From contig CAJXQX010000019.1 of assembly GCA_913058185.1 (NCBI GenBank), positions 1-54,802 on the forward strand: 54,802 nucleotides of DNA, given 5' to 3'. Of this stretch, positions 1-54,802 are shown piece after piece. Below the pieces are notes generated by a model. It searched no databases. It was given only the letters and a program-made list of their open reading frames with translations, and was not told the DNA's origin. A program made the position numbers and the translations under genes. This DNA comes from an uncultured Verrucomicrobiota bacterium (GTDB taxonomy: Bacteria > Verrucomicrobiota > Verrucomicrobiia > Opitutales > Opitutaceae). Numbering within the stretch: position 1 is the stretch's first letter; every line of letters starts with the position of its first letter.

Positions 1-352
1 CGATGGCGAACATGAGAGCCCAGGCCATGTCGGCCGTGGAATCGGTTAACACGCCAGGCGTGTTGGTCACCGGAATGTTTCGGGCGCTGGCCGCGGCGAC
101 GTCGATGTTGTTGTAGCCCACCGCGTAGTTAGCGACGATCTTGAGGTTGGGATTAGTATCGAGTAGTTCACCGTCGATGCCGTCCATCAATGTGCAAAGC
201 AGGCCGTCTTGACCGGCCATCCCAGCAATGAGTTCTGTCCGACTCAGCACGCGATTGTCGGGGTTGTAGGTGAGCTCGGCTTCCCGTTTGAGCAGCTCAA
301 TCGAAGCTGGAGGAATAGGGCGGGTGAGGAAGATTTTGGGCTTGTCAGACAT
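1..352 (-). CDS. D-isomer-specific 2-hydroxyacid dehydrogenase, 5' part (glyoxylate/hydroxypyruvate reductase-like)
   Basis: Partial gene running off the left edge; the first 117 residues are visible from an ATG at 352. The protein opens with MSDKPKIFLTRPIPP and carries the N-terminal catalytic-domain pattern of the family: LKIVANYAVGYNNID (about 70-84) followed by IPVTNTPGVLTDSTADMAW (about 93-111). The TPGVLTD..A motif is typical of glyoxylate/hydroxypyruvate reductases, which use NAD(P)H to interconvert 2-keto and 2-hydroxy acids. The NAD-binding Rossmann domain and the catalytic Arg/Glu/His lie outside the window. It follows the sugar isomerase gene by 14 bases on the same strand, so the two are probably co-transcribed. 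Family assignment is firm; the substrate is not determined. Confidence 0.85.
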   Translation of the reverse strand, partial: MSDKPKIFLTRPIPPASIELLKREAELTYNPDNRVLSRTELIAGMAGQDGLLCTLMDGIDGELLDTNPNLKIVANYAVGYNNIDVAAASARNIPVTNTPGVLTDSTADMAWALMFAI

Positions 353-366
353 GGAGGAGAGTCGGT

Positions 367-1287
367 TCAGACGGTCACTTGCGACCAAGCCTCAACGAGT
401 TTGCGTTGGCCGTTGGCGATCATGCTGCGGGGGTTCTCGGAGCCGACGGGTTTCAGTTCGAATGAAACTGCGCCGCGACTGGAACCGTCGCTTTTGAGAT
501 AACCTACTTTAAAAAGCTCATTCAAAAATGAGACGATTTCGGGCACGTCGTTGGCCCCACCCGGGTAGCCGAATCGCGGATGCATGTCACCGTAAGCGGG
601 GTTGGCCTGATCGTCCATGTAGGCGTTACCGATATGAATATGAACGAGGTGATCCTTCACCGGTTGCAGCGCTTCAGCTGGTGATTCGTGCAGTAAAGGG
701 ATATGAGAGAGGTCGACCATCAGTCCGAATGACGGGTGCGTGGCCTTAACGCGTTCGGCAATCTCGCGGGCCGAGTCGGCGGGGCCTACGAGGCATTTTT
801 TGTCGATCGACCGATCAAAGACTTCGAGGGCGACATTGATGCCACGGTCGCTGGCATAGGCACACACTTCATTCATCGATGTGGTCAACGCATCCATGGC
901 GGCAGCAGCATCTGCTTCGCCCGGATATTTACCGCTCAAAAGACCGAAGTCCGTGATGCCCATCTCTGCAGCCTCATCGAGGCCGGCCTTCATTTCGTCG
1001 ACCGCACGTTGGCGGGTTGCGGCCTCGAGGCTGTTGATGTCGAGCCCTTGGGTCAGGAGGCGTGGTTGGGCACCGTATTTGACGGTGACTCCACTCGACT
1101 CCAGCAGGGCCTTGGCTTCGGCTCGGATGGCGGGGTCTTTAATCCAGGAAATTTCGATAACTTCGAAGAAAGGATCCGTCACCAGTTCGGTGAGGGATTC
1201 GATGATGGGGCCTTCGCCTTTGATGACCGGATGGGCCATGAAGTGCACGATGCCGGGACGAACGTAGTGATGAAGCGGTTCTTTCAT
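367..1287 (-). CDS. Sugar phosphate isomerase/epimerase-like TIM-barrel protein
   Basis: A 306-residue cytoplasmic protein without a signal peptide. It resembles the xylose-isomerase-like TIM-barrel superfamily. The expected metal-ligand strands are visible: ALEVFDRS (Glu), GLMVDLSHIPLLHES (Asp and His), HIHIGNAY (His) and SFELKP (Glu). Members isomerise or epimerise sugars, or act as lyases, with a divalent metal. The ATG at 1287 is the first start after the divergent intergenic region. The gene is followed 14 bases later by a 2-hydroxyacid dehydrogenase, suggesting a small sugar-acid pathway. The substrate cannot be read from sequence. Confidence 0.8.
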   Translation of the reverse strand: MKEPLHHYVRPGIVHFMAHPVIKGEGPIIESLTELVTDPFFEVIEISWIKDPAIRAEAKALLESSGVTVKYGAQPRLLTQGLDINSLEAATRQRAVDEMKAGLDEAAEMGITDFGLLSGKYPGEADAAAAMDALTTSMNEVCAYASDRGINVALEVFDRSIDKKCLVGPADSAREIAERVKATHPSFGLMVDLSHIPLLHESPAEALQPVKDHLVHIHIGNAYMDDQANPAYGDMHPRFGYPGGANDVPEIVSFLNELFKVGYLKSDGSSRGAVSFELKPVGSENPRSMIANGQRKLVEAWSQVTV

Positions 1288-1429
1288 GGGGAAATTTTGA
1301 GCGACAGTCGTCTTTTATGAACAGCGGTGGGGGTGGCGGCAAGGCAGTGTTCGGTTGGAACTCCCAAAACAGCTAAGTGTTTTACGATTTTCTTGGGTAT
1401 TCGCACACGGACTGCTTTGTCATTCGGGT

Positions 1430-2491
1430 ATGAATCTCCGATTTTGGCTTTCCCTCTTCGTTTTGATGGCACTTTTGCTGACGGCGGTCAGTTCAGAATC
1501 CGTCGCGGCGGAGGAGCCTTTGCCGATCAAGGTTGTAGTCGTGACCATGTTTGAAATTGGCGACGACACCGGCGACATCCCCGGCGAGTTCCAACGTTGG
1601 GTGGAACGCGGTGAGTTTGATCAGAAAATCGATTTCCCGTTGGGGTTGCACAATATCTACTATCGCGAGGACGGCGCCATGGTCATCTGCACCGCCGGCG
1701 GTGTGACCAATGCCACCGCTACGATCATGGCGCTCGGGCAGGATACGCGCTTTGATTTGTCTAAAGCCTATTGGGTGATCACCGGAATCGCCGGAGCGGA
1801 TCCGGAGGATTGCTCCCTCGGTTCAGCGGCGTGGGCGAAATGGGTGGTCGATGGAGATTTAGCTTATGAGATCGATGGACGAGAGATTCCTGATGATTGG
1901 GAGTATGGATTTATTGCCCTCGGCGCCCACGAACCGAACTCGCTGGAAAATGGCTGGACGGTGGAGACCATCGCTTACGAGTTGAATTCAAGCTTCGTGG
2001 ATTGGGCCTTCGAACTTACGAAGGACATGAATTTACCTGACCACCCGGAGATCGCGGAGTTTCGGGCTCAGTTCGCGGAGGAGCTACCTAATGCGGCGAA
2101 ACCACCGTTTGTTCTGATCGGCGACTCACTCGGCTCCAGCACCTACTGGCACGGAACACTCCTCAATGATTGGGCGAACGACTGGATGAAACTGCACACC
2201 GGAGGAGCGGCGAATTTTGTTATGAGCAATATGGAGGATAACGGCACGTTGACTGCGTTGCATCGTCTGGGACGCACCCAATTGGTCGATCCGCAACGCG
2301 TCCTGGTGCTGCGCACTGCCAGTAACTTTTCGATGCCACCTCCTGGTAAGAATGCCGGATGGAGCACGACCGCGCCTTATCCGGCCAACGGCCGACCTGC
2401 GGGAGAATCGGCCTACCTCGTGGCGAACACGGTGGTCGAAGCCCTTGTGGCTGACTGGGCAGACTTTAAGATGAGTCCACCGAGCCCATAA
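1430..2491 (+). CDS. NUP-family (purine nucleoside permease/phosphorylase-like) secreted protein
   Basis: About 353 residues from the ATG at 1430. I chose this start because it places a clean signal peptide (LRFWLSLFVLMALLLTAVS, ending near SVAAEE) at the N-terminus; the frame is also open upstream to 1355. The body matches the NUP family, named from a Candida purine nucleoside permease: KVVVVTMFEIGDDTGD, VCTAGGVTNATATIMALG-like glycine/asparagine segment, YWVITGIAGADPEDCSLGSA and GDSLGSSTYWHG. These motifs look like a nucleoside-phosphorylase fold rather than a membrane transporter, since only the signal peptide is hydrophobic. The role is inferred to be extracytoplasmic nucleoside binding or cleavage. 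It converges on htpG, with a bidirectional hairpin between them. Confidence 0.75.
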   Translation: MNLRFWLSLFVLMALLLTAVSSESVAAEEPLPIKVVVVTMFEIGDDTGDIPGEFQRWVERGEFDQKIDFPLGLHNIYYREDGAMVICTAGGVTNATATIMALGQDTRFDLSKAYWVITGIAGADPEDCSLGSAAWAKWVVDGDLAYEIDGREIPDDWEYGFIALGAHEPNSLENGWTVETIAYELNSSFVDWAFELTKDMNLPDHPEIAEFRAQFAEELPNAAKPPFVLIGDSLGSSTYWHGTLLNDWANDWMKLHTGGAANFVMSNMEDNGTLTALHRLGRTQLVDPQRVLVLRTASNFSMPPPGKNAGWSTTAPYPANGRPAGESAYLVANTVVEALVADWADFKMSPPSP

Positions 2492-2520
2492 AAAAGCGCG
2501 GCCGTCTGGGCGCGCTTTTG
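2491..2520. terminator. Bidirectional intrinsic terminator between converging genes
   Basis: Perfect 9-bp inverted repeat AAAAGCGCG (2492-2500) / CGCGCTTTT (2511-2519) with a 10-base loop. It begins at the stop codon of the NUP gene. The A-rich left arm and T-rich right arm give a U-tract on either strand, as expected for a terminator shared with htpG on the other strand. Confidence 0.7.
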
Positions 2521-2585
2521 AGAGAATGAGAACGAGAACGATTACGAGAGAGTGAACGACTCTTAGTCGTGTCGTGGTATTCCGC

Positions 2586-4424
2586 TTAGACTTGCTCGAG
2601 GAGCTTGTAGAGACGTTGGACCATCGTGGACGGATCTTCGAGGAGACCGGCGGCCAGGAGGGCGTTGTCGTGGAGTTGCTCGGCCATGAGGACGGCTTTG
2701 CCTTCGTTGGAGTCCTTGACCTCGGAGAGCTTCTTGATGACCGCGTGGCGGGGATTGAGTTCGAGGTGCACCTGAACCGGAGGGGCTTCGGCGTCATCAC
2801 CTTCGGGCTTCATCGACTTCATCATCTGGCGCATTTGGGGCGACATGAATTGGTCGGCGTTGAGCACTGCGGCGGGCGAATCGACGAGGCGATCGGAGGA
2901 TTTTACTTCGGCTACCTTCTTACCGAGGGTTTCCTTGAGCCACTTGATGAGGGCGTCGAGTTTGTCTTTTTCGAGGGCTTCACCTTCGGCTTCGTGATCG
3001 CCGAGTTTGAGGTCAGCCGAATCAGCAGCCGTCAGGTTTTTGCCGTCGAACTCGCGCAGGTTACGCATCACGTAGTCGTCCACGTTTTCGAAGCAGTAGA
3101 TGACCTCAAGGTTGCGGGCTTTCAGGCCTTCGAGATACGGACCGCGATCGATGGCATCGCGGCTGGGGCCGATGAGGAAGTAGATTTCCTTTTGTTCCTC
3201 GCCCATGCGTGAAACGTAGTCGGTGAGTGACGTGGTTTTGCCAGCGTCGGTGCGGGAAGACTCGAAGCGGAGGAGTTTCGCGAGGGCGTCCTTGTGGGTG
3301 TGATCGGTTGCAGCGCCTTCTTTGATGAAGATACCAAACTCTGCGTAGAATTTGTCGAAGTCTTCCGGGCGTTTCTTCGCTTCGTCGGCGAGGAATTTGA
3401 GGAAGCGCGTGGTGATGACCTTACCGAGTTTCTCGATCAAGGCGCGGTCCTGCATGGTTTCACGCGAGATGTTGAGAGGGAGATCTTCGCTATCGACGAC
3501 ACCTTTGAGGAAGCGGCCCCACTCAGGGAGCAGATCCTTGGGAGCGGGATCGATGAGGACCTTGCGGCAGTAGAGCGAAACGGCCGGCTCAGCGCGGGTC
3601 ATACCGAATTTCTCGGTGTTGGACTGGGGAACGAAGAGGATCGAGTTGATCGAGAGGGGAGCGTCGGCCGAGAAATGGAGTTTCAGGCGAGGCTCATCAT
3701 AAGCGTGGGCCTGGAATTTGTAGAACTCGGTGTATTCTTCATCGGTGATCTCGTTCTTCGAGCGGAGCCAGAGAGCTGACACCGTGTTGACGTGGTCGCC
3801 GTCGAGGTTGACGGGAAAGGAAACGAAGGAGCTGTAACGCTCGAGGACCGTTTTGACGTGATCCTTCTTGGCGTAGTCTTCGGCGTCGTCCTTGAGTTCG
3901 ATGACGATCTTGGTGCCGCGTTTTTGGTCGGTGACCTCTTCGACGGTGTAAGATCCAGAGCCATCACTGGTCCAGACATTGGCCGGCTCGTCGGCGCGGA
4001 AGGACTTGGAGTAGACCTTGACGGACTTGGCTACCATGAAGGCGGAGTAGAAACCGACGCCGAACTGGCCGATGAGATTATCATTCTTGGCGCCACCTTC
4101 TTTGATGGCATCGAGGAAGGCTTTGGAGCCGGAGTGGGCGATGGTGCCGAGGAACTGGACCAATTCTTCGGCGTTCATGCCGATACCGTGATCCTCAATG
4201 GTCAGGGTCTTGGCCTCTTCGTCGGTCGTGATGTTGATCTCGAGTGCGAGGTCGCCATCGGCGATGTCCTTCTCGGTAAGTTGCGTGTGACGCAGCTTCT
4301 CGAGGGCGTCAGATGCGTTGGAGACCAACTCGCGAACGAAGATCTCTTTCTCAGTATAAAGGGAGTGAACAACGATATCGAGCAGTTGCTTGATTTCGGC
4401 TTGGAACTCGTGGGTTTCAGGCAT
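2586..4424 (-). CDS. htpG: Molecular chaperone HtpG (bacterial Hsp90)
   Basis: 612 residues, the usual size for bacterial Hsp90. The GHKL ATPase domain is complete: RELVSNASDALEKL with Glu32, Asn36 and Asp39, then DHGIGM (78-83) and GQFGVGFYS (near 118). These residues bind ATP-Mg and the conserved Asp78 contacts adenine. A middle domain follows with SRETMQ and the catalytic-loop Arg, then a C-terminal dimerisation region. It ends in KLLEQV without the eukaryotic MEEVD tail. It acts in the cytosol as a homodimeric chaperone. The gene is divergent from an amino-acid symporter; the shared upstream region holds nested inverted repeats but no recognisable CIRCE element. Confidence 0.97.
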   Translation of the reverse strand: MPETHEFQAEIKQLLDIVVHSLYTEKEIFVRELVSNASDALEKLRHTQLTEKDIADGDLALEINITTDEEAKTLTIEDHGIGMNAEELVQFLGTIAHSGSKAFLDAIKEGGAKNDNLIGQFGVGFYSAFMVAKSVKVYSKSFRADEPANVWTSDGSGSYTVEEVTDQKRGTKIVIELKDDAEDYAKKDHVKTVLERYSSFVSFPVNLDGDHVNTVSALWLRSKNEITDEEYTEFYKFQAHAYDEPRLKLHFSADAPLSINSILFVPQSNTEKFGMTRAEPAVSLYCRKVLIDPAPKDLLPEWGRFLKGVVDSEDLPLNISRETMQDRALIEKLGKVITTRFLKFLADEAKKRPEDFDKFYAEFGIFIKEGAATDHTHKDALAKLLRFESSRTDAGKTTSLTDYVSRMGEEQKEIYFLIGPSRDAIDRGPYLEGLKARNLEVIYCFENVDDYVMRNLREFDGKNLTAADSADLKLGDHEAEGEALEKDKLDALIKWLKETLGKKVAEVKSSDRLVDSPAAVLNADQFMSPQMRQMMKSMKPEGDDAEAPPVQVHLELNPRHAVIKKLSEVKDSNEGKAVLMAEQLHDNALLAAGLLEDPSTMVQRLYKLLEQV

Positions 4425-4475
4425 GATGGGTGTTTTCGGTTTTCGAACTACGTTTTGGATTGAAGTGAAGCCGCC

Positions 4476-4550
4476 GAAGGTTGGCGGATTAAAAAGGAGC
4501 TAAGGATTGTTGTTCCTTAGACTGAAAAATCAAGTGCGCGCCGAACCTTC
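4476..4550. promoter_or_regulatory. Nested inverted repeats in the htpG upstream region
   Basis: An inner perfect repeat CTAAGGA (4500-4506) / TCCTTAG (4514-4520) with a 7-base spacer is enclosed by GAAGGTTGGCG (4476-4486) / CGCCGAACCTTC (4539-4550), which pair with one extra base. The element lies 52-126 bases upstream of htpG and 113 or more bases before the divergent symporter. It could be an operator or a leader hairpin. It does not match the CIRCE consensus, whose arms are 9 bp with a 9-base spacer. Confidence 0.4.
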
Positions 4551-4662
4551 TTAGATTTTGGCCACAATAGTAGCTTGGTTTTGTGAGGGCATTATGCCTT
4601 TTTTGGGTCGCTTCGGGACGATCAAAGACTGATTGGCCCGGTTCATGTTACCCTCGATTTGT

Positions 4663-6180
4663 ATGATTTTTCGCCGTATTTCGCTTTTTCTCCTGTTAGT
4701 TACATTAATGGCCGCGTGGGCTCCCGAAGCCTTGGCTCAGGCCGATACGGCGGAGATTGCCGCCGTCGAGGAGGGGATTGATGCGCAGATCGACAAGGTC
4801 TTCGGCAAAATTGCCAGCCTGATCTTCGCGGTCCTGTTTTTCGAAGTCGCGGGCTTTCCTCTGATTCTAGTTTGGTTAGTCGTTGCAGCACTTACTTTTA
4901 CCATATACTTTAAATTCGTGAATTTCCGCCGATTTGGATTGGCGATCGGAATTGCCCGGGGGAAATACTCGGATCCGACCGAAAAAGGTGAGGTGTCCCA
5001 TTTTCAAGCCCTGACAGCGGCCCTTTCAGGCACGGTTGGGTTGGGCAATATTGCTGGCGTGGCCGTGGCAGTGTCCGTGGGGGGCGCCGGCGCAACGTTT
5101 TGGATGATTGTGGCGGGGCTCCTCGGCATGTCTTCAAAATTCGTAGAATGCACCCTGGGCGTAAAATACCGAAAAATTGACGAGAACGGACGCGTGTATG
5201 GCGGGCCGATGTATTACCTTTCGCAGAGCGGAATGGGTGGGATAGGTAAAGTGCTCGCGGTGATGTTCGCGGTATTTTGTATCGGCGGTTCACTGGGCGG
5301 CGGGAACATGTTCCAGGTGAATCAGGCGTTCCAACAGATCAATAATGTAAGCGGTGGACAGTTTACGGGGTATGGATGGCTGTTTGGTTTGTTCATGGCT
5401 GCGGTCGTAGGTGTCGTGATTATCGGTGGGATTCGCAGTATCGCGCAGGCGACTTCCAAGATCGTGCCGCTGATGTGTGGGATCTACATGCTCGCCGCGA
5501 TTGCCGTATTGATTGCGAACATTGACGCCGTTCCTGCTGCTATCGGTCAGATCTTTACGGAAGCTTTCACCGGTGATGCCGCCAAGGGCGGAGTGCTTGG
5601 TGCCATGATTCAAGGCTTCCGCCGCGCGGCCTTTTCGAACGAAGCGGGAATTGGTTCTGCTTCGATTGCCCACTCTGCTGTGAAGACCAACAATCCGGCT
5701 TCAGAGGGTTTGGTCTCCCTGCTAGAGCCGTTCATCGATACCGTGATCGTTTGCTCGATGACAGCGTTGGCGATTCTGGTTTCAGGCCAACACTTGGTCG
5801 GTGGTGCCGATGGGGTGGCTTTGACCTCGAATGCGTTTCAAACCGTGATCCCTTGGTTCGACAAAGTCTTGGTGGTCGTCGTGACGTTGTTCGCGTTTTC
5901 GACCATGATTTCTTGGAGCTACTACGGTGAACAGGCGTGGTGTTACCTGTTTGGTGAAAAGAATTGGATCAAGGTCGCCTATAAACTCCTGTTTTGTGTG
6001 TTTGTGGTGATCGGCGCGGCGGTGTCACTCAGCGGAGTATTGGATTTCTCCGATGCGATGATTTTCGCCATGGCCTTTCCAAATATCATCGGACTCTACT
6101 TCCTGATGCCGGTCGTCAGGCGTGAGTTGGACGACTATCTAGGCAAAATCGAATCAGGCGAAATTATCCGCCAAAAATAG
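4663..6180 (+). CDS. Sodium:alanine/glycine symporter family protein (AGCS)
   Basis: About 505 residues from the ATG at 4663; ATG 4645 and TTG 4633 are in frame. The later start gives an ordinary signal-like N-terminus, [15 protein letters not shown], followed by a short soluble stretch. About ten hydrophobic helices follow. AGCS signatures are clear: [49 protein letters not shown] and [15 protein letters not shown]. The family imports alanine, glycine or related amino acids with Na+ across the inner membrane. The extra N-terminal segment with a likely cleavable signal is longer than in the classic proteins. No co-transcribed partner is apparent; the gene is divergent from htpG. Confidence 0.9.
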
Positions 6181-6299
6181 CCGGGTAAGGCGAACCTCTT
6201 GGCTTCGGAGTGGAGTCAGGTGCGTTTTCCTAGATTGCAGGGAACCTGATCGGCTTTGACCTCGTCAAAAAGACGTCTTCCTCGAACACTTTGACGCGC

Positions 6300-8357
6300 A
6301 TGCATCCAACTTCGGTATCTTGGTTCCGCTCGGGACTTATCGTCTCGATCCTATCTCTGGGGTTCGGCCTGAGTGGGTGTCAGAATCCGAGTGGTGATAC
6401 GGAATCTGACTCCGCTATCGCAGAAGCGGAGAAAAGCGCCGCAGTGGATGCAGAAATCGCCGCGGCTCGTGCAGCTGGCAAAGAAGCGAATCGCCAGCTC
6501 GATCTCGATCGTCAAACCCTGCAACTTGCGGCGTGGCAGCACGTGAAGGCGATTTCCGGAATGTGGGCAGAGTTACCTCCGGATCTTTTCCCGGGACTCA
6601 CCACGTTGGTGGATCAAGTGGAGACGCTGCGGGAACAAATTGAACAAGATAGTCGGATTCTGATGGGGATGATTGAACCCGAAAAACTCACCACTCAAAA
6701 TCCGGCATATTGGCGGGCGGTCATGGAGACCAACCCCGAGGACCCCGTGGTGGACATGTTTGAGCAGATGCTTTGGATGGCTCGGGGAAATTTTGATCGA
6801 GCGTTGTGGTTGATCGAGATCCACCGCTACGGGCCGGCGTTGCCGTCCAACGTGCACAAAATCATTTACTCGATGGCCGATGAAATGCGTCGAGTCCGAA
6901 GTCAACAATCGGTGCGTCGCAATTCATTGCTCAAAAACGTGGAGCCCGCGGAAGTGGCCAAGGTCATAGCGACGGCCCGGAGTTTCCAGCCGGGCGACCC
7001 GGACTGGGCATTGATGACTATTATTGTGCGTCTGCAGATGAGTGGGGTGCCGATGGGTGATCTCGCTTCTCGAACCGAAACCGTTGATTATTTGGTCGGC
7101 CAGATGCGCGATGAATGGAGCATTGTTGCGCGCAATAACCCGATGATGGGAGCGCGTCTTTCGCCGGATCGGTTGCAACGCGAATCAGCTGAATCACTAG
7201 CCGATTTGTTGGAGGATTTGAGTCGCAGTCGTGGTGCCTTTGGCGGCCGGGATGTGGTGCGATTGGGTGAAGCATTGGCCGAAACCGGCTTCTATGCGGA
7301 GGCGCTACTCGCCCGTCAACGGGCGACGGCTTTGCGCGGATTTACGGTGCCGTCTGATACGCAAATTTGGTGGGAGTGGTTACCTAAATTGATCGGTGAG
7401 GAAGAGACCGACCAACTCGAAGCCGATGCCATGGCGGGGCTGATCCGTCCCGTGACCTTTTTCCAGACTGAGCAGGGGCCCGAGGGCGTGAGTTTGTTAC
7501 CACTGCACCCGATTCTGACCGAGCGAAACTTGCGTCGTTTGCAGGAGGTGCAGAGACGACTCGAGATGCCCGATCTCACGGATGAATCCAAGACTTCGGC
7601 TTTGATAACCCTGGCCGAAACTTTAGGACATCTTGGACGTTGGGATAAAGCGACTGAGGCGTTGGCGGAAGTGCCCGTTGAATTTTCCGCCGCGGCCGCG
7701 CCCATGCGGGTGTGGGTGTCACTCTGGAGTGGCCGAGTCCAGGGTATCGAGGAACATGTCGCTGAGATTGATGAGCTGACATTGGTATCCTCCCCGGCTC
7801 TGCCAGCACTAGCACACGCCTCACAAGGAGAATGGGGCAAAGGTGCGGAGGTATTTTTAATATCCGCGCGATCGGAAGACGTCGCGAAGGAATACCGGAC
7901 TTATTATGCTATGATGGCATCGGCGTTTTTGCGCTTGGCGGGTGATGAGAAAGTCGCGGATGAACTCATCCAGGAGGCGCGTGCCTTGGGCGAAGGCTTG
8001 GAGTGGGTGAGTATGCTCGTGCGGGGCATGGAGGGAGAAAATTTGAGCAGCCCGGTAGGCAGCGATGTGACCGAAATTACGGAGGCAGGTCGCGTATGCG
8101 AACAACGTTTCTACCGAGCATTTCAACCAGATATTTCGCCTGTGCTTCAGCGTTCTCTGTTGGAAGATTGTGTCTCAACTGGAGTGGTGGATTTTGTGGA
8201 ATACACCGCGTCGTTGTTGCGTTTGCGACAACTTGACCCCGAGCGTTGGGATCCGACTCAAGTTCCCGAGGCGGAGACTGCTGACGACGATTCTGAAAAC
8301 GAAGAAAACGAGGATTGGACGAGTGATGCCAATCCAAGTTGGTCGATCCCATCCTGA
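6300..8357 (+). CDS. Large periplasmic/outer-membrane lipoprotein, first of a tandem paralogous pair
   Basis: About 685 residues. The ATG at 6300 is preferred to the in-frame TTG at 6291. It has a lipoprotein signal with lipobox LSGC (Cys27), followed by an acidic, Ala-rich helix. The rest is largely helical and repeat-like (TPR/HEAT-like spacing, for example ALITLAETLGHLGRWDKATE). I do not recognise a named family. It shares block-wise similarity with the next gene: NPAYWRAVMETNPEDP, then WLPKLIGEE, then a segment around TSALITLAETLGHLG, then a C-terminal block with two Cys separated by 23 residues (RVCEQRF ... LLEDCVSTG). The C-terminus is an acidic Asp/Glu/Asn-rich tail. Only 2 bases separate it from the paralogue, so they are co-transcribed. 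Function unknown; an envelope scaffold or complex partner is possible. Confidence 0.75.
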   Translation: MHPTSVSWFRSGLIVSILSLGFGLSGCQNPSGDTESDSAIAEAEKSAAVDAEIAAARAAGKEANRQLDLDRQTLQLAAWQHVKAISGMWAELPPDLFPGLTTLVDQVETLREQIEQDSRILMGMIEPEKLTTQNPAYWRAVMETNPEDPVVDMFEQMLWMARGNFDRALWLIEIHRYGPALPSNVHKIIYSMADEMRRVRSQQSVRRNSLLKNVEPAEVAKVIATARSFQPGDPDWALMTIIVRLQMSGVPMGDLASRTETVDYLVGQMRDEWSIVARNNPMMGARLSPDRLQRESAESLADLLEDLSRSRGAFGGRDVVRLGEALAETGFYAEALLARQRATALRGFTVPSDTQIWWEWLPKLIGEEETDQLEADAMAGLIRPVTFFQTEQGPEGVSLLPLHPILTERNLRRLQEVQRRLEMPDLTDESKTSALITLAETLGHLGRWDKATEALAEVPVEFSAAAAPMRVWVSLWSGRVQGIEEHVAEIDELTLVSSPALPALAHASQGEWGKGAEVFLISARSEDVAKEYRTYYAMMASAFLRLAGDEKVADELIQEARALGEGLEWVSMLVRGMEGENLSSPVGSDVTEITEAGRVCEQRFYRAFQPDISPVLQRSLLEDCVSTGVVDFVEYTASLLRLRQLDPERWDPTQVPEAETADDDSENEENEDWTSDANPSWSIPS

Positions 8358-8359
8358 AT

Positions 8360-10198
8360 ATGAAAATCAATTGGAGACAGTTTCTGGCTGGAGGGCTGCT
8401 AGTGGGATTGGCCGGGTGCGCTTCCCTCTCGAATCCTCTGGATGATTTAGCCGCGACCAAACTCGATGTGCAGGACCAGGCTTGGGGAGAGGTCAAAGAT
8501 CTCACGGCGTCGCTTGAGCGAATCGATTCTGCTGCGAATCCCGGTATCGCCGCGCTGGTTGGAGAACTGCAGAGCCTGATCAACCAAGTTGAGGCAACGC
8601 CGACTCCGGATTACGAAGCGATCGATGCTGAAACGCTGATCCGCAAGAATCCAAATTTCTGGCGAGCGATGCTGGAACTCAATCCGACCGACCCGACGTT
8701 GATGGTGCTCGAAGGCATGATATTGGGCGCAGCTGGTCACGTTGAAAACGCCTCTGATATTCTCGAATTGTCGAGAGCGGGTCCTTTGTTGGAAAAAGAG
8801 ATCGATCAGAAGTTGGTGATGCAGCGGCGCACGATCGCGATGTATGGTCTTAATTCTCCAGGGATTGAACTATTGAGGGCAGAGGGGCTTGCGGCTGATC
8901 AACGGTGGGAGCCGGTCAAGCGGATGGAGCAAAGATATCCGGAATCGGCCGCGGCCGCATTGGCAGTGCTACAGATGCGATGTGATCTGGCCGGAGTGGA
9001 TTTAACTCCAGCGAGCACGGACCAACGGATGCGCGATAAAATTTTGGCGGCCGAGCCCGGAGCGGTTGAGACGTTACAGAAATTTAAGCCCTTGTGGGCG
9101 GCTCTCATAACGGCGAATGGCGAGGCCGGTGATGCGGCGCGCCGGGTCGCGGAGATGCTGACTCCGGACGGCACGGGGGTAATCAATTTTAGTGAAGAAG
9201 ATTTCGAAAAACTGGTGGCTGATTTAAACCGGGTAGGCGCGACGGATTGGGCCCTGCGAGCCTCCCGATTACAGATGGCGCAACGAGGAGGGCATAATAG
9301 TTCTGATATCCAGGTATGGCGACTCATGTTGCCCGATTTGATCGGTGAGGAAGCGGCGCAAGCCATGATTTCCGATTGGGAAAATGGACAGATGTCAGGA
9401 GCGAAAATTTATACGACGGTGGCAGAGCCGACAGGAACGGTAGATCATCCGATGAATTCATTGGTGGGTGGGCACTATGAACGCCGTCGCCGTGATGCGG
9501 CGTTGATGTTGGAAAGTGGTTTGGCGACGGATATTGAGAAAACCAGCGCTCTGCTGTTTCTAGCCGAGAGTGCGATTCACCTCGGTAAGTATGACGAAGC
9601 TGAACGGGCGCTGAGTGAGTATGCCCCCATTGCGACCGATCCGCGATCGGTCGCGCAACAACAACTGCAATTGGCGATGGTGCGTGGGGATAAAGTCGGT
9701 GCCGCGATGGCATTGAAGGAAGTGCGCAAACGTGATCGCCGCTTGGCCTATTCAAACTTTATTGCGGGAAATGCGGAGATCATGGCGGGAAATTGGAAAG
9801 CCGCATCGGATGCATTTATACGTGGGTATAAGAATGACCTAGCCGATCCGATGCGTCGGGGATTCGCGGCATTGCATGCTTATGGCGCGGGCCAACTGGC
9901 GGGTGACGACCGATCCGATGACTTACGCGACGCTTTAGACGTGGTGGAGGAGGATTCGTGGATCTCGAAGCTGCTCCAAGGGGCGCTGGGCGACATGGAT
10001 CGAGAACAGTTGCTCGCGACGGCCGATGAAGGACGTGATTATATCATTACCGGACAACGCTGTGAGGCCTACTTTGCTTTGGCATTTGCCCCCGGGCAGA
10101 CGATCGCCGGGCGACGGGCGGATCTCACCGCGTGTCGAGATACCGGAATGGTCGGATATATCGAATATGAATTCGCGCGGCAGTGGCTGAAACACTGA
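8360..10198 (+). CDS. Large lipoprotein, second of the tandem paralogous pair
   Basis: 612 residues from the ATG at 8360, two bases after the previous stop; an in-frame TTG at 8339 would overlap and is less likely. Lipobox LAGC ends at Cys20. It mirrors the preceding protein without its acidic tail: NPNFWRAMLELNPTDP (about 97-112), LPDLIGEEAAQ, TSALLFLAESAIHLGKYDE, and a C-terminal block with Cys ... Cys at the same 23-residue spacing (QRCEAYFALAF ... LTACRDTG), ending at GYIEYEFARQWLKH. The conserved Cys pair in two otherwise diverged lipoproteins suggests a disulfide in an oxidising compartment. TPR-like helical repeats are likely by eye. No enzyme motif is visible, and the family name is unknown to me. 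Confidence 0.75.
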   Translation: MKINWRQFLAGGLLVGLAGCASLSNPLDDLAATKLDVQDQAWGEVKDLTASLERIDSAANPGIAALVGELQSLINQVEATPTPDYEAIDAETLIRKNPNFWRAMLELNPTDPTLMVLEGMILGAAGHVENASDILELSRAGPLLEKEIDQKLVMQRRTIAMYGLNSPGIELLRAEGLAADQRWEPVKRMEQRYPESAAAALAVLQMRCDLAGVDLTPASTDQRMRDKILAAEPGAVETLQKFKPLWAALITANGEAGDAARRVAEMLTPDGTGVINFSEEDFEKLVADLNRVGATDWALRASRLQMAQRGGHNSSDIQVWRLMLPDLIGEEAAQAMISDWENGQMSGAKIYTTVAEPTGTVDHPMNSLVGGHYERRRRDAALMLESGLATDIEKTSALLFLAESAIHLGKYDEAERALSEYAPIATDPRSVAQQQLQLAMVRGDKVGAAMALKEVRKRDRRLAYSNFIAGNAEIMAGNWKAASDAFIRGYKNDLADPMRRGFAALHAYGAGQLAGDDRSDDLRDALDVVEEDSWISKLLQGALGDMDREQLLATADEGRDYIITGQRCEAYFALAFAPGQTIAGRRADLTACRDTGMVGYIEYEFARQWLKH

Positions 10199-10263
10199 CC
10201 GTGGGTTGCAATTCGTTCTTTTGTCGAGCGAGCAGGGTTGTCTAACTTCGGGAATTGTCGCTC

Positions 10264-11775
10264 ATGAGTAAGTCATCCGGAAATCCTCGAACCCCGACTC
10301 TAACCGAGGCGCTCATTCCGGTGGGAGCGTTGGTGGTGTTTTTGGCGGGATCGGTATTGAACCTGAATGAGCTTCCGACGCTGGTGGTGATAACACCGCT
10401 CCTTTCTGCTTTGGCTTCAGTGCCCCTGGTTGGGGGAGTGCTTTATGAATCCATTCCGGTGCAAATTCCCTTGGCGGCGGCAACGGTAGTAGCAGCTATC
10501 ATGGCAGGTCGGTTGGGGGCAAATTGGCGTGAAGTTCAACAAGGCATGGTCAATGGCATCATGCACTCGCTGGGTTCGATTTTGATTTTGTTGGCAGTGG
10601 GCATGCTGATCGGTGTCTGGATTGCCAGTGGAGTGGTGCCGATGTTGATCACGTGGGGACTCCAGTTGATGTCTCCCAGTTATTTTTTGGTGGCCGCTTG
10701 TTTGATATGCGCAGTGGTGTCGTTGGTCACGGGAAGTTCATGGACGACGGCAGGCACGGTGGGGGTGGCTTTGATTGGCGTGGCCCAAGGATTGGGTGTC
10801 TCGCTTCCGATGGCTGCTGGGGCGATTGTCTCGGGGGCTTATTTTGGTGATAAAATGTCGCCATTGTCGGAGACGACGAATTTGGCGCCCGGAGTGGTGG
10901 GGGTGGATTTATTTAATCATATCCGGCATATGATTTTCACGACAGGCCCAAGTTGGGTAATCGCCCTAGTGCTTTATTATATTATCGGTATTCGACAATC
11001 AGATACGGGAATCGATTCCAATATTTTGGATGTTTTTATCACGGGAATCGAAAGCTCGACCCACATGTCGATCCTGTTGCTGCTGCCGCCATTGTTGGTG
11101 CTCGGACTGGTGATGATGAGGATTCCGGCCCTGCCGGCGTTGGTAGCGGGAATTCTTTCCGGGGGTTTGGCGGCAATTGGCCTGCAAGGGATGGGTTTGG
11201 CGGAGACTCTCGTGGTCGCTTATGGCGGGTTTGTGGCGGATACCGGCAGCGTGGCGGTCGACGATCTACTTACGCGGGGAGGGATGAGCAGCATGTATGG
11301 CACGATTGGAATCGTGCTCTGTGCGATGACCTTCGGTGGGGTGATGGAACGATCCGGTATGTTGGCCCGATTAGCTGAAGCGATTCTGCAGTTCGCCCGC
11401 AACCGGGGAGGATTGGTGGCTTCGACGCTGGCGACGAGCATCGGAATCAATCTCGTCGCGGCGGACCAGTATTTGTCCATTGTGGTGCCAGGGCGAATGT
11501 ATCGACCGGCCTACATCAAAATGGGACTCGATCCAAAGAACCTTTCGCGGTGTATGGAAGACGGTGGCACCATCACCTCCCCGTTGATCCCGTGGAACTC
11601 ATGCGGAGCCTACATGTTCGCGACGTTGGGCGTATTTCCGTTGGCCTATTTACCCTTTGCATTCCTCAACCTCATCAATCCGTTGATCTCGCTGATCTAC
11701 GGTTACACCGGTTGGACCATGACCCCTCTTGAATCGAACGAGAGCGAATCCTCTGAAATCGAGAACATCGTATGA
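10264..11775 (+). CDS. nhaC: Na+/H+ antiporter, NhaC family
   Basis: 503 residues, start at ATG 10264 (an in-frame TTG lies 9 bases upstream). It has roughly a dozen hydrophobic helices. Diagnostic NhaC motifs are present: LVTGSSWTTAGTVGVAL (about 154-170) and GAYFGDKMSPLSETTNLAP (191-209), where the acidic and polar residues line the ion path. NhaC proteins exchange cytoplasmic Na+ for external H+, or related organic-acid pairs in the family, at the inner membrane. The stop overlaps the start of the LptF/G-like gene by 4 bases (ATGA), showing translational coupling. It follows the lipoprotein pair by 65 bases and may share their transcript. Confidence 0.9.
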   Translation: MSKSSGNPRTPTLTEALIPVGALVVFLAGSVLNLNELPTLVVITPLLSALASVPLVGGVLYESIPVQIPLAAATVVAAIMAGRLGANWREVQQGMVNGIMHSLGSILILLAVGMLIGVWIASGVVPMLITWGLQLMSPSYFLVAACLICAVVSLVTGSSWTTAGTVGVALIGVAQGLGVSLPMAAGAIVSGAYFGDKMSPLSETTNLAPGVVGVDLFNHIRHMIFTTGPSWVIALVLYYIIGIRQSDTGIDSNILDVFITGIESSTHMSILLLLPPLLVLGLVMMRIPALPALVAGILSGGLAAIGLQGMGLAETLVVAYGGFVADTGSVAVDDLLTRGGMSSMYGTIGIVLCAMTFGGVMERSGMLARLAEAILQFARNRGGLVASTLATSIGINLVAADQYLSIVVPGRMYRPAYIKMGLDPKNLSRCMEDGGTITSPLIPWNSCGAYMFATLGVFPLAYLPFAFLNLINPLISLIYGYTGWTMTPLESNESESSEIENIV

Positions 11776-12884
11776 CCCTCATTGATCGCTACATCTTACG
11801 AGAGTGGTTGAGTGCTCTGGCGCTCGTGCTGGGTGCAACCGTCGGCATGCTGTTGATGCAGTCAATGTATGATGATTTGGACGACCTCCTCTATGTGGGT
11901 GCAGGAGTGGTCGATATCGTTTTTTATTACGCGGTTAAGTTACCGAGCTTTTTGTCGATCGTGCTGACGTTGGCGCTGTTGCTTTCGTTGCTGTTCACCC
12001 TGGGAAGATTGCACCGGAATCTGGAAATCGCGGCGATGCGAGCAGCGGGATTGAGTCTTTGGCGGATCACGCGAGTGATCTGGGTGTCGGGGGTGCTGCT
12101 GTGCGGACTCACGTGGTATTTAAACGGCACGGTGATTCCTTGGTCGGTAGAGACCTCGCGGGAGATTTTGCAGGATCTAAGGATCAAAGGGCAGGGAAAG
12201 ATCGAGCGAGCTGATCAGGTGGAGTCGGTCAACTCGGTGGCTTTCGATAACCGGCAAGAACGGCGGATGTGGTTCATGAACCGCTACAGTCGCTACACGT
12301 CTCGTGGCTATGGAGTGACCGTGACGGAACTCGACGCGCAACGTCGGGAGAAAACGCGACTTCAGGCCCGTGAAGCTTGGTATGATGACGCCTTAGGTGG
12401 ATGGCAGTTCCGCGATGGTCGTGAAACATGGATCGACCCTGAGACCGGGGAGGTGCAGCGCACCCTTCCATTCGAGGAGCACTTTGTTGGTCACTATCAC
12501 GAAGACCCGAAACTCATTCTGGTATTTGACCAACGGCCTCAGGACTTATCATTTTTTGAATTGGAACGGGTGATTACCTATCACCAAGCGGAGGACGATC
12601 CGAAGCTCAAACGATACGCGGTGCGCTACTACAGTCTCTTGGCCGAGACTTTGGGCGCGCTCATCATCATCTCGCTGGCCATTCCTTTCGCAGTTTCGGG
12701 CGTTCGAGTGAATCCGGCAGTAGGCGTTTCCAAATCCATTGGTCTGTTTCTGCTCTACTTCGTATTTTTCAAAGCGAGCACGGCGTTGGGCGCACGAGGC
12801 ACGTTGGATCCAATGTGGGCAGCATTGGTGCCCAATTTGACCATGCTCCTTCTCGGAGTGGGCTTTATGTCGCGAGTGCGATAG
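11772..12884 (+). CDS. LptF/LptG (YjgP/YjgQ) family lipopolysaccharide-export permease
   Basis: 370 residues with the family architecture: three N-terminal membrane segments (about 12-35, 50-75, 100-117), a periplasmic beta-rich domain of about 160 residues, and three C-terminal membrane segments (about 285-368). It opens with MTLIDRYILREWL, the usual LptF/G beginning, and ends with the hydrophobic FLLYFVFFKASTALGARG and PNLTMLLLGVGF pattern. In the Lpt machine two such subunits pair with LptB ATPase to lift LPS from the inner membrane. Only one copy is here; the partner must lie elsewhere. It overlaps nhaC by 4 bases and ends 5 bases before a converging gene. I cannot tell LptF from LptG. 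Confidence 0.88.
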   Translation: MTLIDRYILREWLSALALVLGATVGMLLMQSMYDDLDDLLYVGAGVVDIVFYYAVKLPSFLSIVLTLALLLSLLFTLGRLHRNLEIAAMRAAGLSLWRITRVIWVSGVLLCGLTWYLNGTVIPWSVETSREILQDLRIKGQGKIERADQVESVNSVAFDNRQERRMWFMNRYSRYTSRGYGVTVTELDAQRREKTRLQAREAWYDDALGGWQFRDGRETWIDPETGEVQRTLPFEEHFVGHYHEDPKLILVFDQRPQDLSFFELERVITYHQAEDDPKLKRYAVRYYSLLAETLGALIIISLAIPFAVSGVRVNPAVGVSKSIGLFLLYFVFFKASTALGARGTLDPMWAALVPNLTMLLLGVGFMSRVR

Positions 12885-12889
12885 CGTGC

Positions 12890-14662
12890 TTAGGGTGACG
12901 GCTCTAAGTCGTCTAGTTGCTTACCGAGTGCCGCGATGAATTGAACGGCCTCTGCATTCATGGCGCGGGTTTCGGCGAACTGTAGAATACTACGAGCGGT
13001 TTTCCATTTTCCGCGGGCGGCCTGCATCCGCACCAAACGGTTGACCAATACCAAATCACGGGGGAAGTGCCTGATGCCGGCAGCGAGAACTGCTACTTCG
13101 TTAACGCTCAAGGGGTGAGCTGCGGTGTCCCAGATCTCGGATAGATCGAGATAAATGGCCACAAATGTAGAGTCAGATCGGTGAGCCCGCAGGAGGAGAT
13201 CGATCGCAGGCTGAACCGCTTCGATCGGCACGGCTTCATCGTCGAGTTGATTGGCGGTGGCTTCTTCGAAAATCAAGCGCGCCAAGACCTGCAAGACGAG
13301 AGGCCGCGTTTCCCCGGCTTCGACTGCGGATGTGAGTTCCGCGAGAGCGTAAGCAGTATTGCCAGCCGCGTATTCGAGCAGTCCAGAGGTGGATTGAAGG
13401 GCAGTGGAAACGGAACCATTTTGGCGGGCCGAGGCGATGGTCTTGCGGGCTCGCTGGAGATACGTTTCGGTGAGGCCGGGATACACCTTTCGCATATGTT
13501 CGGTTTCAAGACGTTCCCACTCAGCCAAGAGCCGAGATACCTCGATGCGAGAGGCTGGCTCAATTTTGACGTCGGGTCGTTTTTGATTTCGAGATGCCGT
13601 AAGCGAAATCTTCTTGGAAGTCGCGGTGGTGAAGAACTGCTCGATCGCGAGTTGAGCCTCGGCAATACTGAGTCCAAATGTGGTTAGGAATCGTTCGTCG
13701 TTGGGTGACTTCACGACGGAGTCGTCCACGAACTTCCAAAGCGCATCCCGGAACTTACCATCTTCAGCAAACAGGCACCAACGCACGAATAGATGGGCGT
13801 GCTTAACCCATATTTGTTTCGACTCGCGATCATCCGGGATCGTTTGGGTGAGAAGAACAAGCAAAGGTAGCGCCAAGCTGGGTGGTGTTGCAGAATCCTC
13901 AACGACGACCAGGGGGGGCAATTTAAGTGGGTCTATGACGATCCGTAATTGGGAGAATTCGCCGTGGTCATAAAGATCGACCAATCCTGTGATGGCCCAC
14001 ACCGGCAGGGCGGGGGCTCGGGTGGCTAGTTGTTGTTTGAGCCGATTGGTGCTGAATCGAAACCCCGCAGTGCGACGGGATGCTCCCGGTGCGGCGAGAG
14101 CATCATCAAAAAAGAACTGGCGACTGTGGGATCCCCTTCCGCCGAGGTCACCTTCATTTAAAAAGGCGAAATTAATCGAACTATCGGCACTGAGTAGGCG
14201 TAGGTTTGGCACATAGCGTTCACGGGCCGAGCGGGAGGTCAGGTTGGATTGAGTTTTCTCGATGATGCGGCCGAGCGCGTCATCTGCCTGGAGTCGGCGG
14301 TTTTTTCGATTTACCACAATAAACGTATCGAAAATGTGAGGCTCCCAGAGGTATCGCAGTGGAATGATTTGCGAAATTAGGTGGGTCTGCTGAAAGTATG
14401 AGAGAGTGAACTCTCGGGCAAACGTGCGGTCGTTGGTGGTGAGGAGCTCGAATCCTCCAGACGTAACTCGAGTCCAATCTTCACCGTTCTCGGGCTCCAC
14501 GTAAAAGGGCGGCAGAGACACGGTGGCACCACCGAATGCCTCCGGTTCCTGGGCCGAGAGTGAATGAGTTGCGCCGACATGAATCCCTAGCAGTGCGAAT
14601 AAAACCCGCCCCAGTTCGGTCGACGATGATTGTCGGAGGCATCGGCGGAGCGTCGCACTCAT
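12890..14662 (-). CDS. Secreted helical-repeat protein of unknown function
   Basis: 590 residues with a probable signal peptide (LGRVLFALLGIHVGATHSLSA) cleaved before QEPEAFGG. The early segment ATVSLPPFYVEP resembles the short N-terminal stretches of verrucomicrobial secreted proteins. A middle domain (about 60-330) is reminiscent of peptidase-MA-like proteins (WAITGLVDLYDHGEFSQL) but no HExxH zinc motif is visible. The C-terminal 250 residues look like TPR-type helices. It starts 13 bases after the diacylglycerol kinase gene, so it is probably the last gene of the seqA-dgkA transcript. I do not recognise a named family. It converges on the LptF/G-like gene with 5 bases between stops. Confidence 0.65.
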   Translation of the reverse strand: MSATLRRCLRQSSSTELGRVLFALLGIHVGATHSLSAQEPEAFGGATVSLPPFYVEPENGEDWTRVTSGGFELLTTNDRTFAREFTLSYFQQTHLISQIIPLRYLWEPHIFDTFIVVNRKNRRLQADDALGRIIEKTQSNLTSRSARERYVPNLRLLSADSSINFAFLNEGDLGGRGSHSRQFFFDDALAAPGASRRTAGFRFSTNRLKQQLATRAPALPVWAITGLVDLYDHGEFSQLRIVIDPLKLPPLVVVEDSATPPSLALPLLVLLTQTIPDDRESKQIWVKHAHLFVRWCLFAEDGKFRDALWKFVDDSVVKSPNDERFLTTFGLSIAEAQLAIEQFFTTATSKKISLTASRNQKRPDVKIEPASRIEVSRLLAEWERLETEHMRKVYPGLTETYLQRARKTIASARQNGSVSTALQSTSGLLEYAAGNTAYALAELTSAVEAGETRPLVLQVLARLIFEEATANQLDDEAVPIEAVQPAIDLLLRAHRSDSTFVAIYLDLSEIWDTAAHPLSVNEVAVLAAGIRHFPRDLVLVNRLVRMQAARGKWKTARSILQFAETRAMNAEAVQFIAALGKQLDDLEPSP

Positions 14663-14675
14663 CGGGAGACAGAAA

Positions 14676-15119
14676 TCAAACGAACCACTCTTCGAGCCGT
14701 CGCCAGACTGCGTTAGAGGGCCAGAGTAAGATGATCCAGACGACGATACAGTTGATATAGGCCACGAATACGGCAGCGCTGCCCATGTCCTTGATCCGTT
14801 TGGCGAGAGGATGGATCTCGGGTCGTAAATAATCGATGGTCCACTCTATGGCTGAATTCAAAAGTTCGACGATCATGATGAGCAGGAGCGAACCGATCAT
14901 CACGGCAGTTGATACTGCATTCACGGGCAGAATCACGGCGAAGGGGACGAGCAGTATCACGAAAAGGAAATCTTCGCGAAAAGACGGTTCGTGTTTCAAC
15001 GCAGCCAAAAACCCGTCGACCGAGTAGCGGATCGAAGCGAAGAAGTTACGCAGATTTCGTCGCTTCAGTTCGTCTTCGCCGGCGGCGGCGGTGGTGGTGG
15101 TGGGAGGTTTTGCGGCCAC
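14676..15119 (-). CDS. dgkA: Diacylglycerol kinase (DgkA type)
   Basis: 147 residues from a GTG at 15119, the first plausible start after the upstream stop; the frame stays open into the preceding gene but no start codon occurs between. It matches small integral-membrane DgkA along its length: SIRYSVDGFLAALKHEPSFREDF, where the Glu binds metal, then IMIVELLNSAIEWTIDYL with the catalytic Glu, then AKRIKDMGSAAVFVA. Three hydrophobic helices follow the amphipathic N-terminus. The enzyme phosphorylates diacylglycerol (or undecaprenol in some bacteria) at the inner membrane, recycling lipid. The Thr/Ala-rich leader is longer than in E. coli. It lies 53 bases after seqA and 13 before the next gene. 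Confidence 0.88.
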   Translation of the reverse strand: MAAKPPTTTTAAAGEDELKRRNLRNFFASIRYSVDGFLAALKHEPSFREDFLFVILLVPFAVILPVNAVSTAVMIGSLLLIMIVELLNSAIEWTIDYLRPEIHPLAKRIKDMGSAAVFVAYINCIVVWIILLWPSNAVWRRLEEWFV

Positions 15120-15172
15120 GCTCGCAAGTTGGACCCCCAGAGCGTTAGGCGGAAGCTTGAAATGAGCGAAGA

Positions 15173-15679
15173 CTAGGACCGCAAAAAACGAAACCGGCTT
15201 GCGGGGCGACTCATTCCGATCGCGTTGCAGGTGTATTCGACCAACGCCTCGGCGTAACCACAGAAATCCAACACCCGGGTGAGAAAACGTCGTTTGGTGG
15301 GGGTGTCGATATTCATGATCGCCCAATAGGGCGTGTCGGGAATCTGACGGGCTTGATTGTAACGACTTTGTTCGAGAATTTCTTCTCGTGACATCGAAAG
15401 GTGCCGGCGGCCTCGATTCAGAAAAATAATGTATTCTCGAAAGTCCGCCGGGTGCTGTGATGCCACCCAGCCCAGGATCGAGAGATATTTGTCCGCATCT
15501 TTGTGCAGCGCCCGAAATTTACCTGAACCGAGAAATCGGATCAATGGGTCATGGGAGGTGACGTTGGCGTGAGGTAGATCGAGTAGGCTAGCGAGGACAT
15601 CATTGGGCTGTTGATTGAAATCTGACGTTAGTTTCTTGAGTGCATCGTAGACATCGTCGGTAACCTCGATCTTCTTCAT
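15173..15679 (-). CDS. seqA: SeqA-like protein (putative hemimethylated-GATC-binding replication regulator)
   Basis: 168 residues from ATG 15679, chosen because similarity to E. coli SeqA begins exactly there (MKKIEVTDDVYDALKK against MKTIEVDDELYSYIAS, the oligomerisation domain); an in-frame ATG at 15748 would add 23 residues. The C-terminal DNA-binding domain aligns throughout: GSGKFRALHKDADKYLSIL, LNRGRRHLS and IPDTPYWAIMNIDTPTKRR against VPGTPYWVITNTNTGRKCS. E. coli residues that contact hemimethylated GATC, Arg116 and Asn150, correspond to Arg91 and Asn123; Asn152 is Asp125 here. It lacks the long E. coli linker but has a short C-terminal tail. SeqA is known mainly from Dam-containing Gammaproteobacteria, so its presence here is unusual. 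It heads a likely operon with dgkA. Confidence 0.85.
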   Translation of the reverse strand: MKKIEVTDDVYDALKKLTSDFNQQPNDVLASLLDLPHANVTSHDPLIRFLGSGKFRALHKDADKYLSILGWVASQHPADFREYIIFLNRGRRHLSMSREEILEQSRYNQARQIPDTPYWAIMNIDTPTKRRFLTRVLDFCGYAEALVEYTCNAIGMSRPASRFRFLRS

Positions 15680-15808
15680 ATGAATAGTTTGAACCGGTTC
15701 AAGTTGTTCGCAAACTAACTTCAGCGCAATTCTGTAGAGACTGTTCATGTGGTTACACCGCATGCTAGCCGTAAGACCGACGCATCCTGATCAGCCTTCT
15801 GCTGGGTG

Positions 15809-15829
15809 GGGCGGGACTTATTCCCGCCC
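15809..15829. repeat. Perfect palindromic hairpin, REP-like
   Basis: 8-bp arms GGGCGGGA (15809-15816) and TCCCGCCC (15822-15829) with a 5-base loop, 130 bases upstream of seqA. There is no T-tract on either side, so it is not an obvious terminator. A short intergenic REP-type unit is the best guess. Confidence 0.5.
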
Positions 15830-15878
15830 TCGACCCCTTAAGAATTACCGTAATCGCGATGAAGCAGGGTGCCTAAAC

Positions 15879-16091
15879 CTAAGTGGAATCTTTGGGGGGC
15901 GCGGAGTCATCCCCGATGCGAAAGTCGGTGAAGTCATTGCATACGTCCTCGTAGCGTCGGTCCTGTTTGTAGATTTGGAGAATCCGAGCGTGTTGAACGT
16001 CGTCGGTCGGGAAAATATGAGGTTTCTCGCCCTTCAAAAAAAGGGCGGTGTATGAACGACGACGATCAACAATTCGACGAATTATGAGCAT
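15879..16091 (-). CDS. Possible small hypothetical protein
   Basis: A 70-residue frame starting at ATG 16091, on the same strand as seqA and 199 bases upstream of it. The composition is protein-like but basic at the N-terminus (RRIVDRRRSY) and acidic at the C-terminus (IGDDSAPPKDST). I recognise no motif. It fills an otherwise empty region, which slightly favours a real gene, but it could be chance. Confidence 0.3.
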   Translation of the reverse strand: MLIIRRIVDRRRSYTALFLKGEKPHIFPTDDVQHARILQIYKQDRRYEDVCNDFTDFRIGDDSAPPKDST

Positions 16092-16218
16092 GATAGGAAG
16101 ATGTGCTGTAGATACTAACTCGGCTACTTTCCAACGTTATCAACGAATTGAGATTGGCAAATCGCCGAGAGGAGAAATCAAAAATATTTGGTCTACGTGT
16201 TCGTTTCTCCGTCGATGC

Positions 16219-16584
16219 TCAGCTCATGGTTTCGCGACTTAAAAAGCGCACGTGAGCAATCAGGCCATCTTTGATGGTGTAGATCGCTGCGGTTCGGAAC
16301 GGGGGTTCGTTGCGACCTTCGATGAGTTCCTCGTCTACCGCGTGATGGCCCACCACCACTCTGCTTAGCAGGGTGCAGCGGTTGCGGGGGAATTTTTGAA
16401 ACATGGCCGCGTAGCGCGTGCGCATCGTTTCGCGCCCGACCAGTTTCTGGTCGGAGCCATCCGAGACGATCTCGACGTCCAGGCTGAAACATTCGACGAA
16501 ATCATCGACATCGTGGCGGTGGTAGGCATCGAGCTGTCGGGCGACCACGGCTTCGACTGGGTTGATGGGTTCAGCGCCAGGCAT
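16219..16584 (-). CDS. SnoaL-like / NTF2-fold protein
   Basis: 121 residues from ATG 16584; the frame extends upstream but overlaps the neighbouring oxygenase, and homology begins at PINPVEAVVARQLDAYHRHD. The pattern is that of the SnoaL-like / nuclear transport factor 2 superfamily: an N-terminal helix with YHRHDVDDFVECFSLDVEI, then VGRETMRTRYAAMFQKFP and curved beta strands (RTAAIYTIKDGLIAHVRFL). These small cone-shaped proteins bind or isomerise hydrophobic ligands; no catalytic residue can be assigned. It overlaps the upstream 2OG-oxygenase stop by 14 bases, so translation is probably coupled. Substrate unknown. Confidence 0.75.
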   Translation of the reverse strand: MPGAEPINPVEAVVARQLDAYHRHDVDDFVECFSLDVEIVSDGSDQKLVGRETMRTRYAAMFQKFPRNRCTLLSRVVVGHHAVDEELIEGRNEPPFRTAAIYTIKDGLIAHVRFLSRETMS

Positions 16585-17188
16585 AATTGAAACTGATAGA
16601 AATTCGTTCTTCGTCGGATTGGTTTGCCGGCACCTCGTGGCGCAGCCAGCTCTCGAAGAGCACCACATTGCCGGCGACGGCCGGGTAAGTGACAAACGTT
16701 TCGTTGGCGGGAGAGGTCTTGGCCTTGCGGGGGGGGGCGGCCATGAACCGATCGAGTCGGGGGTCTTCGAATTTGATTCCAGGGCAATCCGCCGGGGTTT
16801 GCACGTAGTAGGTTCCGCTAATGAAGGACTGCGGATGAAGGTGCAGGCCGTGAGTGGTGCCGGGTGGCATCATATTGACCCAACAGTCGGACATGTAGAC
16901 CTCTCGACCTTTTAGGTCAAAATCCAAGATCTTGGAGTAAGCCTTCACGTGTTTGGCCAGCTTACGCTCTAGGGTCTCAAAGGTGGATGAGAAGCGATGT
17001 AGCTGATTCATCGATGCGTAGCTGGTGTAGCCTCCCGGATAATTTTTTTCCGACCATTCGCGACCGGCGTCATCGAAGTCGCACAACTGATCACATTCCG
17101 TGGCGATCTCGCTGTTGATTCGTTTGAGCCCGATTTTTTGCAGCGGTTCGCAGTAAACTGCGGTGGGGAAATGGAGTGTCGCGGGCAT
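16571..17188 (-). CDS. Putative 2-oxoglutarate-Fe(II) oxygenase (TIGR02466-like)
   Basis: 205 residues. It matches the TIGR02466 pattern: DCWVNMMPPGTTHGLHLHPQ (101-120) with the iron-ligand region HxHP (His116/His118), SGTYYVQTP just after it, a distal His184 in SWLRHEVPANQ, and Arg195 in DEERISISFNY as the likely 2-oxoglutarate anchor. The enzyme would hydroxylate an unknown substrate in the cytosol using O2, Fe(II) and 2-oxoglutarate. It begins 3 bases after the phosphofructokinase stop and overlaps the SnoaL-like gene, so all three form one transcript. The functional link with glycolysis is unclear. Confidence 0.85.
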   Translation of the reverse strand: MPATLHFPTAVYCEPLQKIGLKRINSEIATECDQLCDFDDAGREWSEKNYPGGYTSYASMNQLHRFSSTFETLERKLAKHVKAYSKILDFDLKGREVYMSDCWVNMMPPGTTHGLHLHPQSFISGTYYVQTPADCPGIKFEDPRLDRFMAAPPRKAKTSPANETFVTYPAVAGNVVLFESWLRHEVPANQSDEERISISFNYAWR

Positions 17189-17191
17189 GAT

Positions 17192-18430
17192 TTAGTGAGA
17201 GGTTTCGAGAGTGCGGCCGACGGGTTGGCCAATATTCGAGAGGAGATCCTTAAACCAAGGAGTCTGCGGGTCGAATGGTTTGCCGCCTTTGATGCGGGGG
17301 AATTCGATGGCTCGAAGGGTGTCGGCTTGGTCTTCGTCGTGACCGATGACACCGCTTTCGCGTCGCAAGGCGCAATCGACTGCGAGATGAGCGCACGCTT
17401 TGATGAGGGCGAGATCGCGATCATTGGCGGGAGCGGCCCGGGAGTAGTAACCACTTTTCTGCACGAGCACTTTTTCGGCACCGAGCATTTTGGAGAATTG
17501 CTCGCCGAACCACTTACCTGGATTGATCGCATCGAGTTTTACGTGACCGAAGGCATCGCGTGGGACCGCTTCGCCACGTGCTTCCATTTCGGCTATGATA
17601 CTTTCAACTCCAGCGCCTTCACTGATGAAAATGTTCACGTTGTCGTTGGCATCCATCAGAGCGCCCAGACGGGTAGCTTCGCCAGCAAGGTCCAGTTCCA
17701 TCTCTGGAATATATACGCCATGAACCGAGAGATTGGCGCGGGAGAGACCGAGGCCGGGGAGGAATGATTCGGCATCGAGGAGCTTTTCGTAGTCAGCCGC
17801 GGTGGCAGCGGTCAGCCAGCCGCAGTTGCGACCCATGACCTCATGAATAATGAGCATGCGCGGGTTGGCGTTATGCTCGGCAACTACGTTGCGAAAAAAT
17901 CGCGCGCCTTGTTCGGCGGCGGTCCAAGCGCCGAGGGATTGGCGAATGGGGAAGACATCGTTATCGATGGTCTTGGGCAGACCAATCACGGTGAGTCCGT
18001 AATCGTGCTCGGCCAGGTAGGCGGCGAGATCGGCTGCGGCGGTATTGGTATCATCGCCACCGATGGTGTGCAGCACGTCGACGCCGTCTTTGATGAGTTG
18101 GTCGGCTGCGACTTTTTGAGGATCCTGGCCTTCGGCGACGAGACCCCGTTTTACGCAGTCTGCGACGTTGGTGAGTTTTACCCGGCTATTACCGATGGGG
18201 CTGCCGCCGTGGCGGTGGAGTAACGCGGCGTTCTTCCGCTCGGCGGGATCAACCTTGTAACTATCGCCCAGCAAAAGTCCTTTGTAGCCACTGTGGTAGG
18301 CAATGAGTTCGATCTCGGGCGAGATTTCGGTATACCTTTCGATCAGGCTGCCCACGGCAGAGCTGAGGCAAGGCGCGAGACCTCCGGCGGTGAGTAGGGC
18401 GACTTTTTTAGGTCGGACAGTATCGGTCAT
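17192..18430 (-). CDS. pfp: Pyrophosphate-dependent 6-phosphofructokinase
   Basis: 412 residues, longer than the 320-residue ATP enzymes. Both classic pyrophosphate markers are present: GGDDTNT at 124-130 (Asp in place of the ATP-enzyme Gly) and PKTIDND at 152-158 (Lys in place of Gly). Other PFK motifs are MGRNCGWLTA and the catalytic Asp of IDND. It reversibly phosphorylates fructose 6-phosphate with PPi, so it can work in glycolysis or gluconeogenesis and saves ATP. It opens a tight three-gene operon with the 2OG oxygenase and SnoaL-like genes. Start ATG 18430 places ALLTAGGLAPCLSS, the first nucleotide-binding loop, at the usual distance. Confidence 0.93.
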   Translation of the reverse strand: MTDTVRPKKVALLTAGGLAPCLSSAVGSLIERYTEISPEIELIAYHSGYKGLLLGDSYKVDPAERKNAALLHRHGGSPIGNSRVKLTNVADCVKRGLVAEGQDPQKVAADQLIKDGVDVLHTIGGDDTNTAAADLAAYLAEHDYGLTVIGLPKTIDNDVFPIRQSLGAWTAAEQGARFFRNVVAEHNANPRMLIIHEVMGRNCGWLTAATAADYEKLLDAESFLPGLGLSRANLSVHGVYIPEMELDLAGEATRLGALMDANDNVNIFISEGAGVESIIAEMEARGEAVPRDAFGHVKLDAINPGKWFGEQFSKMLGAEKVLVQKSGYYSRAAPANDRDLALIKACAHLAVDCALRRESGVIGHDEDQADTLRAIEFPRIKGGKPFDPQTPWFKDLLSNIGQPVGRTLETSH

Positions 18431-18515
18431 AATAAAGGTGGTTTCGGTTCCCGTTGATGGGAGCGTTGCTATAAAACCACGCTCCGGCTTCAGAACAAGA
18501 CCGAGAATGGTGCGA

Positions 18516-20319
18516 TCAGGCTTTTAACCAATGATCGAGACACGATTTTAAGGTCTCACGTCGGAGAGGTTTGGGCAGAACGGCGGAAAAGCCGCTGTCC
18601 AAATAATGGGATTGTTCCGCTGACATTATGCTGGCGGTGACTGCAATGATGGGAATCGACGCCGTGGCGGGATCGCTGCGCAGAATACGAGTGGCCTCGA
18701 CACCGTCCATCACCGGCATTTGCACGTCCATGAGAATGAGATCCCATTCTTCGTTGCGAGCACTGGTAACGGCTTCTTGGCCGTTCTTCACGGCGACCGT
18801 TTCGTGACCGAGTAGGCCGATCATCTGTTTGAAGACCATGTGGTTCACCCGATCATCGTCGGCTCCCAAGATTCGAGCAGATCTTCCTTTTTCGATTGAA
18901 CGTGGGGTGCTCTTAACGGGGTTGGCCGAATCGGCGATATCAGTTTTGTCGATCGGGAGTTCGGCCTCGAAGGTGAATTGGGAGCCTTTGCCGGGTTCAC
19001 TCGTGGCTTTGATTTCGCCGCCCATATGCCGAACAAGATGTTGCGATATGGCAAGTCCGAGACCGGAGCCGCCGTATCGTCTCGTGGTGGAGCTATCGGC
19101 CTGACTAAATTTCTGAAAGAGTTTGGATATGCCTTCTTCATCCATCCCGATACTGGTATCGGAAATGTGAATGACCAAGCGGCAATTAGCGGGGTCCAGT
19201 GAGGAAGTGATTCCGATGCGTAGCGAAACGGACCCAATCGACGTGAACTTGATGGCATTGCCGACCAGGTTGATGATGCACTGTCGCAGGCGAAGTGGAT
19301 CACCAATGAGTTGAGCCGGCACGTCTCGCGAAACTTCGCTTTTTAGTTCAATGTTCTTTGCTTTGGCGGTGGGGGGGCAGCAGGTCAACGATCTGGGAAA
19401 TGAGGCGCCGAGTGGCGAAAGGGGTTTCTTCAAACTTTAATTTGCCGCTCTCAATTTTCGAGAGATCCAGAATGTCATTGAGCAAGCGCAGCAATGAGTC
19501 GGCGGATTGTGAGGCAACTCTTACTTGGTCCGTTTGCTCTGCGGTGAGATCGGAACTGCTCAGCACATCGAGCATGCCGATCACACCGTTCATGGGCGTG
19601 CGGATTTCGTGACTCATCACCGCGAGGAAATCACTTTTGGGCCGATTGGCTGAATCAGCCTTTTCAGTCGATTCCTGCAACGTGACGACGAGATCTTCAT
19701 TTTTGAAAATCAGATTATATAGTCGTTGCAGGTCTCCGTGATGATCCTTGGCGGTATTGATTAGGAACAAGGCGTAGAGAACCGAACAGATGATGAGGGT
19801 GGTGCTGCCGGCCTCATCGTAAGTGATAAATCTTCCCACGGTGGGACCGAGTGAGAATATAACGTAGAGGATATAGGCAATGCGAACTGAGCCCAATGAT
19901 CGGGCGGCACCGGCATTGAGTCCTGCAATCCCCAATACACCCAAGACCCGAGGAATCAGATCATCGGAGTTCATGAACGTCCAACCCGCAGCTCCCCAGC
20001 ACATGGCCGACAGGGTGGATCCAGTGATGAAATATTTTCGCCAATCAGGTAGCCGTTCTACCGTTGGGGCCGCTCTTTTGTGGGCGATCTGAATCCCCAC
20101 CCGACCAGCGGTAACGAGGGTGAAAGCACCCGCCCAAATTAAGAGGAGAGTATGATCAAAATAATCCCAGATGCCCCAAGCAAACAGAGCTGATAGGGCA
20201 AAGTTGGATAATAAGCCAAATCCCGCCGACCGGAAGAGCAGGCGGGTGAGCTCGCCGTCGATGCGCGCGGCAAGATGGGGGTTCACATCTTGCCCAGTAT
20301 CTTGCGAAGAGTCAGGCAC
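18516..20319 (-). CDS. Hybrid sensor histidine kinase/response regulator, frameshifted
   Basis: Two adjoining frames make one protein of about 600 residues once a single extra base is removed from the seven-G run at 19371-19377 (C on the coding strand); LLPP then continues into [12 protein letters not shown]. The start is uncertain: GTG 20319 or GTG 20286, with no ATG available. Order: about six membrane helices (30-190), coiled linker, HisKA with [14 protein letters not shown] (His237), HATPase_c with [15 protein letters not shown] and [10 protein letters not shown], then a receiver domain with ADDDR, phospho-acceptor MDVQMP (Asp531), VTAS and LPKP. It would sense a signal at the inner membrane and phosphorylate its own receiver. 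No cognate output protein is adjacent. The break may be a sequencing error or a real inactivation. Confidence 0.8.
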
Positions 20320-20447
20320 TACGTTATGACGGCAGGAGGGGGAGACCCCTTCAACAGTGGTCGATTTTTTGGTCTCAGCGAGAAGGCCCCCTTTCCCGCT
20401 TAAAAAGAGTGGGCTCGAGAAGTATCGAATCCGAGGAGCTGAGGGAC

Positions 20448-22404
20448 TCAGCCCCGGCGGCGGCGAGATTGCCACGTGATGATCATCAACCCGGTGAACA
20501 TGAGAGCCCAAGTTGAGGGCTCGGGGACGGGGGTGAATTCGAAGCTGGAAAAGATCACGCTATTTGCGTCGAAAGTGCTGCCGGATCCGTAGTTCACGAT
20601 GAATGAGCGATGCCCATCAGCGGTGGATAACCGCGTGCCGTGAGTGGCGTTGGCAAAAGACCCGGAAAGGTTGTTAGCCGTGAAGAGCGTGAACATGCTC
20701 GTGGTCACCGGATCGAGGGTTGAAAGCAAGTTCCAGGAGAGATTGCCGCCCAGGGTGAGATTGCCGCTGACATTGACCAAGTCAGCCGAACCGGCGGTGG
20801 TCGATGCGTCCACTTCGATGAAGGTGCTGGACGAACTGAGGAGGTTTAAGTCTCCGGTGATGGTGAGGGTACCGATACTGTTACCGGGAGAAACTTTGCC
20901 GCCAGTTATAATAGTGCCGGTGATGGTGCCGTTGCCTTGGAGAGTCGAATTGGTTGGGAGGGTGAGGGGAGCATCAAATTGCACGCCGCCGCCCAGTTTA
21001 CCGCCATCGCCGAAAGTGAGCGTGTCGGTGAAGTGGAAGTTACCGGTCAGTGCGGTGACGAGGCCGTTATTGGTGAAAGGAACGTCGATGGTGGTGGTGC
21101 CGATGCTGCCGGTTTTCTTAATCGTGCCATTGTTGACCAAGGTGAAGTCGTCGGCGCTGGAGGAGAAGGTGCCATCGGTGGTGATACTGAACTCGCCGTC
21201 GTTGTTGAAGGTTTCGTCAAACTCGGTGGTGCCAGATCCGTTCTTGTTGTTAGTGCCGGAAGCATCGTTCTGAAAACTGCCAACAGCGCCCGAATTGGTG
21301 ACGAATAGTTTATCCGCGGTGTCTTTGAAGGTGCCTTGATTTGTGATCACCGATCCGGTTCGAGCGTCGATATTTCCGCTGGTCCAATAAACGGTGCCAC
21401 CGCTTTGGTTGATGATGTCGTGATCGTCCACTTGGTTACTCAGGGAGTTGCTTAGATTCAGGACCGAACCCGAAGCATTCGTGGTCGTGCCGGAGCTGAA
21501 ATTCCCGTCCGTCCAAGTCGCGCCATTTGTGATCGTGTGGGTGCCTTTTAAGGTTCCTCCTTCGACGTGAAAGTTAGAGGCACTGAGGGTTCCGTCTAGA
21601 ACCAGGATGTCCGATTGCAGGGAATATTGACCCGCTCCCGTAAGTTTCGCGGCGTCGGTGACACCGTAAGTCGAATGGAATATTACTTCCGCTCCACTAA
21701 CCGCGGCAAATGTCCCCGTGGGAGAATTTGTGCCTCCGCCATCGATAATGAGCGTGCCTGCGTCGATATTGACCAGACCGTGATTATCGAAAGTGACGTC
21801 AATTTCGGTCGAGCGACTAGCGGTTTTATTGTATACTCTGGTGGACTCGTTGGTGAATGTTCCGACGCCGCCGGAGGCAGTATTCATCAGACTGCTGGCA
21901 CTATCATTAAATTCACCAGAGTTTTTGATCACACTGTTCGTATCGAGTCGAAGTTGGCCGGACGTCCAGTTGACCACACCGGCTCCATCCGAGCGATCGA
22001 TCTCAAGAATGGCGGCCGATAGTATTTTCACACCAGTGCCATCCAAATCGATGATGGCGTTTTCGCCGATAAAGAGGGTGATTTTTTCGACTGTTCCAGT
22101 CGACCACTCGGAACTACTTTCGGCCCCGTTCAGAGTTAACGAATCGACGGCGGCACTTGTATCACCGACTAAATTCCCCCCGTTTAGTGGAATCCTGCCG
22201 ATAGACTGGGCCCCCGAAACGTTGAGAGTGCCACTATTGATAATGGCGGTATCGGCTGGCCCAGGAATATTGCCGGTGTCCCAGCCGGCATTGTTGGTCC
22301 AATTGGTGTCGCCGGAGTTTTTGTTGTGACTGTTGCCTTGAGCCCACGATGCAGAACAGATGAGCGATTGAGAGGGTGAGTATTGGAAAACGGGAGATTT
22401 TCAT
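20448..22404 (-). CDS. PEP-CTERM beta-strand repeat surface protein, frameshifted near its start
   Basis: About 651 residues if one extra base in the three-C run at 22343-22345 is ignored. ATG 22404 gives a signal peptide (MKISRFPILTLSIAHLFCIV) that then joins AQGNSHNKNSGDTNWTNN. Downstream, the frame is open to the stop at 20448 but has no normal start. The body is Gly/Asn/Thr-rich, with two related modules: WTSGQLRLDTNSVIKNSGEF ... GTFTNEST and WTSGNIDARTGSVITNQGTF ... GSFQNDAS. This is typical of autotransporter-associated or secreted adhesin repeats. The C-terminus is a PEP-CTERM sorting tag: VPEPSTW, a hydrophobic helix, then QSRRRR. An exosortase elsewhere would process it. It is exported and probably surface- or matrix-linked. 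Confidence 0.8.
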
Positions 22405-22439
22405 TTTGCCGGGGAGTGACACAAAAGGGATCTGGGTAT

Positions 22440-22456
22440 CCCTAAATCATCTAGGG
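22440..22456. promoter_or_regulatory. Near-perfect 17-bp palindrome between divergent genes
   Basis: CCCTAAATCATCTAGGG, 7 of 8 base pairs matching around a central C. It lies 36 bases before the PEP-CTERM start and about 160 before aroB. A dimeric regulator site is plausible but unproven. Confidence 0.35.
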
Positions 22457-22619
22457 TATTTGCCAGCCGTCGATCGTTGTTGACAGTCTTTGGCGAAAAA
22501 AACTGGTAAAAAATTTACGAATATTCATTGGTTTGCTCCAAACTGGGTGAATACGGCCGAAAATTCGGCATTCTTAGGAGCGAGTTGACCGCGAAGGCTG
22601 AGAACCGTTTAACCAAGTC

Positions 22620-23705
22620 ATGCCCGATTCTTTGCAGGTAAATCTTGGCCAGCGTAGCTACCCGATCCGATTTGGGGACGACCTATCGGAAGAGTTGGGG
22701 AGTCGGCTGGGTGCGCTCCGTGAAGAGGGGCGTAAGCTCGTGATCGTGACGGATGAGACGATTGTGACCGCGCAATCCGAGGTTCTGGCAAAAATTGCGG
22801 GAGCGGCGGCGATTTGCCCTGTGCCGGCCGGTGAAACTGCCAAATCGGCGATTCGATTGGGGATGGTGTGGGATTTCTTGGCTGCCCAGAAAATGGACCG
22901 AGGCGGCGTTGTCATCGCTTTTGGTGGCGGGGTGGTGGGCGATTTGGCGGGGTTTGCGGCGGCGAGTTACTTGCGCGGAGTGGACTTCATCCAAGTGCCC
23001 ACGACGTTGCTCGCCATGGTCGACAGTTCGGTGGGTGGGAAGACCGGGATCAATTTAGGCGCCGGCAAGAATTTGGTAGGAGCGTTTCACCAACCCCGCG
23101 AGGTGTTCGTTGCGACACGGTTGTTGCACACTTTGCCTGCCCGGGAGTTTGCAGCTGGCATGGCGGAAGTCATTAAATATGGGCTGTTGGGTGACGCGAA
23201 GCTCTTTGAACAGCTGGAAGCGACGCCGTTGACCGTTGATAGTCCTGAACTTGCGGCGGTGGTCCGGCGCTGTTGTGTGGCGAAGGCCGAGATCGTGGAG
23301 GCCGACGAGTTCGAAACCGCTGCAACCGACGGACGCGCTTTGCTCAATCTCGGCCACACCTTCGGTCACGCAATTGAGAAGGTGGCTGGTTACAGTGTCT
23401 ATTTACATGGTGAAGCCGTTGCGATTGGCCTCGTGGCGGCGGCGCGCTTATCAGTCGCACTTGGGTTAATTGGCGCAGAGGTTGTGGGGCGGGTTGAAGT
23501 GGTCCTTTCGGCTCATGATTTGCCGATTCGATTGCGGGAACCGATTTCCCAGGAGGCGTTGCTTACGGCCATGTCGAGTGACAAAAAGGTGCGCGCGGGC
23601 CGACTGCGGTTTGTCGTGATGGAGGCGATTGGACGGGCCGTTACTCGAGAGGAAATCGATAGTGAGGTTGTCTCGGCCGTTTGGTCGGAAGTCGGGGCAA
23701 GCTGA
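22620..23705 (+). CDS. aroB: 3-dehydroquinate synthase
   Basis: 361 residues, normal family length. NAD-binding and active-site motifs are intact: IAFGGGVVGDLAGFAAA (about 99-115), VDSSVGGKTGIN (134-145) and the zinc ligands Glu183 (MAEVIKYG), His246 (LNLGHTFGHAIE) and His263 (YLHGEAVAIG). It converts DAHP to 3-dehydroquinate, step two of the shikimate pathway, in the cytosol. The ATG at 22620 is the only sensible start. A TTGACA box at 22480-22485 is a candidate -35, but no good -10 is seen at the right spacing. lpxA follows after 66 bases on the same strand. Confidence 0.97.
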   Translation: MPDSLQVNLGQRSYPIRFGDDLSEELGSRLGALREEGRKLVIVTDETIVTAQSEVLAKIAGAAAICPVPAGETAKSAIRLGMVWDFLAAQKMDRGGVVIAFGGGVVGDLAGFAAASYLRGVDFIQVPTTLLAMVDSSVGGKTGINLGAGKNLVGAFHQPREVFVATRLLHTLPAREFAAGMAEVIKYGLLGDAKLFEQLEATPLTVDSPELAAVVRRCCVAKAEIVEADEFETAATDGRALLNLGHTFGHAIEKVAGYSVYLHGEAVAIGLVAAARLSVALGLIGAEVVGRVEVVLSAHDLPIRLREPISQEALLTAMSSDKKVRAGRLRFVVMEAIGRAVTREEIDSEVVSAVWSEVGAS

Positions 23706-23771
23706 TGTTGGAGATTGAGTATTTCGTCAGGTTTGCGATGCACACTTATATCCCGCCAATTCCAATAACTT

Positions 23772-24503
23772 ATGGCCACTAAGATTCATTCCGCAGCGCA
23801 CGTAGACGATGGAGCTGAACTCGGCGTCGACGTCGAAGTCATGGCGGGAGCGGTTGTCACCAAATGGGCGCGAATCGGTGATCGCGTCGTGATTCATCCG
23901 AGTGCCGTGGTGGGCGGGGATCCGCAGTATTTAAGTTTCGATTCCGCCATGCCAACCTATGTGAATTTAGGATCGGAAACTATCGTAAGAGAATCAGTTA
24001 CTTTGAATCGTTCGATGTATGAAGGGCAAGCAACGACGGTTGGTGAAAGGTGTTTTTTGATGGCCTGCAGTCACATCGGTCACGACTGCACGGTCGCTCA
24101 CGATGTGGTCTTGGCGAACAATGCGATGTTGGCCGGACACGTGGAGGTGGGGGCCTTTACCTTTGTCGGTGGAGGTGCCGGAATTCATCAATTCTGTCGC
24201 GTCGGAGCCGTGGCGATGATCGCAGGTTTGGCGCGGATTACGAAAGACGTTCCGACGTATTGCATGGTTGCCGAGCGTGATGAGTTAACGGGACTAAACT
24301 TGATTGGCCTCAAGCGCCGGGGTTGGTCGCGTGAGGTTATCATGGAAATCAAAGAAAGTTATCGGGCGGTGCTCGGTGAACCAGGTAATCCGCGGCCAAG
24401 AGCCGCCGAGAGGGTAGCGGCTTCACTTTCCGAACCCGTGCTCGAATTCCTCGAATTTTTTGCTGGTGGAAAACGAGGGTTCGCCCGTTCCTCCGATGTC
24501 TGA
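23772..24503 (+). CDS. lpxA: Acyl-ACP--UDP-N-acetylglucosamine O-acyltransferase
   Basis: 243 residues. Left-handed beta-helix hexapeptide repeats run from about 10 to 190, and the LpxA core is easily seen: SHIGHDCTVAHDVVLANNAM with His104 equivalent to the E. coli catalytic His125, LAGHVEVGAF, and GGGAGIHQFCRVGA. The C-terminal helices include LNLIGLKRRGWSREVI, the LpxA-specific element. It transfers a 3-hydroxyacyl chain to UDP-GlcNAc, the first step of lipid A synthesis, so the organism makes LPS. Its last 8 bases overlap pdxA. It is slightly shorter than the E. coli enzyme (262). Confidence 0.93.
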   Translation: MATKIHSAAHVDDGAELGVDVEVMAGAVVTKWARIGDRVVIHPSAVVGGDPQYLSFDSAMPTYVNLGSETIVRESVTLNRSMYEGQATTVGERCFLMACSHIGHDCTVAHDVVLANNAMLAGHVEVGAFTFVGGGAGIHQFCRVGAVAMIAGLARITKDVPTYCMVAERDELTGLNLIGLKRRGWSREVIMEIKESYRAVLGEPGNPRPRAAERVAASLSEPVLEFLEFFAGGKRGFARSSDV

Positions 24504-25431
24504 AACGGTCCATGACATGCTGCCCTTAGCGATAACGTGTGGTGATCCGGCGGGAGTCGGGCCGGAAGTTATCGAGCGATGGCTCGTTGATCGAGATCGT
24601 TCGATCGAGGTCGAAGTGATCGGACCGATGAAGTGGTTGGAAAGTTTGCCTGACGATATTGGGAAGTCTCCGGTCGGACCCGTCGGATTTGAACTCAATC
24701 CCGGTCGACCGGAAGCCGCGGGAGCGCAATTGGCTTGGGATGCGATGCAGTATGCAGCCACTGGATGTCAGAACGGCCGGTTTACCGGAGTGGTCACGGG
24801 CCCAGTCAGCAAGTCGGCGCTAGCGGCGGTCGGATATCCGCATCTCGGTCAAACGGAATTTTTTGCAACTAAGTGGGGGGGCGACCCGGTGATGGTATTT
24901 CGCAGCGATCATTTGCGGGTAGCGTTGGTGACATGGCATTTGCCCCTGGCGAAGGTTGGCGGCGCGTTGACTCCGGCTGCGATCGAACGGGCGGTTCAAG
25001 CTGCGGTGCAGTTGGCAACGGTCGACGGTATCGCCGAACCTCGTATCGCAGTTTGCGGTCTTAATCCACATGCGGGTGAGGCGGGGCTCTTGGGCGGAGA
25101 GGAGGCAGAGTTGATCGATCCGGTGCTCGACCGATTACGTGCGAAGGTTCCCGGACTGTCTCGGACGTTGCCTGGAGACACGGTTTTCGGACGGGCGATC
25201 AAGGGCGATTTCGACGCGGTCGTGGCGATGTATCACGATCAAGGGCTCGGTCCTCTCAAGACGGTCGATTTCGACAATGCAGTGAATGTGACCCTGGGCC
25301 TGCCTTTTGTGCGGACAAGTCCCGACCATGGCACGGGGTTTGACATCGCTGGACGAGGCATTGCGAACGAACGGAGTTTTGAACGGGCGGTGACCTTGGC
25401 TAGACGCTTGAGTAGTCAACCACGGTCGTAG
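24496..25431 (+). CDS. pdxA: 4-hydroxythreonine-4-phosphate dehydrogenase
   Basis: 311 residues from ATG 24496, which overlaps the lpxA stop by 8 bases; a TTG at 24460 would create a longer overlap. Family motifs: LAITCGDPAGVGPEV at the N-terminus, VTGPVSKSAL, metal-ligand His in YPHLGQTEFFA, MYHDQGLGPLK and PDHGTGFDIAG. It oxidises 4-phosphohydroxy-L-threonine with NAD(P)+, giving the aminoacetone phosphate used in pyridoxal 5'-phosphate synthesis (the DXP-dependent route). Length is near the family norm of about 330. Translation is probably coupled to lpxA. Pdx-family paralogues act on other hydroxyacids, but this one has a standard sequence. Confidence 0.92.
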   Translation: MSETVHDMLPLAITCGDPAGVGPEVIERWLVDRDRSIEVEVIGPMKWLESLPDDIGKSPVGPVGFELNPGRPEAAGAQLAWDAMQYAATGCQNGRFTGVVTGPVSKSALAAVGYPHLGQTEFFATKWGGDPVMVFRSDHLRVALVTWHLPLAKVGGALTPAAIERAVQAAVQLATVDGIAEPRIAVCGLNPHAGEAGLLGGEEAELIDPVLDRLRAKVPGLSRTLPGDTVFGRAIKGDFDAVVAMYHDQGLGPLKTVDFDNAVNVTLGLPFVRTSPDHGTGFDIAGRGIANERSFERAVTLARRLSSQPRS

Positions 25432-25440
25432 AAAAATGTG

Positions 25441-25719
25441 ATGGATACTGAACGCCAAAGAGTTTTTGCCCTGCTAGATAATCACAGCCAACAGGCGGCG
25501 AGCAGCGAATATGACGTGAGCGTATGCGTATTGGCGGTGAGTCGGGCGAGGGATGCGGTGCGTAAGATTGCCGACGATGTGCCTGCGGAACAGTTTCGGG
25601 ATGCGGCGCGAAAGTGCATAGCCAGTTTAGTCGATGGTTATCGTGATGAGGATGGGCAATTTACATCAGGTCGGAGCATTTTGGTGCCGATTTTGGACGA
25701 CCTGTATCGCGAACCTTGA
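25441..25719 (+). CDS. Small hypothetical protein downstream of pdxA
   Basis: 92 residues from ATG 25441 (a GTG lies directly before it), nine bases after pdxA on the same strand. It is mostly helical and charged, without a signal peptide or membrane segment: MDTERQRVFALLDNHSQQAA at the start, ARDAVRKIADDVPAEQFRDA in the middle and RSILVPILDDLYREP at the end. I recognise no family. Tight spacing with pdxA and reasonable codon use favour a real gene. Confidence 0.55.
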   Translation: MDTERQRVFALLDNHSQQAASSEYDVSVCVLAVSRARDAVRKIADDVPAEQFRDAARKCIASLVDGYRDEDGQFTSGRSILVPILDDLYREP

Positions 25720-25809
25720 TGGGAGGCCGACCTGATTGAGGGCATACCTGCGACGAAGGATAATATCTAGCAGCTATTGAGGTGAATATTTGGCAGATTG
25801 CTGGTCTGG

Positions 25810-25826
25810 CTTGATATGAAATCAAG
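25810..25826. promoter_or_regulatory. Short inverted repeat before the IscA-like gene
   Basis: CTTGAT (25810-25815) and ATCAAG (25821-25826) with a 5-base loop, ending 23 bases before the ATG at 25850. It could be an operator or a weak leader hairpin. There is no match that I can make to a known regulator. Confidence 0.25.
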
Positions 25827-25849
25827 TGGAGCAATAGTGTGGTTGAAAT

Positions 25850-26242
25850 ATGTCTACTGCCATCGTCACACCACCATCTGCTCCGGCCCTCCCAGAGGGT
25901 GTGCGCGAGGGGAATGAAAAGTTGGTGAGCGTAACCGAAGCAGCTGGAGGCAAGGTGTCGGCTTTGATTGCGCGGGAGCAGATGGGCGAGTTTCTCCGGA
26001 TCGCTATTACGGGGGGCGGGTGCAACGGGCTCAGCTACAAGCTCCGTTTCACTGGTAAATCACGAAAAGGCGACATACTCGTTCGATCTGGTGGGGCTAC
26101 GGTGTTGGTCGATCCGAAGACCGCCCTCTATCTTAAAGGCACGGAGCTCGATTATTCGGCGGCGTTGATCGCTGGCGGGTTCAAATTCACCAACCCCAAT
26201 GCCAAAGCGAGTTGCTCCTGTGGTGAGAGCTTCAGTGTCTAA
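25850..26242 (+). CDS. IscA/HesB-type iron-sulfur cluster carrier
   Basis: 130 residues with an extended Pro/Glu-rich N-terminus (first 24 residues) before the A-type core. The three cluster-binding cysteines are present: GGGCNGLSY (Cys58) and SCSCGESFSV (Cys122 and Cys124, close to the C-terminus). A-type carriers accept Fe-S clusters from the SUF scaffold and pass them to targets, so this gene probably serves the SUF operon found 5 kb downstream. It stands alone, between a small unknown gene and infC. Assignment to ErpA, SufA or IscA cannot be made. Confidence 0.9.
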   Translation: MSTAIVTPPSAPALPEGVREGNEKLVSVTEAAGGKVSALIAREQMGEFLRIAITGGGCNGLSYKLRFTGKSRKGDILVRSGGATVLVDPKTALYLKGTELDYSAALIAGGFKFTNPNAKASCSCGESFSV

Positions 26243-26361
26243 TCCGCACCATTTGAAGGGGAAAGCACATCTCCGATCAATCGTAACCACTTATGGGTTG
26301 TGTTCGGGCGGCCGGGCGGTGAAAACCGATCGGACCTTTATACTGAGTTGATTAATATTTG

Positions 26362-27081
26362 ATGGCTACATCCTTTTCTTTTGGCGGCGGCAAACGTCGC
26401 ACTGGCGGACGCAATTACCGCCGAAACAGCGACCCTTACGGGCATATTCGGCGCAACCAGCGCATCCGGGTTCCCAAGATCCGCGTTATCTCACCCGAGG
26501 GCACACAGCTCGGTGTGATGCAGACGGATGATGCGATGAAGTTGGCCCAACAATTCAATCTGGATTTGGTTGAAGTCGCTTCGCATGCCGCACCGCCGGT
26601 GTGTCGTATCATGGACTTCGGCAAGTATGTCTACGAGGAGCAGAAGAAGTCTTCCAACTCCAAGGTGACCGCGAGCAAGATCAAGGAGGTCGAACTTTCC
26701 CCCCGTATTGATGATCACGATTTGATCACCAAACTGCGTCACGCCGAAGAGTTCCTCAACGATGGCTCTAAGGTTAAACTTCGTCTGAAGTTCCGCGGCC
26801 GTGAAATGGCGCACACTCAGATTGGCTTCCAAGTCATGAAGCGCGCTATCGGCGAACTTGATGGCATGGGCTACGCGGATGGTGACCCGAAGCTTAATGG
26901 TCGTCAGATTAACATGATGATGACGCCTCACCCGGCGAATAAGCGGAAGCTGAAGTATTTTACCCCTAAGCCTAAGCCCCCAGAAGTGGCCAAGACCAGG
27001 GAAAGGGATATGCCCGACCTCACTGCGGTGCCCGAACCTTCGGATGCATCGGATGAGCAGGAAACTCCCAAAGAGAGCTGA
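26362..27081 (+). CDS. infC: Translation initiation factor IF-3
   Basis: 239 residues from ATG 26362 (TTG lies just before). Both IF-3 domains are seen: the N-terminal one with IRVPKIRVISPEGTQLGV and LDLVEVASHAAPPVCRIMDFGKY, a linker, and the C-terminal domain with KEVELSPRIDDHDL, KVKLRLKFRGREM and HPANKRKLKYF. An unusual basic Gly/Arg-rich N-terminus (GGGKRRTGGRNYRR) and an acidic Pro/Glu-rich C-tail of about 35 residues make it longer than the 180-residue norm. It keeps 30S subunits free and checks start codons. The usual rpmI-rplT neighbours are absent; the amidase overlaps the 3' end. Confidence 0.95.
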   Translation: MATSFSFGGGKRRTGGRNYRRNSDPYGHIRRNQRIRVPKIRVISPEGTQLGVMQTDDAMKLAQQFNLDLVEVASHAAPPVCRIMDFGKYVYEEQKKSSNSKVTASKIKEVELSPRIDDHDLITKLRHAEEFLNDGSKVKLRLKFRGREMAHTQIGFQVMKRAIGELDGMGYADGDPKLNGRQINMMMTPHPANKRKLKYFTPKPKPPEVAKTRERDMPDLTAVPEPSDASDEQETPKES

Positions 27082-28123
27082 GCCGCCTCGTGTCGTGAGT
27101 CCGGAACGACTCTGTCGCTCGCGACGATCTAGTTATTTTATTCTTTGGATTTCCCTTGGGTTAATTCCCCTGGGAATTCACGCGGCCGATGAGTCCGCCG
27201 CACCTCCAAGGCCGCCCGATGATTATGTGGCTTTGGCTCCCGTGATGCGTAGCTGGGGAATTCCGGCGGAACGGATGTCGGTCGAAGGCGCGCAGACATT
27301 TGCAAACGTCTGGAACTCTCTCGAACTCCAACACGACTCGCGGGAGTTTCGATTCAACGGCCTGCGGGTGTTCATGGGCGATGGTGCCAAGGCCTATGGC
27401 GGTGAATTATGGGTGAGCCGAATCGATGTGGAGAAACTGTTTCGCCCGCTATTACGGCAACGCGAATTTGAGGCGGAGGCGCGTCCCGTGCGGCGTATCA
27501 TGATCGATGCGGGACATGGCGGCCAAGATCGCGGGACTTATAGCGATCCGTTGGCCCTAAGTGAGAAGGAGATCGCTCTCGATGTTGCGCTGCGATTGGG
27601 CGCGATTTTGGCTCAGCAAGGATTCGAGATCAGGCAGATCCGGGAGGATGATACGTTTTTCGAGAAGGGGCAGCGGGCGGTCATGGCTCAATTGGAGGAA
27701 GCCGATTTGTTCGTGAGCATTCATTTTAATGCAGCGGGAAACCCCAACGCGCAGGGCACGGAAACCTACGTGCTCACCCCGGCCCGACAGCGGTCCACCG
27801 GTGATGCCGCCACTCCGATTGCTGGATTGGGGCCAGAATCGGGTAATGATACCGACCCCTGGAACGCGGTGCTTGGTGCCGAGGTTCACCGGGCTTTGAT
27901 CGATCGATTGGGCACCGTGGATCGCGGCCTGAAACGAGCGCGTTTTGCTGTCCTGAGACTCGCAAAGATGCCGGCGATCTTGATTGAAGCGGGATTTCTC
28001 TCCCACGAGGAAGAAGCGCGAGAGATTGCGTCGCCGCATCGACGCGGTGAGATTGCTGAGGCGATCGCCAATGGAATCGTGGCTTACGCGAATCAGGTGC
28101 AGGCGGTTCAACCCAAATCATGA
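27053..28123 (+). CDS. N-acetylmuramoyl-L-alanine amidase (Amidase_3)
   Basis: About 356 residues from ATG 27053. ATG 27044 and GTG 27095 are alternatives; all precede a signal peptide, SYFILWISLGLIPLGIHA. An N-terminal domain of about 100 residues precedes the catalytic domain. The Amidase_3 zinc site is intact: IMIDAGHGGQDRG (His), LSEKEIALDVAL (Glu), VSIHFNA (His), with the catalytic Glu in ILIEAGFLSHEEEA. It cuts the amide between MurNAc and the stem peptide in the periplasm, for cell separation or wall turnover. The start overlaps infC by 29 bases and the stop overlaps crcB by 4. Confidence 0.9.
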   Translation: MSRKLPKRAEPPRVVSPERLCRSRRSSYFILWISLGLIPLGIHAADESAAPPRPPDDYVALAPVMRSWGIPAERMSVEGAQTFANVWNSLELQHDSREFRFNGLRVFMGDGAKAYGGELWVSRIDVEKLFRPLLRQREFEAEARPVRRIMIDAGHGGQDRGTYSDPLALSEKEIALDVALRLGAILAQQGFEIRQIREDDTFFEKGQRAVMAQLEEADLFVSIHFNAAGNPNAQGTETYVLTPARQRSTGDAATPIAGLGPESGNDTDPWNAVLGAEVHRALIDRLGTVDRGLKRARFAVLRLAKMPAILIEAGFLSHEEEAREIASPHRRGEIAEAIANGIVAYANQVQAVQPKS

Positions 28124-28491
28124 TCTCACTCACACATCTCCTCTTGATCGGGCTCGGCGGTGGGCTTGGCTCGATTGTGCGAGTTTTGGTGAGCGAAATA
28201 ACGCCGGTAGGGCGACTGCCTTGGGGCACGATGGCGGCTAACGTCGCCGGATCACTGATCATTGGTTGGGTGCTGGCGAGATTGGGACCACCCGGTGAAT
28301 CCAATGGTCACTGGCAGGCCTTTTTGGCGTTCGGGTTTTGCGGCGGATTTACCACGTTTTCTAGCTTCAGTTGGCAGACCCTGGAACAGCTTCGTCAGGG
28401 GCAGATGGGGGTCGCGATGCTCTATGTCGTGGTTTCGGTTTTGATATGTGTTGGTGCGACCTGGCTGGGTTGGCGTCTAGCTCGAGGCTAA
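28120..28491 (+). CDS. crcB: Fluoride ion channel CrcB/Fluc
   Basis: 123 residues, the standard length, with four membrane helices. Signature residues: GLGGGLGSIVRVL in helix 1, PWGTMAANVAGSLIIG (pore Asn) in helix 2 and GFCGGFTTFSSFSW in helix 3, which carries the Phe track that lines the fluoride pore. Dual-topology dimers export fluoride across the inner membrane. The start overlaps the amidase stop by ATGA, so no leader exists for a fluoride riboswitch. It belongs to the infC-amidase-crcB run. Confidence 0.95.
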   Translation: MISLTHLLLIGLGGGLGSIVRVLVSEITPVGRLPWGTMAANVAGSLIIGWVLARLGPPGESNGHWQAFLAFGFCGGFTTFSSFSWQTLEQLRQGQMGVAMLYVVVSVLICVGATWLGWRLARG

Positions 28492-28501
28492 GATTAAAGG
28501 C

Positions 28502-30184
28502 ATGCGACTTTTCAAGTGGATCATCCGTTCATATGTAGCTGGCGCATTGGCGTTGGTGGGCGGGGCGGCCAAAGTGGAGTTTAGCCCGGTTGCGGACGAA
28601 GCGAAACGTGTCGTTATCGTAGCCAATTCCAATGACCCGGAATCCGTTGATTTGGCGCGTTACTATGCCGATCGCCGGGAGATACCGCGAACGAACATCG
28701 TGGCGTTGGACTTACCCGCCGGAGAAGAGATCGATTGGCATCAGTATGTGGTCCGTCTCTACACACCGTTGGTAAGCTGGTTGATTGCCAACGATTGGCT
28801 GGAAGCGATCGGAATGGAGCTTTTCGATGAAGTGGGTCGGCGGAAACTGAGCACCGCGGGTCACCGTATTTCCTACCTCGTGACGTGTCGGGGAGTGCCG
28901 TTGAAAATTCGTCAGACCGCTGACCTACCCGCGGACGCACCGAACGGGATAAGTAGTAATTTAAAACCGCATCACGCGTCGGTGGATTCGGAGCTGTCCT
29001 TGCTCAACGTCAGCGCGCCCCAGCGGGATGGTTTCGTGAGTAACCCTCTGTTTGGGAAGACTGACTTGGGTTTGTTTGGCGACGATGGGGTCGTGCGGGT
29101 TTCGCGTCTTGACGGTCCGACTTATCCTGAGATCCGACGTCTGGTGGAGTCGGCGATCGAAGCCGAAGAACGCGGTTGGATCGGACGAGGAATTATCGAC
29201 ATCGGGGGACCCCACAAAAACGGGGACAAGTGGTTTGAGGAGGCCGCTAGAATTCTCACCGCTGCGAAATGGAAACCACAGGTAGATCGGAATCGTGAGA
29301 CTCTGGGCAAGGCTGACCGGGCGGATACCGTGGCCGTATATCTCGGTTGGTATGCGGGAGGAATCAATGGACCGTTTTCTTTACCCGGCTTTCAATTTGC
29401 CCCCGGAGCCATCGCGCTGCACCTGCACAGCTACTCGGCCAAATCGCTACGCTTGCAGAATGGCGGTGGATGGACGGGACCTTTAGTTGCTCACGGGGTG
29501 GCTGGAACAGTGGGCAATGTTTATGAGCCGTATATGGAGTTTACTCACCATCCCCATATGTTGATTGCCGCACTTTTGGCGGGGGCTACTTGGGGAGAGG
29601 CGATCTACTTCTCGATGCCCGTGCTTTCATGGCAGGCTATGGCGGTTGGCGATCCACTCTATCGGCCCACAACCATAACTCTGCCAGAGCAGGTTGCGGG
29701 GCTCGAGGATATGCCGCTCCGATTTGCCTCCTATGTGGCGCTACGCCAACTAGCTGAATTTGAACCCACCGAAGACGGACCTTCGGCCGAGCAATTGCAA
29801 CAGACCGCCCAAGCCAACCGGGCGTTTCCTTCTCTCGCGATGGCTTGGGAACTTGCGCAATTGAAAGCAGCTGCCGGAGATCAAGTCGGCGCGGTTCAGC
29901 AGCTAGGGATGGTTGGTTTTTTACGTCGAGTGCGTCCCGATAAAATCGGTTTACTAGGAACGATTGGCGCCCAGCTCCTCGAATGGGACGACGCAAAAAC
30001 TGCGGTGAAGGTGTGGTCGTTGCTGTTCGCTCAAAATCTACCGGATGATCTCAAGCGCACGTGGCTGCCTCTAGCGATCAAAGCCTCCACGGATGCATGC
30101 AAATTTATGCTGAAGGTCGAATGGGAGCGAGAACACCGTCGTCTTACGCCTGAACCAAATCCCGCGAGTCCACCGGCCAAGTAG
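28502..30184 (+). CDS. TIGR03790 family protein
   Basis: 560 residues with a short N-terminal membrane/signal segment (SYVAGALALVGGAAK). The family core begins VVIVANSNDPESVDLARYY and RREIPRTNIVALDLP, continues with SYLVTCRGVPLKI, SRLDGPTYPEIRRLVESA, GAIALHLHSYSAKS and GPLVAHGVAGTVGNVYEPY, and ends its conserved part with VGDPLYRP. About 150 residues of helical, TPR-like C-terminus follow. The family is known from Verrucomicrobia and other environmental bacteria; its function is not established. The fold hints recall gingipain-like (C25) peptidases, but no catalytic Cys is visible at the expected place. It follows crcB by 10 bases. Confidence 0.85.
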   Translation: MRLFKWIIRSYVAGALALVGGAAKVEFSPVADEAKRVVIVANSNDPESVDLARYYADRREIPRTNIVALDLPAGEEIDWHQYVVRLYTPLVSWLIANDWLEAIGMELFDEVGRRKLSTAGHRISYLVTCRGVPLKIRQTADLPADAPNGISSNLKPHHASVDSELSLLNVSAPQRDGFVSNPLFGKTDLGLFGDDGVVRVSRLDGPTYPEIRRLVESAIEAEERGWIGRGIIDIGGPHKNGDKWFEEAARILTAAKWKPQVDRNRETLGKADRADTVAVYLGWYAGGINGPFSLPGFQFAPGAIALHLHSYSAKSLRLQNGGGWTGPLVAHGVAGTVGNVYEPYMEFTHHPHMLIAALLAGATWGEAIYFSMPVLSWQAMAVGDPLYRPTTITLPEQVAGLEDMPLRFASYVALRQLAEFEPTEDGPSAEQLQQTAQANRAFPSLAMAWELAQLKAAAGDQVGAVQQLGMVGFLRRVRPDKIGLLGTIGAQLLEWDDAKTAVKVWSLLFAQNLPDDLKRTWLPLAIKASTDACKFMLKVEWEREHRRLTPEPNPASPPAK

Positions 30185-30197
30185 ATTGGCCTGAGAC

Positions 30198-30842
30198 TCA
30201 GAATTTCTCGACGATCTTATCGGCGAGTCCGTATTCGATAGCCTCTTGGGCGTTCAGGTAGAAGTCACGATCGGTGTCCTGATTGATACGCTCGATTGGC
30301 TGACCTGAAGCATCGGCCAAAATCTGATTCAATTCGGCGCGCATTTTTTCCATCTCTTGAGCTTGGATATTGATGTCGGTCGCAGGTCCGACGAAACGTC
30401 CCGAAATCAACGGCTGGTGGATCAAAACACGAGAGTGCGGGTAAAGCAGGCGGCTTCCCTTGGGTGCTGCGGAAAGCAGAATAGAGCCCATCGAGGCGGC
30501 CATACCCGTTACTACTACGGTGATCGGTGACGTGATGAGTTTCATCGTATCGTAGATCGCCATACCTGCGGTTATCGATCCGCCAGGGCTGTTGAGGTAG
30601 AACGTGATGTCTTTTCCGGCATCCACCGTCTCGAGATAGAACATTTTTTCCGTGAGGTCCTTCGCAGACTCGTCAGTCACAGCGCCCCAAAGGAAGATTT
30701 TTCTCTGATCGAGAAACTTCTTTTGAATCAATGTGGAAATCGATCCGGGAGCTTTAGCCGAGACCTCGGCGTCGTCCTCATCATCGTCATCGAGTCGTGG
30801 AGTGGCTTCGTTGAGACTAGTTTGTAGATTTGAAAAATTCAT
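30198..30842 (-). CDS. clpP: ATP-dependent Clp protease proteolytic subunit
   Basis: 214 residues. The catalytic triad is complete: Ser117 in VTGMAASMGSI, His142 in VLIHQP and Asp189 in INQDTDRD. FYLNSPGGSI supplies the oxyanion region. An acidic N-terminal extension (LDDDDEDDAE) precedes the normal start of the fold at about residue 34, which is unusual for ClpP. ClpP forms a tetradecamer that degrades proteins unfolded by ClpX or ClpA in the cytosol. ClpX is not next to it. It is the last gene in the minus-strand run containing suf, 71 bases after the preceding small gene, and converges on the TIGR03790 gene. Confidence 0.95.
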   Translation of the reverse strand: MNFSNLQTSLNEATPRLDDDDEDDAEVSAKAPGSISTLIQKKFLDQRKIFLWGAVTDESAKDLTEKMFYLETVDAGKDITFYLNSPGGSITAGMAIYDTMKLITSPITVVVTGMAASMGSILLSAAPKGSRLLYPHSRVLIHQPLISGRFVGPATDINIQAQEMEKMRAELNQILADASGQPIERINQDTDRDFYLNAQEAIEYGLADKIVEKF

Positions 30843-30913
30843 GGAAAAGATAACGGTGAAATGCTCCTAAGAGTTTGGCAAGCGGAGGAAGTGATTCGCG
30901 GCGGGGCGGGGTG

Positions 30914-31252
30914 TTAACTCGGTAAATTGCGTAACGCCCGGCTGACGCGGTGGGTCGATAGGCGAAAACCGGCGTATTGCCGCCAAAAATTGCGATTATG
31001 GGGGTGGTAAGAAAATTCCACCAATTCTTCATTCAGCTTTCGATGCGAGGAGTATTTCCCAACCATGCGGATGCAGAACCGATCAACTTCGAATCGTTGT
31101 TTTGCGAATGGGCGCACCAAGGGCCAAATCCATCCGAGTGGGCGATGCAGCACGCAGGCCAGAAAATGATCATCAAATTGCTCAGACGTTAGGCCGTGGG
31201 CTTCGCAGTAGCGTTCTGCGAATGTGCGAGCCGATCCTGAAAGTTGAGCCAT
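30914..31252 (-). CDS. Small conserved-looking hypothetical protein
   Basis: 112 residues from ATG 31252 on the same strand as the suf genes, 52 bases downstream of sufT. It is basic and aromatic-rich (FWRQYAGFRLSTHRVSRALR) with an N-terminal helix ARTFAERYCEAHGLTSEQFD and no signal peptide. I recognise no domain. Its position between sufT and clpP and clean frame support a real gene. Confidence 0.55.
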   Translation of the reverse strand: MAQLSGSARTFAERYCEAHGLTSEQFDDHFLACVLHRPLGWIWPLVRPFAKQRFEVDRFCIRMVGKYSSHRKLNEELVEFSYHPHNRNFWRQYAGFRLSTHRVSRALRNLPS

Positions 31253-31304
31253 AAATATGAATAAAGAGATCCGGCCATCTAGCTGCTACGTGCTAGAAAC
31301 AGAA

Positions 31305-31865
31305 TTAGATAAGTCCTAGGACCATCTTTCCTTCTTCGCTGATCATGGACTGCGTCCAAGCGGGTTCCCACACGAGGTTCACCTCGGCGGAACTTACGCC
31401 AGGAACGAGGATTACCTTGGATTTGGCGTCTTCTGCGATGGCGGGCCCCATGCCGCATCCGGGGGCAGTGAGGGTCATCGCCACTTCGATTTTGTAGCCC
31501 TGGTTATCCTCGAGCTCAATCACATCCATCGAGTAGACGAGTCCGAGATCGACAATGTTTACGGGGATTTCCGGATCGAAGACTTTCTTGAGTTGGTCCC
31601 AAACCGCTTCTGGATCGGGCGAGCCATCCGTGGTGGTGGAGGCGATGATCTCATCGATCACGACCTCTTCACCGATCGCATCGGCATCACCACTGTCTAG
31701 CTTGTAGAGACCGACGTCGGTTTGGACGGTGTAGCTGCCTCCGAGGACTTGGTGGATGAAAACCTTCGAGCCGGCTGACAACGGGTGTTTGTCGCCGGAT
31801 GGAATTTGGGTGGCGGTCACGTCACGCGAGAGCGTGCGATCACGGTCTTTCATGGGACTGCTCAT
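31305..31865 (-). CDS. sufT: SUF-associated protein SufT
   Basis: 186 residues. N-terminal two-thirds: strands with VFIHQVLGGSYTVQTDVGLYKL. C-terminal part is a MIP18/DUF59 domain: VFDPEIPVNIVDLGLVY and MTLTAPGCGMGPAIAEDA with a conserved Cys, then WEPAWTQSMIS. This matches the SufT type that helps mature Fe-S proteins together with SufBCD. Its start overlaps the sufD stop by 4 bases, so translation is coupled. It acts in the cytosol; its exact role (scaffold accessory or carrier) is debated. Confidence 0.88.
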   Translation of the reverse strand: MSSPMKDRDRTLSRDVTATQIPSGDKHPLSAGSKVFIHQVLGGSYTVQTDVGLYKLDSGDADAIGEEVVIDEIIASTTTDGSPDPEAVWDQLKKVFDPEIPVNIVDLGLVYSMDVIELEDNQGYKIEVAMTLTAPGCGMGPAIAEDAKSKVILVPGVSSAEVNLVWEPAWTQSMISEEGKMVLGLI

Positions 31866-33169
31866 GATTTTTTAAATTTGGATTGGATTAGGTCACTCAA
31901 CACGGTGTGCAGCTGTTCGTTATCGAGGCGACTGAGCACCTCTTCAAAAAAACCAAATACGATCAATTCGTGTGCTTTCGCGGGATCTATTCCGCGCGAT
32001 TGCAGGTAGAACTCCTGTTCTGGCGGCACCCGACCGGAGGTTGCCCCGTGGGAGCATCTCACGTCGTTGGCCTGGATTTCCAAACCGGGTAGGCTATTGG
32101 CTTCGGCCTTGTCGGAGAGTAGCAGATTTCGGTTGGTTTGGTAGGCGTCCGTTTGCTGGGCATCGGGATCAACCACGATCAGACCAGAGAAGATGGTTTT
32201 GGCCGTATCGATTAGCGCGTTCTTGTAGAGCAAGTTCGATGTGGTGTGTGGTGCTTGATGGGTCTGCAGGGTGCGTTGGTCGAATTCCTGCGCTTCTTTG
32301 GCCACGGTCAATGCGAGCATGTCGCAGTGAGAGCCGGGGCCGGCGAGACGGGAATGGGACTCGTGGCGGGCTTGACGGCCGCCGAGGTGGACGTTGAGGC
32401 ACTGGATGTGGGCATCACGCTCGGCGTGGATGCTGTTGGCTTGAAACGACAACGTATCGTCGGACCAGTTTTGCGCACCGACGTAAGTGAGTTTGGCGTT
32501 TTGACCGGCGTGCAAGTCATTCACGCCGGAAGCGAGTTGCGACTTGGTATCACCGGAAACGAAGAACTCCACGAGGGACGCTTCCGCCTGATCCTCGAGC
32601 ACGACGATGGTGTGGGGGAAGATCGACTGACGGTCACCAGATAGGGTGTGTTGCACCACGAACGGCAGGTCTACCTTCACGCCCTTAGGCACGTAAAGGA
32701 AGGTGCCGGAAGCGGCAAATGCGACGTTGAGTGCAATAAACTTCTGGCCTCCCAGTTGAACCGGGTGGCGTTGAAAATGTTTGCGCATGAGATCGCTGTG
32801 ATCGCGCAACGCTTCGTCGAGGGACGCGAAGATCACGCCTTGATCCGCGAGTTCTTGCGGTAAACCGGTGCGACCTACGACCTGGCAATTAGAGAAAATA
32901 ATCTCCGACGCTTGCGGGAAGTCGGGCAGGCGCGGAACGAGCGAGGAGTGATCCTCGGGCACTTGGAAGTCTTCCAACGCGAGTCCCTTGAGATTGGCGA
33001 AACGCCAGTGCTCATCCTTGCGGGAAGGCATGGGGAGGGAATTGAATTCATTCCAAGCCTCTTGTTTTGCGGCGATCCACCAAGCCGGCAGGTAGCTGCG
33101 TTGGGCGAGGTGAGTGGCAAAACGTTCGGCGTCGAGGCCCGTGAAAGGCGAAGCGGAAACAGTGGTCAT
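31862..33169 (-). CDS. sufD: Fe-S cluster assembly protein SufD
   Basis: 435 residues of right-handed beta-helix type. Typical SufD features: an N-terminal helical region, then VNDLHAGQNAKLTYVGAQ, FSGLIVVDPDAQQTDAYQTN and the C-terminal DVRCSHGATSGRVPPEQEFY followed by the conserved helix ending in SKFKKS. SufD is a partner of SufB in the SufBC2D scaffold where clusters are built. Cys and His positions were not checked individually. It lies 111 bases downstream of sufB, a gap holding inverted repeats, and overlaps sufT. Confidence 0.93.
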   Translation of the reverse strand: MTTVSASPFTGLDAERFATHLAQRSYLPAWWIAAKQEAWNEFNSLPMPSRKDEHWRFANLKGLALEDFQVPEDHSSLVPRLPDFPQASEIIFSNCQVVGRTGLPQELADQGVIFASLDEALRDHSDLMRKHFQRHPVQLGGQKFIALNVAFAASGTFLYVPKGVKVDLPFVVQHTLSGDRQSIFPHTIVVLEDQAEASLVEFFVSGDTKSQLASGVNDLHAGQNAKLTYVGAQNWSDDTLSFQANSIHAERDAHIQCLNVHLGGRQARHESHSRLAGPGSHCDMLALTVAKEAQEFDQRTLQTHQAPHTTSNLLYKNALIDTAKTIFSGLIVVDPDAQQTDAYQTNRNLLLSDKAEANSLPGLEIQANDVRCSHGATSGRVPPEQEFYLQSRGIDPAKAHELIVFGFFEEVLSRLDNEQLHTVLSDLIQSKFKKS

Positions 33170-33175
33170 TTTTGA

Positions 33176-33291
33176 AAAGCTGAAAATTGAAAATATAAAA
33201 TACTGAAACTGAGACCCGGGAAGAGCTGACCGAGGAATTTCAGTTTTCAGAATTTCCTGTTTCAGCTTTTACCGTCGGCGCTAGCCGACGG
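33176..33291. other. Inverted repeats in the sufB-sufD intergenic region
   Basis: An 11-bp pair AAAAGCTGAAA (33176-33186) / TTTCAGCTTTT (33260-33270) encloses an A/T-rich stretch with further self-complementary segments. Next to it is a GC-rich hairpin CCGTCGGC (33272-33279) / GCCGACGG (33284-33291) overlapping the sufB stop. Together they could modulate how much sufD is made relative to sufB, through partial termination or mRNA stability. No clean T-tract follows. Confidence 0.5.
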
Positions 33292-34726
33292 ATCCTTCCA
33301 TCTCGAGGTCGATGAGTCGTTTGAGTTCCACGCTGTATTCCATCGGAAATTGGCTCACGAGTTCGTTGACGAAACCGTTCACCGCGAGACTCATGGCTTG
33401 AGCCTCACTGAGGCCGCGTTGCTTCATGTAGAAGATCATTTCTTCGCTTACCTTGGAGACGGAAGCTTCGTGCTGCACCGCGTGATCATCTCCTCTCACC
33501 GTGATGGCGGGATAAGTGTCCGTGCGGGAGTTCGAGTTGATGAGTAACGCGTCACATTCCGTGTTGTTTTTGCAGCCTTTGAGGTGCTTGGGAATGTGCA
33601 CGACACCGCGGTAGGTCGAGCGGCCTTGGCCGACAGAGATGGACTTCGAAATGATGGTGGAAGTCGTGTTGTCGGCGGCGTGAATCATCTTCGCCCCGGT
33701 ATCCTGATGTTGGCCATCGTTGGCGAGAGCGATTGAGATGACTTCGCCCCGAGCACCTTTACCCTTCAGCACAACGCCGGGGTATTTCATGGTGAGACGG
33801 CTACCGATGTTACAGTCGATCCACTTGATCTCGGCGCCTTCGTGAGCAATGCCGCGCTTGGTGACGAGGTTGTAGACGTTCGAAGCCCAATTCTGCACCG
33901 TGATGTATTGGATCTTGGCGTTCTTCATCGCGACAAGCTCGACGACCGCCGAATGCAATGTGGCGGTGGAGAATTTTGGTGCGGTGCAACCTTCCATGTA
34001 GGTCAACTCGGCACCTTCATCGACGATGATGAGAGTGCGCTCGAATTGGCCGAAGTTTTCGGCGTTGATCCGGAAGTAAGCTTGGAGCGGTTGGGACACC
34101 TTCACGCCTGGCGGCACATAGATGAATGAACCACCAGAGAAGACTGCGCTGTTCAGCGCGGAGAATTTATTGTCCGACGTGGGGATGACCTTGCCGAACC
34201 ACTTCTTAAAGATCTCAGGGTGTTCGCGAAGTGCCTCAGTGGATCCCGTGAAGATAACACCTTCCTTGGCTACGATGTCCTTGATGTTTGAGTAGGCGGC
34301 TTCGGAATCGAACTGGGCCTCTACGCCGGAGAGGAACTTACGTTCCTGCTCGGGGATACCGAGACGCTCAAAGGTCTTCTTGATATCATCGGGAACCTCG
34401 TCCCACGTGCGCTTGGGGGTTTGGCCTTGGGAGAGATAATAACGGATTTTATCGAAATCGATATTGTTGAGATCGTCCGTCGCCCAGTTTGTGGGCATGG
34501 GTTTTTCTTCGAAAGTTTTGTAAGCCTTGAGGCGGAATTTGAGAATCCAGTCCTCTTCTTTCTTCACGTCGCTGATGTAGCGAACGGTGTTTTCAGTGAG
34601 GCCAGAACCGGCGTCGAAGGCGTAGTCGACCTTGTAGGAGAAGTCACCGGCAGACTGATCGATGCCCTCGGCAGGGTTCTCCATGACGGGAGTGTCAGGT
34701 GTTTCTAGTTCGGAAGGAGGTTTCAT
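33281..34726 (-). CDS. sufB: Fe-S cluster assembly protein SufB
   Basis: 481 residues, normal length. Conserved segments include [57 protein letters not shown] and [20 protein letters not shown], with the cysteine region used for cluster assembly, followed by [16 protein letters not shown]. The N-terminal part ([15 protein letters not shown]) is also standard. It forms the SufBC2D scaffold. Its start is 30 bases after the sufC stop, so sufC-sufB are tightly linked, and a hairpin overlaps its stop. Confidence 0.97.
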
Positions 34727-34756
34727 CGTGGGATCGATTTAAGGGGTTGGGCCGGT

Positions 34757-35527
34757 TCAGGCGGAGGCGGTGGCGAACTCTTCTTTGATCCAGTCGTAGC
34801 CTTTGGCTTCGAGCTCGATAGCGAGGGACTTGTCGCCGCTCTTAACGATGCGGCCGTCATACATCACGTGAACGAAGTCAGGCACGATGTAGTCGAGGAG
34901 GCGCTGGTAATGAGTGATCATCATCACACCGAGGTTGTCCCCGCGGAGATTGTTGACGCCTTCGGCGACGATTTTGAGGGCATCGATGTCGAGGCCAGAG
35001 TCGGTTTCGTCCATCAGCGCAAAAGTAGGTTCGAGCATCGCCATCTGGAGGATTTCACAGCGCTTCTTCTCACCACCGGAGAATCCTTCGTTGACCGAAC
35101 GGGAGGTGAACTTCCGGTCGATCTTGAGGCTGTCCATCTTGGAATACAGGCGCTTGTAGTAAGCGGCGGCGTCAACGTTTTCGCCATCTGCGAGACGGGC
35201 TTGTTCGGCGGCGCGAAGGAAATTGGCGATGGAGACACCGGGAATTTCGGCCGGATACTGGAAGGCAAGGAAGATACCAGCCCGAGCGCGCTCATCTGGC
35301 TCCATCTCGAGCACGGATACACCGTCGATCAGCACGTCGCCGCTCGTGACCTTGTAGTCGGGGTGTCCGGCGATAGCCTTGGACAACGTGGACTTACCGG
35401 TTCCGTTGGGGCCCATGATAGCATGGACTTCGCCGGTTTTGATCGTGAGGGAAAGGCCCTTCACGATGGGCTGATCAGGAGATTCGGTGAGAGCGACAGT
35501 GAGGTCTCGGATTTCGAGGGATTTCAT
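34757..35527 (-). CDS. sufC: SUF ATPase SufC
   Basis: 256 residues, an ABC-type ATPase without membrane domain. Walker [10 protein letters not shown] (39-47), signature FSGGEKKR (149-156) and Walker B/D-loop [10 protein letters not shown] (171-180) are intact; the FSGGEKKR form is typical of SufC rather than transport ATPases. ATP hydrolysis drives conformational change of SufB-SufD during cluster assembly. It lies 54 bases after the Fur-like regulator and 30 before sufB. The cysteine desulfurase sufS and sufU or sufE are not in this window. Confidence 0.97.
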
Positions 35528-35581
35528 GGTTTGGAAATTGGAAAGATGAAGATGGGAAAGGGAGAGGAGGAGAGGAACGAC

Positions 35582-36010
35582 TCAGTCGTTTTGCGGGGCG
35601 CGGCCGTGGAAATTGACCTCGATGTGCTTCACATCGAAGTCGTCGGGCAGGAGGTCGCGGAGTTGGTCGATCACTTCGGTCGGCATCTCGATATCGAGCG
35701 TGCGACCAGCTTCGTCGTGGAAATGAGCGTGGGGAGCGAGATTTGCGCAGTATTGGGTGGGCGCGCGCTCGAAGTTTACCGCTCGAACTAATTTATTCTG
35801 CACCAGCACATCGAGGCAGTTGTAAACTGTTGCCAAGGAGATGGTAGGCGCGGTTTCCCGCACGCGGGCAAACACTTCATCCGCCGTGGGATGAGTTCGT
35901 TTGTTTAGAAGGCTCTGGTAAACGGTTTCCCGCTGAGAAGTGGGACGAACCCCGTGCTCGGAGAGCACTTTGGCTAAGGATTCGGGTTTTAAGATGTCGG
36001 ATGCGGCCAT
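35582..36010 (-). CDS. Fur/PerR-family transcriptional regulator heading the suf operon
   Basis: 142 residues. The winged-helix DNA-binding part is canonical: RPTSQRETVYQSLL, HPTADEVFARVRE and recognition helix TISLATVYNCLDVL (56-69). The regulatory metal region HAHFHDEAG (94-102) keeps the histidines but lacks the CxxC pairs that hold structural zinc in most Fur proteins; only Cys65 and Cys88 occur. It is the first gene of the suf run, and two palindromic Fur-type boxes lie just upstream, so it probably represses suf and itself when iron is replete or, as PerR does, in the absence of peroxide. Iron versus peroxide sensing cannot be decided by sequence alone. Confidence 0.9.
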   Translation of the reverse strand: MAASDILKPESLAKVLSEHGVRPTSQRETVYQSLLNKRTHPTADEVFARVRETAPTISLATVYNCLDVLVQNKLVRAVNFERAPTQYCANLAPHAHFHDEAGRTLDIEMPTEVIDQLRDLLPDDFDVKHIEVNFHGRAPQND

Positions 36011-36033
36011 GTTGAGAAGAGGTCTCAGAACAG

Positions 36034-36052
36034 AATTGGAATAATTCCAATT
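36034..36052. promoter_or_regulatory. Fur/PerR-type operator box 1
   Basis: A perfect 9-1-9 palindrome AATTGGAATAATTCCAATT, containing the 7-1-7 core TTGGAAT-A-ATTCCAA. It begins 24 bases upstream of the regulator start. The 7-1-7 architecture matches Fur-family boxes (PerR: TTATAAT-N-ATTATAA). Confidence 0.75.
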
Positions 36053-36064
36053 CGCAATACGGAA

Positions 36065-36079
36065 TTAGAATTATTCTAA
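36065..36079. promoter_or_regulatory. Fur/PerR-type operator box 2
   Basis: A perfect 7-1-7 palindrome TTAGAATTATTCTAA, with its centre 29 bases from that of box 1. Only two positions per half-site differ from the PerR consensus TTATAAT or Fur box TGATAAT. Two boxes suggest cooperative binding across the suf promoter; the divergent sulfatase gene starts 184 bases away. Confidence 0.75.
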
Positions 36080-36262
36080 AGAATTTTTGAGGGAGTGCTT
36101 TCTCTCATGCGGGAAGTCTCGGTGGGGCGTATTTGGGCTCCTAATCCGTTAGACATGGAAACCGTTAGTTTGGAATGGGTTTTGCCTTGGAACGGTGCCG
36201 GCATTTATGTAATTCTGATCTTCGGCCCCCGAGGCGGCCGTTGCGCGAATACCCCTACAATT

Positions 36263-37825
36263 ATGCATGGAATGAAATGTTTTATCGGTTGGCTGGCTCT
36301 GGTGTTACTTCCCGGAGTGTCAGCGGCTGATTCCGGCCAGCGGCCCAATATTGTCATCATTGTGGCCGACGACATGGGGTATTCAGATCTCGGCTGTTAC
36401 GGCAGTGAGATCGCGACGCCCCACCTAGATCGGCTGGCGGCCAAAGGTATTCGCTACTCCCAGATGTATAACACGTCGAAATGCACGACGACACGCTCAT
36501 CGTTACTCACGGGGCGCTACGTGACCCGAACTTCGTGGAATGCCAACTATGATGCGGGGCCCAATTTCGGTGAGATCGCCCATGCCGGGGGATACCGCAC
36601 GTTGTGGAGTGGGAAGAATCACAGCGATATCCGGCCCCCCGAGCGCGGGTTCGATCGTTTCTATGGTTTCCAAGGCGGAGCCTGTAATTTTTGGAACCCC
36701 GGTCCGAGTATGGCTGATGGTAGTTCGTTTCCGCACATCAAGGCCTACGAGTGGATGGTCGACGATCAGTGGTTAGAGACCTACATCCCGGAAGATCCAG
36801 ACTACTACATGACGGATGCGATTACTGACAACGCGCTGTCCTGGCTGGACGAATACGCCGGCGAAGAAAAACCGTTTCTACTCTACTTGGCTTACAACGC
36901 TCCGCACTGGCCGTTGCATGCCCGGGACGAGGACATCGCCAAATACCGCGGCCGTTATGACGGTGGATATCAGGCGATTCGTCAGGAGCGTTATGATCGC
37001 ATGGTTTCGATGGGGATCATCGATCCGAAAACGGCTCCGTTGCACCCGCAGGAGATTACCGACTGGAACAGTTTGCCCGCATCTGAACAACGGCTGGAGG
37101 CCGAGCGCATGGAAATTCACGCCGCGATGGTCGATAGCATGGATCAAAATATCGGGAGGATCTTGGCCGATCTGGAGGCCAAAGACGAATTGGATAACAC
37201 GCTGGTTCTTTTCTTCGTCGATAATGGCGCCAGTGAAGAACGCGACACCCGCTCCAAAGCGAATTACGAATCTCAGCCCGGCGACAAGATGGGCGGTGTA
37301 TTTTCCTACGAATGCATCGGCATGCAATGGGCGTTGGTGCTGAACGCGCCCTTTGCGCGGCACAAAAAAACCAGTCACGAAGGCGGCGTATGCTCACCGA
37401 TGATCGCGCACTGGCCCGCGGGGATATCGACCACCAATGCTTGGTATGATGAGTCCGTGCACCTCGTCGATGTCATGAGCACGGTGATGCAGCTCACCGG
37501 GCAGGACTATCCCGCTACGTATGCCGACCGACCCAGCAAACCCGTCGAGGGTGTGAGTATCGTGAATTCGTTTTCCGCTGAACCGCTGCCGAAGCGTGAG
37601 ACTGTCATGGGGTTCGACTTCGGCATGGGGAAGGGACTGCGCGACGGAAAGTGGAAGCTGGTGAAATACAAAAACGAGCCCTGGGAGCTCTACGACATGT
37701 CGGTGGACCGCACCGAGACTCGTGATCTCGCATCGACTCTTCCTGATCGCGTGACCGCCATGGTCACAGCCCACGAGCAGTGGGAAAAAGACTGTGCCGC
37801 TGGGCTGGCGATCGTGCAGAAGTGA
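36263..37825 (+). CDS. Sulfatase (arylsulfatase family S1)
   Basis: About 520 residues from ATG 36263 (ATG 36272 also possible). A signal peptide, FIGWLALVLLPGVSA, precedes the core. Metal ligands and fold: NIVIIVADDMGYSDLG (Asp36-Asp37), active-site NTSKCTTTRSSLLTGRY with Cys74 as the residue to become formylglycine, and the later APHWPLHA, FFVDNGASEER and HKKTSHEGGVCSPMI motifs. The Cys-x-Thr-x-Arg form keeps the essential Arg78 but has Thr where the consensus favours Pro or Ala. It hydrolyses sulfate esters in the periplasm or outside. It is divergent from the suf regulator and converges on a mutarotase-like gene. Confidence 0.93.
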   Translation: MHGMKCFIGWLALVLLPGVSAADSGQRPNIVIIVADDMGYSDLGCYGSEIATPHLDRLAAKGIRYSQMYNTSKCTTTRSSLLTGRYVTRTSWNANYDAGPNFGEIAHAGGYRTLWSGKNHSDIRPPERGFDRFYGFQGGACNFWNPGPSMADGSSFPHIKAYEWMVDDQWLETYIPEDPDYYMTDAITDNALSWLDEYAGEEKPFLLYLAYNAPHWPLHARDEDIAKYRGRYDGGYQAIRQERYDRMVSMGIIDPKTAPLHPQEITDWNSLPASEQRLEAERMEIHAAMVDSMDQNIGRILADLEAKDELDNTLVLFFVDNGASEERDTRSKANYESQPGDKMGGVFSYECIGMQWALVLNAPFARHKKTSHEGGVCSPMIAHWPAGISTTNAWYDESVHLVDVMSTVMQLTGQDYPATYADRPSKPVEGVSIVNSFSAEPLPKRETVMGFDFGMGKGLRDGKWKLVKYKNEPWELYDMSVDRTETRDLASTLPDRVTAMVTAHEQWEKDCAAGLAIVQK

Positions 37826-37838
37826 GGGAAAGCCTCGT

Positions 37839-39005
37839 TTAAGCGTCCGCGAGGAAGACGTGCTCCACTTCGTGTCGCACTTTTTCGCCGCTGTGGGCGA
37901 TGAAGGTCACTCCGCTTTTACCGAATTGCACCGATTTCACGCCGTCAAAATTTGGCGGGATCGGGACGATACCCATGATGTAATTCACCACGGTGGGCTT
38001 GCGCGGGTTGAGACGCACATGGGTGGCGAGTCCGCGTTTGGCGCGCTCGTTGGGCTTGGCCGATTCGGCGAGGCCGTGGTGGAAATTGGCGGTGACGTCT
38101 TCGATGCCGATTATACGTCGATGCCGTCCGTTCCATGGTGCGTAGTGACGGCCTCCATTGGACATCCAGAGCACGGTGGATTTGATGACACTCACATCGC
38201 GTAAGCTGAACCAAAGGTAACCCTGTGCAGGGAAACTGATCGTGCTCCAGGCCGGTTGGGGGCGCGGACGGGCGGTGACCATCACGAGGTCTTCGAATCC
38301 GTCGCGGGCAGGGTAACGGGTGACGTCAGTGGGTTCGCCAGAAGTCAGGGGGACTTCGCTCAGGTTTTTGAATTTCGCTCCCTGTTTGAGAGTGGAGTAA
38401 CCGCCGATGGTGGGATCCTCGAATTGATCCGGAAATACCTGCCCGGCGGAGTAGGGGCTCAAACCAATGATGCCGGGTGCGCCGTCGGGGCATTTGATCA
38501 TGGCGTGGTGACCGAGGCACATGGGTCCCGTCATATCCGTCAACGTGTGCTTGAGGTAGATGTTGGTTTCACCATCGCGGAGCTCGATTTGCTTATGCGC
38601 GGTGCCTTCGCGAACGGTTTGCTGCTGGGTCGCCTCAAAGCGGACGGCGCCGGATTCAGGTTTCGAGACCTGCGGTTGCTTCCACTTATAACTCGCCGAC
38701 TCTCCGTGGGGCGGATGTTGTTCGCCGCGCCACTTCGTGCCGTTGCCGCCGAAGGGGGCACAGAAGAAATCACCGCGCAGCGTCTTAAGGAGATCGGGAG
38801 TGTCGGCAGCCAGCTCCTCCTCCGCCCAAGGGGCGATGGAGAAAGGTTGGATGGGGCCTTTGGGAGTCTGGAACGTAACGGGAGCGAGATGGCCGCCCAT
38901 TTCGGCAACGTGGGCTTCGACTGTGTTACTCGCGAACCGCCAAGAGGGCGCACCTAGGATGGTGGTTCGTTTGGGTTTGGTCGGAGACTTCGTTGATTTG
39001 GCCAT
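37839..39005 (-). CDS. Aldose-epimerase-like (galactose mutarotase superfamily) hypothetical protein
   Basis: 388 residues with a basic N-terminus and no signal peptide. The segment EAHVAEMGGHLAPVTFQTP resembles the MGGHL/GA-x-L start of mutarotase-like beta-sandwich proteins, and the all-beta composition fits (IYLKHTLTDMTGPMCLGHHAMIK is split over two strands). His in LGHHAM and the EVEHVFL end may be ligands. I cannot assign substrate or confirm enzyme activity. It ends 13 bases from the converging sulfatase and follows the PVC dehydrogenase gene by 12 bases, so it is probably part of the sugar operon. Confidence 0.55.
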   Translation of the reverse strand: MAKSTKSPTKPKRTTILGAPSWRFASNTVEAHVAEMGGHLAPVTFQTPKGPIQPFSIAPWAEEELAADTPDLLKTLRGDFFCAPFGGNGTKWRGEQHPPHGESASYKWKQPQVSKPESGAVRFEATQQQTVREGTAHKQIELRDGETNIYLKHTLTDMTGPMCLGHHAMIKCPDGAPGIIGLSPYSAGQVFPDQFEDPTIGGYSTLKQGAKFKNLSEVPLTSGEPTDVTRYPARDGFEDLVMVTARPRPQPAWSTISFPAQGYLWFSLRDVSVIKSTVLWMSNGGRHYAPWNGRHRRIIGIEDVTANFHHGLAESAKPNERAKRGLATHVRLNPRKPTVVNYIMGIVPIPPNFDGVKSVQFGKSGVTFIAHSGEKVRHEVEHVFLADA

Positions 39006-39017
39006 GTTGAAACGAAA

Positions 39018-41690
39018 CTACTTCTTCTGTTCGAACATCGGGTCTTGTTCGTTGCCGCCCGAAATGATGTAGGCGACGAGGTCGCGGAGTTCGTTGCCGT
39101 TAAGACTGTTGATCAGTCCGGGCGGCATCAGGGATTGATCATGCTTAGTGCGCGAAACGATGTCATCGTGATCCAGCCGACGCGTTTGTTCCGGTGCGAA
39201 GGGATTTACCATCACCGTGTAATAACCTTCTTCTTCACCGACGATTTGGCCGATCATGATGTTGCCGTTTTCCGTCTCAAAACGCTCGGCTTCGTAGATG
39301 TCACTGACGACCTTGGAGGGTTCGATGATGTTTTCGAGTAGGTCACGGATCGTGTAACGACTGCCCGCTCCCGTGAGGTCGGGGCCGATGCCGCCGCCGT
39401 CGTAGTTGAAGCGATGACAAACGATACAGGCGGTCGCAGCGAACATGTCTTTCCCGCGACGGAACTTTTGATTTTTGAGAGGCCGCTTGAACGAATTCAT
39501 CGCCTCGTCGACCGTGTAGATCATGCCGGGGCCTTTGGGGTTTTGGGCACCAGTTACGAATGAGTGCACCGGTTTCTTGGAGAGGTCGGCTAAAATGACC
39601 TGTTCATCTTTATCCGTCACGAGATCCAGAGCGTCCTTGCGGATATTGTTCATGAATCCCGGGAAACTCGCGCCGCCTTGCCACGCGTGTGTGGTGGCGA
39701 ACCACTCGAAGTAGTCCTGATGTGATGCGGGCGTCCAACCTACCGTCGCGTTACGGAGCGTGTAGGCGTAGGCAATTTGCTGGCGATCGGGGCGACTGGC
39801 GGTGGCCTTCTTTACCGCGGCCGCGTAGCGATCGTTACGCGCAATCAAGGCCGCGCCGCCCAACTCTTCGGCCGCTTGTCCGGTAGGCTCTGCGACTTTC
39901 AACAGCGGCACGACTTTCGCCACGATGGTGGGTGAATCGAGGTAGACCAATAGTTCGGCCAGCAGGCGATTAACGTTGGTGTCGGGGTGAGGGAAGAGAT
40001 CATCAAGCTCGGCGAGTGCGAGATTCCGGTCCGAGGGCGTGGGCGGTCCCATCCGGGTGAAGGCGAGTTGCCAAGCGCGAAGTATCGCGTGTTTTCGATC
40101 CATCGGTTGGCCCGCCAGATCGATTCGGCTGAGTGACTTGAGGATCTCGGATTGATGGCGGTCAGCGCCGACTCGGGCGAGAGCGATGAGGGCTTCGACG
40201 GCAGTGCCATCGTCTTTCTCGGCTAGAGCGCGTTCGGCCCAGTTCGATGGGTTTTGGCGTTCAATGGCAGTGCGTGCGGCCCAACGCACGAAACGATCTT
40301 GGCTGCCGAGATGGGACCACACCTGGTCGATGGCATCGGGCGTGGTGCCGGGGGCGTGAAATTTTTCTAGACGGTGTCGGAGCTGAGCCACTCGAGTTGG
40401 GCGGACTCGAGAAGCAGGGGCGGTTTTTTCTTCACCGGCATAAGTGACGCGATAGAGGGCGGATTGGGTGCGGCGCCCTCCGACTAGGAAATACATCGCA
40501 CCGTCGTGAGGGTTAATCGTGAGATCCGTAAGCGGTAGCGGTTTACCGGCAATGAACTCCTCTTTCTCACCCGTGAAGGTTGCTCCGTCGGCACTCGGAT
40601 GAATTGCGTAAAGGGTCCCATAGGTCCAATCGGCTGCGAACAAAGCGCGTTGGTATTTGGTCGGGAACTTTGCGCCGGTGCCGAAGATTGTTCCGGTGGG
40701 GGAAGCGGGTCCGATGTTAACCACGGCGGGCAAACTGTCGGCGTAGTAGTCGGGCCAACGTCCGGCGCCACTGCGCCAGCCGTAGTCACCGGCGTCGACG
40801 ATGTGATTGATGCGGGTGGGCATATACCACGGCATGCCGATGTCCCACTCCATATCGGAATCGAAAGTGAACAACTCGCCGTTGGCATCGAAGGCGATGT
40901 CGAATTGGTTACGGAAGCCTTGAGCGAACATTTCCATGGTTTCGCCGTCTGGGTCCATCCGCGCGACCCAACCACCAGGGGCGAAACGACCGCGGGCATG
41001 GCCCCGAGCATCCCACATTCGAGGCAGGAGATGGTCTTCCCCGTAGCTCACGGGACGCGAGAGCTCCAGTCCCGGTGCTGGGTCGGTGAAGTTACCAGCG
41101 GCTATATAGATAGACTCACCCTTCGGTCCCAGCACGAGCGAGTGCGGGGCGTGTTCACCCCGGCCGTTGAGCGAACGGAGGTGGGTGTATTCGTCGAATT
41201 GGTCGTCTCCATCGGTGTCGCGCAGACGCCAGATGCCTTGTTTGAGTTGGTTCTCAGTCACCATCAGGTAGAGGCTGTCAAAGGCGTAGAGCACACCGTG
41301 GGCACCTGTGATGCCGTCCCGTTCTTCATCGCTGCGTTCGTGGTCGCTCAGGGGTGAATCAGGTAGCGTGATGTCGAGTTGTTCCACCGTGGGTTCCGCA
41401 GTGGAGCCGAGGGCCGGCAAAGTGATCCGATAAAGCCCACCGTATTGGTCGGTAGTGATCAGACGACCTTTGTCGTCGTAGGTGATCCCGACCCAAGAGC
41501 CCTGTTCTTCCTTGGGCACGGTGTAGAGGAGATCTACCTGGAATCCGTCGGCGACCTCGAGATCGCCGGGGTCTGTGGCCATCGGAAGATCCTGGCCCGA
41601 CGAGAAGGGGGCGGTGAACAATACCCCGAGGGCGAAACCCAGCCCGGTTAACTTGGAAAAGAGTGTAGAACGAGAAAACGTTGAGGACAT
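39018..41690 (-). CDS. PVC-type dehydrogenase with C-terminal heme c domain
   Basis: 890 residues. Signal peptide near residues 10-32, then a six-bladed propeller of the Piru_Ver N-terminal (TIGR02604) type, with VQLGEVADGFQVDLLYT-like and VGITYDDKGRLITTDQYGG motifs. A helical linker follows, then a single heme c site: CIVCH at 755-759, downstream GIGPDLTGAGSRYT, ENIIEPSKVVSDIYE and SLMPPG with Met855 as the likely axial ligand. These proteins are characteristic of Planctomycetes and Verrucomicrobia and are taken to be periplasmic quinoprotein-like sugar or alcohol dehydrogenases. Here it probably transfers electrons from oxidised sugars. Gene neighbours are the mutarotase-like gene and DUF1080. 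Confidence 0.92.
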   Translation of the reverse strand: MSSTFSRSTLFSKLTGLGFALGVLFTAPFSSGQDLPMATDPGDLEVADGFQVDLLYTVPKEEQGSWVGITYDDKGRLITTDQYGGLYRITLPALGSTAEPTVEQLDITLPDSPLSDHERSDEERDGITGAHGVLYAFDSLYLMVTENQLKQGIWRLRDTDGDDQFDEYTHLRSLNGRGEHAPHSLVLGPKGESIYIAAGNFTDPAPGLELSRPVSYGEDHLLPRMWDARGHARGRFAPGGWVARMDPDGETMEMFAQGFRNQFDIAFDANGELFTFDSDMEWDIGMPWYMPTRINHIVDAGDYGWRSGAGRWPDYYADSLPAVVNIGPASPTGTIFGTGAKFPTKYQRALFAADWTYGTLYAIHPSADGATFTGEKEEFIAGKPLPLTDLTINPHDGAMYFLVGGRRTQSALYRVTYAGEEKTAPASRVRPTRVAQLRHRLEKFHAPGTTPDAIDQVWSHLGSQDRFVRWAARTAIERQNPSNWAERALAEKDDGTAVEALIALARVGADRHQSEILKSLSRIDLAGQPMDRKHAILRAWQLAFTRMGPPTPSDRNLALAELDDLFPHPDTNVNRLLAELLVYLDSPTIVAKVVPLLKVAEPTGQAAEELGGAALIARNDRYAAAVKKATASRPDRQQIAYAYTLRNATVGWTPASHQDYFEWFATTHAWQGGASFPGFMNNIRKDALDLVTDKDEQVILADLSKKPVHSFVTGAQNPKGPGMIYTVDEAMNSFKRPLKNQKFRRGKDMFAATACIVCHRFNYDGGGIGPDLTGAGSRYTIRDLLENIIEPSKVVSDIYEAERFETENGNIMIGQIVGEEEGYYTVMVNPFAPEQTRRLDHDDIVSRTKHDQSLMPPGLINSLNGNELRDLVAYIISGGNEQDPMFEQKK

Positions 41691-41708
41691 GTTGGAAAGA
41701 GGGAGGAC

Positions 41709-42416
41709 TCAGTTCAGCTGCTTTAGCGTGACGTTGCGGAACTGAACCGTCATGGGCGGCCCGCGATGAAGTTGGAGTGCGAGGACTCCGCTGGCAGAGG
41801 CGTGGTCGGGATCGGTGTCGAGTCCTTCGGCGGTCAGGACACCGTTCACATAGTGGCGAACGTGGTTTGCCTTGGCGACGATACGGATCTCGTTCCATTC
41901 ACCCTGACGGATAGCGGCCTTATGCTCTTCAGCGGTGATGCCTTCGCCCAATGATGTGAGTTGAGGCTTCTTGGTGGTGTGGCCGGGATTGATTTGGGCT
42001 CGGATACCGGGGCGAATGATGATGCCGCGGCCGCGCTCTTCGTAGAGCATGCCGGTGTAGCGGTTGGTGTAGTCCATGTCGGCTTGGTATCCTCCGACGA
42101 TCCACTGATCCGCGTCATGGATTTTGCTGCGATACTGGACGCCGGAGTTGGCAGTTTCACCGGTGAGTTTGAACTCGGCTTTAAATTCGAAGTCCGCGAC
42201 TTCACGGTCCAAAATGAGGAACGTGTTCAATTCGATCGGCGCCTCGGCGTTGGTCTGTCCGGTGATGGTGCCGTCAACGACCGACCAGAGAGAAGGGTTG
42301 CCGGACCAACCGGTGAGGTCTTTGCCGTTAAAGATCGAATGGGACGAATGATGGTCCGCAGAGGCGAAAGACGCGGAAATTAAAATCGGGAGAATGAGGC
42401 GGACGAGGGGTTTCAT
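41709..42416 (-). CDS. DUF1080 (3-keto-disaccharide hydrolase-like) protein
   Basis: 235 residues from ATG 42416, which gives a signal peptide (MKPLVRLILPILISASFASA). The DUF1080 concanavalin-like core is clear: FNGKDLTGWSGNPSLWSVVDG, ANSGVQYRSK, YQADMDYTNRYTGMLYEERG and GEWNEIRIVAKANHVRHYVNG. Family members with known activity hydrolyse or eliminate 3-keto-glycosides, and a Gfo/Idh oxidoreductase, which could form the 3-keto sugar, lies 3.7 kb upstream in the same block. It is secreted, so it would act on extracytoplasmic substrate. It starts 18 bases before the PVC dehydrogenase gene in the direction of transcription. Confidence 0.9.
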   Translation of the reverse strand: MKPLVRLILPILISASFASADHHSSHSIFNGKDLTGWSGNPSLWSVVDGTITGQTNAEAPIELNTFLILDREVADFEFKAEFKLTGETANSGVQYRSKIHDADQWIVGGYQADMDYTNRYTGMLYEERGRGIIIRPGIRAQINPGHTTKKPQLTSLGEGITAEEHKAAIRQGEWNEIRIVAKANHVRHYVNGVLTAEGLDTDPDHASASGVLALQLHRGPPMTVQFRNVTLKQLN

Positions 42417-42504
42417 GGGTAACGGGAATGTTGGGCCGAAACGTCCGGTCATGATGATCGAACAATTGCGGAATTACAGGTAGATATGGCGCTCGGTTGG
42501 GGCA

Positions 42505-42561
42505 CCTCAATAAAGTGAAGTGAGGCCAAACACGCCTAACGTGGTTGGGTGATTATTGAGG
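42505..42561. other. Nested palindrome at the sulfatase 3' end
   Basis: Outer 9-bp arms CCTCAATAA (42505-42513) / TTATTGAGG (42553-42561) are perfect, and an inner hairpin CCAAACACG / CGTGGTTGG (one mismatch) sits inside. The right outer arm covers the stop codon of the sulfatase. There is no following T-run on the minus strand, so it may be an mRNA-stabilising or processing hairpin instead of a terminator. Confidence 0.5.
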
Positions 42562-43983
42562 AGAAGGGATTTCGAAATTAATGAGGAGTTGGGGAGGGCC
42601 GCTGAGGGATTTGTCGTCGGCGACTTCGATCATGCGTTGCTCGATTTTGAAGCGGAGCACGCGTAGTTGGCTGGCGTGCTTGGGATCGGCGGCGAGGTTG
42701 TTTTCTTCGAAAGGATCGTGGTCGAGGTGGTAAAGCTCTTCGGCCGGGTTGCTGTGGTAGTCGCGGAGGAAAGCGGCGGCGGCGGGATCGGTCTCGGCGG
42801 CTGCAAGGTAGGAATCCCAGTGGTGGCCGGCGTGACTCCAAAACCGGTCCGTCATGGGATCCTCTTTGGCCCAAACATCGGTGTGGGTGGTGAAGGCAAA
42901 TTCTGGATGTAGATTGAGAATGTATTTCCAGGGGCCGACTCGGACCGAACGGATGGGATAGACATTTTTCTCATTGTCGCCTTTGTGCGTCGCAAAAATC
43001 TCGTCGCGATGACGATCCGTGTGACCGAACAAGACTTCAGCGATGGACTGGCCATCGATGCCCTCCGGATTGGAACCACCGGCGAGGTCGATGAGCGTGG
43101 GCACGAGGTCGATCCAACTGACCATCGCGTCGGAGGTTGTATCCGGTTTAATCTTACCGGGCCATGCCGCGATGAGTGAGGTGCGGATGCCAGCTTCGTA
43201 GAGGGACCATTTGCCGAAGGGCCACGGCATGCCGTGATCGGAGGTGTAAACGGTGAGGGTATTGGCGGGATCGAGGTGTTTGGTGATGAGTTCTCGGGTC
43301 TGGCCGAGGCGTCGATCGATGGCTTCTGCGCCTTCGATGTATCGCGTCATTTCCACGCGGGTCTCCGGGGTGTCGTAGATGCGGGCCGGGAGCACCACGT
43401 CGTCGGGGGAGATGCGGGCATCTTCCTTGGCGGGCCAAGCGGTGTGGGTGTCGGTCCAGCCGATGAAGAGTGCCAGGGGTGGGGCGTTTTCTGGCCGGTT
43501 TTCTAGGAACTCCTCGACCTGGTCGAGAGACATGGTCTGCTGCAAACCTCCGCCGCCAAGCATGATAACCTCTTCGGGCACGTAGGCCCCGTAGTGATGG
43601 CGTCCGGAGTGTCCGACCTTGCCGTGAAATACGACTTGGTAGCCCTGTTCGAGCAGTCGGGGGATAAGCGGCTCGATGCCCGGGTTTAGGATCCGTTCGT
43701 GATTGCCCACGATGCCATTGCGATAGGGCATCATGCCGGTGAATAGAGCCGCTCGACTGGGGGCGCAAGCGGGTGAGGCGACGTAGGCGTTGTCGAAACG
43801 GATGCCGTCTTCTGCGAGCTTTTGCAGGTTGGGTGTCTGGATCTCATCGGCCCCGTAAGGGGAAGAATGATACACGCCGTGGTCATCCGCGATGGTGATC
43901 ACAAAATTGGGTTTCGATGCGGCGTGCAGTCCGATGGAAATCGATAGCGCCAGCAGAAGCGAAGGGATGGGTCGGAGGATCAT
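42553..43983 (-). CDS. Sulfatase (heparan N-sulfatase-like)
   Basis: 476 residues from ATG 43983; the frame continues upstream but that part is a palindromic repeat and not coding. Signal peptide: ILRPIPSLLLALSISIGLHA. Core motifs: FVITIADDHGVYHSSPYGAD (Asp33-Asp34), active-site SPACAPSRAALFTG with Cys73 and Arg77 in the canonical C-x-P-S-R form, WTDTHTAWP, and YTSDHGMPWPFGKWSLYEAG. The general layout resembles N-sulfoglucosamine sulfohydrolase-type enzymes. It would be periplasmic or secreted and requires formylglycine conversion. It lies 141 bases after the ketose 3-epimerase gene, separated by a REP-like element. Confidence 0.93.
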   Translation of the reverse strand: MILRPIPSLLLALSISIGLHAASKPNFVITIADDHGVYHSSPYGADEIQTPNLQKLAEDGIRFDNAYVASPACAPSRAALFTGMMPYRNGIVGNHERILNPGIEPLIPRLLEQGYQVVFHGKVGHSGRHHYGAYVPEEVIMLGGGGLQQTMSLDQVEEFLENRPENAPPLALFIGWTDTHTAWPAKEDARISPDDVVLPARIYDTPETRVEMTRYIEGAEAIDRRLGQTRELITKHLDPANTLTVYTSDHGMPWPFGKWSLYEAGIRTSLIAAWPGKIKPDTTSDAMVSWIDLVPTLIDLAGGSNPEGIDGQSIAEVLFGHTDRHRDEIFATHKGDNEKNVYPIRSVRVGPWKYILNLHPEFAFTTHTDVWAKEDPMTDRFWSHAGHHWDSYLAAAETDPAAAAFLRDYHSNPAEELYHLDHDPFEENNLAADPKHASQLRVLRFKIEQRMIEVADDKSLSGPPQLLINFEIPSPQ

Positions 43984-44050
43984 AAGGGGCTGGCGGTAGA
44001 GAGAGACGGAGAGGAGTTCGGTAGATTTTATATACCGAAAACCATCCGCC

Positions 44051-44109
44051 GATGTCGGGCGTTCCGCCTTCGCCGAGGCTTCGGCGGACAGGAAAGCCCG
44101 ACCCACATC
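44051..44109. repeat. Palindromic REP-like element between sulfatase and epimerase genes
   Basis: Outer arms GATGTCGGGC (44051-44060) and GCCCGACCCACATC (44096-44109) pair with a three-base bulge. An inner hairpin has TCCGCC (44063-44068) / GGCGGA (44083-44088). The element is intergenic and GC-rich. Translated in one frame it gives an artificial N-terminal extension of the sulfatase, rejected here. Confidence 0.55.
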
Positions 44110-44124
44110 GGAGAGGGCCGAGGG

Positions 44125-45015
44125 CTATACTGGACGGTTGTAGCCGGCTTTTTGGATAGCGTTGGCGAGGTAGGTATAACCGCTTTCGGCGATGTCCCAA
44201 TCGGGGGAGAATTCGCGCCACACGTTGATGGCGTTGGCGAATGCCGGATCGGCGCGACTGAAGGCTTCGATCGTAAACCAGCCTTCGTAACCAATTTCAT
44301 GACACGTCCCAACTGCTTCGGCGAAATCGATATGGCCGGAACCTGGGGTGCCGCGGTCGTTTTCGCTCAGATGCACGTGCTTGAGGAACGGCGCGATATG
44401 TTTGATAGCAGACGCGTGGGTCTTCTCCTCCACATTGGCATGGTGGGTATCATACATCGCTTGGACGTGCGGATGATCGGTCAACTCGAGCAGGTGGCTC
44501 AGCTGCCCCATGGTGTTGCAGAGGTAGCACTCAAAGCGGTTGAGCGCTTCCGGCGTCAGCATGACTCCGGCTTGTTGGGCATAGTCGCCGGCGGCGTGGA
44601 GAATCTCAGCGCTGCGCTCATATTCGTCGGGGTCAATGTCGTTGCGAGTGAAGGTGGCGAACGACGAATGAAACGGCCCGCAGAGGAGCTTTCCACCCAC
44701 ATCCACCGTGCGATCAATGTTCCACTTGAGCAGCTCCAATCCCTTGGCCCGAACGGCGGCATCCGGGCTGGCGGGGTTGGCTTCGGCGGGAAGCACGGTC
44801 ACACAATTGACCTCCATGCCCTGATCCTTCGCGTGGGCGCCGAACCGTTTGTAGGCATCGGCGTCCTCTTGGCTCATGGCGATCTCGACGCCGTCGTAGC
44901 CGATCTTTTTGAGACGATCGACATGCGGGAAAAGGTCATCCGAAACGGAGGCAGACCAGACGAGAAGGTTGAAGCCAAACTTGGCGTTAAGACCGGAGGC
45001 GGAGGAGTCACTCAT
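44125..45015 (-). CDS. Ketose 3-epimerase (D-tagatose/D-psicose 3-epimerase-like)
   Basis: 296 residues, TIM barrel. All four metal ligands of the D-tagatose 3-epimerase family can be placed with identical spacing: Glu156 (LTPEALNRFE), Asp189 (AMYDTHHAN), His215 (HVHLSEND) and Glu250 (TIEAFS); substrate-binding His192 and Arg221 are also conserved. Known spacing in the Pseudomonas cichorii enzyme is Glu152, Asp185, His211, Glu246. The enzyme inverts C3 of free ketoses with Mn2+ or Co2+. No signal peptide, so cytosolic. It follows a Gfo/Idh oxidoreductase gene by 18 bases. The natural ketose is unknown. Confidence 0.88.
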   Translation of the reverse strand: MSDSSASGLNAKFGFNLLVWSASVSDDLFPHVDRLKKIGYDGVEIAMSQEDADAYKRFGAHAKDQGMEVNCVTVLPAEANPASPDAAVRAKGLELLKWNIDRTVDVGGKLLCGPFHSSFATFTRNDIDPDEYERSAEILHAAGDYAQQAGVMLTPEALNRFECYLCNTMGQLSHLLELTDHPHVQAMYDTHHANVEEKTHASAIKHIAPFLKHVHLSENDRGTPGSGHIDFAEAVGTCHEIGYEGWFTIEAFSRADPAFANAINVWREFSPDWDIAESGYTYLANAIQKAGYNRPV

Positions 45016-45033
45016 GGGAATCAGGAAGAAGGT

Positions 45034-46173
45034 TTAAACGGAAGCGACGTCGGTCCACTGACCGGAGGCGGCGGAGGCCAACACCGCATCGGTAACGCGG
45101 TCGGTTTTGAGCGCGTCGCGGAAAGTCGGTGCGGCCGGCTTTCCGGTTGCGATACCCTCGAGGAAGTCGGCCACTTGGTGAACGAACGTGTGCTCGAAAC
45201 CAATTTGCACGCCGGGGATCCACCACTTGTCCATGTAGGGTTGGTCGCTGTCACTGAGGTGAATCGAACGCCAGCCGCGAAGCACGCTTTCGTCGCGGTG
45301 ATTGAAATATTGCAGGCGATGGAGATCGTGAAGATCCCACTTGAGTGAGGCGTGTTCACCGTTGATCTCGAGCGTGTAGAGCGCTTTGTGGCCGCGGGCG
45401 TAGCGCGTGGCTTCGAAGAGGGCGAGAGAGCCGTTTTCGAATCGGCCCATGAACATGCTGGCGTCGTCGATTTTAACTTCCTTCTTCTCACCGGTGGCTG
45501 AATCGGTGCGTTCTTTGACGAACGTTTCGGTCGTGGCGGTGACGGAGGTGATGCCGCCGTTGAGCCATTGAGCAGTGTCGATACAGTGGGCGAGCAGATC
45601 GCCGGTCACGCCACTACCAGCCACGGAGGCGTCGAGACGCCAGGTGCCGGGGCCGCCTTGCGGGACGTCGGCCGAGATGGTCCAGTCTTGGAGGAAGTTG
45701 GCGCGGTAGTGGAAGATCTTGCCGAGGTCGCCCCGGTCGATGAGTTGCTTCGCGAGGGTGACGGCGGGGACGCGGCGGTAGTTATACCAAACCATGTTGG
45801 CGACCCCGGCGGCTTCGACGGCGGCAACCATGGCGTCGCCTTGGCCTGCGTTCATCGCGAGAGGCTTTTCGCACATTACGATTTTGCCGGCTTTGGCCGC
45901 AGCCATGGCGATCTCGCCGTGGACGTTGTTGGGAGCAGCGATGTCGATGAGATCGATGTCGTCGCGGGCGATGAGAGCACGCCAGTCGGTCTCGGTCGAT
46001 TCGTAGCCCCAGGTCTCGGCGAAGGCTTTGACTTTGGCTTCGTCGCGACCACACACCGCTTTCAGCACGGGGTGAATCTCACCGGGGAAGAAGTTACGGA
46101 CTTTACGAAAGGCGTTGCTGTGAGCGCGGCCCATGAGGCCGTAGCCGACCATACCGACATTGAGTGTTTTCAT
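45034..46173 (-). CDS. Gfo/Idh/MocA family oxidoreductase
   Basis: 379 residues. N-terminal Rossmann fold with [17 protein letters not shown] (Gly10, Gly12, Gly15), [20 protein letters not shown], and [12 protein letters not shown] where Glu102-Lys103-Pro104 carries the catalytic-region Lys. The C-terminal half has the family beta-sheet with [21 protein letters not shown] and [20 protein letters not shown]. It would use NAD(P) to oxidise or reduce a sugar or polyol, often at C3, in the cytosol. It lies 53 bases after the upstream isomerase-like gene and 18 bases before the ketose 3-epimerase, forming the core of a sugar-catabolic operon. Confidence 0.93.
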
Positions 46174-46226
46174 ACGATTAAATGGAAGAGGTTAGGGGTA
46201 ACGTTTTTAAGAAGTGCGGAGTGGGT

Positions 46227-47273
46227 TTACTCGGACCAGCCGTGGTGTTTACGGACTTGAATCATGGCGGCGAGAATGTCGTTCCAGGTCTGCTGTTTAC
46301 TCATCACCGCATTGGAGAACATGCAGCCGTCCCAGCAGATGTGGCGGATTTTTTTGGTGACGCGGTTTTGGCTGTTGCGGAGCCAGTAGCCGGAATCACG
46401 CACGATGTTGAGTTTGCCGGTAGGATCGGTGGCGAGGCAGTGGCGACCGGTCTTCTCGTGGCTGCCGGAGCCGTAGACAGAGCCGTCGTTTTGGGCGACA
46501 TGGAAGTCGATCGTCCAAGGACGAAGTGCGTCGGAAAGTTTGGTGAGGGCTTCGTGGGTCGCACCCGGTTCCCAGTTGAAGTTCTTCTTCACGATGCGGT
46601 GGTTCGGAGCGTTTTCACCGAGGGTGTAAAGGAGGGTGTGGGACATGTCGGCTTGGAAGCCGAGTGTCTTGGGCATACCGACGGCTTCGAGAAGCTCTAG
46701 CATGTGTTTCCAGCTGTGCATGCCGCCCCAGCAAATTTCGCCCTCAGCGGCGAGACGCTCGCCGTGATCCTTGGCGATCTTGGCCGCTTCGCGGAACGTG
46801 GCCGCAATGAGCTTGGTATTGCCCTTGGGGTCGGCCGCCCAGTCGGCGACCGCGGCGGATGAATCGATGCGGACCACACCGTGGGGACGGACACCGAGAT
46901 CACGGAGGCGGGAACCGATGGCGCAGGCCTTGCGGACTTGGGTGAGGAACGCAGTGCGCTCTTCTTCGCTACCCATGGCGGAACCGCCACCGATGACACC
47001 CCAGACGGGGGCGACGATGGAGCCGGCGACGAGTTTGCGTTTTTTGAGCTTACTGGCGAGGGCCTTGACGTCCTTGACCTTGCTGTCGATCGAGGTGTGA
47101 GGGTCGCTCATGAAGAGATCGACGCCATCGAACTTCACGCCGTTGACCTCGGCTTTGGCTGTCATGTCGAGCATCTCGTCGAGCCCGTAGAACGGGTCAC
47201 CACCCGGTTCGCCTTTACCGACGATACCGGGCCACATTGCGTTATGAAGTTTGGGGAAGTTGTTTTCAGACAT
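46227..47273 (-). CDS. Xylose-isomerase-like TIM-barrel sugar isomerase/epimerase
   Basis: 348 residues, no signal peptide. TIM-barrel superfamily pattern with putative metal ligands in ERLAAEGEICWGGMHSW (Glu), GFQADMSHTLLYTLG (Asp and His), TIDFHVAQNDGS (His) and ICWDGCMF (Asp). The tail is related to the family of sugar-phosphate isomerase/epimerase proteins frequent next to Gfo/Idh oxidoreductases, with some members acting as 3-keto-glycoside lyases or 2-keto-myo-inositol dehydratases. The actual reaction is unknown. It lies 42 bases after the cupin gene and 53 bases before the Gfo/Idh gene on the same strand. Confidence 0.8.
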   Translation of the reverse strand: MSENNFPKLHNAMWPGIVGKGEPGGDPFYGLDEMLDMTAKAEVNGVKFDGVDLFMSDPHTSIDSKVKDVKALASKLKKRKLVAGSIVAPVWGVIGGGSAMGSEEERTAFLTQVRKACAIGSRLRDLGVRPHGVVRIDSSAAVADWAADPKGNTKLIAATFREAAKIAKDHGERLAAEGEICWGGMHSWKHMLELLEAVGMPKTLGFQADMSHTLLYTLGENAPNHRIVKKNFNWEPGATHEALTKLSDALRPWTIDFHVAQNDGSVYGSGSHEKTGRHCLATDPTGKLNIVRDSGYWLRNSQNRVTKKIRHICWDGCMFSNAVMSKQQTWNDILAAMIQVRKHHGWSE

Positions 47274-47315
47274 GATGGGTATGGGGTGTTTTATTAGAGT
47301 TGGGTGCGTGAGTGG

Positions 47316-48587
47316 TTAGAATGAGTTATTGCGATAGGCGCCCATGGCGGGGGCATCGGGATTAGCGTCGGGGCCGAAGTAGCGGAGGCAGACAAGCGGC
47401 TCGGTGCTGCTGGTGTTTTCGAAGGTGACGCCGGCTTTGGCGCCCGTCTCGGTGCAGAAGTATTCGTCCTCGGAGAGCTCGTTGAAGCGGAGCATCTTCG
47501 GACTGACGAGGGGCTGATTGTTGATCCGACCGCTGCCTTGGACGCAGATGAGGCCGTAAGCCCCGGAATCGGTGACGGTGGCCTTCGTGCCGGGATCGAC
47601 GGTGAGCTCCTTGGCGGTGAAATACTGCTTCTGATCGACCTTGCCGTAAACGATCCAACGATCGACGTAGCCCTGCTCGCGGGTGTCGGCGACGGGGACG
47701 GGCTCGAGGTAGTGGTTGTCCTTGAAGTTGGGATCGACGTTTTTCTCCCAATGGAGCTGGTCGACGATGAAGTCGATGTCCTGATGCTTGTCTTCGGGCA
47801 TGTCTTTGACGAGGAGGCTCCACGGCACCTCGCGGCCTTCGACGAGATTTTGATACATGCCGAAAACGTCGCTGCCCCACTGGGGTTCGTAGGTGCAGAG
47901 GCTGCCGGGGGCGTGAAGAATACAAGGGTCGATCAACCAGCCCGTGCCCGGTTTGAGGCGGTAGGCTTTGGAGAGGTCGAGGATGCCGTTTTCGCCCTTA
48001 TTCCAATCGGCGATGCACTGGCGAACTTGATCGCGGGTGGTGCCGGGCTCGAAGCCCATGAAGGTGTAGGGGAAGTTGTTGCCGACGTTGTTGTGTTGCG
48101 GCGGAAAGTAGTAGGATTCCGGTTTGCCTTCTTGGCCGACGAGGGCGGCTTGCTCGGCGTTTTGGTGCATGTGATGCGGGATCGGCCCCATGTTATCGAA
48201 GAACTTCGAATAAACGGGCCATTTGCCGTATTCCTTCCACATGCGCTCACCGATGAGATCGGCTCCGCAGGCGTCGACGGCGTCGCGAAGGGTGAAACGG
48301 TTGTTGCCAACGACACAGTAGCTCAATCCCTCGTCAGGCACGCGGCCTTCGTTGGCGGCTTCGGTGGTGGAAGCGAACCAGCGCTCGTCGATACCACCGC
48401 GGTTCAGACCGTAGGCGTAGGTGTCGCTCGGGTGGAGCTTGATGCGGAGGCCAGGCTGGAGAAAGGAGCGCGGGACCCACGCCGGGGCGAGTCGCAACAA
48501 ACCTCCAGTATCTTCAAGGGCGCCTTCCACATGGGATTTGATCGACGAGTTTAGCGTAGTGAGATCTTCAACAATACGAGGAGGCAT
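47316..48587 (-). CDS. Cupin-fold protein resembling phosphomannose isomerase
   Basis: 423 residues from ATG 48587. The stretch FDNMGPIPHHMHQNAEQAAL holds a His-x-His-like metal site, with a possible Glu further along, and GTGWLIDPCILHAPGSLCTY supplies a second His in a pocket-like strand pair. The C-terminal 120 residues look like another small beta-barrel (TVDPGTKATVTDSGAYGLIC). This bipartite cupin layout resembles type I mannose-6-phosphate isomerase, so a sugar isomerase role is suggested but not shown. It is the first gene of the operon with the TIM-barrel, Gfo/Idh and epimerase genes. A 39-base motif shared with the sulfatase promoter lies 147-185 bases upstream. Confidence 0.7.
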   Translation of the reverse strand: MPPRIVEDLTTLNSSIKSHVEGALEDTGGLLRLAPAWVPRSFLQPGLRIKLHPSDTYAYGLNRGGIDERWFASTTEAANEGRVPDEGLSYCVVGNNRFTLRDAVDACGADLIGERMWKEYGKWPVYSKFFDNMGPIPHHMHQNAEQAALVGQEGKPESYYFPPQHNNVGNNFPYTFMGFEPGTTRDQVRQCIADWNKGENGILDLSKAYRLKPGTGWLIDPCILHAPGSLCTYEPQWGSDVFGMYQNLVEGREVPWSLLVKDMPEDKHQDIDFIVDQLHWEKNVDPNFKDNHYLEPVPVADTREQGYVDRWIVYGKVDQKQYFTAKELTVDPGTKATVTDSGAYGLICVQGSGRINNQPLVSPKMLRFNELSEDEYFCTETGAKAGVTFENTSSTEPLVCLRYFGPDANPDAPAMGAYRNNSF

Positions 48588-48898
48588 AAAAAGGTATGGT
48601 TTAGGGAGGGAATTGAGGTTTTCGCTGCGGTTAAATGGCCGGAAGCAATTAGCGGTGAAAGGGGAGCTGAAACGTTGCCGATTCAGAAGGCGGACGACAA
48701 CTCTGGAGATGCTACGTTATTGAATCCTGAGCGGCTAGAACGTCCGCGACAAATTTTGGTGCAGAAGCGGCGAAGACGGAGTGAAGGAGATGCGAGAAAG
48801 AGAACGAGTAAGAGGGATGGTGAGCGTTTTTTCTGATTCTTGTTACTTGTTACCTGATACTTGGCACTTACGCGTCAGCGTTTTGTTACTTCACTTGC
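48588..48898. other. 311-base intergenic region upstream of the cupin operon
   Basis: Apart from the shared motif at 48734-48772 I see no gene. The right end (48835-48890) is a string of near-repeats of TTGTTAC/TACTTG. It is the untranslated space between the sulfatase stop at 48899 and the cupin start. Confidence 0.5.
48734..48772. promoter_or_regulatory. Shared 39-base promoter motif, copy B
   Basis: GCTAG, six non-conserved bases, then a 28-base block that begins CGCGACAAATTTTGGT and ends AGCGGCG. Copy A upstream of the next sulfatase (50345-50383) matches 25 of the 28 bases plus GCTAG at the same distance. It lies 147-185 bases upstream of the cupin start. A common regulator site is likely; the PAS-AraC protein at 50513-51298 is a candidate. 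Confidence 0.55.
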
Positions 48899-50245
48899 TC
48901 AGAGCGGCGTGGATTTGTCTCCGCGAGATTTCGGGTAATGGGGCGACCACCATTCAGTGATCTCGGTGAGCATTTTTTTGGCTCGTTGGGGGGCTATATC
49001 CGCGAGGTCCTTTTTCTCGTGAGGATCGTTTGTGAGGTTGAATAGCTCGAGTTTTGTGATCGTGCCGTCCCGGTCTTGGTGGGCGATTAACTTCCAGTCG
49101 CCGGCTACCACCCAACGGGCATCTAGGCTTTGGCTGGGGATGTAAATGTTGGCGATATCGTGATCGAATTGTTCCCCGAAGATCATTTGGCGGTCGGCCA
49201 CGGCCGTGGCATCGGTCAGGTTGATGCCGGGTAGGTTATCCGGAATTTCGGTTCCGAGTAGCCCAGCGATGGTGGGCCAGACGTCGATGTTGCTGGCGAG
49301 ATGGGTTTCATCGCGGTGGGGCGTGATTTTGCCAGGCCAGGAAACCATGATGGGTGAACGGGTGCCACCCTCATAGGGCGTGACTTTAGAAAGGGGAGCG
49401 AAGCGGTTGGGCTGGGGGCTTTGGATCCAACCGTTATCGCAGACGTAGATGACGATCGTGTTTTCGCGTTCACCGCGCTCTTCGAGTCGGGCCAGTAATT
49501 CGCCGCAAGTCTGGTCAAACCACGCCACGGTGGCCCAGTAACGTGCGACACCCTCGTTGGGGGCTATTTTTCGGTATTGCTCCAGCAATTCTTCAGGAGG
49601 GGTGTGCGGGGTGTGGGGAAGGAATGGCGCGTGCCAGATGAACCACGGTTTGTCGGCGGCATCGGCATCGGCCCAAAAGTTCTCAATCGGTGCGTGACCC
49701 TCACGACTGATTTTGAGCCCGACATCACCGTGGCGCCCCGGGTCACCCTTGGTCATGGCGTGGGTGAAACCAGCGGTCTCCCGTGGATTGCCTTCCCACC
49801 ATTTGCCGGTCTGCAGAGTCAGGTAACCCTGGGCCGTCAGATCTTGGATCATGTTGGGGTGACGCGTGAACCGCGCGATAACGGCGTCGTAGATGGGGGC
49901 CAAAGCAGGGTCGTTTCTGCCTTGAGATCCCTTTTTAGGACGCTCCGGCAAGGATGGGTCATTACCGATCACACCGTGGTCGTGGGGGTAGAGGCCGGTT
50001 GCTAGGGTCGAAAGCGCCGGGCGGCACAAGGCGATGGGCGTGTAGCCGCGGGTGAAGGTCAGCGATTCGGCAGCCAATTGATCGAGGTGGGGCGTCTTGA
50101 TCTGGGGATGGCCCATGAAACCGTAGTCCGTCCAAGCCTGATCATCCGAAAGAATCAGGAGAACGTTGGGTGGTTTTTCCGCAGCGGAAAGAAGCGAGGT
50201 GAGGAGCAGGATACTGAAACAGAAAATGCAACGAGTAGAAGTCAT
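48899..50245 (-). CDS. Divergent sulfatase with altered active-site motif
   Basis: 448 residues. Signal peptide CIFCFSILLLTSLLSA; core NVLLILSDDQAWTDYGFMG (Asp34-Asp35), IALCRPALSTLATGLYPHDHG at the active site, later DNGWIQSPQPNRFAPLSK and PYEGGTRSPIMVSWPGKI. Cys74 is present but the fifth residue of C-x-P-x-R is Leu78, not Arg, so the formylglycine-generating consensus is broken; this CRPxL type recurs, as I recall, in PVC sulfatases and may be a natural subfamily. Substrate unknown. It carries its own copy of the shared motif upstream and lies between the cupin operon and an AraC gene. Confidence 0.85.
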   Translation of the reverse strand: MTSTRCIFCFSILLLTSLLSAAEKPPNVLLILSDDQAWTDYGFMGHPQIKTPHLDQLAAESLTFTRGYTPIALCRPALSTLATGLYPHDHGVIGNDPSLPERPKKGSQGRNDPALAPIYDAVIARFTRHPNMIQDLTAQGYLTLQTGKWWEGNPRETAGFTHAMTKGDPGRHGDVGLKISREGHAPIENFWADADAADKPWFIWHAPFLPHTPHTPPEELLEQYRKIAPNEGVARYWATVAWFDQTCGELLARLEERGERENTIVIYVCDNGWIQSPQPNRFAPLSKVTPYEGGTRSPIMVSWPGKITPHRDETHLASNIDVWPTIAGLLGTEIPDNLPGINLTDATAVADRQMIFGEQFDHDIANIYIPSQSLDARWVVAGDWKLIAHQDRDGTITKLELFNLTNDPHEKKDLADIAPQRAKKMLTEITEWWSPHYPKSRGDKSTPL

Positions 50246-50344
50246 CGTAGAAATAGGGTAGGGCAGCGGGGCCGCGAAAATGGTCGAAGGGTTCAGAAGG
50301 GGGAAGACTAGCGGTTTACATCTTAGTATGTCTGCATTGATCGC

Positions 50345-50383
50345 GCTAGGGTAGGCGCGACAATTTTTGGTTCAGGAGCGGCG
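50345..50383. promoter_or_regulatory. Shared 39-base promoter motif, copy A
   Basis: GCTAG at 50345-50349, six non-conserved bases, then a 28-base block that begins CGCGACAATTTTTGGT (50356-50371) and ends AGCGGCG (50377-50383). It lies 100-138 bases upstream of the sulfatase start at 50245. The two copies are in the same orientation relative to their genes, as expected for an operator. Confidence 0.55.
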
Positions 50384-50410
50384 CGGGGCAACACAGTAGC
50401 GGGATGCTGT

Positions 50411-50497
50411 GCAGGCTCGTAGGTAGGGCGGTTTCGCCGAAACCGCCGTTTTAATTCCACCGTTGGCGCGCTCGGCGAGCACGCCCTACCTGCCTGC
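50411..50497. repeat. Palindromic REP-like repeat, copy 1 (downstream of the AraC gene)
   Basis: Perfect 10-bp arms AGGTAGGGCG (50421-50430) / CGCCCTACCT (50482-50491), with extra pairing of GCAGGC (50411-50416) to GCCTGC (50492-50497). An inner hairpin GGCGGTTT / AAACCGCC occupies 50427-50447. Copy 2 on the other side of the AraC gene uses the same ends. REP elements of this kind are often associated with RAYT transposases, but none is present in the window. Confidence 0.65.
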
Positions 50498-50512
50498 CCG
50501 CCATAGTCCTGT

Positions 50513-51298
50513 TTATCGGGACGACGGAGGGTTACTTCGCGCCTCCGGCGCGGCGTAGCGCAGCCGGTAAGCGCGCGGCGTCTCTTTCATCAGGCGTCGG
50601 AACTCCTTGGTGAAATGACTTTGGTCGGAAAATCCGAATTCCGTGGCGATTTCCGCCAGCGGCTTGCGGGAAAATACCAGCGATTGGCAACTCACGCGCA
50701 CCCGCAAGTTCCGCACGTATTCGTGGGGTGACAAACCGTATTCAGCTAGGAATTGACGTTCGAATGCCCGGAGGGAAAGTCCGCAGAGTTTGGCCAACTC
50801 GAGGTTCGGTAACGCTTCGTTGTAGTGTTGGCTGATGTGGCGAATCGCGGGACTCAGTGGCCCTTCATTAGCCCCACTCGAAGCAATTTCGCCGAGCGGT
50901 TGGCTGATACCCATGGTGCCAACCACTTCGTTCTGTTCGTTGTGGAGTGGAATCTTCGACGTTAGGCACCAGCGGGACGTGTGGTCAAAACGCCCGACCA
51001 GCTCGACTCGCGAGCGAATCCGTTCGCCCGCCAATACCCGTTCGTCGTCGATCCGGTATTGGTTGGCCAGCACCAGACCACAAATATCGAAGTCCGTTTG
51101 CCCGATGAGCGCGGTCCGATCCGGAATGTTGAAATTCATCATGAACGCCCGGTTGAACCATTCGTAGTGGCCCTCGGCGTCTTTCATCCAGAGCAATAGA
51201 TCCTCAACGTGATCCAGCAACTCGATCGCCTCCGGCGGCTTGGCGCCGATCCGGGTGAGTTGGTCGTAGAGGTTTGGGTCGCGGGGAGAGGCAGGCAT
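50513..51298 (-). CDS. PAS-domain AraC-family transcriptional regulator
   Basis: 261 residues from ATG 51298 (an in-frame TTG lies 12 bases upstream). Residues about 20-140 form a PAS-like sensor: EDLLLWMKDAEGHYEWFNRAF, ALIGQTDFDICG and RFDHTSRWCLTSKIPLHN. Residues about 165-255 are the AraC double helix-turn-helix: LAKLCGLSLRAFERQFLAE and LAEIATEFGFSDQSHFTKEF, ending KETPRAYRLRY. It most likely responds to a small ligand or redox cue and controls nearby catabolic genes. It is flanked on both sides by REP-like elements and lies 267 bases upstream of a sulfatase whose promoter shares a motif with the cupin operon. Confidence 0.9.
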   Translation of the reverse strand: MPASPRDPNLYDQLTRIGAKPPEAIELLDHVEDLLLWMKDAEGHYEWFNRAFMMNFNIPDRTALIGQTDFDICGLVLANQYRIDDERVLAGERIRSRVELVGRFDHTSRWCLTSKIPLHNEQNEVVGTMGISQPLGEIASSGANEGPLSPAIRHISQHYNEALPNLELAKLCGLSLRAFERQFLAEYGLSPHEYVRNLRVRVSCQSLVFSRKPLAEIATEFGFSDQSHFTKEFRRLMKETPRAYRLRYAAPEARSNPPSSR

Positions 51299-51379
51299 GA
51301 AGTCCGTCAATTTGAGCGGATTTCAGGGGATGGTAAAAGCCCAATTCGGTCCGAAACAGGGTTGGCGTTTAATTTCTGG

Positions 51380-51491
51380 AGGTAGGGTCGGACCGCTGGG
51401 CCGACCGTGTTTGCCTCTGCGCGTTTCAACATCCCCACCTTCAATTGTGATCCCGATTTTCTGCGACGCGCCCGGCGGTCACGCCCTACCT
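51380..51491. repeat. Palindromic REP-like repeat, copy 2 (upstream of the AraC gene)
   Basis: Outer arms AGGTAGGG (51380-51387) / CCCTACCT (51484-51491). Inner hairpin GGTCGG (51386-51391) / CCGACC (51401-51406). The right end, GGTCACGCCCTACCT, is nearly the same as copy 1 (GAGCACGCCCTACCT). The centre has diverged and the spacing is longer, so it is a related but not identical unit. Confidence 0.6.
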
Positions 51492-51525
51492 TTGCTACCT
51501 TATTTTTTAGGACACATCCGGTGCT

Positions 51526-52491
51526 TTATGCTGGAGGATAATCTTTTACGTGCAGTTTAAGCGCCGCGGTCATTTGGTCGGCCTTAAACGCCGCCAACTC
51601 AGAGGCGTGAGCGCTATCCGTGATTTCGTTGAGATGACGCGATCCGGAGAGCACCAGACCGACGTTTTGGTTTTCCAGCACCCAACGTAACGCGGCCTGA
51701 GCGAGGCCAGTGACATCACCTTGGACGAGCAAGGCTTTATAAGCATCCGCTATGTCAACGCGTTCGATGATCTCTTCCCGCGAGTAGCGGGCGTTGATCG
51801 TGCCGTCCGCAAACGTAGTGTCGTGCTTAAAAGCGCCGGATAGGAAGCCGTTGGCCAGCGATTCGCGGGCAACAATACCCACGCCGGTGGCCGCGAGATC
51901 CGCGATCAATGACTCCGCTTCGCGGTTCATGAGACTGTAAACGACCTGAATCACATCGATCTTATCCTCGGCGGCCCATTGGCGGGCCATGCCCTCGGTT
52001 TGGTCGAACAATGAAATCGAATGACCCACTGACCGCACCTTGCCGGACGTCTTCAAATCTTCCAGGGCTTGCCAGACGTTATCCTCGATTTGATCGGGGC
52101 CGAATGGGGAATGGAAAAACAACACGTCGAGACGATCCGTGCCGAGACGGCGCAAGCTGTCTTCTACGGAGGTCGTGACGCCCTCGCCGGTGAAGTAGGT
52201 GTTCAGGTGACCCCTGGTTGGATAGCGACCGAATTTCGTGGCGATGGTGACCTTGTCACGATCAGAGCCGAGGCCCCGGCCGAGCACGGTTTCGGCGATA
52301 CCGTCGGCGTCTTTCGTGCCATAGAGCGGTGCGGTGTCGAAGAATGTGATACCGGAATCGAGCGCCCCTCGCACGGCGTTGTGGGCGTCGTTTGATTCCA
52401 CGTTGCCGTAAACCGGTGAGCCCAGGGCCCACGTGCCAAATCCTACTTCACTGACGTTGAGGCCGGTGCGACCGAGAGTGCGTTGTTTCAT
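51526..52491 (-). CDS. Aldo/keto reductase
   Basis: 321 residues from ATG 52491, preferred because homology starts at MKQRTLGRTGLNVSEVGFGT; the frame extends upstream without similarity. Catalytic residues: Asp52 (TFFDTAPLYGT) and Tyr57, Lys86 (IATKFGRY), and His of VLFFHSPFGPD. The C-terminal NADP-binding motif region includes LRWVLENQNVGLVLSGSRHLNEI. It reduces or oxidises carbonyls of sugars or other small molecules in the cytosol. It follows the creatininase-family gene by 26 bases, and a REP-like repeat lies beyond its stop. The substrate is unknown. Confidence 0.93.
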   Translation of the reverse strand: MKQRTLGRTGLNVSEVGFGTWALGSPVYGNVESNDAHNAVRGALDSGITFFDTAPLYGTKDADGIAETVLGRGLGSDRDKVTIATKFGRYPTRGHLNTYFTGEGVTTSVEDSLRRLGTDRLDVLFFHSPFGPDQIEDNVWQALEDLKTSGKVRSVGHSISLFDQTEGMARQWAAEDKIDVIQVVYSLMNREAESLIADLAATGVGIVARESLANGFLSGAFKHDTTFADGTINARYSREEIIERVDIADAYKALLVQGDVTGLAQAALRWVLENQNVGLVLSGSRHLNEITDSAHASELAAFKADQMTAALKLHVKDYPPA

Positions 52492-52517
52492 GATGGTATG
52501 ATTAAAAGAGTGATAGG

Positions 52518-53237
52518 CTAAGAATTGAAAACGGCATCGATCTGCGCGGCGGCCGCGACGACGAAGGCATCGCGGTAGGTCTCGCCCTTGGCGACGGTCG
52601 CTTCGCGCGGATCTGGCCCCCACACGGCGTCGTCCTGCAAGGTGGGTTCGCGATCCTGCGGTAGGCGTTCGAGTTTCACGCAATCGGGATCGCTCGCCAT
52701 CAGCAATGCGACCTCGCCGAGGGCGGCGTGATTGACGATGAACAGGTCGGGTGAAACCAAGTCGGTTTCGGAGGTGGCGATGAATTCCGTATTGGGGTGG
52801 CGTTGGTTGGCCTGCTCAGCCTCGGCCTTGATTAAGTCGTAGTGAGGTTGTCCCACATGACCGCAAAGGGTGAAGACGACGCGAAACCTCTCGTCGGCCA
52901 ATTGATCAAAGTGCTCCCGCGCCAAAAGACTCACGGTTGATTCCGCGAAATCGATGGAGTGTTTCGGGAAGTTGAGATCCGGCGCTTTCTTAATGGTGTT
53001 GGCTGCGATGTAAACGGGCGGAAGCACCAGACCACCCGCAACTGCGGCTAGGGCGGCGCAAAGATCGTGCGCCTTCAATCCATCTAGACCCACGGCCGCG
53101 TGTTTGCCGTGATATTCGAGAGCGCCCCAAGGTAAATAAACAATCGAGCGAGCATCCTGAATCGCTTCTATTTCGGCCGGTAAGAGGCGTTCATAGTATC
53201 CCCACTTGGGTGCGGCATCGGCGGAGGGATTGGACAT
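52518..53237 (-). CDS. Creatininase-family amidohydrolase
   Basis: 239 residues from ATG 53237; an upstream open stretch is not homologous and has a proline/arginine-rich composition. The metal motif is typical: LPWGALEYHGKHAAVGLDGLKAHD is the family PxGxxExHGxH...D pattern with Glu41, His43 and Asp52, and VVFTLCGHVGQPHYD supplies a further His. The family includes creatininase and MftE-like peptidases; Glu122 of creatininase is replaced by Gly here, so true creatininase activity is unlikely. It is cytosolic. The aldo/keto reductase follows, and the two form a small operon divergent from a PQQ-type gene. Confidence 0.85.
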   Translation of the reverse strand: MSNPSADAAPKWGYYERLLPAEIEAIQDARSIVYLPWGALEYHGKHAAVGLDGLKAHDLCAALAAVAGGLVLPPVYIAANTIKKAPDLNFPKHSIDFAESTVSLLAREHFDQLADERFRVVFTLCGHVGQPHYDLIKAEAEQANQRHPNTEFIATSETDLVSPDLFIVNHAALGEVALLMASDPDCVKLERLPQDREPTLQDDAVWGPDPREATVAKGETYRDAFVVAAAAQIDAVFNS

Positions 53238-53383
53238 GATCTCAGTGCGTTTCGCCGAGGGGCTATGAGCAAGTTGAAAGATTCTGAAAGATACGGAGAA
53301 GCTTCCGTCGCGCAATTGCATTGGCGGACCCAGAGGGAAGAAAGCTCTGGTATTGCCGACAGTGGCGGTGGAGGGTCTAGGAC

Positions 53384-54802
53384 GTGTCCTACCGTGTATG
53401 TATCTTGTTCGCTTGCGGGCTTTTTTTATCTCAGCTGGTGGCAGCTTCCGATTGGCCGCAGGGTGGGGGCCCGAAGGGGGATTTTGTGGTAACGGAGGCG
53501 AATGGGCCGACGAAATGGAGTGTGGTTCGAGATGAGAATATCGCGTGGCGATTAACCCTGCCGGAGACCGGGCAGAGTCCGGTCGTGGTTTCAAAGGGGC
53601 AGGTCTTCTTCAGTCACTACGTTCCGGCGGAAACGGGTGCGACGATCGGTCGGGACGTTGTGGCATGTAGCGTGGATGCCCAAACCGGAGAAGTGCAGTG
53701 GAAACGGAAGATTTCCGGGCGATACAATTTAAGATTATCCGGCTGTTTCAGCGATAGCACTTCGTCTCCGGCGGTCGCGGATGGTGAACGGGTTTGCTTC
53801 ATTAATGCGTCGGGGGACGATTACCTGTTTCGACTATCAAGGAAACGTGTTGTGGACCCAAGAAATCCTGACCGCTGGGCGAATGATTCCGTTACTGCAC
53901 GAGGGGAAACTGGTCATTATCCGGCAGGTGTATCCTCCGGCCGAGAATGGGAATTTCACCAATGAACACGCTCACGCACCATTGGCGGAATGGACCCAAT
54001 TACAGGCGCTGAATCTTAAGACCGGAGCCGTGTCTTGGACGACCGAATGCGGAGTGAACATGGGTTTTATTCCTCTGCCGCAAAGTCGCGCTGACGGTAG
54101 AACCGTCGCGGTGGTGGGGAGAGGTGGCGGGCATGGTCCACCGGAAACACCTGAGGGGATTTCCATGATCGATCTATCCGATGGAAGCACGCTTTTGACG
54201 CTGCCCCTTGAGGGATTCATGAGCACGATGAGTTTTAGCCGATACGACGGGAACGTTATCGTTTACCACCGGGGTGAATGTTTGAAAGTCGATGAGGTTT
54301 CTGGTGAGATCTTGGAAAGAATTTTAATACTAGATAGTATCCCGGGCAGAGTTTTTGAAGGAGGTGAATGGGCCGACGAATCGGTTACTATTTCGGCCGG
54401 AAAATCGAGCCGAGAGATCACACAAGAATCCAATCTTTTAGTGGGGAACTACAGTTTTTTCCGGAGCTATCAGCGGAACCTGTTGGGGCGAGTGGACCTG
54501 AAAACGAATCAGGTGGAATGTCTCATGTTGCCGGTGCAAATGCAGCGGACGATGACTGGAGACGATAGATTACTTTGGGGCCCCGAAGGGTCTCTTTCGT
54601 CATTCAAAACGTCAAAGAAACCGCGTTCAATGCTTCAGAACGAATGGGCGATCGAGCACAATAAAGTGAAAAATAGCCGAGGATTAGTGGTGATGGGGGA
54701 TGATCGGTCCCAGGGGAATGGTTGGGGACATATCGCCTCACCGACCCCTATGGTGGTGGGCGAGCATCTTTATATTACCAGCATGAGCGGTCTGGTTTAT
54801 GT
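53384..54802 (+). CDS. PQQ-binding-like beta-propeller (BamB-like) protein, frameshifted and 3'-partial
   Basis: Start taken at GTG 53384, giving a signal-like segment (CILFACGLFLSQLVAA) and then SDWPQGGGPKGDF, close to the usual DWPQWRGP beginning. Propeller motifs include IAWRLTLPETGQSPVVVSKG and DAQTGEVQWKRKISG. The frame breaks in the five-G run at 53812-53816; removing one G joins INASG to TITCFDYQGNVLWTQE and the frame then stays open to the window end, with ALNLKTGAVSWTTECG and further blades. Such proteins act as quinoprotein dehydrogenase subunits or assembly scaffolds in the periplasm. The 3' end is beyond the window. The break may be an error or an inactivation. Confidence 0.75.

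Follow-up and report, generated by a model that had tools for sequence, protein, structure and literature searches.

We describe here two adjacent forward-strand genes, A (6300..8357, +; 685 aa) and B (8360..10198, +; 612 aa), in the 54,802-nucleotide stretch of Opitutaceae DNA analysed (the window), each encoding a lipoprotein whose C-terminal half is NlpI-like. There is, in our estimate, about an even chance that they form a duplicated, enlarged NlpI-like envelope lipoprotein pair serving as a membrane-tethered scaffold for periplasmic cell-wall enzymes. The homology, the predicted fold, the pairing of A with B and their neighbourhood were all determined by computation. Proteins of the NlpI kind are already known; what is new is the duplicated, two-part variant carrying an N-terminal module. 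The original prediction had the coordinates, the lengths and the 2-base gap between the genes exactly right, and the lipobox that it gave to both proteins is found on inspection as LSGC in A (Cys27; 6369..6380, +) and LAGC in B (Cys20; 8408..8419, +). Its description of tandem paralogues with several common blocks, differing at most positions, is also borne out: 150 of the 584 columns in the A-B pairwise alignment are identical (26%; E 3e-42 in a single comparison), which rules out likeness by chance, and the NP..WRA....NP.DP, LP.LIGEE, TSAL..LAE....LG and C-terminal Cys blocks all lie within it, so that the shared blocks reflect homology. Its statement that no family was known for them has to be withdrawn, since the C-terminal part of both proteins matches NlpI in structure and profile searches.

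The two AlphaFold2 models (pTM 0.62 and 0.53) were built from an input alignment of six sequences, all from this genus, and are therefore independent of the relatives in other genera. The model of B matches NlpI with Z 21.2 (rmsd 3.4, 243 residues aligned, B 365-612 on NlpI 35-282), the best non-NlpI row having Z 14.1; for the model of A the best NlpI row has Z 17.7 and the best non-NlpI row 11.0, and Foldseek with this model returned no row at E 0.001. VIA-align places the NlpI-like TPR domain at residues 364-612 of B (9449..10195, +; Z 21.2 for 6iqs over 365..612 and 20.9 for 1xnf over 364..612) and at residues 401-649 of A (7500..8246, +; Z 17.6 to NlpI chain 8xud_A). Structure prediction, which had been proposed as a check, thus gave C-terminal halves of one kind of fold, and unrelated folds are rejected for these halves. 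On the models, A and B would both present a lipobox followed by a TPR domain and C-terminal cap co-linear with E. coli NlpI.

Profile comparisons point the same way by way of single-copy homologues from other Opitutaceae genera. The genus profile matches these relatives with E 8.7e-50 over 562 columns, and their profile in turn matches NlpI end to end with E 3.9e-26 (386-633 of the profile aligned to positions 38-287 of the chain). With hhalign, the single-copy profile reaches NlpI at 99% and E 6.8e-18; five shuffled NlpI sequences used as controls gave E 0.47-0.7, and an unremarkable TPR protein from the window's own genome gave 2.6e-5. The match of the genus profile is weak (E 0.0023, probability 12.5%) but extends across 235 columns. 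For one relative (G028) the top family is the NlpI model of NCBIfam (54.4 bits, E 1.3e-14), far below its 250-bit cut-off; the same model (NF008391) gave no row for A or B at E 0.01, and PDB sequence searches with the genus profile or with B alone returned nothing at E 1. Scanned against Pfam, NCBIfam and PHROGs, A and B yielded nothing or sub-threshold rows, mostly TPR, and when the mixed or the single-copy profile is the query, some designed TPR chains outscore NlpI through their repeats. Models and profiles together suggest that the final ~250 residues of each protein are an NlpI-type TPR domain with the NlpI C-terminal cap. Searched against the own genome, E. coli NlpI has two matches, neither being A or B; the better of the two is a 326-aa TPR protein that covers only NlpI 54-199, without the cap.

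The C-terminal Cys block of A and B is the NlpI-type cap. Its motifs read SETNFYLG and FVEHRYALLEL in E. coli NlpI and CEAYFALA and YIEYEFAR in B, and the Trp before them is common to both. The cap pair comprises Cys600 and Cys624 in A (8097..8099 and 8169..8171, +) and Cys568 and Cys592 in B (10061..10063 and 10133..10135, +). The predicted Cys-23-Cys block is therefore present in both proteins, but its spacing is specific to the genus: the pair occurs in 9 of 11 single-copy relatives from other genera, all nine with 25 residues between the cysteines, one of the remaining two having Ser/Cys and the other being truncated at the edge of its contig (the B of G007, likewise truncated, was omitted from the cap alignment). 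In A and B the pair is likely to form a disulfide.

In spite of the lipobox and the co-linear TPR domain with the same cap, A and B differ from NlpI in several respects: (i) NlpI has 294 residues, with its TPR domain close to the anchor, whereas A and B add an N-terminal module of ~310 residues; (ii) the cap Cys pair stands where NlpI has Ser and Ala; (iii) the Prc-binding acidic residues are missing; (iv) two paralogues are co-encoded; and (v) the gene neighbours differ, nlpI adjoining pnp.

The first ~310 residues of A (6516..7445, +, including a conserved NPxFWRAxxExxPxDP block) and of B (8465..9394, +) are a separate conserved module, predicted to be helical, which structure-search rows scarcely reach; a third paralogue in G002 was omitted from alignment A5. 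In addition, A has two features absent from B, a long helix at the N terminus and an acidic tail. Following an acidic variable linker, A ends in a conserved tail, EDWTSDANPSWSIPS-COOH (8310..8354, +), and P[ST]WS[IV]PS is the C-terminal end in all seven A orthologues, with codon changes present; the WS[IV]PS tail was not found in the single-copy Opitutaceae homologues. That it serves as a docking peptide is a guess.

B is present in all eight genomes of the genus and A precedes it in seven of them, so that the predicted side-by-side order is kept. A search with B found the lipoprotein in 13 of 57 genomes, and among named genome contigs B gave 2 loci, both in Opitutaceae MAGs. In three other comparisons the scoring took in at most 4, 3 and 9 candidates per genome from a first look, which makes the absences in these soft. 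Among the matches listed, the other genera have one copy in the loci seen (G028, G017, G023, G069, G070, G119, G123, G124 and G127, and the remoter G194 and G022) and share the two-part architecture. Ten of these eleven also have a Gly-Cys lipobox-like site behind a hydrophobic stretch, by eye and loose in several, but they differ from A and B in their clearer TPRs. In the tree (the B of G004, which is cut, and that of G006, which is broken, being in no alignment), a branch sets each of the three groups apart from the rest: A (100/100), B (100/100) and the single copies (99/98). The stem branches are long, with 1.41 changes per column for A and 1.1 for B. A single-copy gene of an Opitutaceae ancestor would have been duplicated in the line leading to this genus to give the pair. 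Genes A and B overlap by 4 bases or lie no more than 4 apart in five of the six genomes where both starts were placed, a spacing that suggests coupled, equal synthesis, and the two are probably translated together.

Each protein would then consist of a lipid anchor, the helical module and a C-terminal NlpI-type domain of TPR hairpins closed by the cap. NlpI forms a homodimer through its swapped N-terminal helix h0, and the module of A and B may offer a partner-binding or dimerising surface in place of that helix; an A-B heterodimer is our guess. NlpI has been described as a general adaptor of peptidoglycan hydrolases (PMC7049810). By analogy, A and B may bring several periplasmic cell-wall enzymes together, and perhaps proteases as well, though likeness of fold need not mean likeness of function. 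In keeping with this reading, the own genome has three M23 matches besides its S41 proteases.

The outer-membrane TPR lipoprotein NlpI of E. coli is an adaptor of peptidoglycan endopeptidases and also of the protease Prc, as LbcA is for CtpA, and A and B could by analogy be substrate adaptors that capture cell-wall hydrolases and pass them to a Prc/CtpA-type protease. The predicted NlpI fold is consistent with this, as are the conserved tail of A, potentially readable by a PDZ protease, and the own genome, which encodes a full Prc (L086 409-2748; TSP_NTD, PDZ, S41 and DUF3340) and two further S41 proteases, one of them CtpA-type. Foldseek lists LbcA, an outer-membrane TPR lipoprotein of Pseudomonas aeruginosa that activates CtpA and binds it through its first helix, among the weak rows that run over the whole length (7rqf, E 1.2e-3 for B and 0.054 for A; also 8sxf for B). 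Like A and B, LbcA is a large helical TPR lipoprotein in which a helical N-terminal part precedes the TPRs (PMC8764530). It forms, for its part, an open spiral of 11 TPRs and has a single short cap helix at its end; the structures match poorly (TM 0.26 and 0.29), and the sequence match, made with the single-copy profile, is confined to the TPRs (E 4.8e-7). The Prc interface argues against such an adaptor. The Prc-binding residues of E. coli NlpI, D113, E117, D120 and E124 (PMC5686067), lie in TPR2b, which aligns with 9695..9730 (+) of B; in the MAFFT alignment they correspond to V446, M450, K453 and K457 of B and to Q, E, A and a gap in A, and R47, R51 and R484 of E. coli Prc become E, L and Y in the own Prc, so that the charged contacts are lost on both sides. 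Prc (PF17804) is nearly universal (54 of 57 genomes, the own included), so that its co-occurrence was dropped as support, and it is independent of the less frequent lipoprotein. By tblastn the three own S41 proteases had no match in 24 loci of members and remote relatives, and a MepS-type substrate was not found in the own genome (0 PF00877 matches; 99% complete, 159 contigs; control positive in 9 of 14 genomes). We consider a protease-adaptor role unlikely.

The neighbourhood was correctly foreseen: downstream lie an NhaC-type Na+/H+ antiporter (10255..11775, +; PF03553, E 2.2e-63), 56 bases past B when the listed TTG is taken as its start codon, and, overlapping it by 4 bases, an LptG-like LPS-export permease (11772..12884, +; PF03739, 209.6 bits). 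The permease is above the PF03739 cut-off and below both equivalog cut-offs (182.6 of 240 bits for LptG, 130.9 of 230 for LptF), LptG being the best fit by these scores. A and B might accordingly be periplasmic or outer-membrane helpers of LPS export working with LptG. An LptF/G-family gene lies nearby in all eight genomes of the genus (for G004 and G007 it is on another contig, which starts inside B); in G004 (L035) lptG follows B by 135 bases without nhaC between; the own genome has two LptF/G homologues, this LptG-like one and an LptF-like one; and the linkage extends to two other genera, on the strand of the lipoprotein at 3 of 11 loci (G028, G194 and G022). At those three loci, however, an opposite-strand liv-type transport operon intervenes; in G002 an opposite-strand 598-aa reading frame separates nhaC from lptG; and at the other 8 loci no LptF/G gene occurs in the stretch seen, some being shortened by contig ends. 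Moreover, htpG (2586..4424, -; PF00183) accompanies the locus with about the same regularity (6 of 8 genus genomes, 4 of 11 loci elsewhere), which points to conserved synteny and not to a common function; a diacylglycerol kinase gene (14676..15326, -; PF01219) also recurs past lptG. The LptF/G family is far more widespread than lipoproteins of this type. A promoter scan of 6100-13000 gave no + strand match (2 matches against 4.1 in shuffles), and a terminator scan of the same region gave 15 terminator-like matches against 6.8 in shuffles, nearly all inside genes, with one at 6198-6220 between a symporter gene and A. The expected link to LptF/G thus holds within the genus and only in part beyond it, and a joint envelope complex with this permease is a suggestion drawn from gene position; we regard a role as LptG helpers as quite improbable.

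To the same low degree we credit the view that A and B share no task with their neighbours and are subfunctionalised scaffolds with different partners, each an NlpI-like homodimer. Their low identity (24% in alignment A2), the long stem branches, and the helix and acidic tail confined to A would fit, whereas the tight gene spacing with its suggestion of equal synthesis, and the retention of both genes in seven of eight genomes, speak against it. An obligate A:B heterodimeric scaffold, its N-terminal modules linking cell-wall remodelling to LPS export via LptG and the WS[IV]PS-COOH of A bound by the TPR groove of B or a protease PDZ, is very unlikely.

The reading that we favour, a duplicated NlpI-like scaffold pair, supplies a likely fold, on the predicted models, for two proteins that fall below every curated Pfam and NCBIfam cut-off. 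In the part of the open-licence literature surveyed, NlpI is treated mostly in E. coli and barely mentioned together with Verrucomicrobi-, and tetratricopeptide lipoproteins are scarcely mentioned together with Opitut-. A duplicated, two-part version close to lptG is a concrete entry to the coordination of cell wall and outer membrane in these bacteria.

The genes at 6300-8357 and 8360-10198 (A and B, both on the plus strand) form a genuine conserved pair belonging to a known fold class, here enlarged and duplicated. As the original prediction had it, they are adjacent open reading frames for large lipoproteins (685 and 612 aa) on the same strand and 2 bases apart, each with a lipobox after a short hydrophobic stretch (LSGC with Cys27 in A, LAGC with Cys20 in B, read from the sequence). 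The blocks it saw in common were borne out by BLASTP, with 26% identity between A and B (150 identities in 584 columns, E 3e-42). Besides the lipidated cysteine, mature A has only Cys600 and Cys624, the pair in the C-terminal closing part (the cap); the mature part of all seven A orthologues likewise has the cap pair only, extra cysteines being confined to the signal region, and mature B has one additional cysteine, Cys208. In the cap alignment, 21 of 24 rows have Cys at both positions, the exceptions being Ser/Cys in the homologue from genome G028, Cys/Val in a third paralogue from G002, and one row ending at a contig end.

For A and B, Pfam gave sub-threshold rows only, mostly TPR, and PHROGs no match; NCBIfam gave nothing for A and, for B, one TPR row whose 19.6 bits fall short of the 312.2 required. 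AlphaFold2 models built from six sequences of the genus (B, pLDDT 78.3, pTM 0.62; A, 70.7 and 0.53) are both nearly all helix. With the B model, Foldseek placed the E. coli TPR lipoprotein NlpI at the top (6iqs, E 1.1e-4, TM by target length 0.74); with the A model there was no row at E 0.001, and NlpI came third at E 0.011. Re-examination of the rows supplied by Foldseek with VIA-align 2 put residues 365-612 of B onto NlpI 35-282 (Z 21.2, rmsd 3.4, 243 aligned), and NlpI filled the top seven entries both for B (next RapH, Z 14.1) and for A (Z 17.7 to 17.4, next 11.0); these lists bear on the C-terminal half of each protein and barely cover the N-terminal half. In contrast to A and B, NlpI has Ser/Ala at the positions of the cap cysteines.

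The sequence connection to NlpI passes via single-copy relatives, the one-gene homologues in other Opitutaceae genera. Neither a profile of genus sequences only nor B alone found a PDB chain at E 1, and hhalign matched the genus profile to NlpI weakly (E 0.0023, probability 12.5%, 235 columns), against 0.067-0.78 for five shuffles and 0.04 for a TPR protein of the same genome. The genus profile matched the single-copy relatives at E 8.7e-50 over 562 columns, and the single-copy profile found NlpI in the PDB at E 3.9e-26, aligning 386-633 with chain positions 38-287, cap included; one designed TPR chain outscored it (1e-35), through repeats only. By hhalign this profile reached NlpI at 99% and E 6.8e-18 (TPR protein of the same genome, 2.6e-5; shuffles, 0.47-0.7). 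A mixed 17-row profile of genus and single-copy sequences reached NlpI at E 1.8e-14, below three designed TPR chains, and the best NCBIfam family of the G028 relative is the NlpI model (E 1.3e-14, 54.4 bits of the required 250).

B as query matched 13 of 57 genomes, its own counted. The mixed profile matched 98 of 252 Opitutaceae genomes at E 1e-5; among the matches listed, the remoter genomes mostly match the TPR part alone, and those outside the genus covering most of the model with more than 400 bits are G028, G017, G023, G070, G069 (incomplete at a contig end), G119, G123, G124 and G127, with G194 and G022 as remoter members. In a class-wide sample, 10 of 384 genomes matched at E 1e-15, the full-length ones all being Opitutaceae. 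Within the genus, B is present in all eight genomes and A immediately precedes it in seven; in G006 (69% complete) no A was found and B carries an inner stop. The spacing, which depends on the start codons we picked, is 2 bases here, -4 in G005, G002 and G007, 4 in G001 and 47 in G003. In an unrooted tree of 25 proteins, A, B and the single copies are each split off by one branch (support 100/100, 100/100 and 99/98), a topology consistent with a gene duplication in the genus lineage. G002 encodes a third, very divergent paralogue (L043, 8985-10829), which retains only one cap cysteine and, read from the start we picked, shows no lipobox cysteine; it falls on the A-B side, and its placement is unsure because of its very long branch (2.84).

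An N-terminal stretch (B 36-345, A 73-382) is alignable across A, B and the single copies, and includes an NPxFWRAxxE block whose N, W, A and E are invariant. This N-terminal part matched 20 of 252 family genomes at E 1e-6. It may constitute a separate module, since G017, G069 and G070 have a second, shorter match to the block in addition to the full protein, G170 has a short match without it, and in G017 the block occurs in a protein that by eye lacks the cap (L039).

The window's gene order is htpG (minus strand), a sodium/alanine symporter, A, B, nhaC, an LptF/G-family gene, a 590-aa gene and diacylglycerol kinase. The LptF/G gene near B fits LptG better (182.6 vs 130.9 bits for LptF). For the sole other homologue that turned up in the genome, LptF is the better match (159.3 vs 118.1 for LptG). 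All four scores lie below the equivalog cut-offs. All eight genomes of the genus have the LptG-like gene near B (in G004 and G007 on a contig starting inside B); G004 lacks nhaC, G006 has a broken copy, and in G002 an opposite-strand reading frame separates nhaC from lptG. At three of the 11 other-genus loci (G028, G194, G022), htpG, the lipoprotein gene, the LptG-like gene and the diacylglycerol kinase gene follow the order and orientation of the genus. The interval from lipoprotein to lptG is occupied there by opposite-strand genes that by eye are of liv type; all three loci have two permeases and two ATPases, and G028 and G022 also show two binding proteins. The lipoprotein-lptG linkage therefore predates the genus. 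In the stretches seen, G119 has htpG without an LptG-like gene near the lipoprotein, and the other seven loci have neither, some ending at contig ends; a same-strand run up to lptG was seen in this genus only. Across genera the arrangement htpG, lipoprotein, transport genes, lptG, dagK (window 2586-15326; L037, L082, L083) is repeated, and what changes is the transport genes: liv-type on the opposite strand in those three genomes, nhaC in the genus, none in G004. The 590-aa gene (12890-14662, minus strand), convergent with lptG, has no Pfam family and evolves fast, its best homologues being 30% (G001) and 36% (G003) identical where lptG is at 78 and 76%.

NlpI is an outer-membrane lipoprotein described as binding several classes of peptidoglycan hydrolase (PMC7049810) and MepS (PMC11211486), which it delivers to the protease Prc (PMC5686067); it dimerizes through a swapped helix h0, and D113, E117, D120 and E124 of its TPR2b contact Prc R47, R51 and R484 (PMC5686067). 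The genome studied here encodes a Prc with the full domain set (L086, C62, 409-2748), 34% identical to that of E. coli over 660 columns and retaining the catalytic Ser and Lys; E, L and Y replace the three arginines, the N-terminal alignment being gapped and less sure. Its C-terminal end is longer and partly acidic (779 vs 682 aa in E. coli). The acidic quartet reads V, M, K, K in B and Q, E, A, gap in A, and of the 17 rows that are ungapped there, none has four acidic residues. Three M23 matches and no NlpC/P60 protein were found in the genome. With the quartet lost, the Prc arginines replaced and no NlpC/P60 protein found, docking to Prc of the E. coli type finds no support in these sequences. 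A and B are not filed as NlpI proper, because curated score, size and Prc interface fail; we class them as NlpI-like.

In another family of the order, G052 encodes a TPR protein (L042, 8851-10515) whose cap by eye has a similar Cys pair; beside it on the same strand is a gene that by eye encodes a trypsin-like protease (10527-11660), which would make the two a possible adaptor-protease pair. All seven A orthologues end in [DE]WT.[GD]A.P[ST]WS[IV]PS-COOH, with changed codons and a variable acidic linker ahead; B has no counterpart, and the tail may be a binding peptide. The likeliest of the readings for A and B is a putative role as general scaffold.
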